Assembly: GCA_015056815.1 (NCBI GenBank)
Contig: SVFN01000003.1
Span: 96,021-160,020 of the forward strand
DNA length: 64,000 bases
Direction of reading: 5' to 3'
Source of the DNA: Lachnospiraceae bacterium
GTDB lineage: Bacteria; Bacillota; Clostridia; Lachnospirales; Lachnospiraceae
Shown here: piece by piece, positions 1 to 64,000 of the stretch
How the letters are laid out: each line of letters opens with the position of its first letter
Position numbering within the stretch: the first letter of the stretch is position 1
Notes under the pieces: generated by a model
What the model was told of the DNA's origin: nothing
The model's input: the letters and a program-made list of their open reading frames with translations, nothing else
Databases searched by the model: none
Program-made: the position numbers and the translations under genes

Positions 1-78
1 GACGGCGGAACGAATGTGACAGAGGAGAGAATGTTCTCTGCCATACCGCACTGATTGTTTGGATACGGAACTAAAAAT
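1..78. repeat. partial copy of the palindromic element seen at 12268-12395
   Basis: ggagagaatgttctctgccata-cgcac-ttgtttggatacggaact shared. Confidence 0.55.
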
Positions 79-90
79 AGGAGAAAAAGC

Positions 91-1095
91 ATGTGGAAGG
101 ATATCCGGAGGATCATAGCGAATCTTTTATTGCTGGTAGTGCCGTTTTTTGTGGTACTCCCGCTTTATTGCGCGCATTTTCAAGAGTATTATATGGATGA
201 CGAATATGCCATGTATCACGCACAGCGGGATTATCTGTTAAACAATCACGATACCAATCGGGTTATTATTCTGGGAGACTCCAGAACCAAGGCAGGATTC
301 ATGCCGGAGTATCTTTCAAAGAGCACTTATAATCTGGCGCTTGGCGGCGCTTCTCCCATTGAGGGATATTACAGTCTGAAGGAATATCTGCAAAACCATG
401 AAGCGCCAAAGACTCTGATACTCTGTTATGCGCCCATGCATTATATGGATGTGGACACGCTTTGGACACGGACGATCTATTTTCACAATATTACGGACAA
501 AGATGCAGAAGAACTGTTTCGAACGGCAGAGGGATATGAATGCACACAGAAGATACTGATCGAGGATTACCGGCTCCAGTTTTTGGAATACCGTTTATAT
601 CTGCCGAATAAATATGCTACAGCGCTTAAGAATGCCGGCTTTGTCTTTCGCCATAGGCAGACGGTTCAGAAGTATGAGGAAATGCTTCTGAGTAAGGGGC
701 ACAGCTATTATGGGATGGCGGATTACTCAGACGGAATCGACGGGGAGGCAAAGGTCAGTGATTTTGAGGCGTCCGATATCATAACGGAATATATGCGCCG
801 GATCGTGAAGCTTTGCGCGGACAACCGGATCCGTGTGATCGTGGAGAGTGCACCTGTGAATGAAACGTCTTACGGGATCATATCAGACAGCTTTAAGGAA
901 CATTACCGGGCATACATGACACAGTTAAAACACGACTTTCATAAAGAGTATGAAAACGTGGAGGTTTATACGGACTTTTACTGCTATGCCAACGATCGGT
1001 TCGGAGATGCGGATCATTTAAATCCGAAGGGCTGTGAAGAATTTTCCAAGTTTATCCGTAAAAAATATAAAGAAGTGTTTACAAAAAAGAAGTAG
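91..1095 (+). CDS. membrane-anchored SGNH/GDSL-like hydrolase family protein
   Basis: N-terminal hydrophobic segment, GDSR block (VIILGDSRTKAGF) and C-terminal DADHLNPKG (DxxH) motif; ATG at 91 preferred over the upstream in-frame start. Confidence 0.65.
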   Translation: MWKDIRRIIANLLLLVVPFFVVLPLYCAHFQEYYMDDEYAMYHAQRDYLLNNHDTNRVIILGDSRTKAGFMPEYLSKSTYNLALGGASPIEGYYSLKEYLQNHEAPKTLILCYAPMHYMDVDTLWTRTIYFHNITDKDAEELFRTAEGYECTQKILIEDYRLQFLEYRLYLPNKYATALKNAGFVFRHRQTVQKYEEMLLSKGHSYYGMADYSDGIDGEAKVSDFEASDIITEYMRRIVKLCADNRIRVIVESAPVNETSYGIISDSFKEHYRAYMTQLKHDFHKEYENVEVYTDFYCYANDRFGDADHLNPKGCEEFSKFIRKKYKEVFTKKK

Positions 1096-1183
1096 TGTGC
1101 TACAATAATCACGCACACACTTTAAAGTGCTAAAGTGACAACGAAGAAGAAAACGTAAAACAGAAAAACAGGAGGGCTTAAAG

Positions 1184-2155
1184 ATGGCACAAAAAGGCGA
1201 TTTGATGACTGTCAGACACGATATCCGTGTACTTGACGCTACACTCAGAGACGGCGGACTGGTGAACAATTTTTATTTTACAGATGATTTTGTGAAAGCA
1301 TTGTACCGGACCAACGTGAAGGCAGGCGTTGATTATATGGAATTCGGGTATAAGGCTTCCAAAGAAATATTCGATGCAGACAAATACGGTAAATGGAAAT
1401 TCTGCGATGAGGACGCAGTCCGGGAGATCGTGGGAGAGAATGATACGGATTTAAAGATCGCAGTTATGGCGGATGTGGGACGCTGCGATTACAAGAATGA
1501 TATTGTAGCAAAAGCAGACAGCGCGATCGATATGGTACGTGTCGCTACCTATGTGAATACCATGCCGGCGGCAATTGACATGATCGAGGATGCGAAGAAT
1601 AAAGGATATGAAGTGACCTGTAATATCATGGCGATCTCCAATGCACAGGAGGGGGATGTCCGTACAGCACTTAAGATGCTCGGAGAGAGTCCGGTAGAGT
1701 GCATTTACATTGTGGACAGTTATGGATCCCTGTTTCCGGAGCAGATCCGCCGCATTACGGAATTATATCTGGAATTTGCATCGATTTATGATAAAAAGCT
1801 GGGGATTCATGCCCACAATAATCAGCAGCTTGCGTTTGCCAATACCATTGAGGCAGTAGCAAGTGGTGTCAGCTACCTGGATGCCACGATGAGCGGCATG
1901 GGACGCGGGGCAGGAAATTGTTCCATGGAGCTTTTATTGGGATTCCTTAAGAATCCGAAATATAAACAGATCCCGATATTAAAATTCCTGGAGGAGCATA
2001 TGCTGGGCCTGAAAAAGGAAGGCGCGGTATGGGGATATGATATCCCGTACATGCTGACCGGACAACTGGATCTCCACCCGTCATCCGCAATTGAGGCAGT
2101 GAAAGCAGGACGGACGGATTACAAAGAATTTTACATGGAGATGGTGGATCGCTGA
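1184..2155 (+). CDS. HMGL/DRE-TIM family aldolase-like protein (4-hydroxy-2-oxovalerate aldolase-like)
   Basis: LDATLRDGGLVNNF motif, GIHAHNNQQLA, SGMGRGAGN; SD ggagg upstream. Confidence 0.75.
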   Translation: MAQKGDLMTVRHDIRVLDATLRDGGLVNNFYFTDDFVKALYRTNVKAGVDYMEFGYKASKEIFDADKYGKWKFCDEDAVREIVGENDTDLKIAVMADVGRCDYKNDIVAKADSAIDMVRVATYVNTMPAAIDMIEDAKNKGYEVTCNIMAISNAQEGDVRTALKMLGESPVECIYIVDSYGSLFPEQIRRITELYLEFASIYDKKLGIHAHNNQQLAFANTIEAVASGVSYLDATMSGMGRGAGNCSMELLLGFLKNPKYKQIPILKFLEEHMLGLKKEGAVWGYDIPYMLTGQLDLHPSSAIEAVKAGRTDYKEFYMEMVDR

Positions 2156-2225
2156 TCGGACCGGAAACAGCTCTGCTGCAGTTGATTTCGGACTGACGGG
2201 GAGAAACTTGTGTAATTCTACCCGA

Positions 2226-2262
2226 AAAACCACAAAAACCAAAATATTTTTGTGGTTTTTTT
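2226..2262 (+). terminator. rho-independent terminator
   Basis: AACCACAAAAA / TTTTTGTGGTT stem followed by T tract. Confidence 0.7.
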
Positions 2263-2504
2263 GGAATTGATATTTGACAATAAATAGCTGATAATGATAT
2301 TGTAGTGAGAAATGATGATTGCCGGTGAGTGTTTGTTGCGATTTTGAACAGGCGATTATGTCGTGGGGATGACATGCCGGGGTTATACTCATTATATATT
2401 AGTAAGGGAAAAGTTTTGCAAAGGTCATGCTGTTAAATGACTTCGTTTTATTCCTGATTACGAAAACGTTATCGTATTTCGGAATATGCAAAGGGGAATG
2501 TAAT

Positions 2505-2843
2505 ATGCGTATAGATAATGTATTAGTCGAAAAGCAGTTTAATAATCTGAACGGGCACAGTTATCCGGGAGTCAGGGTAAAGCATGTTCAGGCAGAGTAT
2601 ACAGCAGATGCGGCAAAGACAGATGGTTTTTACGGGAACCACATCGATCGTTTGGGTGTAGAGATGAGCATTTCGGAGGATGGCAGGAATCTGTTAAACG
2701 GCGCACGTAAGATTAAGCAAAACGCGGATGGTGTTGTACATGCACAGATTGCCGGTACCGGTATGTTTGCACAGATCAGTGGTGGAAACGGTACTTTGCT
2801 TCATGAGAATCTGGTGGGCAGCAATCGTTTTGAAGCTGTTTAA
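2505..2843 (+). CDS. hypothetical protein
   Basis: ORF with SD-like aggggaa upstream of ATG at 2505; no recognised family. Confidence 0.5.
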   Translation: MRIDNVLVEKQFNNLNGHSYPGVRVKHVQAEYTADAAKTDGFYGNHIDRLGVEMSISEDGRNLLNGARKIKQNADGVVHAQIAGTGMFAQISGGNGTLLHENLVGSNRFEAV

Positions 2844-2993
2844 ATTCGCATATTTCTATTCTTTAAGGGTTTGTTTTTTTCATATAAAATTCCATGAGAG
2901 GTCATAGGTTGTCTGGGGATTTAACCTATGGCTTTTCCCTTTTTTACATCTCGGTAATAATTTCAAGAAAATGGTTTCCACAAGATACAACAT

Positions 2994-3207
2994 AATAGTG
3001 TATTCACAGGATAAAAAAACGCAGCCGATGGCAACCGCACCTGATGCGGGAAATCCGTGAGCGGAATTCCTGTTACTCTTATTCACAGTCGTTTTGTCTG
3101 TGAAAGTAACGGATCTTGCCATTTATAATCGCTTCGCGATGGGCAAAAACCTATAAAAGCGATAGTTTATCAAGCCGTAAATGCGCATTTTGGCTGTGAA
3201 TAGTAAC
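2994..3207. repeat. palindromic repeat region, GTTACTATTCACAG family (degenerate outer arms plus inner hairpin 3072-3110)
   Basis: GTTACTCTTATTCACAG...CTGTGAAAGTAAC at 3072-3110 and CTGTGAATAGTAAC at 3194-3207; related arms at 8190-8225 and 59680-59850. Confidence 0.55.
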
Positions 3208-3236
3208 AAATTCTTTCCTGTGTGATCAAAAAGAGG

Positions 3237-3286
3237 TTGACACATAACTGAAATGGTGTTATGGTTAATTACACAAGTAATTAACC
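3237..3286 (+). promoter_or_regulatory. promoter (TTGACA-17-TATGGT) with overlapping perfect operator palindrome GGTTAATTAC-acaa-GTAATTAACC
   Basis: Direct reading; palindrome at 3263-3286 overlaps the -10 region upstream of a GntR gene. Confidence 0.65.
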
Positions 3287-3384
3287 GCATAACCAAAGAA
3301 CGACAGATAAAAAAGATTTACTATTCAGTGACAGAAAGAATGGGAAGCAAATAGCGTAAAAAAGACAGGAAGGAGGCGCTTGAA

Positions 3385-3753
3385 ATGAATGAAATACTGA
3401 CACAGGAGAAGTCAATCTATCTTCAGATCAGTGAGATGATAGAGAATGACATCCTGCGGGATATTCTTTTGGAGGAGGAACGAGTCCCCAGCACCAATGA
3501 ACTGGCAAAACTATATGCCATCAATCCGGCGACAGCCGCCAAAGGGATCAATCTGTTGGTGGATCAGAATATTTTGTACAAAAAAAGGGGAATCGGCATG
3601 TTTGTCACGGCAGGAGCAAAGGAGAGAATCCGTATGAAACGAAAAGAGGAATTTTATGATAATTATATCAGGACACTCATAGAGGAGGCCAGGAGTCTGG
3701 GGATCAGCAAAGAAGATCTGGTGAAGATGATAAATGATTATGAAGAAAAATGA
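3385..3753 (+). CDS. GntR family transcriptional regulator (YtrA subfamily)
   Basis: SIYLQISEMIENDILRDILLEEERVPSTNELA winged HTH; short protein adjacent to an ABC transporter. Confidence 0.85.
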   Translation: MNEILTQEKSIYLQISEMIENDILRDILLEEERVPSTNELAKLYAINPATAAKGINLLVDQNILYKKRGIGMFVTAGAKERIRMKRKEEFYDNYIRTLIEEARSLGISKEDLVKMINDYEEK

Positions 3754-3990
3754 ATGTGCGACAGGATATGGAACATTTTGTGACAGACAAAAGAATGGGA
3801 TGCAAAGGACGTGATCATCCGGATGAACGGGATGCAGCTGTTTCAGACGGGTAAGAAAGCGCGAGTCTGAGGATGAGACAGCATATGCCGCGCGAGAAGA
3901 GAAACAGGCTGGAAAACGTAATGCTCTTTAGCAACATGGAGAGGTGAGTAAACTCATGAATCGGGTAATGCAGGATAGGAGGAAAGACAA

Positions 3991-4866
3991 ATGGCAGAAT
4001 TGATTTGCAGAAATATAAAGAAAAGATATAAAGATAAGGAAGTGCTTCATGGAATCGACCTGACTTTGGAAGAGGGAAAGATCTATGGCCTGATCGGACG
4101 TAACGGAGTAGGAAAGACGACATTGCTTTCCATTCTGGCAGCACATAATCCGGCAACAGAAGGAGAGATTACCTTAAACGGAGAGCAGGTTTGGGAAAAC
4201 CAGAATGCATTGGATCATATCTGTTTTTCCAGGGAATTGAATCCGCTTAGCAACAACGGAATGTCGGGCACAGTCAAAGAGTATCTGATGGCGGCATCTG
4301 TTTATTTCCCGCATTGGGATAAAGACTATGCCGACAGGCTTGTAAAGGAGTTTGATCTGGATATCAAGAAGAAACTGATCAAGGTATCCAAGGGAATGCT
4401 TTCCATGGTAACGATCATCATCGCACTTGCCAGCAAGGCAAAATTCACCATGATGGATGAGCCGGTGGCAGGGCTGGATGTCTTTATGAGAGAAAAATTC
4501 TATCAGCTTCTTTTGGAGGAATACACTCAGACCGGCAGGACGTTTGTAGTCTCCACGCATATCATTGATGAGGCGAGCAGTGTACTGGAGGAAGTTATCG
4601 TGATGAAGGAAGGCAATATCATCTTAAAAGAAAACACAGAGGAGCTTCTTGGAAGATGCGTACATGTCAGTGGCAAGATCGAAGATGTAGACCGTGCGAC
4701 AGAAGGACTTACGGCCAGACATACAGAAATCGTCGGAAGAAGCAAGGGAGTTACGGTCTTTTTAAAAGAAGGAGAACAGGTTAATACATCTTATGATGTC
4801 AGCGTTCAGCCGGTTACGTTGCAGAAGGTGTTCGTAGCATTGTGCGGGGAAGAAAATGACGGATAG
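3991..4866 (+). CDS. ABC transporter ATP-binding protein
   Basis: Walker A GRNGVGKTT, Walker B TMMDEPVAGLD. Confidence 0.9.
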   Translation: MAELICRNIKKRYKDKEVLHGIDLTLEEGKIYGLIGRNGVGKTTLLSILAAHNPATEGEITLNGEQVWENQNALDHICFSRELNPLSNNGMSGTVKEYLMAASVYFPHWDKDYADRLVKEFDLDIKKKLIKVSKGMLSMVTIIIALASKAKFTMMDEPVAGLDVFMREKFYQLLLEEYTQTGRTFVVSTHIIDEASSVLEEVIVMKEGNIILKENTEELLGRCVHVSGKIEDVDRATEGLTARHTEIVGRSKGVTVFLKEGEQVNTSYDVSVQPVTLQKVFVALCGEENDG

Positions 4867-5085
4867 AACAATCCACAGCATTTGTTCGGATCCAAAGCGT
4901 TATACAGGTGTAAATATGTCACATTTTGTGAACGGCTGAACGTACCGTGAATGCGGCAATATCGGAAACGGAACGGATGCGTCTCCGGAAGAAAAGGACA
5001 GACACAAATGTATGTCTGAAAAAGAAAACAGAAAGAAACGGTGTAGATATCAAAGGGAAAATGGAGATTGACAGGAGGTAGAAGG

Positions 5086-5730
5086 ATGAGCGGATTACAA
5101 AGAAATATAAAATATCTTAGTCTGCTGCAGTTTCGATATATGGTAAGGGGTGTTTTGTTCGGGACAGCGTATGGTTTGTTTTTCGGGTTTATGACAGCGG
5201 ATGATAAGGTACTGGTTATGCGCCGGATTTTCCAGTATGACAAGATCATTCTGTATATGTTGATGATGACACTACAGCTGCGGTATGTAAGCAGGGTTTC
5301 TGGATTTGTCTGTTCCATGGGGTGTACACGAAAGAATCTGGTGAGAGGACAGCATATTATGAATCTGGAAGTGCTTGCAGAGATTTTACCGGTATTATTT
5401 GCTGCGAAGCTGATCATGGGATTGGGAAGGCAGGATGTGAGGGAAGTGCTTTTGGAGATGGCATCGATCATACTGTTTATGGCGATCGGGATGTTTTTCG
5501 GACTGTTAAAAGAAAACGGCGGGAAATGGATCATTTTTGTGATCGCCATGGTAATTGGTGTTTCCTGTGCCGGCTATTTTGTCGGAAGTATGAATGCGAA
5601 AGATGCGGATATGACAAATATGTTTACGATTCCAAATGCGTTTGGCTTTTTGGCAGCAACAGTTTTGCTTTATGCCATCCTGAGCTGTTTTGTGGCGAAG
5701 AAGTACAAAAAACTGGAGGTAATTGTGTAG
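5086..5730 (+). CDS. ABC transporter-associated membrane protein (permease-like)
   Basis: Multiple hydrophobic segments; downstream of ABC ATPase. Confidence 0.6.
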   Translation: MSGLQRNIKYLSLLQFRYMVRGVLFGTAYGLFFGFMTADDKVLVMRRIFQYDKIILYMLMMTLQLRYVSRVSGFVCSMGCTRKNLVRGQHIMNLEVLAEILPVLFAAKLIMGLGRQDVREVLLEMASIILFMAIGMFFGLLKENGGKWIIFVIAMVIGVSCAGYFVGSMNAKDADMTNMFTIPNAFGFLAATVLLYAILSCFVAKKYKKLEVIV

Positions 5731-5872
5731 GACATCCTATAATAACGGGAACGGAATTATAACAACACCCGGGCCGTTATGCGAGCATATCGCAGCACAT
5801 TTTCAAAATATATGCGCTGTTCTGAATCGTGACAGAAAATGAATAACAATGGAGATAAATAAGGAGGAAACT

Positions 5873-6607
5873 ATGAATAGGATATGTAATCTGTATGATC
5901 TGAAAAAAGATATTCTTACCGCTTTATTATGGATGTGTGTGGCGTTTGCAGGAGGAATGGGACTATGCCTTCTGATCGTAAAGCTGTTGCAGGCAGATGA
6001 CCCGGAGATTACAACAATCCCTCTCGGAGGACTGATGGCAATGATCGCAGGCGGTGCATTTCTTTTTCTCTATGCATGCGTCGGATTAAAGGGGAGATTT
6101 GCAAAGGCAATCTGTATGAGTTGTACGAGAAGAAGATTTTTATTGCAGGAGACGATCGAAAGTATTATAGAGACTCTGGTTGTGGCAGCGGCAGGGTATA
6201 TGTTTGGTATCGTGGATATGGCTGTGCAGAAAAACTGTATGGGCGGCGTCCCGATCGAGTTTGATATCCTGGATATCTATAAGCTGCTGTTTACAAATCC
6301 CTTAAACATGGTTATGATAATATGTGTTGGGATCAGCGGTCGGTTTCTGATTGGAGAGCTTTTGATCCGGTTTGGAACGAAGGCGTTCTGGGTCCTCTGG
6401 GCAGTCTGGATGCTTTGCAGCCTGGTGCCGACAAAGATCGCGCATACACTCGAAGCTGAAAAGCTGGAGGGATTCGTGGAGATCCTGAAGCAGCTGACGA
6501 CCCGGTGGAATGGTTGTTTTCTGCCGGCTATAGCAATTTTTTTATCAGCGGTATTCTATGTAATGGCGATCATCATGCTAAGAAAACAGGAAGCGGTAGG
6601 ATATTAA
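5873..6607 (+). CDS. ABC transporter-associated membrane protein (permease-like)
   Basis: Multiple hydrophobic segments; SD aggagg before ATG at 5873. Confidence 0.6.
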   Translation: MNRICNLYDLKKDILTALLWMCVAFAGGMGLCLLIVKLLQADDPEITTIPLGGLMAMIAGGAFLFLYACVGLKGRFAKAICMSCTRRRFLLQETIESIIETLVVAAAGYMFGIVDMAVQKNCMGGVPIEFDILDIYKLLFTNPLNMVMIICVGISGRFLIGELLIRFGTKAFWVLWAVWMLCSLVPTKIAHTLEAEKLEGFVEILKQLTTRWNGCFLPAIAIFLSAVFYVMAIIMLRKQEAVGY

Positions 6608-6649
6608 ATCCTTTTTGCGCGCGCAGCTGTGGAAGATAGAGGGACAGAG

Positions 6650-6683
6650 ACATAAAACCAGAGGGACGGTCTTTTATGTTTTT
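6650..6683 (+). terminator. putative rho-independent terminator
   Basis: ACATAAAA...TTTTATGT followed by T run. Confidence 0.45.
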
Positions 6684-6839
6684 GGCGGAAAAACAGTGAA
6701 AAATGCGAAGCTTATAGCCGGACAGCGGGGAAAAAGGGTGAGACAGAGGTCATCCGGCTAAAAACCAGCGTAAAACGTGAAAATGATAGCCGGAAGGCAG
6801 AGAAATGATGGAAATAGAGTTATATATGGAGAGAAACGT

Positions 6840-8126
6840 ATGGAACGGGCAATTTTAGTTGGGATCGATTTGGAGGATGGTACGGATTTTGACCGCTCCA
6901 TGAAAGAATTAAAGGCTTTGGCAGAAGCCTGCGATATGGAAGTCTGCGGCATGGTGACACAGAAACTTCCTTACATCAATAAGGCATATTATATCGGAAC
7001 CGGTAAAGTAAATGAGGTCAAGGAATATGCATCCGCGCTGGAAGCGTCGGTAGTGGTATTCGACAATCCTCTTTCTCCGGCGCAGCTTGGTAATTTAAAA
7101 GAAGCTACAGGAAAGGCGGTTTTAGACAGGACGAATCTGATCCTGCAGATCTTTTCCACCCGCGCGCGGACAAGAGAAGCAAAATTACAGGTGGAATCTG
7201 CGAATCTCCAGTATCTTTTGCCGCGTCTGGTGGGCGCACATGATGCCTTAAGCAGACAGGGCGGTGCCAGCGGTGCGATGAGTAACAAGGGTGCCGGTGA
7301 GAAAAAATTAGAGTTGGACCGCAGGCATATTGAAAAGAGACTGGCGCAGCTAAGACGGGAGTTAAAGGAAGTGGAAGCGGAGCGGGAGACTCAGCGCAAG
7401 AGCCGCAGGAGATCCAATCTGTCGGTGGTGGCACTTGTGGGGTATACCAACGCAGGCAAGTCATCCCTGATGAACGGAATGCTAAACTTTGCCGATGAAA
7501 CGGAGAAAAAGCAGGTTTTTGAAAAGGATATGCTCTTTGCTACACTGGATACGACGGTGCGGAAGATTGAAGTGCCGAAGCGAAAAAGTTTTTTGCTGAC
7601 GGATACGGTCGGCTTTATCGATAAGCTTCCTCATCAGCTTGTCAAAGCTTTCTATTCTACATTAGAGGAAGTCAGGAATGCGGATCTGCTAATTCATGTG
7701 GTGGATCTTTCAGATCCGGATTACAGGGAGCATATGCGCGTGACGATCGAGACTTTGCATGATCTGGAGGCAGACGGCATCCCACGTATCACAGTTTTCA
7801 ACAAGACGGATCTTGCGGGACGGGCGAGTAATATACAGGAGATGCTCACAAAGCCTGTGTCAACGAATGAGGAGCGTAAGGTACGGCTCAGTGCCAAGAA
7901 TCCGGCGGACATTGAAGCGCTGGTTTCCTACATCAGCCGATGTGCCTATCGGGAAGAAAAGGAAGCAGGTCTGCTCCTTCCTTATGAGAAAGGAAGCATT
8001 TATTCTTATCTGAAGGGAAACGCTACCATATTGTCCGAGGAATACCGGGCAGACGGCATTTTTGTAAAAGCCATTTTATCCGAGCAGGATGCAGGAAAGT
8101 ATAGGGAGTTTATAGAGGAAAAATAG
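6840..8126 (+). CDS. hflX: GTPase HflX
   Basis: GTGKVNEV, GYTNAGKSSLMN, DTVGFI, NKTD; HflX N-terminal domain. Confidence 0.93.
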   Translation: MERAILVGIDLEDGTDFDRSMKELKALAEACDMEVCGMVTQKLPYINKAYYIGTGKVNEVKEYASALEASVVVFDNPLSPAQLGNLKEATGKAVLDRTNLILQIFSTRARTREAKLQVESANLQYLLPRLVGAHDALSRQGGASGAMSNKGAGEKKLELDRRHIEKRLAQLRRELKEVEAERETQRKSRRRSNLSVVALVGYTNAGKSSLMNGMLNFADETEKKQVFEKDMLFATLDTTVRKIEVPKRKSFLLTDTVGFIDKLPHQLVKAFYSTLEEVRNADLLIHVVDLSDPDYREHMRVTIETLHDLEADGIPRITVFNKTDLAGRASNIQEMLTKPVSTNEERKVRLSAKNPADIEALVSYISRCAYREEKEAGLLLPYEKGSIYSYLKGNATILSEEYRADGIFVKAILSEQDAGKYREFIEEK

Positions 8127-8189
8127 AAAAATGATAGAACAGAAAGCATGACAGAGTCGATAGGGCTGGTGTCAGTAAGAAAAAGAAAG

Positions 8190-8225
8190 GTTACTTTCAC
8201 AGGCAAAACGGCTGTGAATAGTAAC
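8190..8225. repeat. short hairpin repeat GTTACTTTCACAG...CTGTGAATAGTAAC
   Basis: Inverted repeat with arms shared with 2994-3207 and 59680-59850. Confidence 0.55.
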
Positions 8226-8337
8226 AAAGAAAGAGCATTTCAGAGCCTTCAACATTGACAGAGCAGAGAAACACTTGTATGATAGATACGTTACAAAATC
8301 TGAGTGGGTGGACTATACCACAAAAGGAGGTTTTTCT

Positions 8338-9201
8338 ATGTCTTTTGCAGTATTTGCGGATGGAACTGCCAATCTGCCGAAGAATTTGCTGGGGGATATC
8401 AGGCTGCTGCCCTGTGAGTATCTTGCTGACGGACAGCCGCAGGTGTATCACGGGGACGTGGATTCTTTTGACGGACATGCTTTTTATGAGTCACTTAAGG
8501 CCGGGAGTGTCATTCAGACCTCTCTTTTGAATACGGATCTGTTTCTGACTCATTTTGAACCGGTGTTAAAAGAAGGAAGAGATATCATTTACATTTCCAT
8601 GAGCTCCGGCATCAGCGGGACCTTTAATGCGGCACGCATCGCGGCGGAGGAGCTGATGGAAAAATATAGCGAGCGGTTTATTCATATTGTGGATTCTTTA
8701 GGCTGTGGATTTGGAAACGGGATTCTGGCACTTAGGGCCGAGGAGCTTGGCAGGCAGGGCAGGACGGCAAGAGAAGCAGCAGCAGTTTTGGATGATGAAG
8801 TGCCGCATGTCTGTCAGTATTTTACAGTAGATGATCTGAATTTTTTAAAACGGACCGGGCGTGTCAGTGGAATTACCGCGAGCATCGGCACCGTTTTAAA
8901 TATCAAGCCGATCCTGTTTGGCGATGCAACGGGACATATCATTTCCTGTGCGAAAGTGCGGGGACGCAGAAAATCCATTGAGGCACTTGCACAGAAATAT
9001 GAAGAAAAAAGGAAGCGTGACAAAGATCAAAGAGTCTTTATCTCACATGGTGACTGCTCTCAGGATGCACAGACGCTAGCCGGGCTGATCCGGGAGATCA
9101 CGCCGGATGCTTCGATCACAGTCTGCCAGCATGAGCCTTTTTCGGGAGCGCATGTCGGTCCTGGGATGTTGGGACTGTTTTTCTATGGAGTGGAACGATG
9201 A
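8338..9201 (+). CDS. DegV family protein
   Basis: ISMSSGISGTFNAARIAAEEL and DLNFLKRTGRVS motifs; SD aaaggagg. Confidence 0.92.
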   Translation: MSFAVFADGTANLPKNLLGDIRLLPCEYLADGQPQVYHGDVDSFDGHAFYESLKAGSVIQTSLLNTDLFLTHFEPVLKEGRDIIYISMSSGISGTFNAARIAAEELMEKYSERFIHIVDSLGCGFGNGILALRAEELGRQGRTAREAAAVLDDEVPHVCQYFTVDDLNFLKRTGRVSGITASIGTVLNIKPILFGDATGHIISCAKVRGRRKSIEALAQKYEEKRKRDKDQRVFISHGDCSQDAQTLAGLIREITPDASITVCQHEPFSGAHVGPGMLGLFFYGVER

Positions 9202-9395
9202 ATCTTAATTTCCTGAGGCTTTATCCATAAAGTACAAGAGTGCCCGGTTTTGGGGAAAATCAGCATATCTGCCGGGAAACATATTTGAGGTTGATGCAAA
9301 AAGAAATCCGGGACCGCAGTCAGGAGACTGGAAAAGAGACCTCAGGAACGTTTTACGTAAAAGACAGAGGAAAAGAGATAAAGGGAGGAAAAGTC

Positions 9396-9863
9396 ATGGG
9401 GTATGTAGAATGGAGCTGTCCGAAATGCGGAAAGAATAACAGGGAAAACTGTAACGCATGGGTATATGGCAGCCCTATCAGAAACTGTAAGAGCTGTAAT
9501 TCGGAATATTTTGATAACAGATGGCGGGAAATTGCTGCGGAAGGTGTGGAACCGGCAACAAAGAATCCGAAGATGTATCTTATTGCGTCAATAGGTTTTT
9601 TGATATTTACCATTCTTTGCGCTATGTGGCTTGTGACAGATATAAAGATGGAAGGAAGCTATCCTGTAAAATTATTGGGCTGTGTTTTTGTCGGAGCCAT
9701 TGGAACTGTTGGATGTCTGGTTATATTCCTGAGAATTGTGTCAGGATATGAAGATAAACAGAATCAGAAGTATTATGAAGAATCACTTCGGCGTCTGAAT
9801 GATAAAGCGTATGTGCAAAAGCTGATATCCTATGGATACCATGTTCCGGAAAGATTTCGATAA
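9396..9863 (+). CDS. hypothetical membrane protein with N-terminal zinc ribbon
   Basis: CPKCGKNN...CKSC cysteine pairs, two hydrophobic segments. Confidence 0.6.
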   Translation: MGYVEWSCPKCGKNNRENCNAWVYGSPIRNCKSCNSEYFDNRWREIAAEGVEPATKNPKMYLIASIGFLIFTILCAMWLVTDIKMEGSYPVKLLGCVFVGAIGTVGCLVIFLRIVSGYEDKQNQKYYEESLRRLNDKAYVQKLISYGYHVPERFR

Positions 9864-9876
9864 CAGATGTTAAAGT

Positions 9877-10827
9877 ATGGAAGAAAAAAGAGAATTTATG
9901 CAGGGCAATCGTAAGCAATACCCGTCACCCATGACACCAAAAACACTGTTCATATATATCCTAACCGTAATACTGTTTGGACTGTTTGCCTTTTTTATAA
10001 GAGGCGATATGGCAGGCAAAATGGCAGCAGTCGTCGTATGTCCAATGCTTATCGGATATCTGATCTACGCTTATTTTAAGGAACACAAAGCAGACAAGCA
10101 TGCGGGAGAAAAGAAAGAGCGGATGACAGATGGGAGCTACTTTGAAAGTCCAAAGTGGCGTGAGAATTATATAAAGTATATCAATGACCACCCTTTCGAG
10201 AAACCGGAGCTTGCGGATATGAAAAAGGATTTACTTAAGAGATTCCGCAGGCGGGAGTATCTGACAGGGATGTTTTTCCTGCTCTTTCTTATTTTTTGCA
10301 ACGGCTGTGTTTTTATAGGACAAAACTCTGCAGGACGATATATACTTGCATTTATTGGCATTGTTTTTTTTGGCTTATTCTTTTACCAGGAGTTTGCATT
10401 GTATATAGGAATGCCGGTCCGCAGGTGGCTGAAGGGAGATATTGATTATAATGTTCTTGAAGCATCCTATATTCGAAGCCGGATGCTTACTTATAAAAAG
10501 AATGGTCTGGCTTTTGGAACAACGCATATTCATGCCTTTACCGAAAAGAAAATATATGCGATAGATTACAGGCTTGCAGAAGGAATATCCAGAAAAATAG
10601 TCCGGTTAAAAACATATGAGGATGGTATTTACGCAAAAGACGAATATCAGCATTTTGCAGTGATCCATGTAAGACTTCCGCAAAGTGGTAATATCCACGA
10701 TGTGGAAATAGAACTGAATGAATATCAGGTTCAGATGGCGATTGATCAAATAGCAGTCTGTAAGCCGGGCAAGGAACTGAGTGAAAGACTTTCCTTCGAA
10801 GAAAAGAAAGAGGATGAAACGGTCTGA
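9877..10827 (+). CDS. hypothetical membrane protein
   Basis: Long ORF with four hydrophobic segments. Confidence 0.6.
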   Translation: MEEKREFMQGNRKQYPSPMTPKTLFIYILTVILFGLFAFFIRGDMAGKMAAVVVCPMLIGYLIYAYFKEHKADKHAGEKKERMTDGSYFESPKWRENYIKYINDHPFEKPELADMKKDLLKRFRRREYLTGMFFLLFLIFCNGCVFIGQNSAGRYILAFIGIVFFGLFFYQEFALYIGMPVRRWLKGDIDYNVLEASYIRSRMLTYKKNGLAFGTTHIHAFTEKKIYAIDYRLAEGISRKIVRLKTYEDGIYAKDEYQHFAVIHVRLPQSGNIHDVEIELNEYQVQMAIDQIAVCKPGKELSERLSFEEKKEDETV

Positions 10828-11036
10828 GACAGGACCGGACTCTTATAAAGATGCATGACGGATAGAAATGGCGGCAGCCAATACAGAATATACAAACAGC
10901 AGAGGCGTTTGGGATAATCCTGAATGCCTTTTTGAGTCTTCGCATTTTTTATAAAAATTTTCGATTTCCTTCTGAAAAATGTGCTATAATCGTAAAGATG
11001 GATACAAATTTGGTAATATAAGGAAGGTGGAGTATT

Positions 11037-12251
11037 ATGACAAAAATTGATATTGTTTCAGGATTTTTAGGAGCAGGAAAGACTACTTTAATAAAGAAGC
11101 TGTTGAAGGAAGCACTGGGAGGCGAGCAGGTCGTACTGATCGAGAATGAATTCGGCGAGATTGGGATTGACGGGGGCTTTTTAAAAGAGGCAGGGATTGA
11201 GATCACAGAAATGAATTCCGGCTGTATCTGCTGTTCTTTGGTCGGAGATTTCGGGAAAGCATTAAAAGAAGTATTAAACCAGTATCATCCGGACAGAATT
11301 ATCATAGAGCCTTCGGGCGTCGGAAAGCTTTCTGATGTCATGAAAGCGGTTGAAGGAGCGACTGCTTCGGAGGGAGTACATTTAAACAGTGCGGTTGCGG
11401 TCGTGGATGCAAAGAAATGTAAGACATATCTGAAGAATTTCGGTGAATTTTTTGCTAATCAGATCGAGCATGCCGGTACGATCATTTTAAGCCGTACCGA
11501 TGAAATGAGTGAGGAGAAATTAAATACCTGTATCGGACTGATCCGTCAGCACAATGACAAGGCGGCGATCATCACGACACCCTGGTCGCAGTTGGAGGGA
11601 ATCAAGATTTTAGAGGCCATCGAGGATGCAAAGAATCTCGAAGCCGAGCTGTTAAAAGAAGTGATGGCAATGCAGGAGCACGAACATCATCACCACCACG
11701 ATCATGATGAGCATGACCACCATCACGATCATGATGAGCATGACCACCACCACGATCATGATGAGCATGACCACCACCACGATCATGATGAGCATGATCA
11801 CCATCACGATCATGATGAGCATGACCACCATCACGATCATGATGAGCATGATCACCACCACGATCATGATGAGCATGACCACCACCACGATCATGATGAG
11901 CATGATCATCATCACGATGGAGCCTGCAGCTGTGGTTGTGGAGGAGAGCATGACCACCATCACCACCATGCAGATGAAGTGTTCGAAAGCTGGGGAATGG
12001 AAACACCGACCAAATATACCAAGGCAGAGATCGAATCGATCCTGAACGAACTGGAGGATAAAGACAGATTCGGCTTTGTCCTTCGTGCGAAAGGGATGCT
12101 GCCTTCCAAAGAGTCTGAGAAGTTTATTCATTTTGATTATGTACCGGGTGAAAGCGAAGTTCGTGACGGCGCAGCAGAGTACACCGGAAAGATCTGTGTG
12201 ATCGGCTCTGATCTGAAGAAAGAAAACATTATAACATTGTTCAAAGCCTGA
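11037..12251 (+). CDS. CobW/HypB/UreG family GTPase (COG0523-like metallochaperone) with His/Asp-rich tandem repeat
   Basis: GFLGAGKTTLIKKLL, ENEFGEIGIDG, CICC motif, and a long DHDEHDHHH repeat. Confidence 0.93.
   Translation: MTKIDIVSGFLGAGKTTLIKKLLKEALGGEQVVLIENEFGEIGIDGGFLKEAGIEITEMNSGCICCSLVGDFGKALKEVLNQYHPDRIIIEPSGVGKLSDVMKAVEGATASEGVHLNSAVAVVDAKKCKTYLKNFGEFFANQIEHAGTIILSRTDEMSEEKLNTCIGLIRQHNDKAAIITTPWSQLEGIKILEAIEDAKNLEAELLKEVMAMQEHEHHHHHDHDEHDHHHDHDEHDHHHDHDEHDHHHDHDEHDHHHDHDEHDHHHDHDEHDHHHDHDEHDHHHDHDEHDHHHDGACSCGCGGEHDHHHHHADEVFESWGMETPTKYTKAEIESILNELEDKDRFGFVLRAKGMLPSKESEKFIHFDYVPGESEVRDGAAEYTGKICVIGSDLKKENIITLFKA
11699..11917 (+). repeat. 27-bp in-frame tandem repeat, about 8 units, encoding (HDHDEHDHH)n
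   Basis: Repeated gatcatgatgagcatgaccaccaccac with C/T variation. Confidence 0.9.
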
Positions 12252-12267
12252 ATAAATCCGGGCGGGG

Positions 12268-12395
12268 CAGATACGAAACTTAAACAGTATCCAAAAAATG
12301 GTGCCAGAGGACAATGAACGACGCAGATGCGAATGCATCGAAGGAGAGAATGTTCTCTGCCATAACGCACCATTTGTTTGGATACGGAACTTAAT
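12268..12395. repeat. structured palindromic intergenic element; right half shared with window positions 25-75
   Basis: Outer arms GTATCCAAAAAATGGTGC / GCACCATTTGTTTGGATAC; inner GATGCgaatGCATC and GAGAAtgTTCTC hairpins. Confidence 0.6.
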
Positions 12396-12417
12396 ATAGA
12401 GAGGTTATGGTAGGATA

Positions 12418-13350
12418 ATGATACCGGTATATATAATTAATGGATTTTTGGACAGTGGCAAGACGGAGTTTATCAATTATACGATCTCCCAGCCTTATTT
12501 TCAGATGCGTGGCAAGACACTTTTGATCATGTGCGAAGAAGGAGAGAACGAATATGATCCGGGGCTTCTGACACAGACCAACACGGTTCTGGAGTCAATC
12601 GACGATAAAGAGGCCTTCCGGTCTGCCAATCTGATCGAACTGGAAAAAAAGCATAAACCGAAACGCATCATCATTGAATGGAATGGCATGTGGAATGCCA
12701 AAGAGATAAAACTGCCATGGCACTGGAAACTGGAACAGCAGATTACCATTATTGACGGCAGCACGTTTTCCACCTATTTTACCAACATGCGCTCTTTGCT
12801 CGCCGAGATGCTGAGAAAATCCGAGATGATCATCATGAACCGCTGTGATGGTATTCAGGATAAGATTCCTAGCTATAAGCGTAATATCAAAGCAATCAAC
12901 CAGCAGGCAGAGATCATCTTTGAGGGCAAAAACGGAGAGATCAATGCAACTCTGGAGGAGGATCTGCCCTATGATGTCAATCAGGATATCATAGAACTGG
13001 ATGATATGGGCTATGGGATCTGGTATCTGGATGTTTTGGATAACATCGGCAGATACGTTGGGAAAAAGATCACTTTTGTCGGTATGGTGCTAAAACCGGA
13101 TGGCTTCCCGGACGGATATTTTGTGCCGGGGCGTATGGCAATGACCTGTTGTGCGGATGATATGGCATTTTTGGGTTATGCCTGTAAATATGACAAGGCA
13201 GAGGAGCTTGAGCAGAAGCAATGGGTAAAAGTGACCGCAGAAGTCTGCTTTGAATATTTTTCGGATTATAAGCAGGAAGGCCCTGTTTTGCACGCGATCG
13301 CGGTGGAGAAAACCTCGAAGCCGAAGGAAGAAGTGATCAGCTTTATGTAG
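12418..13350 (+). CDS. CobW-family GTP-binding protein (second paralog)
   Basis: YIINGFLDSGKTEFI P-loop, EEGENEYD, IIIEWNGMW; CobW-like architecture. Confidence 0.8.
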   Translation: MIPVYIINGFLDSGKTEFINYTISQPYFQMRGKTLLIMCEEGENEYDPGLLTQTNTVLESIDDKEAFRSANLIELEKKHKPKRIIIEWNGMWNAKEIKLPWHWKLEQQITIIDGSTFSTYFTNMRSLLAEMLRKSEMIIMNRCDGIQDKIPSYKRNIKAINQQAEIIFEGKNGEINATLEEDLPYDVNQDIIELDDMGYGIWYLDVLDNIGRYVGKKITFVGMVLKPDGFPDGYFVPGRMAMTCCADDMAFLGYACKYDKAEELEQKQWVKVTAEVCFEYFSDYKQEGPVLHAIAVEKTSKPKEEVISFM

Positions 13351-13555
13351 CGGCCCGGTTTGGAAACCGGGGAGTTTGCGATCGGAATGATCGGTGGGAT
13401 ATAGGAGTAACCATATGGAGGATATTGAAAATCTGAAATGTTTTTGCATCCGGTCATGAAAATCTGAATGTGAATGGCGGACGAGAAAGCACTTGGAAGG
13501 AAATATGGGAATAGTAGAGACGAGAGGGTTGTAATACGTAACAGTTGGAGATGAT

Positions 13556-14962
13556 ATGGGCGAAGTTGATTTTAAAAATTTATTGAATATGTGTGATGAT
13601 ATCTGTGATCTGATGACGAATGCCAATGTCTGGGATGCGGGGTTTAGACCACACAGTCTAAAACCGGCTATGCACTATGATATGCTCAAATTCTGCGTGT
13701 ATCTGGCCTCCGCAGACGGTTTTATCAATGAGCGCGAGGTGGCAAAAATACAAAAAGAACTGGGGATACGGACCGTGCAGCCCAATCTGGTTCTTCTGAA
13801 AAAGAGTGAACGTATACCCGAGGCATTTATGAATGAGATCCCGCTGGTGTTGCAGTTTGCGGTGCTGGCGGACAAGGAGCACCGGATCCGTCCGGATCTT
13901 TACAAAGACCAAAAGGCACAGATCCTTTTCGATACCTACAGAGCTTTGGGGTGCTCTCTTTTAACGGTTACCAGCGGGGCACCGACGGAGCCGATGGCGA
14001 TCGCATATACAGAGTATATCGCCTATCTTAGAAACTATCTGAAGGAAAATGAAGTTTTTTATAAAGGTGATGAACGGCTGGTCAAGGTGAATTTTGATAC
14101 GGAAGATGGCAAAAAAGAGCGAGCCGAGGGCGAGACGACACTGGAAGAAAAGCTGGAAGACTTCAACAACATGGTCGGTCTTTATGCAGTAAAGAAAGAA
14201 GTAAACAGTCTGGTCAATCTTTTGCGCATTCAGAAGCTGCGCGAAAAAAACGGCATGCGCAATACGATCGTCTCCAAGCATATGGTATTTACAGGAAATC
14301 CCGGTACCGGCAAGACGACAGTTGCCAGGATCCTTGCAGGCATCTACAAAGATCTTGGTGTACTCTCCAAAGGACATCTGGTGGAAGTGGATCGTTCCGG
14401 CCTCGTGAGAGGATATCTTGGACAGACTGCGACCAGAGTGCAGGAAGTGGTCGAAGAAGCGATGGGAGGTATCCTTTTTATCGACGAGGCCTATACGCTG
14501 ACGGTGAATAAAGGTGAGGGCGATTATGGGCAGGAGGCTGTGGATACGCTTTTAAAAGCAATGGAAGATCACAGAGATGAACTGATCGTGATCGTGGCAG
14601 GCTATCCGGATCTGATGAAGGAATTTCTGGGATCGAATCCGGGCCTACAGTCCCGCTTTAACAAGTTTATTTATTTTGAGGATTATTCCGTACAGGAACA
14701 GATGCAGATCATGCTGCGGATGTGTCAGGAGCAGGATTACAGAATCTCTGCCGCTGCAGGGAATTTCCTGATGGCTTCTTTATTCCGCAGGATGGAAAAG
14801 AAACCGGCGAATTTTGCGAATGCCAGGGATATCCGCAACCTGTTGGAGACTATGATCTCTTATCAGGCAACGCGGCTGATCGAGTTGACTTCTCCAACCA
14901 AAGAGCAGCTTCAGATGATCGAGGAAGAAGATGCCAGACGGGCAGTTTTGGAAATGGCGTAG
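13556..14962 (+). CDS. AAA+ ATPase of CbxX/CfqX (SpoVK-like) family with N-terminal TerB-like helical region
   Basis: FTGNPGTGKTTVARILAGIYKDLGVLSKGHLVEVDRSGLVRGYLGQTA, LFIDEAYTL. Confidence 0.85.
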   Translation: MGEVDFKNLLNMCDDICDLMTNANVWDAGFRPHSLKPAMHYDMLKFCVYLASADGFINEREVAKIQKELGIRTVQPNLVLLKKSERIPEAFMNEIPLVLQFAVLADKEHRIRPDLYKDQKAQILFDTYRALGCSLLTVTSGAPTEPMAIAYTEYIAYLRNYLKENEVFYKGDERLVKVNFDTEDGKKERAEGETTLEEKLEDFNNMVGLYAVKKEVNSLVNLLRIQKLREKNGMRNTIVSKHMVFTGNPGTGKTTVARILAGIYKDLGVLSKGHLVEVDRSGLVRGYLGQTATRVQEVVEEAMGGILFIDEAYTLTVNKGEGDYGQEAVDTLLKAMEDHRDELIVIVAGYPDLMKEFLGSNPGLQSRFNKFIYFEDYSVQEQMQIMLRMCQEQDYRISAAAGNFLMASLFRRMEKKPANFANARDIRNLLETMISYQATRLIELTSPTKEQLQMIEEEDARRAVLEMA

Positions 14963-15043
14963 ATAAAACAATTTGCAAAAAAAGGCATCGGATAACGCAG
15001 GATGAAATGTTTACGGGATTGGGACAGGAAGTTGACGGGTAGT

Positions 15044-16204
15044 ATGAAAAAGAATGTATCGATAAAAAAGAGGATTTTTCAGATCATACAGATCGGACAG
15101 AAATCCGATTTTGCCAGTTGTGCATTTGATCTGTTTATTGTGAGCGTGATCGTGACGAACCTTTTCATCACGTTTTTTCAGACATTTGATCAGTCCGCAA
15201 AATATAAAGATATTTTATATCCGGTAGAGTTTGCAACGATACTGATCTTTTTGGGAGAGTATATCCTGCGCATCTGGACGGCAGAGTATCTGTATCCGAA
15301 GGAAACTGCCGTAAAGGCAAAGCTGCAGTTTATGCTTTCTTTCTATGGGATTGTGGATCTGCTTACGATCCTTCCGTTTTTCCTGCCTTTTTTGTTTCCG
15401 AGCGGAGCTGTGGCATTTCGGATGTTTAGAGTCGTCCGGATTTTTCACTTGTTCAGGCTCAATTCCGGCTATGATGCTTTTAACGTGATCACAGATGTTT
15501 TAAAGGAAAAGAGGCAGCAGCTGGTATCCTCGGTATTCCTGATCGGTGTTTTGATGATGGCTTCCTCCATGTGCATGTACAGCATTGAGCATGAGGCACA
15601 GCCGGAGAACTTTCCGAATGCCTTTTCGGGGATCTGGTGGTCTGTTTCCACGCTTTTGACGGTAGGATACGGAGATATTTATCCGGTGACGGTGTTCGGG
15701 AAAATGATGGCGATCGTGATCGCATTTCTGGGTGTGGGGATGGTGGCGATCCCTACCGGTATTATTTCGGCAGGTTTCATGGATTATTATTCCAAAGCCA
15801 AGGAAGGAAAGATGTCGGTCCGCGAGGAGGATATCGTGACGCTTGCGATCACCGGGAAACATGCGTTTATCGGGAAAAGAATGGAAGAGCTGCGGATCCC
15901 GGAAGGTTTGTATGTGGCAGCGCTTATGAGGGGGAATAAGATCTATCCGCCGCAGGATGCATTTGTCGTACGAAAGGATGACTGTCTGGTTTTGGGAGCC
16001 ACACAGGGACGAAAGATACCATTTCAACTGCAGGAGCTTTTGGTTACAACGGAGCATCCCTGGGTGGGGGGGGTGCTGGGGGAACTGAGCGAATTCAGGC
16101 AGGGACATATCGTTATGGTCAAGCGTGACGGCAGGAATGTTCAGCCCAAAGAGTCAATGCGCGTAAAAGCGGGAGATATCATGGTTTTATTGGAATACAA
16201 ATAA
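15044..16204 (+). CDS. voltage-gated-type potassium channel with C-terminal TrkA-C/RCK domain
   Basis: S1-S6 hydrophobic pattern, selectivity filter STLLTVGYGDIYP, RCK-C region. Confidence 0.85.
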   Translation: MKKNVSIKKRIFQIIQIGQKSDFASCAFDLFIVSVIVTNLFITFFQTFDQSAKYKDILYPVEFATILIFLGEYILRIWTAEYLYPKETAVKAKLQFMLSFYGIVDLLTILPFFLPFLFPSGAVAFRMFRVVRIFHLFRLNSGYDAFNVITDVLKEKRQQLVSSVFLIGVLMMASSMCMYSIEHEAQPENFPNAFSGIWWSVSTLLTVGYGDIYPVTVFGKMMAIVIAFLGVGMVAIPTGIISAGFMDYYSKAKEGKMSVREEDIVTLAITGKHAFIGKRMEELRIPEGLYVAALMRGNKIYPPQDAFVVRKDDCLVLGATQGRKIPFQLQELLVTTEHPWVGGVLGELSEFRQGHIVMVKRDGRNVQPKESMRVKAGDIMVLLEYK

Positions 16205-16242
16205 AAACGATCCGGATATCGGATTTTGACCTCGACATCATA
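16205..16242. repeat. 3'-end fragment of the 'gatatcagggtcaaaagtc' repeat family
   Basis: acgatccggatatcggattttgacctcgacatcata matches the 3' ends at 18647, 18836 and 25052. Confidence 0.6.
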
Positions 16243-16243
16243 A

Positions 16244-16282
16244 AATGGAGAGAGAGCATTAAGCCCTCTCTCCATATTTTTC
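16244..16282 (+). terminator. convergent terminator hairpin overlapping the pyrI 3' end
   Basis: ATGGAGAGAG...CTCTCTCCAT followed by ATTTTT. Confidence 0.6.
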
Positions 16283-16690
16283 TTCACAATATTTACAGCG
16301 GTACACTTCGCGCTCAGGGTCTGCCAGAAAAAAGACATGCGGCAGTTCCTGCTCGATGGAAGTGATACAACGGGGATTTTTACACTTGATCACATTTTTG
16401 ATCTCCTTTGGAAGTGCCAGATCCAGTTTCTCTGTGATGACACCGTTCTCTATAACATTTACGGTGATCGTGTGATCGATAAAACCAAGTACATCCAGAT
16501 TAAGCATATCCACAGGACACTCTACTTTGATGATATCCTTGCGGCCTTTCTTTTCGCTGCGGGCATTCTTGATGATCGCAACAGTACAGTCTAAAGTGTC
16601 CAATTGAAGCAGATGATACAGCTCCATACTTTTGCCGGCTTCAATATGGTCGAGAACGAAGCCTTCTTCGATTTTTCCTACATTTAACAT
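16259..16690 (-). CDS. pyrI: aspartate carbamoyltransferase regulatory subunit
   Basis: Characteristic sequence with C-terminal zinc site CKNPRCI...CKYCEEKY; adjacent to pyrB. Confidence 0.93.
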   Translation of the reverse strand: MLNVGKIEEGFVLDHIEAGKSMELYHLLQLDTLDCTVAIIKNARSEKKGRKDIIKVECPVDMLNLDVLGFIDHTITVNVIENGVITEKLDLALPKEIKNVIKCKNPRCITSIEQELPHVFFLADPEREVYRCKYCEEKYGERA

Positions 16691-16738
16691 TGTAATCTCC
16701 TTATCATTAAATTCAGACCGGTAAAACGATAATAGGTG

Positions 16739-17650
16739 TCATACCAGTTCCAGCAGTGTCAGGATCAGTGCCATACGCACATAGACACCGTATTGAACCT
16801 GTTTGAAATACGCTGCCCTGGGGTCTTCATCGACTTCCACAGATATTTCATTGACGCGTGGGAGCGGGTGCAGTACCAGCATATCCTCTTTGGCAAGCTT
16901 CATCTTTTTCTTATCCAGCACATAATAATCCTTCAGACGTACATAGTCTTCTTCGTTGAAGAAACGTTCCTTCTGGACGCGGGTCATATACAAAAGATCC
17001 AATTCGGGGATCGCTTCTTCCAGTCTGGTGCATTCTTTAAACGAAATCCCCTTTTCGTTCAGCATTTCGATGATATAATCGGGAACTCTCAGTTCATCCG
17101 GAGAGATCAGGACGAATTCCACACTTTCATAACGCGCGAGTGCATTGATGAGAGAATGGACGGTGCGCCCGAATTTCAGATCACCGCAAAGACCGATCTT
17201 AAAATGATCCAGTCTACCTTTTAGAGAGCGGATCGTCAGAAGATCCGTAAGAGTCTGGGTGGGATGATGGTGTCCGCCGTCTCCGGCATTGATGACCGGA
17301 ATCTTCGATCTGGAAGCTGCTACCATGGGAGCGCCTTCTTTGGGGTGGCGCATGGCACAGATGTCGGCAAAACAGGATACGACGCGGATCGTATCGGAAA
17401 CACTCTCGCCCTTGGCTGCGGAAGAAGAATTGGCGTCCGAAAAGCCTAAAACACTTCCTCCAAGATTCAGCATGGCAGATTCAAAACTGAGCCTTGTACG
17501 CGTGCTTGGCTCATAGAAGCAGGTCGCCAGTTTTTTCCCTTCACACATGTGGGCATATCTGGCAGGGTTTTTCTCAATGTCGCTTGCGAGGTCAAACAGT
17601 TTGTCCAGTTCCTCGACGCTGAAATCCAGCGGTCTCATTAAATGTCTCAT
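16739..17650 (-). CDS. pyrB: aspartate carbamoyltransferase catalytic subunit
   Basis: [38 protein letters not shown]. Confidence 0.96.
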
Positions 17651-17691
17651 AGTCTCTCCTTATGATTGGTGTTTTGGTCTACATAGAAAAT

Positions 17692-17722
17692 CGAAGAGAT
17701 AATAACTATCCCTTCGATCTCT
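17692..17722 (-). terminator. putative terminator hairpin downstream of the nitroreductase gene
   Basis: ATCGAAGAGAT/ATCCCTTCGAT hairpin with flanking A/T runs. Confidence 0.4.
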
Positions 17723-17728
17723 TGTTTT

Positions 17729-18271
17729 TTATTCTTTAAATGTCAACAGATCAGCCGAAGATTTTCTCCTGGGAGCGACCGGTTCTTCATCCGGATAACC
17801 GACAGCGATAAGAGCCATTAACTCCTGTCCTTCCGGTACTTCCAGAAGAGAGGATGCGATTGCGCCATCGAAGATTCCCATGATAACACTTCCAAGTCCT
17901 TCTTCAAAAGCAGCAAGACAAAATGCTTCGGATGCGATACCTGCATCATAGATCTGCCATCCGTCTTTACGGTCGGTGGAATAAGAACCGTCACGTTCAA
18001 AACCGCTTCTTCCGGTAACCATAGTAACTGCGATCAAAAGGGGAGCCCCTTTTATGATCTTGCCGTTATTCGGCCATGCAAGGGTGGCTTCGTCTGCGAT
18101 CTTGTCTTTCAGAGCACCTTCTACCGCAATATAGCGGGCAATCTGGGTGTTTTTCCAACTGGGGGCATAAGCAGCGGTGTCCACGATGGATGCAAGCAAT
18201 GTATGATCTACGGCATCCGGTTTGAATCTGCGCACGCTGCGTCGTCCCATAATACATTCTTTGGCTGTCAT
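17729..18271 (-). CDS. nitroreductase family protein
   Basis: MGRRSVRRFKPDAVD, PSWKNTQIARYIAV, GLGSVIMG motifs; SD aaggagg upstream of ATG at 18271. Confidence 0.88.
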   Translation of the reverse strand: MTAKECIMGRRSVRRFKPDAVDHTLLASIVDTAAYAPSWKNTQIARYIAVEGALKDKIADEATLAWPNNGKIIKGAPLLIAVTMVTGRSGFERDGSYSTDRKDGWQIYDAGIASEAFCLAAFEEGLGSVIMGIFDGAIASSLLEVPEGQELMALIAVGYPDEEPVAPRRKSSADLLTFKE

Positions 18272-18458
18272 AAGCGTAACCTCCTTATATTTGCTATCCT
18301 TACCATGACAGGTAAGTCCCACTGTCATTTATCATAACATAAGGAGATGGCGCTTTCAATCATTTTCTTCTTTGGGAGACATTCCCGGTTTTGTTACAGT
18401 TACTCTTATAATCTTTTGGGAACCTATTTGAATATGAAAATAAATATGCTATAATATT

Positions 18459-18647
18459 ATGATATCAGGGTCAAAAGTCCGAATCCACTTTGAGCTTGCT
18501 CGAAAGTGGGTGAGCGACTTTATGACCCGCCCCACATGGAGCACGAAGTGGTGCGAATGCACCGCGAAAGTGCGGAATGGGGGAGGATTGTGAGAGTGCG
18601 AAGCACAGAACAATCCGGATATCGGGTTATGAGGCCAACATCATAAT
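18459..18647. repeat. interspersed repeat family, tandem copy 1
   Basis: ~189 bp, near-identical to 18648-18836; imperfect terminal inverted repeats ATGATATCAGGGTC / GAGGCCAACATCAT. Confidence 0.85.
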
Positions 18648-18836
18648 ATGATATCAGGGTCAAAAGTCCGAATCCACTTTGAGCTTGCTCGAAAGTGGGT
18701 GAGCGACTTTATGACCCGCCCCACATGGAGCACGAAGTGGTGCGAATGCACCGCGAAAGTGCGGAATGTGGGAGGATTGTGAGAGTGCGAAGCACGGAAC
18801 AATCCGGATATCGGGTTATGACCTCAACATCATAAT
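18648..18836. repeat. interspersed repeat family, tandem copy 2
   Basis: Near-identical to 18459-18647. Confidence 0.85.
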
Positions 18837-18900
18837 AATAATTTATTTTCCCATGTGAGGGCGTACACAAAACAGAAAGAAGACAGATAAGGAGAAAAAA

Positions 18901-19308
18901 ATGGCACAGACAAATGATATTGTATACGCAGAACGTAAAAGAAGCATGTTCTTGGGACTTCCCTGGACCTTTACCAAATACATCATCAAGCGGGACATGA
19001 TCAATGTAAAGAAAGGCTTCTTAAAGACGGAAGAAGATGACTGTTATATGTATAAAGTGACGGATGTAAAACTGGAGAGAAGCTTTTTGGAACGCATCCT
19101 CGGAGTCGGAACGGTACTGTGTTATACGGGAGATGTTACGGATTCCACATTGAAGTTGCAGCATATCAAGAATTCACAGGAGATCAAAGAATACATTTTA
19201 AGAGCTTCCGAGGAAGAGCGTATGAGAAGACGCACTTTGAATACACAGAATATCAGCGCGACACCGCTCGATATCGAGATCAGCCATGCAGACGGACTGG
19301 ATCTGTAA
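18901..19308 (+). CDS. PH-domain (bPH2-like) protein
   Basis: FTKYIIKRDMINVKKGFLKTEEDDCYMYKVTDVKLERSFLERILGVGTVLCY pattern. Confidence 0.75.
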   Translation: MAQTNDIVYAERKRSMFLGLPWTFTKYIIKRDMINVKKGFLKTEEDDCYMYKVTDVKLERSFLERILGVGTVLCYTGDVTDSTLKLQHIKNSQEIKEYILRASEEERMRRRTLNTQNISATPLDIEISHADGLDL

Positions 19309-19394
19309 CGGGTCATGGCGGGGAAAAGAGCATTTTCAAACAATATAGCATAGGATACATTTTTTGCCAGACATAAACAGAGTGGAGGATTTGT

Positions 19395-20741
19395 GTGGAA
19401 CTGGATATGACGAAGGGGAAGCCGGTTTCCCTGATCATTAAATTTATTGTACCGGTGGTTTTGGGGTGTCTGTTTCAGCAGCTGTATAATACCGTCGATA
19501 CGATCATTGTCGGCAGATTTGTGGGAGTGGAAGCTCTGGCAGCAGTCGGATCCACCGGGACGATCATGTTTTTGATCCTGGGATTTGTATCCGGACTGAC
19601 CACAGGATTTACGGTTCTGACAGCACAAAGGTTCGGTGCCGGGGATGAAAAAGGATTAAAACGTTCTGTGGGAAACGGAGCAGTGTTATCATTTCTGGTA
19701 TCGGTGATCATGACCATTTTCAGCATTGTGTTCATGAAAAAACTCCTGATACTGATGAATACGCCGGAGGACATTTTCGAACAGGCCTATACCTATATTG
19801 TGATCATCTGTGCAGGCATTATCTGCAATGTGGTTTACAATATGTCGGCGAGTGTACTGCGCGCGATCGGTAACAGTAAGATCCCATTATACTTTCTTCT
19901 GGTATCGGTTGTGATCAATTGTATATGTGATCTGGTCTTTATCATTAATTTCCATATGGGTGTGGCAGGTGCTGCCTATGCGACCATACTGGCACAGGGG
20001 ATTTCGGGAGCGCTGTGTCTTTACTACATCTGGAAGAAGATACCGATCCTGCATCCCGGGAGGGAGAATCTGAGACTGCATCCGAAGGATACTACCGTAC
20101 AGCTTGGTATCGGTATTCCTATGGCGCTGCAGTTTTCGATCACAGCGATCGGCACGATCATGGTGCAGGCGGCGCTTAACTTGCTTGGCTCTGTGGCAGT
20201 GGCAGCCTATACGGCGGCCGGTAAAGTCGAGCAGCTGATCGACCAGCCTTTCTTTGCCATGGGTACCACGATGGCGACTTATGCGGCACAGAATACGGGG
20301 ATCGGAGATCTGAAGCGAGTGCGGGAAGGATCACGGGCTGCGATGCTTTTAACAGTGGTTTACGGGATCCTGGCCGGTGTGGCAGCGATCTTTGTCATGC
20401 CGTATGCGATCCGGCTGTTTGTGTCGGGAACAGATCTGACGGGAGTGACGGAATATGCCATGATCTATGTAAAGATCGTTGCTCCGTTCTTTATACCGTT
20501 AGGCGCGATCTTTATCTACCGCAACGTCCTGCAGGGAGAAGGATATGCCCTGGCACCGACGTTTGCCGGTGTGGTAGAGTTGGTGGCAAGGACGGTAGTG
20601 GCTTTCATAGCGGCTCACTTCATGAGTTTTTCTGGAATCTGCATTGCCAACGCGGCAGCGTGGGTGGCGGCGGGTGTTTATCTGTATATCGCTTATGAGG
20701 TTCTGATGCGAAAAGCAGAGAGAAGGCAAAAAACAGGATAA
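19395..20741 (+). CDS. MATE family efflux transporter
   Basis: QQLYNTVDTIIVGRFVGVEALAAVGSTG; 12-TM-like. Confidence 0.93.
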   Translation: MELDMTKGKPVSLIIKFIVPVVLGCLFQQLYNTVDTIIVGRFVGVEALAAVGSTGTIMFLILGFVSGLTTGFTVLTAQRFGAGDEKGLKRSVGNGAVLSFLVSVIMTIFSIVFMKKLLILMNTPEDIFEQAYTYIVIICAGIICNVVYNMSASVLRAIGNSKIPLYFLLVSVVINCICDLVFIINFHMGVAGAAYATILAQGISGALCLYYIWKKIPILHPGRENLRLHPKDTTVQLGIGIPMALQFSITAIGTIMVQAALNLLGSVAVAAYTAAGKVEQLIDQPFFAMGTTMATYAAQNTGIGDLKRVREGSRAAMLLTVVYGILAGVAAIFVMPYAIRLFVSGTDLTGVTEYAMIYVKIVAPFFIPLGAIFIYRNVLQGEGYALAPTFAGVVELVARTVVAFIAAHFMSFSGICIANAAAWVAAGVYLYIAYEVLMRKAERRQKTG

Positions 20742-20762
20742 TAAAATGGACTGGCATAGGAT

Positions 20763-22088
20763 ATGACGAAAAAAGAAGCAGAAGCATTTATAGAAGAGAT
20801 CAATCAATATGGGATTTCACCGGGACTTGAGAATATTCGGGAACTATGCAGAAGACTGGGAGACCCGCAGGAGCAGCTTTCGTTTGTTCATATAGCGGGT
20901 ACCAATGGAAAAGGCTCGGTGCTGAAACTGGTATCGGATGCCTGTAAGGAAAGCGGGATCCGTACCGGGTGTTACCTCTCTCCTGTCCTTTTGGAGTATC
21001 GGGAACGTTTTCAGATCAATGGGCGCATGATCCCAAGAAGAAAGCTGTATGCGTATCTGGAACACCTGCAAAGAGTCTGTACGGAAATGGTACAGGAAGG
21101 GTGGCATCATCCGACAGCATTTGAAATGGAGACAGCCCTTGCGTTTTTGTATTTTAAAGAAGAGCAGTGTGATCTTGTGGTACTGGAGACCGGAATGGGC
21201 GGGGATCTGGACGCCACGAACATTATCAGCAAGGCCAAGGTGGTTGTTTTTACTTCGATCAGCATGGATCATATGGCATTTTTGGGCAACAGCCTGGCAA
21301 AGATCGCTTCCCGCAAAGCGGGGATCCTCAAAAAAGGAGCAAAGGTGGTCTGCTATCCGTCGCCGGACGAGGTGCTTGACGTGCTGAGACAGAAGGCGGC
21401 AGAATGCGGGATTTCAAAGAAGGATATTGTAGTGACGGACAAAACCCTTTTGAAACAGGTAAAATATCGTTTGAAAGGGCAGCAGTTTTCCTATAAAGAG
21501 TTTGATAAAATGAAACTGGGGCTTGCAGGCGGGTATCAGATTATAAATGCCGCGGTAGCGCTGGATGTACTGGCGGCACTTAAGGAGCTTGGATATGACA
21601 TAAAAGAAGCTGCTGTCCGGAAAGCATTTGAACGGGCATCCTGGAGCGGCAGGATGGAAGTGATCGGTGAGAAACCTACATTTATTATGGACGGAGCTCA
21701 CAATGAAGATGCGGCCGGACAGCTTGCGCAGTCGATAGAGCTTTATCTGAAAGATAAGAGGATCATCTATATTATGGGAGTACTGCGGGACAAGGATCAC
21801 GAGAGCATGATCCAAAAGACCTGTCGGTATGCTTCCCACATTATTACGGTCAAAACACCGGATAATCCGCGCGCCATGGATGCTTATGAGCTGGCGAAGG
21901 AGATAAGCAGGTATCACGGATCGGTCACGACAGCAGACAGTCTCACGGAAGCGGTGGAAATGGCATATCTGTTGGCAGATAAAGACAGCGTGATCCTTGC
22001 ATTCGGTTCCTTATCGTATTTAGGAGCTCTGAAAGAGATTGTGCTTAAAAGAAATGAAGAGAAGAAAAAAACGATGGTAAAGATCTGA
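20763..22088 (+). CDS. folC: folylpolyglutamate synthase / dihydrofolate synthase
   Basis: HIAGTNGKGSV, GRMEVIGEKPTFIMDGAHNEDA. Confidence 0.95.
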   Translation: MTKKEAEAFIEEINQYGISPGLENIRELCRRLGDPQEQLSFVHIAGTNGKGSVLKLVSDACKESGIRTGCYLSPVLLEYRERFQINGRMIPRRKLYAYLEHLQRVCTEMVQEGWHHPTAFEMETALAFLYFKEEQCDLVVLETGMGGDLDATNIISKAKVVVFTSISMDHMAFLGNSLAKIASRKAGILKKGAKVVCYPSPDEVLDVLRQKAAECGISKKDIVVTDKTLLKQVKYRLKGQQFSYKEFDKMKLGLAGGYQIINAAVALDVLAALKELGYDIKEAAVRKAFERASWSGRMEVIGEKPTFIMDGAHNEDAAGQLAQSIELYLKDKRIIYIMGVLRDKDHESMIQKTCRYASHIITVKTPDNPRAMDAYELAKEISRYHGSVTTADSLTEAVEMAYLLADKDSVILAFGSLSYLGALKEIVLKRNEEKKKTMVKI

Positions 22089-22132
22089 TGCTTTAGACGA
22101 AATCAGGATGACAGAAATGAAGGAGAAGTCTC

Positions 22133-22690
22133 ATGGTAGATAAGGAAAAAGTAGAACGTGCGATAAAGCTTTTGCTGGAGGGGATCGGAGAAGATGTTAC
22201 GAGAGAGGGGCTGGTAGATACGCCGGCCAGGATCGCGAGGATGTATGAGGAATTATTCGCCGGAATGGATGGAGATGCCAAAGAATATCTGGGACGTACC
22301 TTTACGGTGCAGGATAATAAGATGGTATTGGAAAAAGAGATCACGTTTTACTCGATGTGCGAGCATCATCTGCTTCCTTTCTACGGTAAGGCACATGTTG
22401 CCTATATTCCAAACGGTAAGGTCGTGGGACTGAGCAAGCTTGCCCGTACGGTAGAAGTCTTTGCCAGAAGGCCTCAGCTTCAGGAGCAGCTTACGGCACA
22501 GATCGCGGATGCGCTGATGGAGGATCTGGGGGCGCAGGGAGCTATGGTCATGATCGAGGCAGAGCATATGTGCATGACCATGCGGGGTGTGAAAAAACCG
22601 GGAAGCCAGACAGTGACAGTGATCTCGCGAGGCAGATTTGAGGAGGATACCCATTTGCAGGAGATGTTTTTTAAGATGTTAGGCAGATAG
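22133..22690 (+). CDS. folE: GTP cyclohydrolase I
   Basis: [32 protein letters not shown]. Confidence 0.97.
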
Positions 22691-22753
22691 GGTATGGATT
22701 TGGGACTGCGGTTTGTCTGAAAAAAGGGCAAAGAAAAAGAAATGGGGTAAGAT

Positions 22754-23236
22754 ATGAAACGGATCGATCGGATCATGCAGAATCCGGATTATCATCGATA
22801 TTTGGAGGAGACTGCGAAGTGGGAAGAAAAGAGGATTTTCTGCCATCATGATACGGTGCATTTCCTGAATGTGGCAAGGATCGGCTGGATTTTGAATCTG
22901 GAGGAGGGCTTTGGCCTGAAGAAAGAGCTGATTTATGCTGCTGCTCTTTTGCATGATATCGGACGGTTTAAACAGTATGAGGATGGTTCTGACCATGCTG
23001 TTGTGAGTGCGGCTCTTGCGGAACCGATCCTGGCAGAATGTGGTTTTGACGAGACGGAAAGAATCATCATCACGGAGGCTGTTGCAAGCCACCGGACGAA
23101 AGAGATTGCCGATGAACGCTCTTTGAAGGGAATTCTATACCGGGCGGATAAGCTGAGCAGAGAATGTTATTTTTGCAAGGCTGAACCGGAATGTGACTGG
23201 AAGGGTGACAAAAAAAATAAGGTTTTGCGTTACTGA
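22754..23236 (+). CDS. HD-domain phosphohydrolase-like protein
   Basis: H...LLHDIGRF...SDHAVVSA; located between folE and folP. Confidence 0.85.
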   Translation: MKRIDRIMQNPDYHRYLEETAKWEEKRIFCHHDTVHFLNVARIGWILNLEEGFGLKKELIYAAALLHDIGRFKQYEDGSDHAVVSAALAEPILAECGFDETERIIITEAVASHRTKEIADERSLKGILYRADKLSRECYFCKAEPECDWKGDKKNKVLRY

Positions 23237-23304
23237 TCAGACAGACAGTTAACCGGAGTATAAATAATACGGGAAAAAGAAAATGAAAATGGGGAGGAAA
23301 CAAA

Positions 23305-24117
23305 ATGAAGATTGGAAACAGGGAATTTGACACACATAATCAGACTTATATCATGGGTATCCTGAATGTGACACCGGATTCTTTTTCGGATGGCGGCTGT
23401 TTTAACAATATTGACAGTGCGCTAAAGCATGTGGAGAAGATGATGGAGGAGGGTGCTGACATCATAGATGTGGGTGGAGAATCTACCAGACCGGGCTTTG
23501 TTCAGATCAGCCCGGAGGAGGAGATCGAGAGAGTAGTGCCGGTCATCGAACGTATTCATGCAGAATTTGATGTCCCGATCTCACTGGATACCTATAAGAG
23601 CAAAGTGGCTGATGCCGGTATCAAAGCAGGGGCGGTTATGATCAACGATATCTGGGGATTAAAGTATGAGGAAGAGATGGCGAATATCATTGCCAGAAGC
23701 GGCGTTGCCTGTTCCCTGATGCATAATCGTACAAAAGCGGTATATGACTGCTTTCTGATGGATGTGATAAACGATCTGGATCAGACTTTACAGATCGCAT
23801 CAAAAGCGGGTATTCCGTATGAAAACATTATTCTGGATCCGGGAATCGGGTTTGGAAAGACCTATGAAAACAATCTGCAGATACTTCATAATCTGGAAGA
23901 ACTTCATTGCTTTGGGGCACCGCTTCTTTTGGGAGCGTCCCGTAAATCTGTGATCGGTCTTGCCCTGAAGCTTCCGGTGGAGGAGCGGGAAGAAGGAACG
24001 ATCGTGACAACTGCGCTTGCCGTGATGAAGCATTACTCCTTTGTCAGAGTGCATGATGTACAGGCTAATAAGAGAGCTGTTCAGATGGCAAAGCTAATAC
24101 GCGACGCAAAGGCATAA
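23305..24117 (+). CDS. folP: dihydropteroate synthase
   Basis: MGILNVTPDSFSDGG, IDVGGESTRPG, LDPGIGFGKT. Confidence 0.97.
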   Translation: MKIGNREFDTHNQTYIMGILNVTPDSFSDGGCFNNIDSALKHVEKMMEEGADIIDVGGESTRPGFVQISPEEEIERVVPVIERIHAEFDVPISLDTYKSKVADAGIKAGAVMINDIWGLKYEEEMANIIARSGVACSLMHNRTKAVYDCFLMDVINDLDQTLQIASKAGIPYENIILDPGIGFGKTYENNLQILHNLEELHCFGAPLLLGASRKSVIGLALKLPVEEREEGTIVTTALAVMKHYSFVRVHDVQANKRAVQMAKLIRDAKA

Positions 24118-24121
24118 AGAG

Positions 24122-24946
24122 ATGGATCATATTTTTATCAAAAATCTGAAAATATTTGCGAACCATGGTGTTTATGAGGAAGAAACACGAAAGGGACAGG
24201 ATTTTTATGTAAATGCCCGATTGTACCTGGATCTGCGAACGGCAGGGAAGACGGACAGCCTGGAACGTTCGGTCAATTATGGAGAGGTTTGTCTGTTTTT
24301 AAAGGATTTTCTGACGAAGCACACATATCAGTTGATCGAGGCGGCAAGCTATCATTCGATGAAGGCGCTATTATTGAAATTTCCGCTGATCCGTCGGATA
24401 GAGTTCGAGTTATGTAAACCAGAGGCTCCGATCCCCATGGAGTTTGAAAATGTATCCACAGTGATGCAGATGGGGTGGCATAAGGTCTATATTGCGCTTG
24501 GCTCCAACATGGGTGACAGAAGGAGAACGATCTTAACGGCGGTCGAAGCGTTGGAGAAGGACGATGATTTTCGAAAGATCCGGACTTCATCTTTGATCGA
24601 AACGAAGCCTTATGGCGGAGTGGAACAGGATGATTTTCTAAACGGTGTACTGGAGGCACAAACGATCCTGACACCGCAGGAACTGTTGGACAGACTCCAC
24701 TTTTATGAGGCAAAAGCCGGAAGGAAAAGAGCGGTTCACTGGGGACCGCGCACTCTGGATCTGGACATTCTTTTTTATGATGATCTGATCCTTTCGGAGG
24801 AAGATCTGATCATTCCGCATCCGGATATGGGGAACAGAGAATTTGTGTTAAAACCACTCTTGGAACTGGCACCCTGTCTGAGGCATCCGGTATATCAAAA
24901 GACAACACAACAATTATATGAGATGATATCAGGGTCAAAAGTCTGA
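24122..24946 (+). CDS. folBK: bifunctional dihydroneopterin aldolase / HPPK
   Basis: N-terminal FolB (IFANHGVYEEE) and C-terminal FolK (YIALGSNMGDRR, GPRTLDLDILFYDD). Confidence 0.92.
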   Translation: MDHIFIKNLKIFANHGVYEEETRKGQDFYVNARLYLDLRTAGKTDSLERSVNYGEVCLFLKDFLTKHTYQLIEAASYHSMKALLLKFPLIRRIEFELCKPEAPIPMEFENVSTVMQMGWHKVYIALGSNMGDRRRTILTAVEALEKDDDFRKIRTSSLIETKPYGGVEQDDFLNGVLEAQTILTPQELLDRLHFYEAKAGRKRAVHWGPRTLDLDILFYDDLILSEEDLIIPHPDMGNREFVLKPLLELAPCLRHPVYQKTTQQLYEMISGSKV

Positions 24947-25052
24947 ATCCGCTTTGAGCTTGCTCAAAAGTGGATTCAGACTTTATGTGGGAGGATTGTG
25001 GGAGTGCGAAGCACGGAACGATCCGGATATCGGGTTTTGATCCCGACATCAT
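24923..25052. repeat. shortened copy of the 'gatatcagggtcaaaagtc' repeat family overlapping the folK 3' end
   Basis: Same 5' and 3' ends as 18459-18836, internal deletion. Confidence 0.8.
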
Positions 25053-25077
25053 GAGATACTCGAACAAAAATGTAAAT

Positions 25078-25110
25078 AAAAAACAGGCAGCTTACAGGCT
25101 GTCTGTTTTT
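25078..25110. terminator. bidirectional terminator between convergent folBK and DUF5050-like gene
   Basis: AAACAGGCAGC/GCTGTCTGTTT stem with flanking A/T runs. Confidence 0.65.
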
Positions 25111-25118
25111 GGGTGGGA

Positions 25119-26159
25119 TCATTTCTTTTTTGCGTTTGCCAATGCTGCGTTAAGAGCGGCGTCAAACTCTGTGACATTGACCGGTCCGTAAGTCGGTGTG
25201 TGATATACGGGAGTGTCACTTCCGAAGTCCTGGAAATAGACATTCTGGGAAGTGATATTGATATTGCGGTAAACTCCTTCTGCCACGATCTCCGGGTTGG
25301 TGCCGTCTGTCAGCATGCGCATAAGTGCCGGAGATGACTGGGAATTTGTCTGATAATAAATATATCCGTCACAGACATTAAAAGTGTCTACGCGTTCATC
25401 GGTCAGCACCGTTTCGGTGTCGGCAGTAAGATCATAACGGCACAGACGGTAGTCATGTTCCATATCCATATAGTAAACATAGTTGCCTGTCATATAAGGA
25501 TTCCACAGATTCTTCTCCAGGATCAGAGTGGAAGAGCCGTTTGGATTCATTGAGTAGAGATAATGATCTTTCTGTGTGCCGTTGTAGTAGATGCTGCCGT
25601 TTAAGGCGCAGGCGGGATTGACCAGATAATCCGCCAGGTCTTTTTCATCGGTCTTATCTGTTTTGATGCGGAACAAATGAAGATCTGTTTCACCCTTGAT
25701 CATCATCTGGAACAGGACATAGTCATCGACAAGATTGACTGCCTGTACGGTGTTTTTGGAAAGGCAGAGGGCTTTGTGCCCTTTTTTGTCCATACGGTAC
25801 AGGCCATTGACACGAAGAAGATGACCATAGCCCAATGAGGCGTCGGCATTGACCTGATAATAATACAGATATTTGCCGCCGGTATTCAGATACTGTACCT
25901 GCGCACTTCCGAGTTTCTTAAAATCCTGTTCGTCTTTGGTCATGCGATAAATGGAATAACCGTCATAAGCATTGGCAAAATAAACATATTCATCATCCTC
26001 GCAAAAATATCCCATATTATTTAAGTTACCTGCGGTATTCCCGACAGTGCCCGGTGCATTGGCCGGTATGCGGGACAGATATTTCGATCCGAAAGCGATT
26101 CCGATAACCGCCCCGCTGAATAGTACAATAAATAAAATGATCTTAAGCTTTTTTGACAT
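25119..26159 (-). CDS. DUF5050-like secreted/membrane-anchored beta-propeller-type protein
   Basis: N-terminal TM segment and repeated YxYYxN/YIYYQTN motifs. Confidence 0.7.
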   Translation of the reverse strand: MSKKLKIILFIVLFSGAVIGIAFGSKYLSRIPANAPGTVGNTAGNLNNMGYFCEDDEYVYFANAYDGYSIYRMTKDEQDFKKLGSAQVQYLNTGGKYLYYYQVNADASLGYGHLLRVNGLYRMDKKGHKALCLSKNTVQAVNLVDDYVLFQMMIKGETDLHLFRIKTDKTDEKDLADYLVNPACALNGSIYYNGTQKDHYLYSMNPNGSSTLILEKNLWNPYMTGNYVYYMDMEHDYRLCRYDLTADTETVLTDERVDTFNVCDGYIYYQTNSQSSPALMRMLTDGTNPEIVAEGVYRNINITSQNVYFQDFGSDTPVYHTPTYGPVNVTEFDAALNAALANAKKK

Positions 26160-26250
26160 AAGAAAACCTCCGGATCTTTAGATTGTATTTCTATTTTAAC
26201 CCTATTTGACTTGCCAGTAAAGGATTTTTGGTATAAGCTAATGATAATGC

Positions 26251-26419
26251 TGATAACAGATTACTGTTCAGGCCGTAGCCTCGCACTACGCTGCGAAACT
26301 GCGGAAAAACTGTATAAAACAGCCAATTATGTTTTGCACTTCGGCGTAGACGGACTGAATATGTGCGAAACATGTTACATTCAGTGACAAACTGGCCGGG
26401 AACTGAATAACGATAACAG
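26251..26419. repeat. intergenic element with imperfect terminal inverted repeats (GATTACTGTTCAGGCC / GGCCGGGAACTGAATAAC)
   Basis: Arms opposed across ~150 bp; resembles the GTTACTATTCACAG arm family. Confidence 0.4.
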
Positions 26420-26476
26420 CGCATGATGCGTATCTGTCCGGATACGGCAATTAGAACAAGACAGCGGAGGAAGAAC

Positions 26477-27601
26477 ATGGACTTAGGAGAATTAAGAAAT
26501 CAGATCGATGAGATTGACAGCGAGATCGTCTCTTTGTATGAGAAACGCATGGATGTGTGCGGGAAGGTTGCGGAATATAAGATTGAGAACGGCAAAAAGG
26601 TTTTTGACAGGGTGCGGGAAGAGGAAAAGATCCGTGCGGTCAAAGCGATGACGCACAATGATTTTAACAGACATGGTGTTGGAGAGCTGTTTGAGCAGAT
26701 CATGTCGATGAGCCGCAAATTACAATACAGGATGCTCTCGGAGCAGGGGGCTTTGGGAAAACTGCCGTTTATCGGGATGAAGAAGTTGGATACGAAGCAG
26801 GCAAGAGTGGTTTTCCAGGGGGCGGAGGGAGCTTATTCCCAGGCGGCGATGGCGCAATACTTTGGAGATAAGATCGAGAGCTTCCATGTGGACACGTTTC
26901 GGGATGCGATGAGCGCCATTGATGAAGGAAGTGCGGATTTTGCAGTGCTTCCCATTGAGAACTCTACGGCAGGGATCGTCAGCGAGATCTATGATCTTCT
27001 GGTGGAATTCGAGAACTATATCGTAGGAGAGCAGATCATCCGGATCGAACATTGTCTGCTTGGGGTGCCGGGTGCGAAGATCGGGGATATTCAGAAGGTC
27101 TATTCCCATCCGCAGTCACTGATGCAGAGTGCAAGATTTCTGTCTGATTATTCCTGGCAGCAGATCAGCATGAAGAATAATGCATTTGCGGCTCAAAAAG
27201 TCATGGAGGATAAAGACCCGACACAGGCAGCGATCGCGAGTGAATATGCAGGACAGATCTACGGTCTGGATATCCTGAAAAAGGGCGTGAACCAATCCAG
27301 CACGAATTCCACACGTTTTATTATTGTGACCAATCAGAAGGTTTTTCTGGAAGATGCACAAAAGATCAGTATCTGTTTTGAGATACGGCATGAGAGCGGA
27401 TCTCTTTACAGGATCCTGTCTCACTTTATCTACAATGATCTGAATATGACCAAGATCGAAAGCCGTCCGATCGAAGGACGCAACTGGGAGTACAGGTTCT
27501 TTGTGGATTTTGAGGGAAATCTTGCAGACAGTGCCGTAAAGAATGCACTCAGAGGCTTGCGTGAGGAAGCAGCCAACATGAAGATACTGGGGAATTATTG
27601 A
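26477..27601 (+). CDS. pheA: bifunctional chorismate mutase / prephenate dehydratase
   Basis: LRNQIDEIDSEIVSLYEKRM (CM) and FQGAEGAYSQAA, STAGIV, ESRP motifs (PDT-ACT). Confidence 0.95.
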   Translation: MDLGELRNQIDEIDSEIVSLYEKRMDVCGKVAEYKIENGKKVFDRVREEEKIRAVKAMTHNDFNRHGVGELFEQIMSMSRKLQYRMLSEQGALGKLPFIGMKKLDTKQARVVFQGAEGAYSQAAMAQYFGDKIESFHVDTFRDAMSAIDEGSADFAVLPIENSTAGIVSEIYDLLVEFENYIVGEQIIRIEHCLLGVPGAKIGDIQKVYSHPQSLMQSARFLSDYSWQQISMKNNAFAAQKVMEDKDPTQAAIASEYAGQIYGLDILKKGVNQSSTNSTRFIIVTNQKVFLEDAQKISICFEIRHESGSLYRILSHFIYNDLNMTKIESRPIEGRNWEYRFFVDFEGNLADSAVKNALRGLREEAANMKILGNY

Positions 27602-27657
27602 GAAACAGATCTGCAAATCGTCTTCCGACCTGAGAAAAGAGTCTGAAACAGTTCTGA

Positions 27658-27706
27658 AAGTCAAAAGAAACTGCCGTGAAAAGCAGATTCTTTTGGCTTT
27701 TTCAAT
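27658..27706 (+). terminator. putative rho-independent terminator of pheA
   Basis: AGTCAAAAGAA...TTCTTTTGGCT followed by T run. Confidence 0.6.
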
Positions 27707-27862
27707 TTTGATGCCGGAACCGGAAACAGGTAACCTTTAGTGAGTAGCAAGATAAACGGTTCCATGCTATAATGGGCGTTAGTGAGTGATGATTGTAAAA
27801 CAGAAGATCGGGTGAAGGCCGGAAATTGCGGACATTAAAGCCATACAGAGAGGAATCATTGC

Positions 27863-30229
27863 ATGAAAACGGGACTACATAAAAAAATTGTGTCTTTTTA
27901 TACAAAAGAAAAAGAACTGGATATCCTTCTGTTTAAGGTACTGGGGACAGCGGGATTTATTGTCAGCCTGATCGGAAGTATACAATCCCTGTTTACACTG
28001 CAGGACTTTACGGGATTCGGGATCAATCTTCTGGCTGCATTTGCCAGTGTGGGACTGTTATGGTTCGTACATATGACCAAGAAATATGTGATCGGCTATC
28101 TGATCACTTCGGTCAGTATTTTCATGATCCTATTTGCATGGCTGTTTATGGAGATGGGAGGCATGGAGGGATCCATGCCGTACTTCTTTATGTTTGGGAT
28201 CGTCTTTACCCTGATGATGTATAAAGGAAAGCTTTTGATCATCATGGAAACGCTCCAGAGTACCTTTTATATGCTGGTCTGTTTTTTTTCGTTCAGACAT
28301 CCGGAATATATTCAGAAGTTTGATTCGCCCGGGAACCAGTTTTCCGATCAGGTGGCGGGAATTCTGATCTCCAGCGTCGGGATCGGGAGTATTTTCATGC
28401 TCTATATCCACGAATACCGCAAAGAACAGAAAGCGGCTGAAGAGTCCAGTAAGGCAAAGAGCATTCTTCTTGCGAACATCAGTCATGAGATCCGTACACC
28501 GATCAATATGCTTTTGGGTATGAATGAGATGATCTTAAGAGAATCTGAGAATACACAGATCAATGAATATGCCCAGAATGTGGATAATGCGGGCAGACAG
28601 CTTTTGTTTATGGTCAATCAGTTTCTGGATCTTTCCAGGATCGACATGGGGAAGGAAACGTTATTTGAGGAGAACTTTAACATCAGAGAGCTGGCAGTAA
28701 GTCTTCAGGCTTTTTTTGGGAAAGAAGCCGCCAAGAAGGATATTGAACTGGTGCTGGATATGGACAAGCAGATGCCGTCCTGTTTTTATGGGGATATCCG
28801 AAAGATTTCGCAGATCCTTTCCAATCTCCTTTCGAATGCAGTCAAATATACAGAAGAAGGAGTGATCGTTTTCACACTGCAGAGCATACATGAGGAAAAC
28901 GGGATCTACACGCTGCACATGGAGGTGTCGGACACCGGAAGCGGGATCAGTGAAGAAGAACAGGAGAAGATCTTTGAAAGTTTTGAGCGGGCGGATATCA
29001 TACGTAACCGCAGTATTGAAGGTACGGGACTGGGGTTAGCCATTTCCAATAAACTGGCAGTGCTTATGGGTTCCAGACTGCAGGTGAAAAGCCGCTATGG
29101 AGCCGGCAGTGTGTTCTGGATGGATCTTAAGTTAAAGAAAGGACAGGAAAACGAAAGCTATGCCAAGGAAAGCGGTTCTTTCATCGCACCGGAGGCGAAG
29201 GTGCTGGCAGTGGATGACAATCAGATGAACCTGATGGTGGTTAAATCCCTGCTGAAAAGAACCATGGTCAAAGTGGAGTTTGCCCAGTCGGCAAAGGAGA
29301 GCTATGAGAAATACCAAAAGTCGGATTATGATCTGGTATTCATGGATTATATGATGCCTGAGATAGATGGGATCGAGGCGATGAAGGAACTGAAAAGGAT
29401 CGACAAAAACAGAAACCGACGGGTGCCGATCATCGTACTGACAGCAGATGCTTCTCCGGATAAAAGGGAATTATTTCTGGAAGAGGGATTTGACGGATAT
29501 CTGCTTAAGCCGGTAGAAAGCCATCTTCTCGAGAAAATGCTGATGGAGCATCTTCCTTCCGGACTGATCACGGCAGTGGATGAGGATGAGCAGATCATAC
29601 TTCCGGAAGAAGTGAAGGATTCGTTTGTACAGCTCTTAAAAAGGTATGATATATCTTTTGAACTTGCACTGAAGCATTTAAGCGGAGATGTTTTGCAGAT
29701 GGCAAGAGTGGCAGAGTATTTTTTGAAGGGCGCAGAGGAAAATATGCAAAGACTGCAGCTTCTGGTGAGAGAGAGGGACTATGATAATGCGGCGATCCTG
29801 ATCCATTCCATCAAAGGAAATTCCGGAAATGTGGGTGCGGAGGACCTGTATTATTCGGCAAGGAGATTGGAGAAAAGAGCCAAAAATAAAGACCGGGAAT
29901 ATGTGGATCATTTTCTTGACTTTTTCCTGATGCAGTACAAGCGGGTGCAGGCAGGTCTTACTCTGTTTTTACAGGAATTTGAAAAGATAAGAACGCAGTT
30001 TTGCGTTGTGACAGAGGATACCGTACATACCGCTGATGAATCGGATCTTTGGAAAGAATTGCTGGGAATGGTCCGGCAGGGAAATCAGTCACCGGCATTG
30101 AAATGCTTAAAAGAACTGGAAGGGATACTTGGAGAATCGGAGGAGCTGTCACAAATACAGGAACTGATCAAGAGTATCGAATTCGACAGGGCGGAAGAAC
30201 GGATTCAAAAGATTTTGAAGAAATCATAA
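27863..30229 (+). CDS. hybrid sensor histidine kinase/response regulator with C-terminal HPt
   Basis: N-terminal TM region, NISHEIRTPINMLLG H-box, GTGLGLAIS, REC domain (FMDYMMPEIDG), HPt (IHSIKGNSGNVG). Confidence 0.93.
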   Translation: MKTGLHKKIVSFYTKEKELDILLFKVLGTAGFIVSLIGSIQSLFTLQDFTGFGINLLAAFASVGLLWFVHMTKKYVIGYLITSVSIFMILFAWLFMEMGGMEGSMPYFFMFGIVFTLMMYKGKLLIIMETLQSTFYMLVCFFSFRHPEYIQKFDSPGNQFSDQVAGILISSVGIGSIFMLYIHEYRKEQKAAEESSKAKSILLANISHEIRTPINMLLGMNEMILRESENTQINEYAQNVDNAGRQLLFMVNQFLDLSRIDMGKETLFEENFNIRELAVSLQAFFGKEAAKKDIELVLDMDKQMPSCFYGDIRKISQILSNLLSNAVKYTEEGVIVFTLQSIHEENGIYTLHMEVSDTGSGISEEEQEKIFESFERADIIRNRSIEGTGLGLAISNKLAVLMGSRLQVKSRYGAGSVFWMDLKLKKGQENESYAKESGSFIAPEAKVLAVDDNQMNLMVVKSLLKRTMVKVEFAQSAKESYEKYQKSDYDLVFMDYMMPEIDGIEAMKELKRIDKNRNRRVPIIVLTADASPDKRELFLEEGFDGYLLKPVESHLLEKMLMEHLPSGLITAVDEDEQIILPEEVKDSFVQLLKRYDISFELALKHLSGDVLQMARVAEYFLKGAEENMQRLQLLVRERDYDNAAILIHSIKGNSGNVGAEDLYYSARRLEKRAKNKDREYVDHFLDFFLMQYKRVQAGLTLFLQEFEKIRTQFCVVTEDTVHTADESDLWKELLGMVRQGNQSPALKCLKELEGILGESEELSQIQELIKSIEFDRAEERIQKILKKS

Positions 30230-30282
30230 CAGTTGTCAGAAGCAAAAAGACGTTTTCAGTAGGAACCGGGAAAGGCGGAAAA

Positions 30283-30888
30283 ATGGAAGAGTGCAGAATC
30301 TTGTGTGTGGATGATGATATTAATATGCTGAATACAGAAGAGGATATCCTGATCAGTGCAGGATATACGGTCAGTCTGGCCAAGTCCGGCAGGCAGGCGA
30401 TCGAGCTTTTGAAAAAAGGGATCAGCTATCAGCTTGTCCTGCTTGATGTGGACATGCCGGACATGGACGGATATGAGACGTTTCAGGAGATCCGCAAATT
30501 GGATAATGCCCGTATGACGCCTATTATTTTTCTGACCGGAATGGATGGGGAAGATTTTCAGGTGAAAGGCTGGGAATATGGGGCGGCAGATTATATTACC
30601 AAGCCTTTTGTCAAAAGCATTTTTCTGGCAAGGATCAAGAACCGGCTGAATGTTTCGGTACGGACATCGGATTACGACAGCAAAGCACTGGATGTGCTGT
30701 CGGGGCAGCTCTCCGAGCTGGAGCTTACAGTGGCAAGATATGTGGCGGACGGTCTGTCAAATTCGGAGATTGCCGAGAGAACGAGTTATTCTTACGGTTA
30801 TGTCAAACGGGTTGTTTCTTCTATTCTGGAAAAAACCGGGATGAAAAAGCGTTCAGATATCCGGAAATTACTGAAAGAGGGAATGTAG
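30283..30888 (+). CDS. response regulator with LuxR-type HTH
   Basis: ILCVDDDINML, LLDVDMPDMDG, C-terminal LTVARYVADGLSNSEIAERTSYSYGYVKRVVSSILEK. Confidence 0.9.
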   Translation: MEECRILCVDDDINMLNTEEDILISAGYTVSLAKSGRQAIELLKKGISYQLVLLDVDMPDMDGYETFQEIRKLDNARMTPIIFLTGMDGEDFQVKGWEYGAADYITKPFVKSIFLARIKNRLNVSVRTSDYDSKALDVLSGQLSELELTVARYVADGLSNSEIAERTSYSYGYVKRVVSSILEKTGMKKRSDIRKLLKEGM

Positions 30889-30916
30889 GGAGAAAGGAAA
30901 CTTTCTCCTTTTTTAC
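30889..30916 (+). terminator. rho-independent terminator
   Basis: GGAGAAAG gaaa CTTTCTCC TTTTTT. Confidence 0.8.
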
Positions 30917-31008
30917 GGCACTGACCGGATAAACTGCACAAATATATCTTGAATCACCATAAGAGCTTTGGTAAAATGTATATAACTATTCAGACGAGGG
31001 GTGAGTAC

Positions 31009-32547
31009 ATGAAGGTATTTGCAGCGATAGATGTGGGCTCTTATGAGCTTGCCATGAAGATATTTACGATCAATGCAAAAAGCGGCTTAAAGGAAATTGA
31101 TTTTGTCAGACACAGGATCGAGCTGGGAACGGATACTTATCGAAACGGCAAGATCAGTTATGACCATATGAATGAGCTTTGCAGTGTACTGCGGGATTTC
31201 AAGGAGATTATGCGATCCTATAAGGTGGATGACTACCGCGCGTATGCGACAAGTGCATTCCGTGAGAGCGAAAATGCCGAGATCATACTTGATCAGATCA
31301 GAAACCGCACAGGGATCGATATTTCCATTATCAGCAATTCCGAGCAGCGTTTTATCAATTATAAGGCGATCGCTTCCCGAGGAGAAGTATTCGACGATAT
31401 TATCAAAAAGGGGACAGCCATTGTGGATATCAGCGGCGGAAGTATCCAGATCTCTTTGTTTGATAAGGCTCTTTTAGTGACGACGCAGAATCTGGAACTG
31501 GGAATTCTGAGACTGAGAGACCGTCTGGGAAGGCTTCAGCCGAGTTCCATTCACTATGAGGAGCTTCTGGAGGAGGTTATTGATGATCAGCTCATTGTTT
31601 TTAAGCAGATGTTTTTAAAGGGCAGGGATATCAAAAACATTATTGTGGTAGACGATTATGTTTCGGTCCTTCTTAAGAATCATAAGTCCTACAAAGAGAA
31701 TCCGGGATATTCCGACAGGGAGAATTACTTCTCTTTCGTAACGACGATCCTGCATAAGAGTACAGCGGATATTGCAAGAAAACTGGGGATCGCGCAAGAG
31801 AATGCATCCCTGATGTTACATAGCGCTATTCTGGTGAAACATCTGATGGAGGCGATGGATGCGGATCTGCTCTGGGCGCCCGGTGTGACGATCTGTGACG
31901 GGATCGCGTATGAATATGCCGAGAATCACAAGCTTATCACACTGGAGCATGATTTTGAAAAGGATATTCTTTCCTGTACGGATGATATCAGCAGGAGATA
32001 CCTGGGCAATAAGAAGCGGGTGGAGGCGATGGAGCGGATCGCCCTTACCATCTTTGACGGAATGAAACGGTACCATGGACTGGGGAAGAGAGAACGGCTG
32101 CTTTTGCAGATCGCCGTGAAGCTGCTTGAATGCGGAAAATATGTCAGCTTTGTGGGCGTGGGGGAATGCAGCTACCAGATCATCATGGCGACGGAGATTA
32201 TTGGACTGAGTGAGACGGAACGAGAGATCGTGGCCAATATCGTGCGTTATAACAGTGTGGAGTTTGAGTACTACAATGTTCTTGGCAGACGTACGACCTT
32301 AGACGAAAAATCGTATCTGATCATTGCCAAGCTTACGGCTATTTTGCGCGTGGCAGACGGACTGGACCGGAGCAATAAGCAGAAATTCAAAGAAGTCAAG
32401 ACAGCTGTCAGGGAAGGAAAGCTGTTCTTGTCAGTAGATACGACAGAGGATATCACACTGGAGCGCGGACTGTTCGGGGAAAAAGCGAAATTCTTCGAGG
32501 AAGTCTACAGTATTGTTCCGGTGATCCGGCAGAAAAAAAGATTTTAG
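31009..32547 (+). CDS. Ppx/GppA phosphatase family protein with C-terminal HD-like region
   Basis: FAAIDVGSYELAMKIF, AIVDISGGSIQISLF; adjacent to ppk. Confidence 0.88.
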   Translation: MKVFAAIDVGSYELAMKIFTINAKSGLKEIDFVRHRIELGTDTYRNGKISYDHMNELCSVLRDFKEIMRSYKVDDYRAYATSAFRESENAEIILDQIRNRTGIDISIISNSEQRFINYKAIASRGEVFDDIIKKGTAIVDISGGSIQISLFDKALLVTTQNLELGILRLRDRLGRLQPSSIHYEELLEEVIDDQLIVFKQMFLKGRDIKNIIVVDDYVSVLLKNHKSYKENPGYSDRENYFSFVTTILHKSTADIARKLGIAQENASLMLHSAILVKHLMEAMDADLLWAPGVTICDGIAYEYAENHKLITLEHDFEKDILSCTDDISRRYLGNKKRVEAMERIALTIFDGMKRYHGLGKRERLLLQIAVKLLECGKYVSFVGVGECSYQIIMATEIIGLSETEREIVANIVRYNSVEFEYYNVLGRRTTLDEKSYLIIAKLTAILRVADGLDRSNKQKFKEVKTAVREGKLFLSVDTTEDITLERGLFGEKAKFFEEVYSIVPVIRQKKRF

Positions 32548-32581
32548 GGAATCAGATAAATAAATGACAGGAGGAACGATC

Positions 32582-34723
32582 ATGTCTGCAGAGATAAATT
32601 ATAAAGACCCGTCGTTTTACATGAACCGGGAATTAAGCTGGATCCAGTTTGATAAAAGAGTATTAAGCGAGGCACGGGATAAGTCAATCCCGTTAATGGA
32701 ACGATTGAAATTTTTGAGTATTACAGCGTCCAATCTTGATGAGTTTTTTATGATACGAGTGGCGTCTCTTAAGGATATGCAGCATGCGGGATACAAGAAA
32801 AAAGACATAGCGGGATTGAATGTGAGCAGACAGCTGGAATTGCTGAATGCCGAGACGCATGAGCTGGTGTCACAACAGTACTCCACCTACAATCGTTCCC
32901 TTTTACCGCTCATGATGCAAAACGGGATCCATGTGATCGAGCATCATGAGGATCTGAATAAGGAGCAGGGAAGCTTTGTGGACCGTTATTTTGAAGATAA
33001 TGTCTATCCGGTGCTTACACCGATGGCAGTGGATTCGTCCAGACCGTTTCCGCTGATCCGCAATAAGTCCTTAAACATTGGTGCGTTGCTTAAGAAAAAG
33101 GGGAAAGACGGTGCCGAAGTGGAATTTGCCACCGTTCAGGTTCCTTCCGTTTTGCAAAGGATCGTAGAGATCCCGGCGAAGAAGAAAGAAGGAGAGCGCT
33201 TTTTCATCCTTTTGGAGGAAATCATAGAACGCAATATGGATAAGCTGTTTTTAAACTATGATATCTTGTGCGCACATCCTTTCCGGATCATGCGTAATGC
33301 CGATCTGACGATCGAAGAGGAGGAAGCGGAAGACCTGTTAAAGGAGATTGAGAAACAGATCAAAAAACGGCAGTGGGGGGAAGCGATCCGGCTGGAAGTG
33401 GAGGATGGGATCCATAAACAGTTATTGAAGATCATCAAGAAAGAACTGAAGTTATCCGATGAAGACATCTACCGCATAAACGGACCGTTGGATCTGACGG
33501 TGTTAATGAAATTTTATGGACTGGAAGGATTTGACGACCTGAAGATCAAAAAATACGAACCCCAGATCGTACCGCAGCTTCCGCCGGAGTGCGATATCTT
33601 TGAACAGATAAGAAAGGGGGATATCTTACTGCATCACCCCTATCAGAGTTTCCTGCCGGTGGTGAACTTTATCCGGCAGGCGGCGAAAGATCCTGAAGTG
33701 CTTGCCATCAAGCAGACTCTTTACAGAGTGAGCGGCAATTCGCCCATTGTCAAGGCGCTGGCACAGGCTGCTGAGAACGGAAAACAGGTAACGGTGCTTG
33801 TGGAGTTAAAGGCTCGTTTCGATGAGGAAAACAATATTATCTGGGCCAAAATGCTGGAGAAATCCGGCTGTCACGTTATCTATGGACTGGTGGGACTCAA
33901 GACTCACTGCAAGATCACCCTTGTGGTCAGACGGGAGGATGAGGGGATACGACGATATGTGCACCTTGGGACCGGTAATTATAATGACTCCACGGCAAAG
34001 CTGTATACAGACATGGGTCTTTTGACCTGTTCCGAAATGATCGGAGAGGATGCAACGGCAGTCTTTAATATGTTATCCGGTTACTCAGAGCCTTTGAGCT
34101 GGAACAAACTGGCACTGGCACCTTTGTGGCTGAAGGATAAGTTTTTAAGTCTGATCGCCAGAGAGACGGCTCATGCGCAGAAAGGGAAAAAAGCGCATAT
34201 TATCGCCAAGATGAATTCCCTGTGTGATGTGGATGTGATCGCGGCCCTGTATAAAGCCAGTGCTTTTGGAGTAAAGATCGAGCTGATCGTGCGGGGCATC
34301 TGTTGCCTGAAAGTGGGGATCGAGGGTGTGAGCGAGAATATCACAGTTCGTTCGATCGTGGGTAATTTCCTGGAGCATGGAAGGGTTTTCTACTTTGAAA
34401 ACGGAGGCAACCCGGAATATTATATGGGCAGTGCCGACTGGATGCCCCGTAATCTGGAGAGAAGGGTCGAGATCCTTTTCCCTGTGGAAGACGAAAAACT
34501 GAGGGAAGAATTATTCCATATTTTACAGACACAGCTTGCGGATACCATGAAATCCCATATGCTTAAGCCGGACGGAAGTTATGAGAAGGTAGACAAACGC
34601 GGAAAGAAGCGCTGCTGTGCGCAGGATGAATTCTGTGTGGAGGCCGTGGCGAAAGCAAATAAGTTCTTAAAGCCGGATGTTTCCAAAGAACGAGTCTTTA
34701 TACCGGAGGAACATCATGAATAA
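32582..34723 (+). CDS. ppk1: polyphosphate kinase 1
   Basis: NRELSWIQFDKRVL, ASNLDEFFMIR, HLGTGNYND, NLERRVEILFPV. Confidence 0.96.
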   Translation: MSAEINYKDPSFYMNRELSWIQFDKRVLSEARDKSIPLMERLKFLSITASNLDEFFMIRVASLKDMQHAGYKKKDIAGLNVSRQLELLNAETHELVSQQYSTYNRSLLPLMMQNGIHVIEHHEDLNKEQGSFVDRYFEDNVYPVLTPMAVDSSRPFPLIRNKSLNIGALLKKKGKDGAEVEFATVQVPSVLQRIVEIPAKKKEGERFFILLEEIIERNMDKLFLNYDILCAHPFRIMRNADLTIEEEEAEDLLKEIEKQIKKRQWGEAIRLEVEDGIHKQLLKIIKKELKLSDEDIYRINGPLDLTVLMKFYGLEGFDDLKIKKYEPQIVPQLPPECDIFEQIRKGDILLHHPYQSFLPVVNFIRQAAKDPEVLAIKQTLYRVSGNSPIVKALAQAAENGKQVTVLVELKARFDEENNIIWAKMLEKSGCHVIYGLVGLKTHCKITLVVRREDEGIRRYVHLGTGNYNDSTAKLYTDMGLLTCSEMIGEDATAVFNMLSGYSEPLSWNKLALAPLWLKDKFLSLIARETAHAQKGKKAHIIAKMNSLCDVDVIAALYKASAFGVKIELIVRGICCLKVGIEGVSENITVRSIVGNFLEHGRVFYFENGGNPEYYMGSADWMPRNLERRVEILFPVEDEKLREELFHILQTQLADTMKSHMLKPDGSYEKVDKRGKKRCCAQDEFCVEAVAKANKFLKPDVSKERVFIPEEHHE

Positions 34724-35369
34724 GAAACTGGTGATTTTTGATCTGGATGGGACACTGACGGATTCCCTGGCGTCCATCTGGAAGACGACCAATACGGTTT
34801 TGGAAGCGTTTGGGCTGGAAGGCTATGATAAGGAGCCGTATCGCTATTTTGTGGGCGATGGTGCAGTGACACTTGTCGAGAGAGCATTTGCGGGACGGGG
34901 GATAACAGATCCGGAAACGCTGAAAAAGGCTCATGAGCGATACCGGGCTGAATTTCAAAAATACTGTATGTTTGAAGTTGTCCCCTATCCGGGGATCATG
35001 GATCTGATCGGATATTGTAAAAAAGCAGGAATTTTGATCAGCGTCAACTCCAACAAGCCGCATGAGCGGACGGTGGAAGTGATCGAGACGGTATTTGGAA
35101 AAGGTACATTTGACTATATTGTGGGGCAGTCATCCGGACGGGAGAAAAAACCCAGTCCGGACGGCGTGAACTATATTCTGGAAAACTCCGGTATATTAAA
35201 GGATGAGGCACTTTATATCGGCGATACTTCCACAGATATGAAGACAGGACATGCGGCCGGTGTTTTTACGGTAGGCGCACTTTGGGGATTCCGGGATGAG
35301 AAGGAGCTTCGGGAGCATCAGGCGGATGCCCTGATCGAAAAGCCGATGGAGCTGGTGAAATATTTGTAA
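34716..35369 (+). CDS. HAD family hydrolase (phosphoglycolate phosphatase-like)
   Basis: FDLDGTLTDS, YIGDTSTDMKTG. Confidence 0.9.
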   Translation: MNKKLVIFDLDGTLTDSLASIWKTTNTVLEAFGLEGYDKEPYRYFVGDGAVTLVERAFAGRGITDPETLKKAHERYRAEFQKYCMFEVVPYPGIMDLIGYCKKAGILISVNSNKPHERTVEVIETVFGKGTFDYIVGQSSGREKKPSPDGVNYILENSGILKDEALYIGDTSTDMKTGHAAGVFTVGALWGFRDEKELREHQADALIEKPMELVKYL

Positions 35370-35462
35370 ACATGTCGCGGGGGTTATGGTACAATAGTTT
35401 GAGAAAATCCGTAAGTGCATCATAAAGTTCACTTGCGGTACTATAAATATGAGGAGAATAGT

Positions 35463-36251
35463 ATGATCAGATTAATCGCGACAGATGTAGACGGAACCCT
35501 TGTAAAAGAGTCTTCGAAGGAGGTTTACCCGGAGTATATTCCTCTGATACAAAGTCTGATCGACCGGGGGATCATCTTTGTGATCTCAAGCGGCAGACAG
35601 TACAGCAGCGTATCCAAAATGTTTGCAGACGTGAACAGACCGATGTATTACATCGTGGAAAACGGTGCACATATTCTGGAGGGAGAAAGAACCATCAGTG
35701 TCACGCAGATGCGTCGGGAAGACATCGAAGGGATCATGGCAGATCTCAGGACGTTTTATCCGGATTGTCATGTGGTGGCGTCCGCTCCGGAAGGGAGTTT
35801 CTTAGAGACAAAGAACGAAACCTTTATCACCATGATCAGAGATCAGTACCGCAATCAAGTACACCTGGTGGAGGATATCTTAAAGGCGGATGTCAATTAT
35901 GTGAAACTTGCCATCTTCAAAAAGAACAGTATCAGAGAGTACGGCGAGAAGATCCTGATCCCGAAGTGGGGCGATAAGGTCAAGGCCTGCATGGCGGGTG
36001 AAGAATGGGTGGACTTCATGGATGACTCCGTAGATAAAGGAAATGCACTGCGGTTTCTGCAGAAGCGTCTCGGCATCACACCGGAAGAGACCATGGTCTT
36101 TGGAGATAATCAGAATGATACCGGAATGATGTTTGCGGCAAAGGAGAGTTATGCGGTGGAAAATGCAGTGGAGGAGGTCAGAAATGCCGCGAGGCATATT
36201 TGTCCGTCATTTGAGGACAGAGGAGTATACCAGGTGTTAAAGCAGGTGTAA
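35463..36251 (+). CDS. Cof-type HAD-IIB family hydrolase
   Basis: IATDVDGTLVKE, KGNALRFLQKRLGI, VFGDNQNDTGM. Confidence 0.92.
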   Translation: MIRLIATDVDGTLVKESSKEVYPEYIPLIQSLIDRGIIFVISSGRQYSSVSKMFADVNRPMYYIVENGAHILEGERTISVTQMRREDIEGIMADLRTFYPDCHVVASAPEGSFLETKNETFITMIRDQYRNQVHLVEDILKADVNYVKLAIFKKNSIREYGEKILIPKWGDKVKACMAGEEWVDFMDDSVDKGNALRFLQKRLGITPEETMVFGDNQNDTGMMFAAKESYAVENAVEEVRNAARHICPSFEDRGVYQVLKQV

Positions 36252-36293
36252 GGATCAAGATAAGAAAAGCAGACAACAATAAGGAGTAGCGAT

Positions 36294-36557
36294 ATGCAGA
36301 CATACGATGATAAGGTATTACAGTGTTTTTTGGAAAATCAGTGCAAACTGCTTCCGGAAGAAGTTGCAGCGACGCCGGAAGAGGCCGATGATTTTCTGAC
36401 AGACTGCATGGCGGTCGTGGTGGATTCGTCGAAAGAGGTTATGGATTATTTTGAGGAGGAAGGCGTTGATCTGGAAGGAATGGATAGCAGTGAAGTGCTG
36501 GAGATGGAAGAAGTCTTTGCGGTAGGTGACGGAAGATATCTGATCGTGGAGACATGA
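36294..36557 (+). CDS. small acidic hypothetical protein
   Basis: SD aaggag upstream; ORF follows the HAD gene. Confidence 0.6.
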   Translation: MQTYDDKVLQCFLENQCKLLPEEVAATPEEADDFLTDCMAVVVDSSKEVMDYFEEEGVDLEGMDSSEVLEMEEVFAVGDGRYLIVET

Positions 36558-36620
36558 GAAGTTTTTACGGATAATATCCGACGTATCACTCGGTGATTTG
36601 TAAAAACGATAGCAGGATAA

Positions 36621-36752
36621 TCGAAAAAATATAGGAATATAGGACAGATCGGTTGCAGCAGATATTATGTCAGACTGCGTTCTTATAAAAAGACAAACGG
36701 TGGAAAGGTTTATTCTGACTGGAGCAAAGCAAAGACTGTCAAGTTGAAATAA
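36621..36752 (+). pseudogene. C-terminal remnant of a larger secreted/surface protein (fibronectin-III-like tail)
   Basis: Frame reads ...GCSRYYVRLRSYKKTNGGKVYSDWSKAKTVKLK*, with a stop immediately upstream and no start. Confidence 0.5.
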
Positions 36753-36775
36753 AGGATGGAAGGTTTACAGGGTGA

Positions 36776-36821
36776 TTTCGGGGAGACAGGGGAGACAAAG
36801 AAGCGTCCCCTGTCTCTTTTT
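36776..36821. terminator. terminator hairpin between convergent regions
   Basis: GAGACAGGGGA...TCCCCTGTCTC followed by TTTTTA. Confidence 0.7.
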
Positions 36822-36822
36822 A

Positions 36823-38502
36823 TCAATTCAGAAAAAGTTCAATGACTTCTTTCATGCCGTCGTGGTTGTTGTCATGCTGCGTGATATAATTCGCATGGTA
36901 TTTCACTTCATCAGCGGCATTTTTCATGGCAACTCCGATCCCTGCTTTGCGGATCATGGAACTGTCGTTTGCAGCGTCTCCGCATGCTACGGCCTCTTCG
37001 ATCGGGATGCTAAGCTTCTCACAGAGGATTTCAACAGCCTTCCCCTTGGAGGCCTCTTTCATACAGCACTCCATATAGAAGGGACCGGAGTAGAAGGTGT
37101 GAATCTTTCCGTCTGTCAGATAATCCAGTTCGCGTGCAAAGGCATCCAGTCTGTCGTGTCCTCCCTCCATATCGATCGCAAAGAGCTTATAGGGATCTTT
37201 CGTCAGGGCGGCCGCCATATCCTCCACACAGATGTAAGGAAGATGGATGGCTCTGCGGTAAAAGTTAAGCTCATCGCCGGCTTTCTCCGTCACAATGATC
37301 TCGTCGCCGTTTTCGTCTGTATCATAAGTATGGATGTATACGCCATGTTTTTTGGCTGTGGCGATGACGGTCTTAACCAGATCTTTTGGCATCGTGATTT
37401 CATACACCGGTTTCCTTTGATCGCAGTCATAGATCAGAGCACCGTTATAGGAGATGATATAAGTGTTCTTTCTCAAAAGGTCCAGCTTCCCGGCTACTTC
37501 CAAGATACTGTCTAAGGGTCTGCCGCTGGAAAGCACCAGTTTCCCGCCTTTTTGCAGATAAGTATCTAAAGCAGCCTTAGTACCTGAGGACAATTCTTTC
37601 CGGTCATTTAACAGGGTGCCGTCCATGTCGGAAAAGAGGATGGCGCCACGGCGTTTACGAAATGCCTGAATCTCTTCTAAAATCTCATAGGGGATCTTTA
37701 GATTCCCGTAGCCGACGGCCAGATCCAGTCCCGGTTTGGTCGTGCCATGGAAATCAGAGCCGCCACTGATCAGAAGATGGTATCTGGCAGCAAGTTTTCG
37801 GATCTGCTGTTCTTCGCCGGCTGTATAAGTGGAGTAGATGGCCTCGATCGCCACAAGCCCGTCTTTTTTTAACGTCTGTACCAGTTTCTCCAGCCGCTCC
37901 TCGCTCATATGATACAGGATCGGATGCGCAAGAACCGGAACACCGCCGGAGCGCAGGATCAGATTCACGGCCTGTGACGGTGTTACTTTTTCGCGGGGCA
38001 GAAAGCAGGGGGCATGATCGCCGATGTAACGGTCAAAGGCTTCGCGCATGCTTCCGACATAGCCTTTCTGCCATAAATATTTGGCATAGTGGGCTCTGGT
38101 GAGGATCGCTTCCGGATATTCTGCCTGAAGGGCTTCGTAGGTAACAGGGACGCCGTATTCCTGTAGTCTGGCACACATCTTGTGATTACGGACATCGCGG
38201 GAATGCTGGAAGTCTGACAGATATTTCTGAAATTCCTCTCCTTCATAGTCAATATAAAGCCCGACAATATGAATATCCTTCCCCTCATACTCTGTGGAGA
38301 ACTCGATCCCGGGGATCACTTCGACGGACTGGCCTTTAGCTGCCTCTATCGCTTCGGCAATTCCTTCTGTTGTGTCATGATCCGTCAGAGCAAAAGCTCT
38401 CAGCCCTTTCTCTACGGCATAACGCACAAGCTCCGCTGGCGTGTAACTGCCATCGGAGCGGGTGGAATGCACATGTAAATCTACCATGTTCATTGTATTC
38501 AT
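36823..38502 (-). CDS. fusion protein: N-terminal PHP-domain phosphoesterase + C-terminal Cof-type HAD-IIB phosphatase
   Basis: VDLHVHSTRSDGSYTPAELV, ALTDHDTTEG (PHP); FSDMDGTLLNDRKELSSGT, KGKAVEILCEKLSI, ACGDAANDSSMI (HAD-IIB). Confidence 0.92.
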   Translation of the reverse strand: MNTMNMVDLHVHSTRSDGSYTPAELVRYAVEKGLRAFALTDHDTTEGIAEAIEAAKGQSVEVIPGIEFSTEYEGKDIHIVGLYIDYEGEEFQKYLSDFQHSRDVRNHKMCARLQEYGVPVTYEALQAEYPEAILTRAHYAKYLWQKGYVGSMREAFDRYIGDHAPCFLPREKVTPSQAVNLILRSGGVPVLAHPILYHMSEERLEKLVQTLKKDGLVAIEAIYSTYTAGEEQQIRKLAARYHLLISGGSDFHGTTKPGLDLAVGYGNLKIPYEILEEIQAFRKRRGAILFSDMDGTLLNDRKELSSGTKAALDTYLQKGGKLVLSSGRPLDSILEVAGKLDLLRKNTYIISYNGALIYDCDQRKPVYEITMPKDLVKTVIATAKKHGVYIHTYDTDENGDEIIVTEKAGDELNFYRRAIHLPYICVEDMAAALTKDPYKLFAIDMEGGHDRLDAFARELDYLTDGKIHTFYSGPFYMECCMKEASKGKAVEILCEKLSIPIEEAVACGDAANDSSMIRKAGIGVAMKNAADEVKYHANYITQHDNNHDGMKEVIELFLN

Positions 38503-40139
38503 TAATTCTCATCATCCTCTTTGTTTGCGGTGTAAACAGTTCTCTTACGTGCCATCTCATCACTGGCGAGATATTCGTCATAGGTCGTGACTTTATCGAT
38601 CATGGTGCCGTCCGGAAGGATTTCCATGATACGGTTTGCGGTTGTCTGTACCACCTGATGGTCGTGGCAGGAGAAGAGTTCCACACCGGGGAATTTTTTC
38701 ATGCCTTCGTTTAAAGCAGTGATGGATTCCATATCCAGATGGTTGGTAGGCTCATCAAAAATCAGGCAGTTCGCACCGCTGATCATCATCTTGGAAAGAA
38801 GACATCTTACCTTTTCTCCACCGGATAAGACTTTGACTTTCTTCACGCCGTCTTCACCGGCAAAGAGCATACGTCCCAAAAAACCGCGGACATACGTCAC
38901 ATCCTTGACGGGAGAATAGCCCATCAGCCAGTCCGTAATGGTGTAATCGTTGTCGAATTCCTGCGTATTATCCTTGGGGAAGTAAGCCTGTGAAGTGGTA
39001 ACTCCCCATTTGAAACTTCCCGCATCCGGCTCCATCTCGCCGGTCAGTATCTTAAACAATGTTGTCTTGGCGATCTCGTTGCTCCCGACAAATGCAATTT
39101 TGTCTTCGCGTCCGACGATAAAGGAAATGTTATCTAAGATCTTCTCACCGTTCAGGGTCTTGGAAATGCCTTCTACGGTCAGAACTTCGTTACCGATCTC
39201 ACGTTCCGGGCGGAAATCGATATAAGGATATTTACGGCTGGAGGGTTTGATCTCGTCCAGTTCGATTTTTTCCAGCGCGCGCTTTCTGGAGGTTGCCTGT
39301 TTGGATTTGGAAGCATTTGCGGAGAAACGGGAGATGAATTCCTGTAACTCTTTGATCTTTTCTTCCTTCTTTTTGTTGGCTTCCTTCATCTGACGGATCA
39401 GAAGCTGGCTGGACTCGTACCAGAAATCGTAGTTGCCGGCATAGAGCTGGATCTTACCATAGTCAATATCTGCGGTATGCGTACATACCTTATTTAAAAA
39501 GTAACGGTCGTGGGAGACCACGATGACGGTATTGTTAAAATCGATCAAAAACTCTTCGAGCCATGCAATGGCATCAAGGTCCAAGTGGTTGGTGGGCTCG
39601 TCCAGAAGCAGGATATCCGGATTGCCAAACAATGCTTTGGCAAGAAGTACCTTCACTTTTTCGTTGCCGGCCAGATCTGCCATCTGGGAGTAGTGAAGCT
39701 CGGTGCCGATACCAAGTCCGTTTAACAGGGATGCCGCATTGGATTCCGCTTCCCAGCCGTCCATCTCTGCGAATTCTGCCTCCAGTTCACTGGCGCGGAT
39801 GCCGTCCTCGTCGGAAAAATCTTCTTTGGCGTAGATCGCGTCTTTTTCTTTCATGATCTGGTAAAGACGTTCGTTACCCATAATGACGACATCGATCACG
39901 GGATATTCATCGTATTTAAAATGATCCTGCTCCAGAACGGAAAGGCGCTGGCCGGGGGTGATGGAAACATCTCCGTTGGTCGTATCAAGCTGGCCGGACA
40001 GGATCTTTAAAAATGTTGACTTGCCGGCGCCGTTGGCACCGATGAGACCGTAGCAGTTACCCTCCGTAAACTTGATGTTTACATCTTCAAATAATGCTTT
40101 TTTGCCAATTCGTAAAGTTACATTGTTTGCACTGATCAT
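38502..40139 (-). CDS. ABC-F family ATP-binding protein
   Basis: Two ABC domains (GANGAGKST; DEPTNHLDLDAI and DEPTNHLDMESI), no TM; ATG at 40139 with SD. Confidence 0.93.
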   Translation of the reverse strand: MISANNVTLRIGKKALFEDVNIKFTEGNCYGLIGANGAGKSTFLKILSGQLDTTNGDVSITPGQRLSVLEQDHFKYDEYPVIDVVIMGNERLYQIMKEKDAIYAKEDFSDEDGIRASELEAEFAEMDGWEAESNAASLLNGLGIGTELHYSQMADLAGNEKVKVLLAKALFGNPDILLLDEPTNHLDLDAIAWLEEFLIDFNNTVIVVSHDRYFLNKVCTHTADIDYGKIQLYAGNYDFWYESSQLLIRQMKEANKKKEEKIKELQEFISRFSANASKSKQATSRKRALEKIELDEIKPSSRKYPYIDFRPEREIGNEVLTVEGISKTLNGEKILDNISFIVGREDKIAFVGSNEIAKTTLFKILTGEMEPDAGSFKWGVTTSQAYFPKDNTQEFDNDYTITDWLMGYSPVKDVTYVRGFLGRMLFAGEDGVKKVKVLSGGEKVRCLLSKMMISGANCLIFDEPTNHLDMESITALNEGMKKFPGVELFSCHDHQVVQTTANRIMEILPDGTMIDKVTTYDEYLASDEMARKRTVYTANKEDDEN

Positions 40140-40522
40140 ATTGACTCCTTCTAACTCATAAATCAATTCTATATAGTAACATTTTGCAGCACACAGTGCG
40201 GCGGATCGGTGTGTGGTTATGGAAGTAACCGACGATAATACTCGGAAAAGAACGCACACCAATCTATATTCTACATGATAAAGAGAAAAATGTACAGTGC
40301 TGTCGGTAAAAATAATTAAAAAACCAATGAAAACCCGACTTATTGCGCCGTTCATGCGCATTTTGACTGGGATATTAACAAAAACATTCCTGTTTGCAAA
40401 AAACGGTGTATTTGCTCCGGATAGATCGTACAGAAGAAAGAATGTGATCAAAGGACGATCGAAGCGTGAAAAAGAAGATTGAAAGAAGGGCAGGTCTGAC
40501 GAAAAAAAGAAACACACAACGC

Positions 40523-40551
40523 AAAAATCCTCACCGGGGAGTGAGGATTTA
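40523..40551 (-). terminator. rho-independent terminator of yjfB transcript
   Basis: On the minus strand AAATCCTCAC-TCCCCG-GTGAGGATTT followed by TT. Confidence 0.7.
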
Positions 40552-40696
40552 TGAAGCGTATGTCAACCGCCGGGGAGCGGTTGATGTAACTAAGTGTAAA
40601 ATAGTTACTCCATGTATTACATGGTAAAAGGGGGAAAAGGGATTTGGCGGGGAACCAAATCCTATATTAAACGTACCGCTTGGATACGGTTAATAT
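40523..40696 (-). ncRNA. structured 3'UTR / candidate 3'UTR-derived sRNA with repeated UCCCC loops
   Basis: Hairpins at 40525-40550, 40563-40584, 40605-40627, 40640-40662 and 40664-40696; three share loop UCCCCG on the minus strand. Confidence 0.5.
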
Positions 40697-40702
40697 CAAT
40701 TA

Positions 40703-40894
40703 TTAAATTCTCAAATCGATGGAACCACCGAGATTCGGGTGAACGGAACGCTCCATGTCAGCCGCATTGATCATCTCGACCATCTTCTCACCGCTTGCTC
40801 TGGAAACATCGAGAGATTTACTGAGCATTGCAATGCCTACGTCTGAATTTGTTTTGATAGCGGATAAATTCATTGATAAACCTGCAATATCCAT
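40703..40894 (-). CDS. yjfB: YjfB family protein (putative motility protein)
   Basis: MDIAGLSMNLSAIKTNSDVGIAMLSKSLDVSRASGEKMVEMI...NLGGSIDLRI; SD AGGAGG 8 nt upstream. Confidence 0.8.
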   Translation of the reverse strand: MDIAGLSMNLSAIKTNSDVGIAMLSKSLDVSRASGEKMVEMINAADMERSVHPNLGGSIDLRI

Positions 40895-40940
40895 ATCCGA
40901 CACCTCCTAAGCGGTACCTTTCGTGTTGTTAATGTCAATA

Positions 40941-40969
40941 TATCACATCTGAAAATAAAAATCAAGACT
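40941..40969 (-). promoter_or_regulatory. putative sigma-A-type promoter of yjfB
   Basis: Minus strand TTGATT-N17-TATATT upstream of the gene; exact bounds approximate. Confidence 0.45.
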
Positions 40970-41104
40970 AAAGTACTAAAAAAGTAAAAAAATATCGAAA
41001 AAAAGAATCCGGACAAAAAGTATCTGTAAAGGAACACGTAGGGTGTCTGTTTGCGATTGGCTAAAATGGATAAAATAAAAACAAGCAGAGCCTTTGAGGG
41101 GAGG

Positions 41105-41512
41105 ATGACGCGTGTGAAAAAAGAATTGTCGAAAGAACAGCGTGAGCAGATCATACGTCTGCGAAAGATCCGGGAAGAGATGCAGCTTTCGCAGGAGCAG
41201 TTTGCGGATCTTTTGGATATCAGCACTTCGGCATACAAAAAGATTGAAACATTTGAACGACAGATCTCTCTGATGGTGTTAAAGAAGATCAATCAGAAAC
41301 TTCATGCTTCTGTTGATTACATTTTATACGGGGAGAAAGAGGGACTCGATGCAACCTGGAAGGCAGTTTTAAACTGTAATGAACGTGACAAGATGATTTT
41401 ATTCCTGAGATTGTACCAGTATTTTGTCCATGTCAAGAATGAAAACTATCCTTTGCCGGAAGAAGAACAGGCTAATCTTGAAAAAATCTTCAGAATGGCG
41501 GACGATCTGTAG
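41105..41512 (+). CDS. XRE-family HTH transcriptional regulator
   Basis: LRKIREEMQLSQEQFADLLDISTSAYKKIETFERQISL. Confidence 0.85.
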   Translation: MTRVKKELSKEQREQIIRLRKIREEMQLSQEQFADLLDISTSAYKKIETFERQISLMVLKKINQKLHASVDYILYGEKEGLDATWKAVLNCNERDKMILFLRLYQYFVHVKNENYPLPEEEQANLEKIFRMADDL

Positions 41513-41531
41513 GATATACCGGAGTAAGTGT

Positions 41532-42299
41532 ATGGAATATAATGTTTTGATCGTGGAAAGCAATCAGACTTATGCAAAAATGATTGCAAAAACAATACAG
41601 ACACTTCCTATGGATATAGAGTGCTATTTATCGGCGGCTCTGGCTGATGCATATCAGGCCGCTCACAGCAGGAGAATTCACTTGTTTATTCTGGATGTCA
41701 TTCTGGATACCAGGAAATCCGGGGATGTTTCCGGACTGATTTTTGCAAAAAACATCAGGGAACATCACAGATATCAGTTTACACCGATCATTTTTATCAC
41801 CACTTTGGAAGATCCCAGATTATATACATACAGTCAGCTTCATTGCTATGACTATATTGAAAAGCCCTTTGATGAAGGCAGACTGAAGCAGGCAGTGCAG
41901 GGGGCACTTCAGATGCCGTCGGTGCCTGACGATGAAAAGTGTGTTTATTTTCGAAAGGACGGGATCATCTATTCGAAACATCCCAAAGAAATCGTATGGA
42001 TAGAGATCAGCCGGAAACAGCTTCAGGTACATTGCGTGGATGAAAAACTGGAAGTAGCCTACAAACCATCGGAGGAGATCCTTCAGGAACTGGATTCGGA
42101 TTCTTTTTTCCGCTGCAGCCGGTTTGCGATCGTGAACCGGAATTTTATCAGGCAGATTGATTTTACCAATCGATATATCAGGCTTCGTCATTATGAAAAA
42201 CCGGTTGAAATAGGAAGCAGTATGAAAAAGAGGGTCAGACAGGAGCTTACAAAAGAGGACACTGTATATAGTAACAAAATGAGCAAAAAGAAATCATAG
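41532..42299 (+). CDS. LytTR-family response regulator
   Basis: Receiver domain (VLIVESNQ, LFILDVILD) and LytTR domain (IVWIEISRKQLQVHC...FFRCSRFAIVNRNFIRQID). Confidence 0.88.
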   Translation: MEYNVLIVESNQTYAKMIAKTIQTLPMDIECYLSAALADAYQAAHSRRIHLFILDVILDTRKSGDVSGLIFAKNIREHHRYQFTPIIFITTLEDPRLYTYSQLHCYDYIEKPFDEGRLKQAVQGALQMPSVPDDEKCVYFRKDGIIYSKHPKEIVWIEISRKQLQVHCVDEKLEVAYKPSEEILQELDSDSFFRCSRFAIVNRNFIRQIDFTNRYIRLRHYEKPVEIGSSMKKRVRQELTKEDTVYSNKMSKKKS

Positions 42300-42307
42300 A
42301 TGAAATA

Positions 42308-42395
42308 GGGCTGTCTTAGTACGGTACAGATCAAAGCAGAGGTTTCGGGCAGGAAACGGGCAAAGAAGTATCGCAGCGAAAAGACAGCCCTTTTT
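42308..42395 (+). terminator. terminator-like hairpin with unusually long loop
   Basis: GGGCTGTCTT (42308-42317) / AAGACAGCCC (42381-42390) + TTTTT. Confidence 0.5.
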
Positions 42396-42791
42396 GTGGA
42401 AAAAGAAGGTGCCCTTTTGCCCGGACAGACGGCATATGCTTGCAAAAAAACGAGAAGATCTGCGAAAAGCATGATGGGAAAGCCGCACTGCACGATAGAG
42501 TATATTGCAAAAATTTGCAAAAACAGGAAAACAAACTTCAACTGTGACCGGGGACAGATAAAGCATGGAAAAGACAAAAGAAATGGAGAAAAACAGCGCT
42601 TTGATGTCAGAATTATCTGTTTTAATGCGCAAAAAATCAGCTTCCTTTTACAGCGTATATAATGCAAGGTGCAGAAAACACCGGCTTAGTCATTATTGGG
42701 ATAACCCGGAAAGAGACCGGTCCCTGTTTTTCGCATATGGCAGCCGGGACTGAATAATAACAGCCGGGATTTTAGTTAGTGGATTTTTTTC

Positions 42792-42820
42792 TTGCATTTT
42801 ATTCAAAGAGTTTGTATAAT
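42792..42820 (+). promoter_or_regulatory. strong sigma-A-type promoter TTGCAT-N17-TATAAT
   Basis: Direct reading; drives the structured RNA candidate. Confidence 0.75.
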
Positions 42821-42825
42821 AAGGT

Positions 42826-43078
42826 TCGTATGGAAAGAGATAAGTATGGATACGGGTTTCCATGCAAATATTTATGGCAGTTTTTGCTGCATTATTGATG
42901 GAGTTAGCAGCTCAAATTTTATAAGTTGGTCACTTATAACCGGTGTCATTGATACATCAACTTGTGAAACGGTCAATAAGAGTATTAAAAGTGAAATATT
43001 TGCTATATAGACTCGTGAACCTTATCTGCAGATAATTGTGCGTACAAGGGTAAAGATGTGTGGACATCTTTACTTTTT
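42826..43078 (+). ncRNA. candidate structured ncRNA (~200 nt plus terminator); class unresolved (6S RNA or raiA-type worth testing)
   Basis: Nested long-range helices ATAAGGTTC/GAACCTTAT (42819-42827/43017-43025), GCAAATATTT/AAATATTTGC, ATTGAT/GTCAAT; perfect promoter; terminator GTAAAGATGT-GTGG-ACATCTTTAC-TTTTTTT. Confidence 0.5.
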
Positions 43079-43080
43079 TT
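43050..43080 (+). terminator. rho-independent terminator
   Basis: GTAAAGATGT gtgg ACATCTTTAC TTTTTTT. Confidence 0.85.
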
Positions 43081-43234
43081 ATTTGCGCGGTAAGTCAGTC
43101 AAAAGCATGTCCTGTCTGTATGGATATGTTTTGGCAGATAACGCGTCAATCGGGCAGAGGGGTGTCTTCCCCGGACCCGGTTATGATCTGTCGAGAGTCA
43201 AAGGACATAAGTTCAGGAACTGGAGGAAGGTAGC

Positions 43235-44692
43235 ATGAATCAGGACAAAGCGCCAATCTATGAGGCATTAGAGAGCTTTCGGCGAATGAGGGTGGTTCCC
43301 TTTGATGTACCGGGCCATAAACACGGAAGAGGAAATCCGGAGCTTGTGAAGCTGTTAGGGGAAAAGTGCGTAGGGATTGATGTGAATTCCATGAAACCGC
43401 TTGATAATCTCTGCCATCCGGTTTCTGTCATAAGAGAAGCAGAAGAACTGGCAGCGGAAGCTTTTCATGCCGAGCATGCATTTTTAATGGTAGGTGGAAC
43501 GACGTCTGCGGTGCAGGCGATGGTACTGTCCTGCTGCAAAAAGAATGACAAGATCATTCTGCCGCGTAACGTGCACAGAAGTGTGATCAATGCGCTGGTT
43601 TTGTGCGGTGCTATCCCGGTTTATGTGAATCCGGATACGGATGTCAGTCTGGGAATTTCCCTGGGAATGAAGGTGTCACAGGTTGAGCAGGCGATCCGGC
43701 AGAATCCGGATGCGGTGGCTGTTCTTGTCAACAATCCCACTTATTATGGTATCTGTTCCGACCTGTGTACGATCGTAAAGCTGGCACATGAGCATGGGAT
43801 GAAGGTGCTGGCCGACGAAGCACATGGGACGCATTTCTACTTTGGAGAGAATATGCCGGTATCCGCTATGGATGCCGGAGCGGATATGGCAAGTGTCAGC
43901 ATGCACAAATCCGGTGGAAGTCTGACACAAAGTTCCTTCCTTTTGTGTGGGAAGGATATGCATGAGGGACATGTACGGCAGATCATCAATCTGACACAGA
44001 CCACCAGCGGGTCTTATCTGCTTTTGTCCAGTCTGGATATTTCCCGCCGGAATCTGGCACTCAGAGGAAAAGAGAGCTTTGCAAGAGTAGCAGAGCTTGC
44101 TGACTATGCGAGAGATGAGATCAATAAGATCGGGGGGTATTATGCATTCTCGAAAGAATTGATCAATGGAAACAGCATTTTTGATTTTGACCGGACAAAA
44201 CTTTCAGTACATACACTGGAGATCGGGCTTGCGGGGATAGAGGTGTATGATATTCTGCGCGATGAATATGATATCCAGATCGAGTTTGGGGATATCGGGA
44301 ATATCCTTGCGTACCTTTCCATCGGTGACCGTCGTCAGGAAGTGGAGCGGCTGGTAAGTGCGCTGGCGGATCTGAAAAGATGTTATCAGAAGGACAAAAC
44401 GGGCATGCTGACGCAGGAATATGTGGAGCCGCATGTGGTAACGAGCCCGCAGGAATCTTTCTATGCAGAGAAAGAGGCGGTCCCGATCAGGGAGAGCGAA
44501 GGAAGGGTCTGCAGTGAGTTTGTGATGTGCTATCCGCCCGGGATTCCGATCCTGGCGCCCGGAGAGATGATCAGCAAAGAGATTATAGAATATATTCTGT
44601 ATGCGAAGGAAAAGGGTTGCTCCATGACCGGACCGGAAGACGGCAGGATCGAGAATCTGAATGTGCTAAAGCATATCAAAACAGGACATTGA
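43235..44692 (+). CDS. Orn/Lys/Arg decarboxylase family protein
   Basis: FDVPGHKHGRGNPEL, DEAHGTHFYFGENMP, SMHKSGGSLTQSS. Confidence 0.93.
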   Translation: MNQDKAPIYEALESFRRMRVVPFDVPGHKHGRGNPELVKLLGEKCVGIDVNSMKPLDNLCHPVSVIREAEELAAEAFHAEHAFLMVGGTTSAVQAMVLSCCKKNDKIILPRNVHRSVINALVLCGAIPVYVNPDTDVSLGISLGMKVSQVEQAIRQNPDAVAVLVNNPTYYGICSDLCTIVKLAHEHGMKVLADEAHGTHFYFGENMPVSAMDAGADMASVSMHKSGGSLTQSSFLLCGKDMHEGHVRQIINLTQTTSGSYLLLSSLDISRRNLALRGKESFARVAELADYARDEINKIGGYYAFSKELINGNSIFDFDRTKLSVHTLEIGLAGIEVYDILRDEYDIQIEFGDIGNILAYLSIGDRRQEVERLVSALADLKRCYQKDKTGMLTQEYVEPHVVTSPQESFYAEKEAVPIRESEGRVCSEFVMCYPPGIPILAPGEMISKEIIEYILYAKEKGCSMTGPEDGRIENLNVLKHIKTGH

Positions 44693-44807
44693 CGGCTGTT
44701 TTCGAGAAGCCCCTCATCAAACCGAAAAAGAAGTCAGGGTCCTATAAAAACGGAGCTTAAAACGGGGCATTTTCGGGGAAAAGCAGAGTGAATACAGGAG
44801 GCGCAAG

Positions 44808-45557
44808 ATGCTTGAATTAAAGAATATTTCCTTTCAGGTAAGTGAGGAGGGACAGGATAAAGAAATCCTGAATGACGTTTCACTTACCCTGCCGGATCAC
44901 AAACTGATCGTGATCACAGGACCAAACGGAGGCGGGAAGTCCACGCTCGCACGCGTGATCGCGGGGATAGAGAAACCTACATCCGGAAAGATTTATATGA
45001 ACGGGACAGACATTACGGATCTTTCTATAACAGAAAGAGCCAGAATGGGAATCGGATTTGCATTCCAGCAGCCGGTACGCTTTAAGGGAATTCAGGTATT
45101 TGACCTGATCCGTTTAGCGACCGGGGAGGAGATTTCCATGACAGAAGCCTGTAAGTATCTGTCAGCGGTTGGTCTATGTGCGAGAGACTATATCGACCGC
45201 GAAGTAAACAGCAGTCTGTCAGGCGGAGAGCTAAAGAGGATTGAGATCGCAACAGTGCTTGCCAAGGGCTCTGCCATTTCTGTATTTGATGAGCCGGAAG
45301 CAGGGATCGATCTGTGGAGCTTTAATAATCTGATTCAGGTTTTCGAGGATATGCGTAAAAACATTGAAAAGAGTTCGATCCTGATCATCTCGCATCAGGA
45401 GAGGATTTTGAATATTGCGGATGAGATCGTGGTTCTGCGGGATGGAAAGCTGATCAGGCAGGGGACAAGGGAAGAGGTGCTCCCGGCACTGATCGGTACG
45501 ACGGACGCGATCAAAGGTTGTGTGAAAATACAGGCGGGAGGAGAGGAAACATGTTAG
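44808..45557 (+). CDS. sufC: SufC-like Fe-S assembly ATPase
   Basis: GPNGGGKSTLARVIAG, NSSLSGGELKRIEIATVLA, FDEPEAGIDLWSF. Confidence 0.88.
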   Translation: MLELKNISFQVSEEGQDKEILNDVSLTLPDHKLIVITGPNGGGKSTLARVIAGIEKPTSGKIYMNGTDITDLSITERARMGIGFAFQQPVRFKGIQVFDLIRLATGEEISMTEACKYLSAVGLCARDYIDREVNSSLSGGELKRIEIATVLAKGSAISVFDEPEAGIDLWSFNNLIQVFEDMRKNIEKSSILIISHQERILNIADEIVVLRDGKLIRQGTREEVLPALIGTTDAIKGCVKIQAGGEETC

Positions 45558-46477
45558 AGCTGGATGAGATCCAAAAAAGATTGCTGGCAGAAGTCGCTGA
45601 TCTTCATAAAGTGCCTGAGGGCGCTTATAATATCCGTTCCAATTCCAGATCGGCAGGCAGGGCTTCAACGGCGAATATCGAGATCATTTCCAAGGAGGAC
45701 GGATCGGGACTGGATATCAGGATTAAACCGGACACCAGAAATGAGAGTGTGCATATTCCGGTGGTGCTGTCCCAAAGCGGACTGACCGAGCAGGTATACA
45801 ATGATTTTTATATCGGTGATAACGCGGATGTGACCATCGTCGCAGGCTGCGGGATCGATAACTGCGGGACACAGGATTCCGAGCATGACGGGATTCACCG
45901 CTTTTATGTAGGCAAAAATGCATCCATCCGTTATGTGGAGAAGCATTATGGTTCCGGGGACGGTACAGGCAAGCGTATCCTCAATCCCGTGACGGAAGTT
46001 TATCTGGATGAGGGAAGCTATATGCAGATGGAGATGGTGCAGATCAAGGGAGTGGATGATACCGAACGGGCCACTAAGGCAGAGTTGAAAGCGGGCGCAA
46101 AGCTGATCGTGCGGGAACGTCTGATGACGCACGGCAGACAGAGAGCCCTCAGTACCTACACCGTCAGTCTGGACGGAGAGGGCGCCAGCGCGGATATCGT
46201 TTCCAGAGGCGTGGCAAGAGATGATTCCTTCCAGCGTCTGGATGCAAGGATTGTGGGAAATGCAGCCTGTTCCGGTCATACGGAATGTGATTCCATCATC
46301 ATGGACAGAGGCAGGATCCTGGCAGTTCCGGCACTGGAGGCCAATCATGTGGATGCGGCACTCGTTCATGAGGCAGCCATCGGCAAGATTGCCGGTGATC
46401 AGATCATCAAGATGATGACACTGGGACTGACTGAAGCGGAAGCCGAGGAGCAGATCATTAACGGGTTCCTGAAATAA
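45551..46477 (+). CDS. SufB/SufD-like Fe-S scaffold protein
   Basis: SufBD-type beta-helix pattern, EHDGIHRFYVGKNASIRYVEKHYG, HEAAIGKIAGDQIIKMMTLGLTEAEAEEQIINGF. Confidence 0.88.
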   Translation: MLELDEIQKRLLAEVADLHKVPEGAYNIRSNSRSAGRASTANIEIISKEDGSGLDIRIKPDTRNESVHIPVVLSQSGLTEQVYNDFYIGDNADVTIVAGCGIDNCGTQDSEHDGIHRFYVGKNASIRYVEKHYGSGDGTGKRILNPVTEVYLDEGSYMQMEMVQIKGVDDTERATKAELKAGAKLIVRERLMTHGRQRALSTYTVSLDGEGASADIVSRGVARDDSFQRLDARIVGNAACSGHTECDSIIMDRGRILAVPALEANHVDAALVHEAAIGKIAGDQIIKMMTLGLTEAEAEEQIINGFLK

Positions 46478-46586
46478 TGCATAATGATTCGGCAAAGAGC
46501 GGTTTTTTTATCAAAATGATTTATAAAAATTGATTTTAATTCTTGACGTAGCGGCACATGTGTGTTAAAGTGTATATAATTTCATA

Positions 46587-46992
46587 AAACACATGAAAAT
46601 CAGTGAGCAAAAGTAGTACTATAGACGGATGCATGACAGAGAGTCATCGGTGGTGAGAGATGATATGATATGTTTATAGGAATGGATTTGTGAGATGCAG
46701 GGTGAATTCAGTAGCCTGTGCCGCTGCCTCAGCGTTAACGGAGGAGGATATCGGACGAGAGTCCTGTATCTGCAATGAGTGTATGATTGGTGGCAGACAT
46801 TTCCGATTAGGAAATGTTTTTTTTGTACGATGCGGTCGTCAATACCGGGTTTGCATGAGCACACATCTGACGGCAGCGTGATGATCGGACAGGATCCTGT
46901 GTTGTGAGTACAGATGCCCCGATGATACAAAAACAGGGTGGCACCACGTTTATACGTCCCTTACCGTTTTGGCGGTAAGGGATTTTTTATTG
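46587..46992 (+). promoter_or_regulatory. T-box riboswitch leader, tRNA-Trp specificity inferred
   Basis: Stem I conserved elements (AGAGAG...GGTGGTGAGAG), specifier-loop TGG at 46683-46685 (ggaaTGGatt), T-box AGGGTGGCACCACG at 46935-46948, terminator 46957-46988; upstream of trpE. Confidence 0.88.
46797..46824 (+). terminator. internal terminator-like hairpin inside the T-box leader
   Basis: ACATTTCC gatta GGAAATGT TTTTTTT. Confidence 0.6.
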
Positions 46993-47075
46993 GTAACCGG
47001 AAACAATATCCGAAAAGGAGGAAAGAGAAGCGTTTCGGATACAGGACTTAAACGGAATGAAAAAAGGAGAAACCT

Positions 47076-48485
47076 ATGAAACGAAAACTGAGAGCTTATA
47101 AGAAAACAGTGAGTCTGGTTAACGAGAAAGCGATCGCCATGTTTGAAGGGATCGCAAAAGGGCATAAAAGTTTTTTGCTGGAAAGCTATGATAAGAATAA
47201 CGGACGTTACTCCTTTTTCGGGATCGATCCCGAGGAGATGATCTCATCAAGAGGAAACAGTCTGGTGATCACATACCGGGACGGACACGAGGAGGTTTAC
47301 GAGGGAAATCCGCTGGAGAGACTGAAAGAATATTACAGCGAATTTGAAGTCACAAAAGATGACGGAGAGCTTGCAATGATCGGTGGACTGGTCGGAAGCC
47401 TCGGATATGATTTCATCCGTTACAGCGAGGTCCTTCCGGATGAAAATCCCGATGAGATCGGGATCGAGACGATCCAGCTCATGCTGACGAAGGAGTTTAT
47501 CGCCATCGATCATGTGGCGGAGACCATGAGCGCGGTGGTTCTGGACGAAGATACGCCGCAGGGGAGACAAAGCGGGGAACAAAAGGCCGCCGGACTCGTG
47601 AATCTTGTGAGAGAGAGCATGAAGGAAAGCGGGAAGCGATTTGTTCATGACGGGAAGATCCTCAACAAGACAGACAGTATAGAGGCGTACAGCGACAAGG
47701 TAGAAAAGATCAAACATTATATTAAAGAAGGTCATATTTTCCAGACGGTTTTATCTCAGAGATGGACCATCGAGACGAAGCAGGACGGCCTGGAACTGTA
47801 TAAAGAGCTTCGCGATCTGAATCCCTCTCCGTATCTTTACTATTTTAATTTCGGAGAGTTTGAGATCATCGGCTCCAGTCCGGAAATGCTGGTAAAGCAG
47901 GAGGGTGACAAGGTTTATACCTGCCCGATCGCGGGAACCAGACCGAGAGGAAAGGATGCCGAGGAGGATCAGCTTCTTAAGGATGATCTTTTACAGGATG
48001 AAAAGGAAAGGGCTGAGCATGTCATGCTGGTGGATCTGGCACGAAACGACATGGGCAGGATCGCACAGTTTGGTACCGTGAAGGTGACACAGTTTATGGA
48101 GGTGCAGAACTATTCCCACGTGATGCATATTGTATCTTTGGTGGAAGGAAGAAAACGGGGAGAATATCATCCGCTGGATCTGGTGGCCTCCTTTCTCCCG
48201 GCGGGGACATTGAGCGGGGCACCGAAGATCCGCGCAATGGAGATCATCGATGAACTCGAAACCGTAAGAAGAGGCCTCTACGGCGGAGCGACAGGATATT
48301 TACAGTTTAACGGAAATATGGACTTTTGCATCACGATCCGCACCATGATCAAAAAACAGGATAAGGTTTACTTGCAGGCAGGGGCGGGGATTGTGGCAGA
48401 CTCTGTGGGAGAAAAGGAATATGCGGAGTGCTGCAACAAAGTCATGGCCTTGGCAAAAACACTGATCGAGGAGGAAAACTTATGA
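47076..48485 (+). CDS. trpE: anthranilate synthase component I
   Basis: CPIAGTRPRGKDAEED, ERAEHVMLVDLARNDMGR, AGTLSGAPKIRAMEII. Confidence 0.97.
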   Translation: MKRKLRAYKKTVSLVNEKAIAMFEGIAKGHKSFLLESYDKNNGRYSFFGIDPEEMISSRGNSLVITYRDGHEEVYEGNPLERLKEYYSEFEVTKDDGELAMIGGLVGSLGYDFIRYSEVLPDENPDEIGIETIQLMLTKEFIAIDHVAETMSAVVLDEDTPQGRQSGEQKAAGLVNLVRESMKESGKRFVHDGKILNKTDSIEAYSDKVEKIKHYIKEGHIFQTVLSQRWTIETKQDGLELYKELRDLNPSPYLYYFNFGEFEIIGSSPEMLVKQEGDKVYTCPIAGTRPRGKDAEEDQLLKDDLLQDEKERAEHVMLVDLARNDMGRIAQFGTVKVTQFMEVQNYSHVMHIVSLVEGRKRGEYHPLDLVASFLPAGTLSGAPKIRAMEIIDELETVRRGLYGGATGYLQFNGNMDFCITIRTMIKKQDKVYLQAGAGIVADSVGEKEYAECCNKVMALAKTLIEEENL

Positions 48486-49051
48486 TCTTACTGATTGATA
48501 ATTACGATTCGTTTACTTATAACCTGTATCAGTATTTCGGAACGTTTACGAATGATATCCGTGTGGTGCGGAACGATAAGATCACCATTGACGAAATAAA
48601 ACAGTTGAATCCGGATAAGATTGTTCTTTCGCCGGGACCGAAAAGTCCGAAAGAAGCCGGGATCTGTATGGAGGTGGTCAGATATTTTACCGGGAAAAAG
48701 CCTATCCTTGGGATCTGCCTGGGGCATCAGTGCATCGGCGAGGCTCTGGGAGGAACAGTCAGCTATGCCAAAGCCATTTTTCATGGAAAACAAAGCAGGA
48801 TCAGTCATGATGGAAGCAGTATTTTTCATGGGATCGATTCACCGATCAAGGTAGCACGCTATCATTCCCTTGCGGTGCAGGCAGAGGATCTGCCGGATTG
48901 CTTAAGGGTGCTGGCAGAGACGGAGGACGGTGAGATCATGGCGATCCGCCATAAGGAATTTCCGGTCGTCGGTCTGCAGTTTCATCCGGAATCCATTTAT
49001 ACGGAGCATGGCAAACGACTGATCGAAAACTTTGTAAATGATGTGATCTGA
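48482..49051 (+). CDS. trpG: anthranilate synthase component II (glutamine amidotransferase only)
   Basis: MILLIDNYDSFTYNL, LSPGPKSPKEAG, LGICLGHQCIGEALGG, QFHPESI; length matches the amidotransferase domain alone. Confidence 0.96.
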   Translation: MILLIDNYDSFTYNLYQYFGTFTNDIRVVRNDKITIDEIKQLNPDKIVLSPGPKSPKEAGICMEVVRYFTGKKPILGICLGHQCIGEALGGTVSYAKAIFHGKQSRISHDGSSIFHGIDSPIKVARYHSLAVQAEDLPDCLRVLAETEDGEIMAIRHKEFPVVGLQFHPESIYTEHGKRLIENFVNDVI

Positions 49052-49123
49052 TAAACGAAAAGAAAGTGTTAAAAATGATGTCGGATGACAAGAAACGAAG
49101 AAGAAAAGAGCAGGAGAATTTTT

Positions 49124-49933
49124 ATGATTTTAGATGTGATCGTAGCCGATAAGAAAAAACGGCTTATGGAACAAAAGCAAGTATGCAGTGAGGCAGAGAT
49201 GAAAAAAAGGGCAGAAGAATGCAACAGGATCAGCATTTCTTTTTATGAAGCCCTGAAAAAGCCCGGGTTATCCATTATCGGGGAATTCAAAAAAGCTTCC
49301 CCCTCTCATGGCAGGATGGATAATAAGATTGAGCTGACCGACCGGATCGATCAGTATAATGCATCGGTGGATGCCATTTCCTGCCTGACAGAGGAGGATC
49401 ATTTTCAGGGAAGTGTGGCTTATTTTGAGCAGATCCGTTCGATCACCATGCTTCCCATGATCCGTAAAGATTTTATCATCGACCCGTACCAGATCTATGA
49501 GGCGAAGGTAATCGGAGCGGACTGTGTTCTTCTGATCGCGGCAATCTTAACGGATGAGAAAATGAAACAGTTTTATGATCTGGCCTATGAGCTTGGAATG
49601 GATGTGCTTTTGGAAGTGCATGATGAAGAAGAGATGAAGCGCGCACTGACACTTAAGGCCAAGATCATAGGTGTCAATAACAGGAATCTGAAGGATTTTT
49701 CAATTGATCTGAACACATCCGAAAGGCTGTCGAAGATGTTGCCGGGGGAAACAGTTTTTGTGGCGGAGAGTGGCGTCAGCAAAGATTCCGATATTGCATT
49801 TTTAGGACAGACCAGAACCGATGCACTCTTGATCGGCACAGCATTTATGGAAGCAAAGGACCCGCAGGGACTGGCGAAGCACTGGAAAAAAGTGTTTGAA
49901 AGTGCGGCGGATTACAACGTAAAAGCCTTATAA
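49124..49933 (+). CDS. trpC: indole-3-glycerol phosphate synthase
   Basis: ILDVIVADKKKRL, IGEFKKASPSHG, LPMIRKDFIIDPYQIYEA, IGVNNRNLKDF. Confidence 0.96.
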   Translation: MILDVIVADKKKRLMEQKQVCSEAEMKKRAEECNRISISFYEALKKPGLSIIGEFKKASPSHGRMDNKIELTDRIDQYNASVDAISCLTEEDHFQGSVAYFEQIRSITMLPMIRKDFIIDPYQIYEAKVIGADCVLLIAAILTDEKMKQFYDLAYELGMDVLLEVHDEEEMKRALTLKAKIIGVNNRNLKDFSIDLNTSERLSKMLPGETVFVAESGVSKDSDIAFLGQTRTDALLIGTAFMEAKDPQGLAKHWKKVFESAADYNVKAL

Positions 49934-49997
49934 ATAAGCCTGTTTTGAAGCGTTGGCTGATGACGGGCAGGGTCAGGCATGGCAGAGAGGAGCTGGT

Positions 49998-50786
49998 ATG
50001 GCAACACCGGAAGAGAGAGAAGAGAAGAAGCTACCCGAAACAAAGGTGAAGATCTGCGGTCTTACAAACGCGGAAGAGGTCCGGTGGGTAGTAGAAGAAA
50101 AAGCGGATTATGCCGGATTTGTATTGTTCGTTCCAAAGAGCAAGCGTAATCTGAGTGTGGAACAGGCACGCCTGTTGCTGGATGAATTAAAAAGGCGAAA
50201 CGGGAGTAAAGCGGGGAGAACGAAAAGCGTTGCGGTTGTCATAAGCCCAACGAAAGAACAGATCCGCCAGATAGAGCAGCTTGGATTTGATTACATACAG
50301 ATCCATGGAAGGATTGAAAAAGAGGCAGTCAGTGTGCTTGGTATCCCGGTAATACGGGCGATTCACATACCGGAGTTTCCAATGCAGGAGGCAGGAGGCG
50401 GGAGAACGATGCCGGTATTGCGGGCACTTCATGTAACGGATGAGGAGACGACAGAAGCGGCAACCTTGCCGGAAAAGCTGATAGAACAGATAGAATGGGA
50501 ACGCAAATTCTTTGGGGGAAAGGTCGAGGCATTTTTGTTTGATGCCAAAGAACCGGGAAGCGGAAAAATGTTTGACTGGAATTTGTTAAGAGAAATAAGA
50601 GCAGGCAAAGAGCAAATGATCCTGGCAGGAGGCCTGGATCCGTCGAATGTCCGTATGGCAGTGGATACCGTCCGTCCGGATGTGGTGGATGTCAGCAGCG
50701 GAGTGGAGATCTGCAGGGAAACGATCGGGAAAAACCGTGAAAAGATCAGAGAATTTATGAGAAAGGTGAGGACAGATGAGCAGTAA
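49998..50786 (+). CDS. trpF: phosphoribosylanthranilate isomerase
   Basis: [45 protein letters not shown]. Confidence 0.93.
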
Positions 50787-51960
50787 GTATTATGGAGAAT
50801 TTGGTGGACAATATGTATCGGAAACATTGATGAACACACTGGCGGAACTGGAAAACGCTTTTGAAGAAGCAATCAGGGATCCAAAGTTTATGGAGGAGTT
50901 TCATGGTTATCTGAAGGAATATGTGGGACGGGAAACCCCGCTTTATCTTGCAGAGCGACTGAGTGAGAAATACGGGACAAAGATTTATCTTAAAAGAGAA
51001 GACCTGAATCATACCGGAGCACATAAGATCAACAACGTGATCGGTCAGATCCTTCTTGCCAAAAGGATGGGAAAGACAAAGGTCATTGCAGAGACGGGAG
51101 CAGGGCAGCATGGAGTGGCGACTGCTACCGGAGCGGCACTTTTTAACATGGAGTGCAAGGTTTTTATGGGAACAGAGGATATCGAAAGGCAGCATCTGAA
51201 TGTGATGCGCATGGAGATGCTGGGAGCGAAGGTCATTCCGGTTTCTTCCGGCTCCAATACACTCAAGGATGCGACCAATGAAGCGATCCGTACCTGGGCG
51301 AAGGAAGCGGAGGATACCTTCTATATCATAGGTTCTGCAGTGGGACCGCATCCTTATCCCAAAATGGTTAAGGAATTTCAGAGCGTGATCAGCGAAGAGG
51401 CAAGAAGACAGTTTTTGGAGAAGGAAGGGAAGCTTCCGGATGTTGTTATGGCATGTGTTGGCGGCGGGTCCAATTCCATCGGTATGTTTGCACATTTCCT
51501 GGAGGATAAAGAGGTGGAGCTGATCGGCGTCGAGGCGGCAGGACTTGGGATCGAGACCGGAAAACATGCAAGTGCCATGGCACTGGGGAGACCGGGCACA
51601 CTGCATGGTATGAAATCTTACCTTTTACAGGATGAGGACGGCAATGTGCAGATCGCACATTCCATCTCGGCAGGACTGGATTATCCGGGAGTGGGACCGG
51701 AGCACGCTTATCTGAAGGACAGCGGCAGGGTACAATATGTTTCCATTACCGACAAAGAAGCCATGGACGCACTTGCAGAGCTTTGCAGAATGGAAGGCAT
51801 TATACCGGCGATCGAGAGCGCACATGCTCTTGCCTATGCGTTTAAACGTGCCAGAACCATGACAAAGGATCAGTCGATCGTGTTGTGTCTGTCAGGCCGG
51901 GGCGATAAGGATGCTCATACTATCGAGGCCTATTTTAAGGGTGAGGCATATCTGAACTGA
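50776..51960 (+). CDS. trpB: tryptophan synthase beta subunit
   Basis: [41 protein letters not shown]. Confidence 0.97.
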
Positions 51961-52121
51961 CGGATCAGAAGGCCGGACACCAAAACGGTATACACTGTAT
52001 ATGGACTTTTGCGGACTGACCGATGACCGGATACTGTTTTTCGTACGTTCATATAGTACGGTAAACACAGAACATCTCGATCGCGGGCAGGTATCAGTAA
52101 CAAGATAAGAGGAGAAAATGG

Positions 52122-52922
52122 ATGATGGAAAATAGAATCGAAAGCCGCCTTGCATCCTGCAAAGCGAACAACCAGAAAGCATTTATAACATATATGACGG
52201 CAGGTCTTCCGGATATGGAGGGATGTAAAGAACTGATCCGGGCACAGGAAGAGGCGGGTACCGACATTGTGGAACTGGGGATCCCGTTTTCCGATCCGGC
52301 AGCCGACGGACCGGTGATACAGGCAGCCTCCTACAGATCCATCTGTCAGGGGACCAATCTTCGAAAAGTATTTGATATGGTGGACTCACTTCGCAAGGAA
52401 GGAAGTGGGATTCCACTTGTATTTATGATGTATTTTAATACCATTCTTTACTATGGGATTGAAGAATTCGTGAAAAAATGCATAGAAACGGGCGTGGACG
52501 GACTGATCGTGCCGGATCTGCCCTTCGAGGAACAGCCTCAGCTTGCCGATGTCCTTGATGCATATGAAGGAGCACCGCTTCTCATACAGCTTGTGACGCC
52601 GGTTTCCGGGAAACGGATTCCCATGATCTTAGAGAATGCCAGAGGATTTGTCTACTGTGTGTCCAGTATGGGTGTAACCGGGCAGGCGGCTGATTTTCAC
52701 AAGGATGTATTACAGTATCTGACCGAAGTGAAAAATGTGAGTCGGATTCCGGTTATGATGGGCTTTGGAATCCGGGAAGCAAAAGATGTGGCACCGATGA
52801 AGTCTGTGATCGACGGCTGTATCGTGGGATCTCATTTTATCAAACTCATGGAAGAGAGCAATTATGATCGTGAGACTGCAAAAGAATATGTCAAAACCTT
52901 CAAGAAAGAATTGAATGAATAG
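52122..52922 (+). CDS. trpA: tryptophan synthase alpha subunit
   Basis: FITYMTAGLPD, VELGIPFSDPAADGPVIQAA, GFGIREAKD. Confidence 0.96.
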   Translation: MMENRIESRLASCKANNQKAFITYMTAGLPDMEGCKELIRAQEEAGTDIVELGIPFSDPAADGPVIQAASYRSICQGTNLRKVFDMVDSLRKEGSGIPLVFMMYFNTILYYGIEEFVKKCIETGVDGLIVPDLPFEEQPQLADVLDAYEGAPLLIQLVTPVSGKRIPMILENARGFVYCVSSMGVTGQAADFHKDVLQYLTEVKNVSRIPVMMGFGIREAKDVAPMKSVIDGCIVGSHFIKLMEESNYDRETAKEYVKTFKKELNE

Positions 52923-53043
52923 GATTTTTTCGGTATAATGTCATAAAAGGATGCCGTTTGTGTGTAAAGCGCCAGTGGCGCAGAACCGGTGGAGCAATCT
53001 GTAAAGAGCACGCAAAAAATGATGGCATTATTGGAGGTAGGGT

Positions 53044-53979
53044 ATGGCATTTGGGTTAGTTCCGTTAGAGAAGAGATTGAAGGACAACATCAAGAACTAC
53101 AGTCTGGATCATCTCTATGATATTGCAGGGATTACGGAATTGTTGAAACGGTTGTATGAGGTGAGCGGAATCTGTTTCCTCCTGACAGACAGACACGGGG
53201 AGAGAAGTGTGATGTTTGGAAGCTTTACCGGGTTCGTGCCGGATGTAGTGAATGAGCCGGGGATCAAGATCCGCGTTTCGGGAAGGACGATCGCCCATCT
53301 GTATGTCAAGGAGAGTGCAGACAAAGAAATCGGTGCTGAGTTTTCGGATGCTTCCAGACGCAAGCTGGTAAACGAAGTGGCAGCGACACTGACAAGAGAA
53401 GGCAGTGCCGCATTTGCACAGATGGAGACTTCTCTTTATGCGGACGAGCTGGAGAAGATGCTGGAAAAAGAGCAGTACCAGGTAAAGCATGGCGAGAAGA
53501 CGGATGCGCTCACCGGCGTGCTGAACAGTACTTATTTTGAAAACAGACAGAAGGTTATCGACCGTTCCGAAACGGTTCCGGTGGGGATTGTCTGTGCGAA
53601 CATCAATGACTGGAAATATGTGAATGATACCTATGGAGATGAAGAAAGCGACCGTCTGATCAAAGTTGTTGCGGGAGTGATAAAAGAAGAAGCGAAGCCG
53701 GAGTACGTCATCGGAAGATGCGGCGGTGATTTTTTCTATATTCTGATCCCGTTAGCGGCAGAGGGGGAAACAGAAGACTATGTTCAAACGATCAAAGCCC
53801 GTTTTGCGGCATATGAGGATGACAAGCTGGCCCCCAGCGTTGCCTGCGGTACGGTCATCAAAACCAATGTCGAGCAGTCCATCAAGGATCTTATGTCCGA
53901 TGCGGAGTATGAGATGTTTGAGGACAAGATCCGGATGAAGAATGAACCGGGATACCGGGAACGATTGGAGAAACGTTAA
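53044..53979 (+). CDS. GGDEF-domain protein with degenerate signature (GGDFF)
   Basis: DALTGVLNSTYFENRQ, ANINDWKYVNDTYGDEESDRLI, GRCGGDFFYILIPL. Confidence 0.85.
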   Translation: MAFGLVPLEKRLKDNIKNYSLDHLYDIAGITELLKRLYEVSGICFLLTDRHGERSVMFGSFTGFVPDVVNEPGIKIRVSGRTIAHLYVKESADKEIGAEFSDASRRKLVNEVAATLTREGSAAFAQMETSLYADELEKMLEKEQYQVKHGEKTDALTGVLNSTYFENRQKVIDRSETVPVGIVCANINDWKYVNDTYGDEESDRLIKVVAGVIKEEAKPEYVIGRCGGDFFYILIPLAAEGETEDYVQTIKARFAAYEDDKLAPSVACGTVIKTNVEQSIKDLMSDAEYEMFEDKIRMKNEPGYRERLEKR

Positions 53980-53985
53980 GAAAGG

Positions 53986-54010
53986 AAGGGAGCCTTAGGG
54001 CTCCTTTTTT
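53986..54010 (+). terminator. rho-independent terminator
   Basis: GGGAGCC tta GGGCTCC TTTTTT. Confidence 0.75.
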
Positions 54011-54059
54011 GTAAATCATCATTTTTGATGATTTACAAAAAAAGAGAGTGTGTTATAAT
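54005..54059 (+). promoter_or_regulatory. perfect 17-bp palindrome (54005-54042) overlapping a putative promoter (TTTACA-N16-TATAAT)
   Basis: TTTTTTGTAAATCATCA tttt TGATGATTTACAAAAAA; TATAAT at 54054-54059. Confidence 0.55.
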
Positions 54060-54258
54060 ACCGAAGACTGATGTAAAAATCCATATATTTTTTCTGAACA
54101 AGGATCAGGCAGACCGGCTAAAAAAAGAAGAAAAGATTCAAAATTATAGCCGGAAATGGGGAAAACCGAAGAAACAGAGGAGAAACCAGCTGAAAAATAA
54201 AAAAGCTCCAGAATGATAGCAAAAGAAACAGACGAATCAAAAAGGAGGAAACATAAAA

Positions 54259-57200
54259 ATGAAACGAAACAAATGGAAAAGGTGGCTCTCGGGTGCGATG
54301 GCTTTCATACTTGCGGGCACAGGCTTTTCGGGGATGCAAGCTATGCCGGCAAAGGCGGCAGGGACGCCTGCAAGCTATGCAGAGGTCTTCACATCACTCT
54401 ATAAGGATGTTATCATAAACGGCCGGGAAAATGGTTATCTGAGTGACCAAAAAAACAGTGACTCGGCATACGGGGTACCCTATCATGCGGTGGAGACCTT
54501 CGTGGTTGACGGTGTGGATCAGGGTCATGAGACGACTTCAGAAGATGTGGCCTATCTGGTGCAGGCGGCAGCGATGAGAGATACGTTAGTCAATGCGAAA
54601 AAGATAAACGGTACGACAGGTGAGCTGGATAAGGCATGGAGTACACTGGAGTCCATGATCCCCGGCTGGTCTGAGGTGGCTGGAAATGAAGATGTCAACT
54701 TTCAGAAATTCTGGGATGTGGAAAGCTTTCAGGCGGATACGGTAGAGGAAGGTGATGAACCGACCAATTATCCGACGATGTCGCCGGATGTGAAAGCGGT
54801 CAATCCGATGTATCCGGTATTTAAACAGGCTTATTCGTCGGAGAATGGATATTATCTGATGCAGTCTTTGGCAGACGTGGATGATTGGTACGGCTTTGGA
54901 GGAAGGCAGATGGATACACAACCAAAAGGCCGGCTCACTTATATCAAAACGCACAAGAGGGGAGCGGGTGAATCATATTTTGAAACAGTGCCAAGTCCCT
55001 GCGTGGAAAGACTCCAGTATGGAGATAAAGAAAATGGCGGTATGCTGGGAATCGTTAGTAAAGCGCAATTTTGGCCCAAGCAGTATCAGTTTGAATGCGC
55101 TCCTGCTGCGGAGCAGCGTGCGATCGAAGCAGTGTATTTCGCAAATCGCAATGGGGTGGGGAAGACGGAGTCTGTTTCTAAAAAAGCGGGGGAAATGGGT
55201 GATCAGCTTCGAAATGTCATGTTTGATACCTATTATAAAGCAATTGCTAAGGAGACCACTATCCATAGCAATTCCAGCGAAGCAGCAAAGTCCTGCCACG
55301 GATTGATGGGGATCCATACAGAATGGGGAAGCGGGATAGAAGGAAGCTGGGGCTGGCAGACAAGCGGATCCCATATCCGGCTGGCTGATCAGAATCCCCT
55401 GTCAGCCTACGCCTGCGTCAAAGATCCGGACATCAGTAATGCTATGAAAGCAACGGGAGCATTGTCAGATTATCAGGAGTCATTGAAACGCCAGATGGAA
55501 TATTATCTGTGGCTGCAGTCGAAAGAGGGGCCCATTGCGGGGGGATGCACGAATAGTTTCCGGGGAAGATATGAAGTGTATCCAAGCGGATGGCCATGCT
55601 TTTATGATATGATCTATGTCGCTCATCCTGCCATGACAGATCCGGGCTGCAATGAATCCATACGATCCCAGGCGGTGACGATACAACGTCTTGCAGAGTT
55701 GTATCAGACTGTCAAACAAGAGGGAGAGATCACAGGAGTGAAGCCCGGAGAAATGACAATAGAACAGGCGGCAGATACCTTACTGACCAGATGGATCAAA
55801 TGGTTTATCGCAAATGTAAAGTTTGATGAAAAAGATAAATTCGGAAATACCTGTGCGTATCTGATCCCGGAGAAACTGGATTGGGGCGGAAGTACGAATG
55901 TGCCGGCTACATGGAACGGGTATTATGATCCGAATGGGAACAGGTATCTTAGCGCCAAGATCACAAGCTATGGACAGGCGGATGTGGAGAGTGTTTCCGC
56001 AATCTGCAATGCGCTGATCTGTTATGCCAAGGCAAAAGAAGTGGATGCGAAGTACGCAACCGAAGAAGGAACGGAAACTGCCCAAAAAGCTCTTTACTAT
56101 GCAAACAGGCTGCTTACAGCCCAGTATCGTGAAGGAAGAGATGACAAAGGAATTGCATTCACGGACAGTGATGCAGCTTTAGCAAGGGTTTTTGAGGAAG
56201 AAGTCTATATCCCGCATTATTATGATGGCAAGATGCCGGATGGATCTGTGCTTACAAACGGGGCGACCTTTAGCTCCATCCGCAGCCAGTACCGGAAGGA
56301 TCCCGCTTATAAAGAGGCGGAAGCATATTACGCAGGCGAGGACAGAAACGGTTATTCGGTTTCCGATAAAAACGGAGACGGAGTGATCGACATGAACGAT
56401 TATACTTACAAGCACCATAAATTTGCCGCACAGTGCAGCGCGATGACAGCTTATGGTACTATGGCACTTCTGTATCCAAATGTGAAATTGACAGACGGCT
56501 CTGAAAAAAAGACTTATATAGTAACATTTGATTTAAATGGAAAAGGCTCGAATCAAACGCAGACGGTAGTCGACGGGGAGAACGCGGTCGTACCGTCGGC
56601 ACCGACTGCAGAGGGCTTTACGTTCGGCGGCTGGTATACTTCAAGTAATTGCAGGGATGATGAGAAGTACGACTTTGCTGATCCGGTGACAAAAACGCTG
56701 GTTTTGTACGCAAAATGGAGCGCAGTTTCAGAGACGCCTGCGGAGGATCCCAAATCAGGTATGGGAGATAAACCCGCGACCGGGCCGGAAGAAAAGAAAA
56801 CAACAGCACCGGAACCAAAGGGAACCGTCATCGAAGATGGTAAGAGCGGGGGTGTTTATGTGGTAACATCTAACCCCGTGGGGGAACCGACGGTGGAGTA
56901 TAAAAAACAGATGTCAGCAGGTGGAAAGAGTGTTGTTATTCCGGATACCATCGTGAAAAATGCGATCACCTATCAAGTGACTTCCATCGCGGCCAACGCC
57001 TGCAAAAAGCAGAAGAAGCTGACAAAAGTCGTGATCGGAAAGAATGTAAAAAAGATCGGCAAGAATGCCTTTAACGGCTGTAAGAGCTTAAAACGCATTA
57101 CCATCAAAACGACCATGCTCCAAAAGTCCGGTGTCGGCAGGAATGCCTTTAAGGGAATCCATGCGAAAGCAACTGCGAAAGTGCCGAAGGAAAAGCTCAA

Positions 57201-57264
57201 ATCTTATACGGCTATCTTAAAAGCAAGAGGGATGAAAGGAAAACAGCAGAAGATTAAGAAATAG
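54259..57264 (+). CDS. secreted glycoside hydrolase family 48 protein with InlB B-repeat-like and BspA-type LRR C-terminal modules
   Basis: Signal peptide; GH48 motifs GVPYHAVETF...GHETTSEDVAYLVQAAAM, LADVDDWYGFGGR, KRQMEYYLWLQSKEGPIAGGCTNSFRGRYE, FEEEVYIPHYYDGKMPDG; then VTFDLNGKGSNQTQTV...FGGWYT and LRR-like VTSIAANACKKQKKLTKVVIG. Confidence 0.9.
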   Translation: MKRNKWKRWLSGAMAFILAGTGFSGMQAMPAKAAGTPASYAEVFTSLYKDVIINGRENGYLSDQKNSDSAYGVPYHAVETFVVDGVDQGHETTSEDVAYLVQAAAMRDTLVNAKKINGTTGELDKAWSTLESMIPGWSEVAGNEDVNFQKFWDVESFQADTVEEGDEPTNYPTMSPDVKAVNPMYPVFKQAYSSENGYYLMQSLADVDDWYGFGGRQMDTQPKGRLTYIKTHKRGAGESYFETVPSPCVERLQYGDKENGGMLGIVSKAQFWPKQYQFECAPAAEQRAIEAVYFANRNGVGKTESVSKKAGEMGDQLRNVMFDTYYKAIAKETTIHSNSSEAAKSCHGLMGIHTEWGSGIEGSWGWQTSGSHIRLADQNPLSAYACVKDPDISNAMKATGALSDYQESLKRQMEYYLWLQSKEGPIAGGCTNSFRGRYEVYPSGWPCFYDMIYVAHPAMTDPGCNESIRSQAVTIQRLAELYQTVKQEGEITGVKPGEMTIEQAADTLLTRWIKWFIANVKFDEKDKFGNTCAYLIPEKLDWGGSTNVPATWNGYYDPNGNRYLSAKITSYGQADVESVSAICNALICYAKAKEVDAKYATEEGTETAQKALYYANRLLTAQYREGRDDKGIAFTDSDAALARVFEEEVYIPHYYDGKMPDGSVLTNGATFSSIRSQYRKDPAYKEAEAYYAGEDRNGYSVSDKNGDGVIDMNDYTYKHHKFAAQCSAMTAYGTMALLYPNVKLTDGSEKKTYIVTFDLNGKGSNQTQTVVDGENAVVPSAPTAEGFTFGGWYTSSNCRDDEKYDFADPVTKTLVLYAKWSAVSETPAEDPKSGMGDKPATGPEEKKTTAPEPKGTVIEDGKSGGVYVVTSNPVGEPTVEYKKQMSAGGKSVVIPDTIVKNAITYQVTSIAANACKKQKKLTKVVIGKNVKKIGKNAFNGCKSLKRITIKTTMLQKSGVGRNAFKGIHAKATAKVPKEKLKSYTAILKARGMKGKQQKIKK

Positions 57265-57301
57265 GATTAAGAGGTAAACTTAAGAAGAAAGGTTTATGCC
57301 A

Positions 57302-57341
57302 AAGAACCGGACAGAACGAGATTTCTGGCCGGTTCTTTTTT
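57302..57341 (+). terminator. rho-independent terminator
   Basis: AAGAACCGG...CCGGTTCTT followed by TTTT. Confidence 0.75.
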
Positions 57342-57503
57342 CAGACATTTATAAATTATTTATAAAATCGTTTATTTCTAAGAGCAATAAGAAAAAAAGA
57401 GAAAAAATATAGAAAAAGAGAGATAACAGAAGGAAAAGGATAGTATACGAGAGATTTACAAACTTGCAACTATACCACAAAAAAACTAATATGTGTATTG
57501 TGA

Positions 57504-57530
57504 TTAGCACTCAACAGGAATGAGTGCTAA
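57504..57530. promoter_or_regulatory. CIRCE element (HrcA operator)
   Basis: TTAGCACTC-N9-GAGTGCTAA, perfect, upstream of groES. Confidence 0.97.
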
Positions 57531-57623
57531 TAATATCAGAGACATAGTTTTTGCAACGGCTCATATATATAGAAAGAGCTGTTATGGCGAAAACAGAGAG
57601 CAGATAAAAAGGAGGCTTTTATC

Positions 57624-57911
57624 ATGAAGTTAGTACCACTTGGCGACAGAGTCGTATTAAAGCAGTTAGCAGCAGAGGAGACGACCAAATCCGGCATCGT
57701 TCTTCCCGGACAGAGTAAAGAGAAACCGCAACAGGCAGAAGTGATCGCAGTAGGTCCCGGCGGAATGGTTGACGGCAAAGAGATCAAAATGGAAGTCAAG
57801 GTCGGCGATCAGGTGATCTATTCCAAATATGCAGGCACAGATGTAAAACTGGATGAGGAAGAATTTATCGTAGTAAGACAGAGCGATATTCTGGCAATCG
57901 TAGAGGCGTAA
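57624..57911 (+). CDS. groES: co-chaperonin GroES
   Basis: MKLVPLGDRVVLKQLAAEETTKSGIVLPGQSKEKPQ. Confidence 0.98.
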   Translation: MKLVPLGDRVVLKQLAAEETTKSGIVLPGQSKEKPQQAEVIAVGPGGMVDGKEIKMEVKVGDQVIYSKYAGTDVKLDEEEFIVVRQSDILAIVEA

Positions 57912-58044
57912 GCCGCATAGATACGAGAGAATGCAACGAACTGTTGATTCATCATTCGGGAATGTGTGATGATAGCGTTCTTTCCTCGTGTATATCGATC
58001 GTCAAAAGTGTTAACCGGTATAAATAAGAATTAGGAGGTCATGA

Positions 58045-59670
<1,626 letters not shown>

Positions 59671-59679
59671 GTGACAACA

Positions 59680-59850
59680 GTCACTATTCACAGCTCATAA
59701 AAAAACAAGTCCCGACTCGTCGAGCTCGCTCGAAAGAGGCGGGACTTGTTTTTTTATGAACCCTGCGAAGCAGGGACCTCACAGATATGAGAAAAAAGAA
59801 AGCGCGAAGCGCGGTTTTTCGAATATCTGCGAGGAGCAGTGAATAGTGAC
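59680..59850. repeat. ~170 bp element with terminal inverted repeats GTCACTATTCACAG / CAGTGAATAGTGAC, containing the groESL terminator hairpin
   Basis: TIR arms read directly; internal stem AAAAACAAGTCCCG...CGGGACTTGTTTTTTT. Confidence 0.65.
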
Positions 59851-59865
59851 GGGAGGGAGAAAAGA

Positions 59866-59975
59866 AACCCCGACTCGTCGAGCTCGCTCGAAAGAGGCGG
59901 GACCTGTTTTTTTATGAACCCTGCGAAGCAGGGACCTCACAGATATGAGAAAAAAGAGAGCGCGAAGCAGGTACC
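59866..59975. repeat. second partial copy of the interior of 59697-59800
   Basis: ccccgactcgtcgagctcgctcgaaagaggcgggacctgtttttttatgaaccctgcgaagcagggacctcacagatatgagaaaaaag repeated. Confidence 0.8.
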
Positions 59976-60027
59976 GAGAACCCTGCGAAGGCGCCTCATC
60001 CCGACGGGTGGCTGCCTTTATTTATGC

Positions 60028-60184
60028 CGGTTACGAGCCTGACACATGGTATGTTTCGAAAACAGACCTTTGAAAAACGCCGGTACTTAGGCACCGTATT
60101 TTGGTGCCTTATGTACCGCTGCGTTTTTCACAGAGCGAGAGCGTGTCTGTCTGAGAAATATACCATGTGTCAGGCGACCGATAA
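60028..60184. repeat. long fold-back (hairpin/MITE-like) element
   Basis: Outer arms CCTGACACATGGTAT (60038-60052) / ATACCATGTGTCAGG (60160-60174); inner GAAAAACGCCGGTAC/GTACCGCTGCGTTTTTC; apex GGCACCgtattttGGTGCC. Confidence 0.7.
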
Positions 60185-60413
60185 CACCATAACCCTTCCA
60201 AATATTAGCAAAATATGAACAAACCATATCCATTTTGTGAAAATTAGCGAAAGAATCTATGCTTTTTCAAAATATATCATAACAACGTTGCATTGACGAA
60301 CGCCTGAAATTTTACTATAATTACTTTCAAACAGCTATATTTTGGGGGATTATGGGAATAATGGTTTTGCATGGGGAGCAGGGAGATTTAATTATGAAAA
60401 AGTAGGCGATCAT

Positions 60414-62735
60414 ATGGAAGATTTTGTGGCAAGCAGTATTTCGGGCGGCGGACTGGTACTGGATGATGGTCGGATTGAAGAAACGAAGGAATTCAGAAGC
60501 CCTGAGGAGCTTTATCAGGACTTAATTACGCGCGTCAAAAAATATCATCCCAGTGGTGATATTTCTTTAATTGAAAAAGCGTATCATATTGCGGATGAAG
60601 CGCATAAGGATCAGGTCCGGAAGTCCGGAGAGCCTTATATCATTCATCCTCTTTGTGTTGCCATTATACTTGCAGAGCTCGAGATGGATAAGGAAACGAT
60701 CGCAGCCGGACTTTTGCATGATGTTGTGGAAGATACGGTCATGACGGATGATGAGATCCGGGAAGAATTCGGAGAAGACGTCGCGCTTTTGGTTGACGGT
60801 GTGACGAAGTTAAATAAATTACAATACAAAGGTGATTTTTCAGACAAACAGACAGCCAAATTTGAATTGCAGGCAGAGAATCTGCGCAAGATGTTTCTTG
60901 CCATGGCGAAGGATATCCGCGTCATCATCATTAAGCTCGCGGACAGACTTCACAATATGCGTACGCTAAAGCATATGCGCCCTGAGAAACAGCAGGAAAA
61001 GGCCCAGGAGACGATGGATATCTATGCACCGATCGCCGAAAGACTCGGTATCATGAGGGTTAAGGTGGAGCTGGATGATCTTTCTCTGAAGTATCTGCAG
61101 CCGGAAGCCTATAAGGATCTGGCACAAAAGATCGCAGCGCGGAAAAGTGAGAGAGAGGCTTATGTACAGGGCATTGTAGATGAGGTAAGAGCCCATATCG
61201 AAGAAGCCGGCATCCGGGCAAAGATCGATGGGCGTGTGAAACACTTTTTCAGTATCTATAAGAAGATGAAAAACCAGAATAAGACACTGGATCAGATTTA
61301 TGATCTGTTTGCTGTTCGTATTATCGTGGACAGTGTACTGGACTGCTATTCGGCGCTGGGTGTCATTCATTCAATTTACAAGCCGATCCCGGGGCGCTTT
61401 AAAGACTACATTGCGGCACCGAAGGCGAATATGTACCAGTCGCTTCATACGACACTGATCGGATCCCATGGGCAGCCCTTTGAGATCCAGATCCGTACCT
61501 ATGATATGCATCGGACGGCAGAGTATGGTATCGCAGCACACTGGAAATATAAAGAAGCAGCAGACGGCAAGAAAGTGGAGGCCAGCGAAGAGGCTAAGAT
61601 GGTATGGCTGCGGCAGATTCTGGAATGGCAGCAGGATACATCGGACAATCATGAATTTATGAATCTGATCAAGACAGATCTGGATCTGTTTTCGGATCAG
61701 GTTTACTGCTTTACACCTACCGGAGATGTGAAGAATCTGCCGGCGGGTTCCACTCCGATCGATTTTGCCTACAGCATTCATTCTGCGGTCGGCAATAAGC
61801 TGATCGGCGCCAGGGTCAACGGAAAACTGGTGACGATCGATTATGAGATCCAGACCGGAGACCGGGTGGAGATTCTGACCTCCCAGAATTCCAAGGGACC
61901 GAGCCGTGACTGGCTTGCAGTGGTCAAATCCTCCCAGGCACGCAATAAGATCAATCAGTGGTTCCGCAGTGAGGATAAAGACGATAATATCATAAAAGGC
62001 AAGGAGCTTTTACAGAATTATTGTAAGTCCAAGGCAATCAACCAGGTAGATGTCATGCGTCCGGAATACATGGAAGCGATCATGAAAAAATACGGTTTCC
62101 GGGATTGGGAATCAGTACTGGCAGCAATCGGACATGGAGGTTTGAAAGAAGGACAGATCATCAACCGCATGAAGGAGCTTTACGACAGGGAGCATCCGAG
62201 AATGCTTTCTGATGAGGAGATCATCAAGAGCATCGAGGAGAGCCAGTCGAAGCGTATGACTCCAAGAAGTAAGAATTCCAGCGGGATCATCGTCAGAGGT
62301 ATCGATGATGTGGCAGTCCGCTTTTCCAAATGCTGTTCTCCGGTACCGGGAGATGAGATCGTTGGTTTTGTTACCAGAGGGCGCGGCATTTCCATTCACC
62401 GGACGGACTGTATCAATGTCCTGAACCTTCCTGAACTGGAACGCAATCGGATCATTGATGCGGAATGGCAGGATGATTCTGATCATAAAGGAGAGAAATT
62501 CTTTGCGGAAATTTCCATCTATGCGAACGATAGAAGCGGTCTTTTGGTAGATGTTTCCAAAACATTGACGGAGAGCAATATTAATATCTTAAGTGTCAAT
62601 ACCCGTACCAGCAAACAGGGAGTCGCCACGATGTCGGTTTCCTTCGAGGTGGCGAGCAGGGAAGAACTGAATCATATCATAGATAAGCTGCGCAACATTC
62701 CGAGCGTTCTTGACGTAGAGCGTACGACCGGATAG
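60414..62735 (+). CDS. relA: bifunctional (p)ppGpp synthetase/hydrolase RelA/SpoT
   Basis: HD (LLHDVVEDT), synthetase, TGS (GSTPIDFAYSIHSAVGNK) and ACT domains. Confidence 0.96.
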   Translation: MEDFVASSISGGGLVLDDGRIEETKEFRSPEELYQDLITRVKKYHPSGDISLIEKAYHIADEAHKDQVRKSGEPYIIHPLCVAIILAELEMDKETIAAGLLHDVVEDTVMTDDEIREEFGEDVALLVDGVTKLNKLQYKGDFSDKQTAKFELQAENLRKMFLAMAKDIRVIIIKLADRLHNMRTLKHMRPEKQQEKAQETMDIYAPIAERLGIMRVKVELDDLSLKYLQPEAYKDLAQKIAARKSEREAYVQGIVDEVRAHIEEAGIRAKIDGRVKHFFSIYKKMKNQNKTLDQIYDLFAVRIIVDSVLDCYSALGVIHSIYKPIPGRFKDYIAAPKANMYQSLHTTLIGSHGQPFEIQIRTYDMHRTAEYGIAAHWKYKEAADGKKVEASEEAKMVWLRQILEWQQDTSDNHEFMNLIKTDLDLFSDQVYCFTPTGDVKNLPAGSTPIDFAYSIHSAVGNKLIGARVNGKLVTIDYEIQTGDRVEILTSQNSKGPSRDWLAVVKSSQARNKINQWFRSEDKDDNIIKGKELLQNYCKSKAINQVDVMRPEYMEAIMKKYGFRDWESVLAAIGHGGLKEGQIINRMKELYDREHPRMLSDEEIIKSIEESQSKRMTPRSKNSSGIIVRGIDDVAVRFSKCCSPVPGDEIVGFVTRGRGISIHRTDCINVLNLPELERNRIIDAEWQDDSDHKGEKFFAEISIYANDRSGLLVDVSKTLTESNINILSVNTRTSKQGVATMSVSFEVASREELNHIIDKLRNIPSVLDVERTTG

Positions 62736-62817
62736 CGCTATCGGCAGACAATATAAACGGCTGCAAAAGAGGCAGACGGAAAATACCCGGCAACTGAAAA
62801 CAAAGGAGAGTTAGTGG

Positions 62818-63444
62818 ATGATAAAGATCGGACGTATTCTCATGGGCGTATGCCAGACAAATTGCTATTTCGTATATGAAGAAGGAAAAAAGGAAGTGCT
62901 TTTTATAGACCCGGCAGATCATGGTGAAGTGATCTATGAGAAACTTGAGAAAGCCGGCTTTACAGTGGCAGCGATCCTTCTGACACATGGGCATTTTGAT
63001 CACATCTGGGGCATTGCCGGACTAAAAGAAAAGACCGGCGCCAAAGTCTATGCCTTTGAGGGGGAAAAGGATGTATTGAATAGGATCGAGCTGAATCTGT
63101 CTGAGCAGTTTGGCCGGGCCTGTACCGTAGAGGCGGATGTATATCTGAAAGACGGTGAAAAGACGACGATCGCAGGGATGACATTTCAGACTATTGCCAC
63201 ACCGGGACATACACAGGGAAGCTGCTGCTTTTATTTTGAAGAAGACGGGATCTTAGTGGCGGGCGATACTTTGTTTGAGAGTTCCGTGGGGCGTACGGAT
63301 TTTCCGACCGGCTCCATGTCCACACTGGTGCGTTCTGTCGAGGAAAAACTGTTTGTGCTGCCCGATGAGGTCAAGGTATTCCCCGGACACGGCGGACAGA
63401 CTACGATCGGAGACGAGAAGAAATACAATCCTTTCTTTGGATAA
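62818..63444 (+). CDS. MBL-fold metallohydrolase (glyoxalase II-like)
   Basis: LTHGHFDHIWG, ATPGHTQGSCCFYF, VFPGHGGQTTIGDEK. Confidence 0.92.
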   Translation: MIKIGRILMGVCQTNCYFVYEEGKKEVLFIDPADHGEVIYEKLEKAGFTVAAILLTHGHFDHIWGIAGLKEKTGAKVYAFEGEKDVLNRIELNLSEQFGRACTVEADVYLKDGEKTTIAGMTFQTIATPGHTQGSCCFYFEEDGILVAGDTLFESSVGRTDFPTGSMSTLVRSVEEKLFVLPDEVKVFPGHGGQTTIGDEKKYNPFFG

Positions 63445-63474
63445 CCCAATAGAACAGAAAAAAAGGATAATCAT

Positions 63475-64000
63475 ATGTTTTATATCAAATTGAACAGGCA
63501 GGAGTACAGTTATGATGTTCATTCTCTCGTGAAAGCATTTTTTCCGGAGGAAACGGTAAAAGTACTTCTGTATGAAACAGAACCGTCAGAGGATGAGAGT
63601 GTTGTTTCGGAGGAGGCTTTAGCGATACGGATACAGATTGACGCAAATGAAGATGCCTTCTTTACATCCTATGTGCAGATGATGGAACACGGAGCGAAAC
63701 AGATTCTGGCGAAGCCTGTTTTCGAAAGTAAATATCAAGCAATAGAGAGCGATCAAAATCCTGCTTCCACAAGGAAACAGGATTTTTCAAGGTTTTTATA
63801 CCGCTGCCTGTGCGAAGTGACGGGAAAAGAACTTCCCTGGGGCAATCTTACCGGGATACGGCCGACCAAGATCGTCATGGGGCTTTTAGAGCAGGGAAAG
63901 AGCCGGGACGAGATCTATGCGGCGATGAAAGAATCTCATATGGTAAGCGAGGAAAAGATCGCACTCAGTATCGATATTGCCGGACGGGAGAGAGAGCTGC
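63475..64000 (+). CDS. hemZ: coproporphyrinogen dehydrogenase-like radical SAM protein HemZ (truncated by window end)
   Basis: Own translation from 63475: MFYIKLNRQEYSYDVHSLVKAFFPEE...ELPWGNLTGIRPTKIVMGLLEQG; absent from the ORF track because it has no stop in the window. Confidence 0.8.
   Translation, partial: MFYIKLNRQEYSYDVHSLVKAFFPEETVKVLLYETEPSEDESVVSEEALAIRIQIDANEDAFFTSYVQMMEHGAKQILAKPVFESKYQAIESDQNPASTRKQDFSRFLYRCLCEVTGKELPWGNLTGIRPTKIVMGLLEQGKSRDEIYAAMKESHMVSEEKIALSIDIAGREREL

Follow-up and report, generated by a model that had tools for sequence, protein, structure and literature searches.

A structured C-rich hairpin array 3' of yjfB in one Lachnospiraceae genus, a candidate antisense small RNA

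The yjfB locus and its hairpin array

On the minus strand of a 64-kb stretch of Lachnospiraceae bacterium DNA (GCA_015056815.1, contig SVFN01000003.1, positions 96,021-160,020 of the forward strand; the whole of this stretch is called the window below), six hairpins are packed into about 170 nt on the 3' side of yjfB, and a gene for an ABC-F ATPase lies further downstream (Table 1). The order yjfB, array, ABC-F is common to the two genomes of the genus that were compared, the second being that of a Lachnospiraceae MAG (G001, contig JAGKTY010000004.1, isolate cow7.4), which we refer to as the sister species. The yjfB product matches the motility family PF14070 (YjfB_motility, E=8.8e-21), and we place its start at an ATG preceded by AGGAGG, where the ORF tool had chosen a GTG at 40903. 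The promoter call for yjfB is weak, since the consensus scan returned matches at chance level. Elsewhere in the window lie three Clostridiales-1 RNAs, of which the first two are near-identical tandem copies and the third lacks an internal part, and a T-box leader.

Table 1. Features of the locus and other RNAs, in window positions
Feature	Position	Strand	Basis or remark
Probable yjfB promoter, TTGATT-17-TATATT, extended -10 TG	40937..40965	minus	consensus scan only; weak
yjfB coding sequence	40703..40894	minus	63 aa from ATG; ORF list
Hairpin 0	40664..40696	minus	directly after yjfB stop; fold
Hairpin A, loop UUCCCCG, GGATTTGG-TTCCCCG-CCAAATCC	40640..40662	minus	inverted repeat, fold
C-rich single-stranded linker CUUUUCCCCCUUUUA between hairpins A and B (CTTTTCCCCCTTTT at 40639-40626; includes CUUUUCCCCCUUUU)	40625..40639	minus	unpairing probabilities
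Hairpin B, CCAUGU-AAU-ACAUGG	40610..40624	minus	fold; conserved
Hairpin C, GUAACUA...UAGUUAC (DNA GTAACTA...TAGTTAC)	40586..40608	minus	fold
Hairpin D, loop UCCCCG, TCAACCGC-TCCCCG-GCGGTTGA	40563..40584	minus	inverted repeat, fold
ACATACGCT just before terminator	40555..40563	minus	identical in sister species
Intrinsic terminator T, loop UCCCCG, AAATCCTCAC-TCCCCG-GTGAGGATTT at 40550-40525, then TT	40523..40550	minus	inverted repeat, fold
Promoter-like site of ABC-F gene, TGTACA-17-TAGAAT	40268..40296	minus	consensus scan
ABC-F ATPase, PRK15064-like, conserved downstream neighbour	38502..40133	minus	
Open frame MVKGGKGIWRGTKS	40612-40770	plus	open across core in both species
Clostridiales-1 RNA (RF01699), first	18460-18624	plus	
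Clostridiales-1 RNA (RF01699), second	18649-18813	plus	
Clostridiales-1 RNA (RF01699), third	24924-25032	plus	
T-box leader (RF00230)	46594-46964	plus	

A preliminary description of this DNA had reported five hairpins, three of them presenting an identical UCCCCG loop. The array is real, and the three CCCC-loop inverted repeats lie on the minus strand exactly where they had been placed, as does the hairpin next to the yjfB stop (40696-40664); hairpin C had been missed, which brings the number to six, the hairpin given as 40605-40627 is really hairpin B (40624-40610), and two of the three loops are indeed UCCCCG, that of hairpin A being UUCCCCG. The two arms of hairpin A match perfectly as an inverted repeat of 8 bp, and hairpin 0 scores as a weak terminator-like site. 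The predicted minus-strand fold has an energy of -73.2 kcal/mol (z = -8.7 against 200 dinucleotide shuffles), and in it the linker, already described as a C-rich stretch left unpaired between hairpins, is single-stranded; an unpaired probability of about 0.99 or more holds for all four C-runs in the window and for all three in the sister species. A census of hairpins with stems of at least 8 bp on both strands of the window (n=109) found CCCC loops in just three, and all three fall within one 130-nt stretch of one strand, the array itself. The window as a whole is asymmetric in C, with CCCC occurring 211 times on the minus strand against 32 on the plus strand and TCCCCG 43 times against 3.

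Several lines point to the minus strand as the one that would be transcribed. The plus-strand fold is the weaker of the two (z = -4.6), the terminator carries its U-tract on the minus strand, and the terminator stem of the sister species contains one U-G pair that can form only there, being A-C on the plus strand; in our judgement the minus-strand assignment is supported by these predictions. The opposite strand had been said to lack a terminator, and our scan agrees: in the window it detects no plus-strand terminator near the array, nor any plus-strand sequence there that resembles a promoter. The scan of the sister species calls one plus-strand terminator-like site nearby, which is hairpin A, and puts the closest promoter-like matches on that strand past the array. 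No convincing internal promoter from which an array RNA might be transcribed was found.

Conservation within the genus and distribution beyond it

The core of the array (hairpin A, linker and hairpin B) has a mean column identity of 96% over 61 aligned columns between the two species. The adjacent ABC-F gene provides the yardstick: its proteins are 92.6% identical, and 82 of its 197 four-fold synonymous sites (42%) are identical, so that unconstrained DNA is near saturation at this distance and the core must be under strong selection. Judged by this alignment, there is strong constraint on the core within the genus, and it acts at the level of nucleotides. Hairpin A is identical in stem and loop save for the last loop base (G to U), and the linker is unchanged. 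That stem A is identical on both sides is more than pairing by the loop alone would require.

Outside the core the elements have fared differently. Hairpin C keeps its GUAAC/GUUAC ends and has an inner U-A pair in the window where the sister species has G-C, one compensated pair in a two-species comparison that permits no statistical test of covariation. Hairpin 0 has changed in sequence, though some hairpin stands there too, and hairpin D is replaced by a different hairpin with an unrelated loop. The terminator has exchanged its stem (AAAUCCUCAC/GUGAGGAUUU versus GAUCCAAGC/GCUUGGGUC) and kept its loop as (U)UCCCCG, in the sister version UUCCCCG. A C-rich seed is thus exposed and conserved in both species at loop A, the linker and the terminator, with hairpin D as the exception. 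The earlier proposal that stems vary while the loop is held by selection is borne out by the terminator and fails at hairpin D, whose loop the sister species has not kept; the comparison supports loop-level selection at hairpin A, linker and terminator, but not at hairpin D.

Beyond the genus we found no trace of the array. A covariance model of the core, run on 397 Lachnospiraceae genomes, returned only genus members as real matches and added none from 392 further genomes of the order; we inspected 20 other matches, and these proved to be unrelated, in many cases ordinary terminators. The core occurs once in each of the two genus genomes. All 4227 Rfam families were searched (cmscan), LhrC and RsaE included, and none matched at the gathering score; relaxing to E up to 5 produced just two cyano_het_sRNA matches, far below threshold. 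The exact linker pattern is absent from viral contigs and, among GTDB genome contigs, is found only in the sister species. A covariance search of yjfB downstream regions across Lachnospiraceae had been suggested as a check. The array is no general property of these regions: downstream of yjfB in 109 other Lachnospiraceae genomes, the 3' regions have no such array and carry a CCCC loop at most once each, with one single ACCCCCATA loop among them. With the covariance model, the 109 yjfB 3' regions and Rfam all giving no match elsewhere, the array is, as far as sequence comparison goes, a genus-limited putative RNA that happens to follow yjfB, and not a feature of the yjfB family.

A candidate antisense RNA with C-rich pairing sites

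What needs explaining, then, is an array with a defined structure and strand bias, with exposed C-rich patches and with constraint within its genus. The reading that we consider the most probable, with the balance moderately in its favour, is a genus-limited antisense small RNA candidate from a 3' UTR or intergenic region, whose C-rich sites would pair with G-rich Shine-Dalgarno sequences. Such a minus-strand structured RNA, about 170-180 nt long, would lie between yjfB and its terminator and could arise as a 3'-UTR fragment, as a long-lived tail of the yjfB mRNA or as a transcript with its own promoter. Its stable hairpins would keep redundant C-rich patches exposed: loop A offers UUCCCC, the linker CUUUUCCCCCUUUU and the terminator loop UCCCCG, and the species of the window has a fourth in hairpin D. 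By pairing with G-rich Shine-Dalgarno regions (GGGGA or AGGGGGA), these patches would block translation, with no need of Hfq. That the RNA is transcribed, is freed from the mRNA and base-pairs with other mRNAs are all steps that we infer, as is the choice of those mRNAs. The RNA is probably an undescribed regulator that would block ribosome-binding sites on other mRNAs. Hfq (PF17209) was undetected in both genus genomes by a search that does find it in control genomes, so any pairing would need to be Hfq-independent.

Searches for targets gave little to work with. The pattern AAGGGGGA shortly before an ATG has 25 and 17 matches in the two genomes, and the genes with AAGGGGGA-N-ATG share one homologous pair, a weak one (30% identity). 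Near-complements of the linker over 18 nucleotides occur no more often than the control rate, no 14-mer complement of stem-loop A lies at a start site common to both species, and no long complement of linker or stem-loop A was found at a shared start site. Duplex energies over the start regions of the flagellar genes and of the window, in both species, pointed to no convincing conserved target. Two flagellar genes drew attention by their sequence: in both species an unusual GGGGG precedes the flgL start codon, a lead for a small RNA with CCCC heads, and flgK has GAGGGGGAA (GGGGG) before its start in the window's species only. As candidate targets the two do not stand out, their predicted duplex energies being unremarkable among homologous pairs of the flagellar stretch in each genome. 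The multi-loop C-rich antisense regulator that had been proposed therefore stands in part: a putative minus-strand RNA under sequence-level selection has its precedent in LhrC, and for the array these searches found no conserved target.

That precedent is the closest one. LhrC1-5 of Listeria monocytogenes is an experimentally proven case of an architecture of redundant C-rich sites, and it acts on its target independently of Hfq (PMC4132741). The array resembles it in having several exposed C-rich sites, which at loop A, linker and terminator are present in both species. LhrC draws the 5' side of its stem A into the final duplex. If the array did something similar, this could account for its own frozen stem A, though protein binding would account for it as well. 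The two differ in that the array has no Rfam match and comes from another phylogenetic class, is present in a single copy per genome where LhrC has several near-identical copies, and consists of six hairpins 3' of yjfB with no mapped promoter of its own, whereas LhrC is a compact RNA. In Staphylococcus aureus a UCCC motif is found in 48% of bona fide small RNAs, often in multiple copies (PMC5826253), and RsaC is one that an mRNA releases from its 3' part (PMC9438474). With these RNAs (the RsaE/RoxS family, RsaC and others) the array shares an exposed and often multiple C-rich seed, but it differs in structure and has no sequence or covariance match to them. In the CiaR-dependent csRNAs of streptococci, two stem-loops flank an unpaired anti-Shine-Dalgarno stretch, and the second of them is a terminator (PMC3091779). 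The linker of the array is likewise an unpaired C-rich stretch between two stem-loops; unlike the csRNAs, the array has no link to CiaR and no [A/C]UCCUAAA element, and its CAU comes after the C-run on the 3' side, an arrangement unsuited to pairing with a Shine-Dalgarno sequence together with its AUG. Searching the literature for small RNAs of Lachnospiraceae that pair with Shine-Dalgarno sequences through C-rich stretches, we found nothing relevant.

Alternative explanations and what the array may mean

It is also conceivable, if unlikely, that the array is a protein-binding RNA, a sponge or scaffold in which the C/U-rich patches and stem A serve as repeated protein sites instead of pairing with mRNAs. 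Repeated identical loops on differing stems would suit a repeated protein site, and both the identity of stem A on its two sides, shared by the loop, and the outcome of the target searches fit this reading. We know of no UCCCC-loop-binding protein in Firmicutes, and Hfq was undetected in both genomes. In other Firmicutes, moreover, C-rich loops are proven to act by pairing (PMC4132741, PMC5826253).

A similarly improbable account is an ordinary stabilised 3' UTR, in which the hairpins protect and terminate the yjfB mRNA and have no function in trans. The array does adjoin yjfB, begins with a weakly terminator-like hairpin and ends in a terminator, but stability would not need identical loops or a fixed linker, and the contrast between 96% identity over 61 columns and 42% at synonymous sites is more than one might expect of a protective tail. 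The 109 other yjfB 3' regions manage without anything of the kind.

Read from the plus strand, the array would present GGGGA loops and might sequester CsrA, an alternative that had been raised at the outset and that we find very unlikely. There is GGA in three plus-strand loops, to which the linker adds a GGGGGA, and CsrA (PF02599) is encoded in both genus genomes, so that a likeness to CsrB/RsmZ, with GGA in repeated hairpin loops, is there to be seen. The sites are few by comparison with those RNAs, however, and the evidence for strand points the other way: the plus strand folds less well, has no terminator after the array or promoter-like site in the window, and would break the U-G pair of the sister terminator. 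Such an RNA would also be antisense to yjfB.

We give little credence to a leader or attenuator of the ABC-F gene. Antibiotic-resistance ABC-F genes use attenuators, and the gene here has kept its place downstream of the array in both genomes, but its best protein model is the general ABC-F PRK15064 (below cut-off), with resistance models far below their cut-offs. The array ends in a strong terminator, and between this and ABC-F both species have promoter-like sites that share the -10 TAGAAT (TTTACT-17-TAGAAT in the sister species), which makes the array unlikely as a leader; its distance to the ATG also differs twofold (514 versus 264 nt).

Just as remote is the idea that the conservation reflects a palindromic operator at the DNA level or a micropeptide, MVKGGKGIWRGTKS, on the plus strand: hairpin A is indeed a perfect inverted repeat and in both species no stop codon interrupts the frame over the core, but the conservation runs on through linker and hairpin B, the ORF has no Shine-Dalgarno sequence and a 3' part that is wholly different between species, and all 8 of its 8 four-fold third positions are unchanged (about 0.001 expected at the 42% background), so that coding is not the constraint. 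The sole base change in the MVKGGKGIWRGTKS frame leaves Arg as Arg (CGG/AGG), and we judge the open frame to be a by-product of nucleotide conservation.

Returning to the antisense reading, one may speculate further, at long odds, that the array founds an RNA class confined to one genus and working without Hfq, a C-rich RNA with several heads, linked to a motility gene, that silences several mRNAs at once via interchangeable heads or titrates a C-rich-RNA-binding protein. The locus is compact, with constrained LhrC-like C-rich heads adjoining a motility gene in a genus where Hfq is not detectable. If the antisense reading is true, the UCCC pairing strategy of Listeria and Staphylococcus would also operate in Hfq-less gut clostridia.
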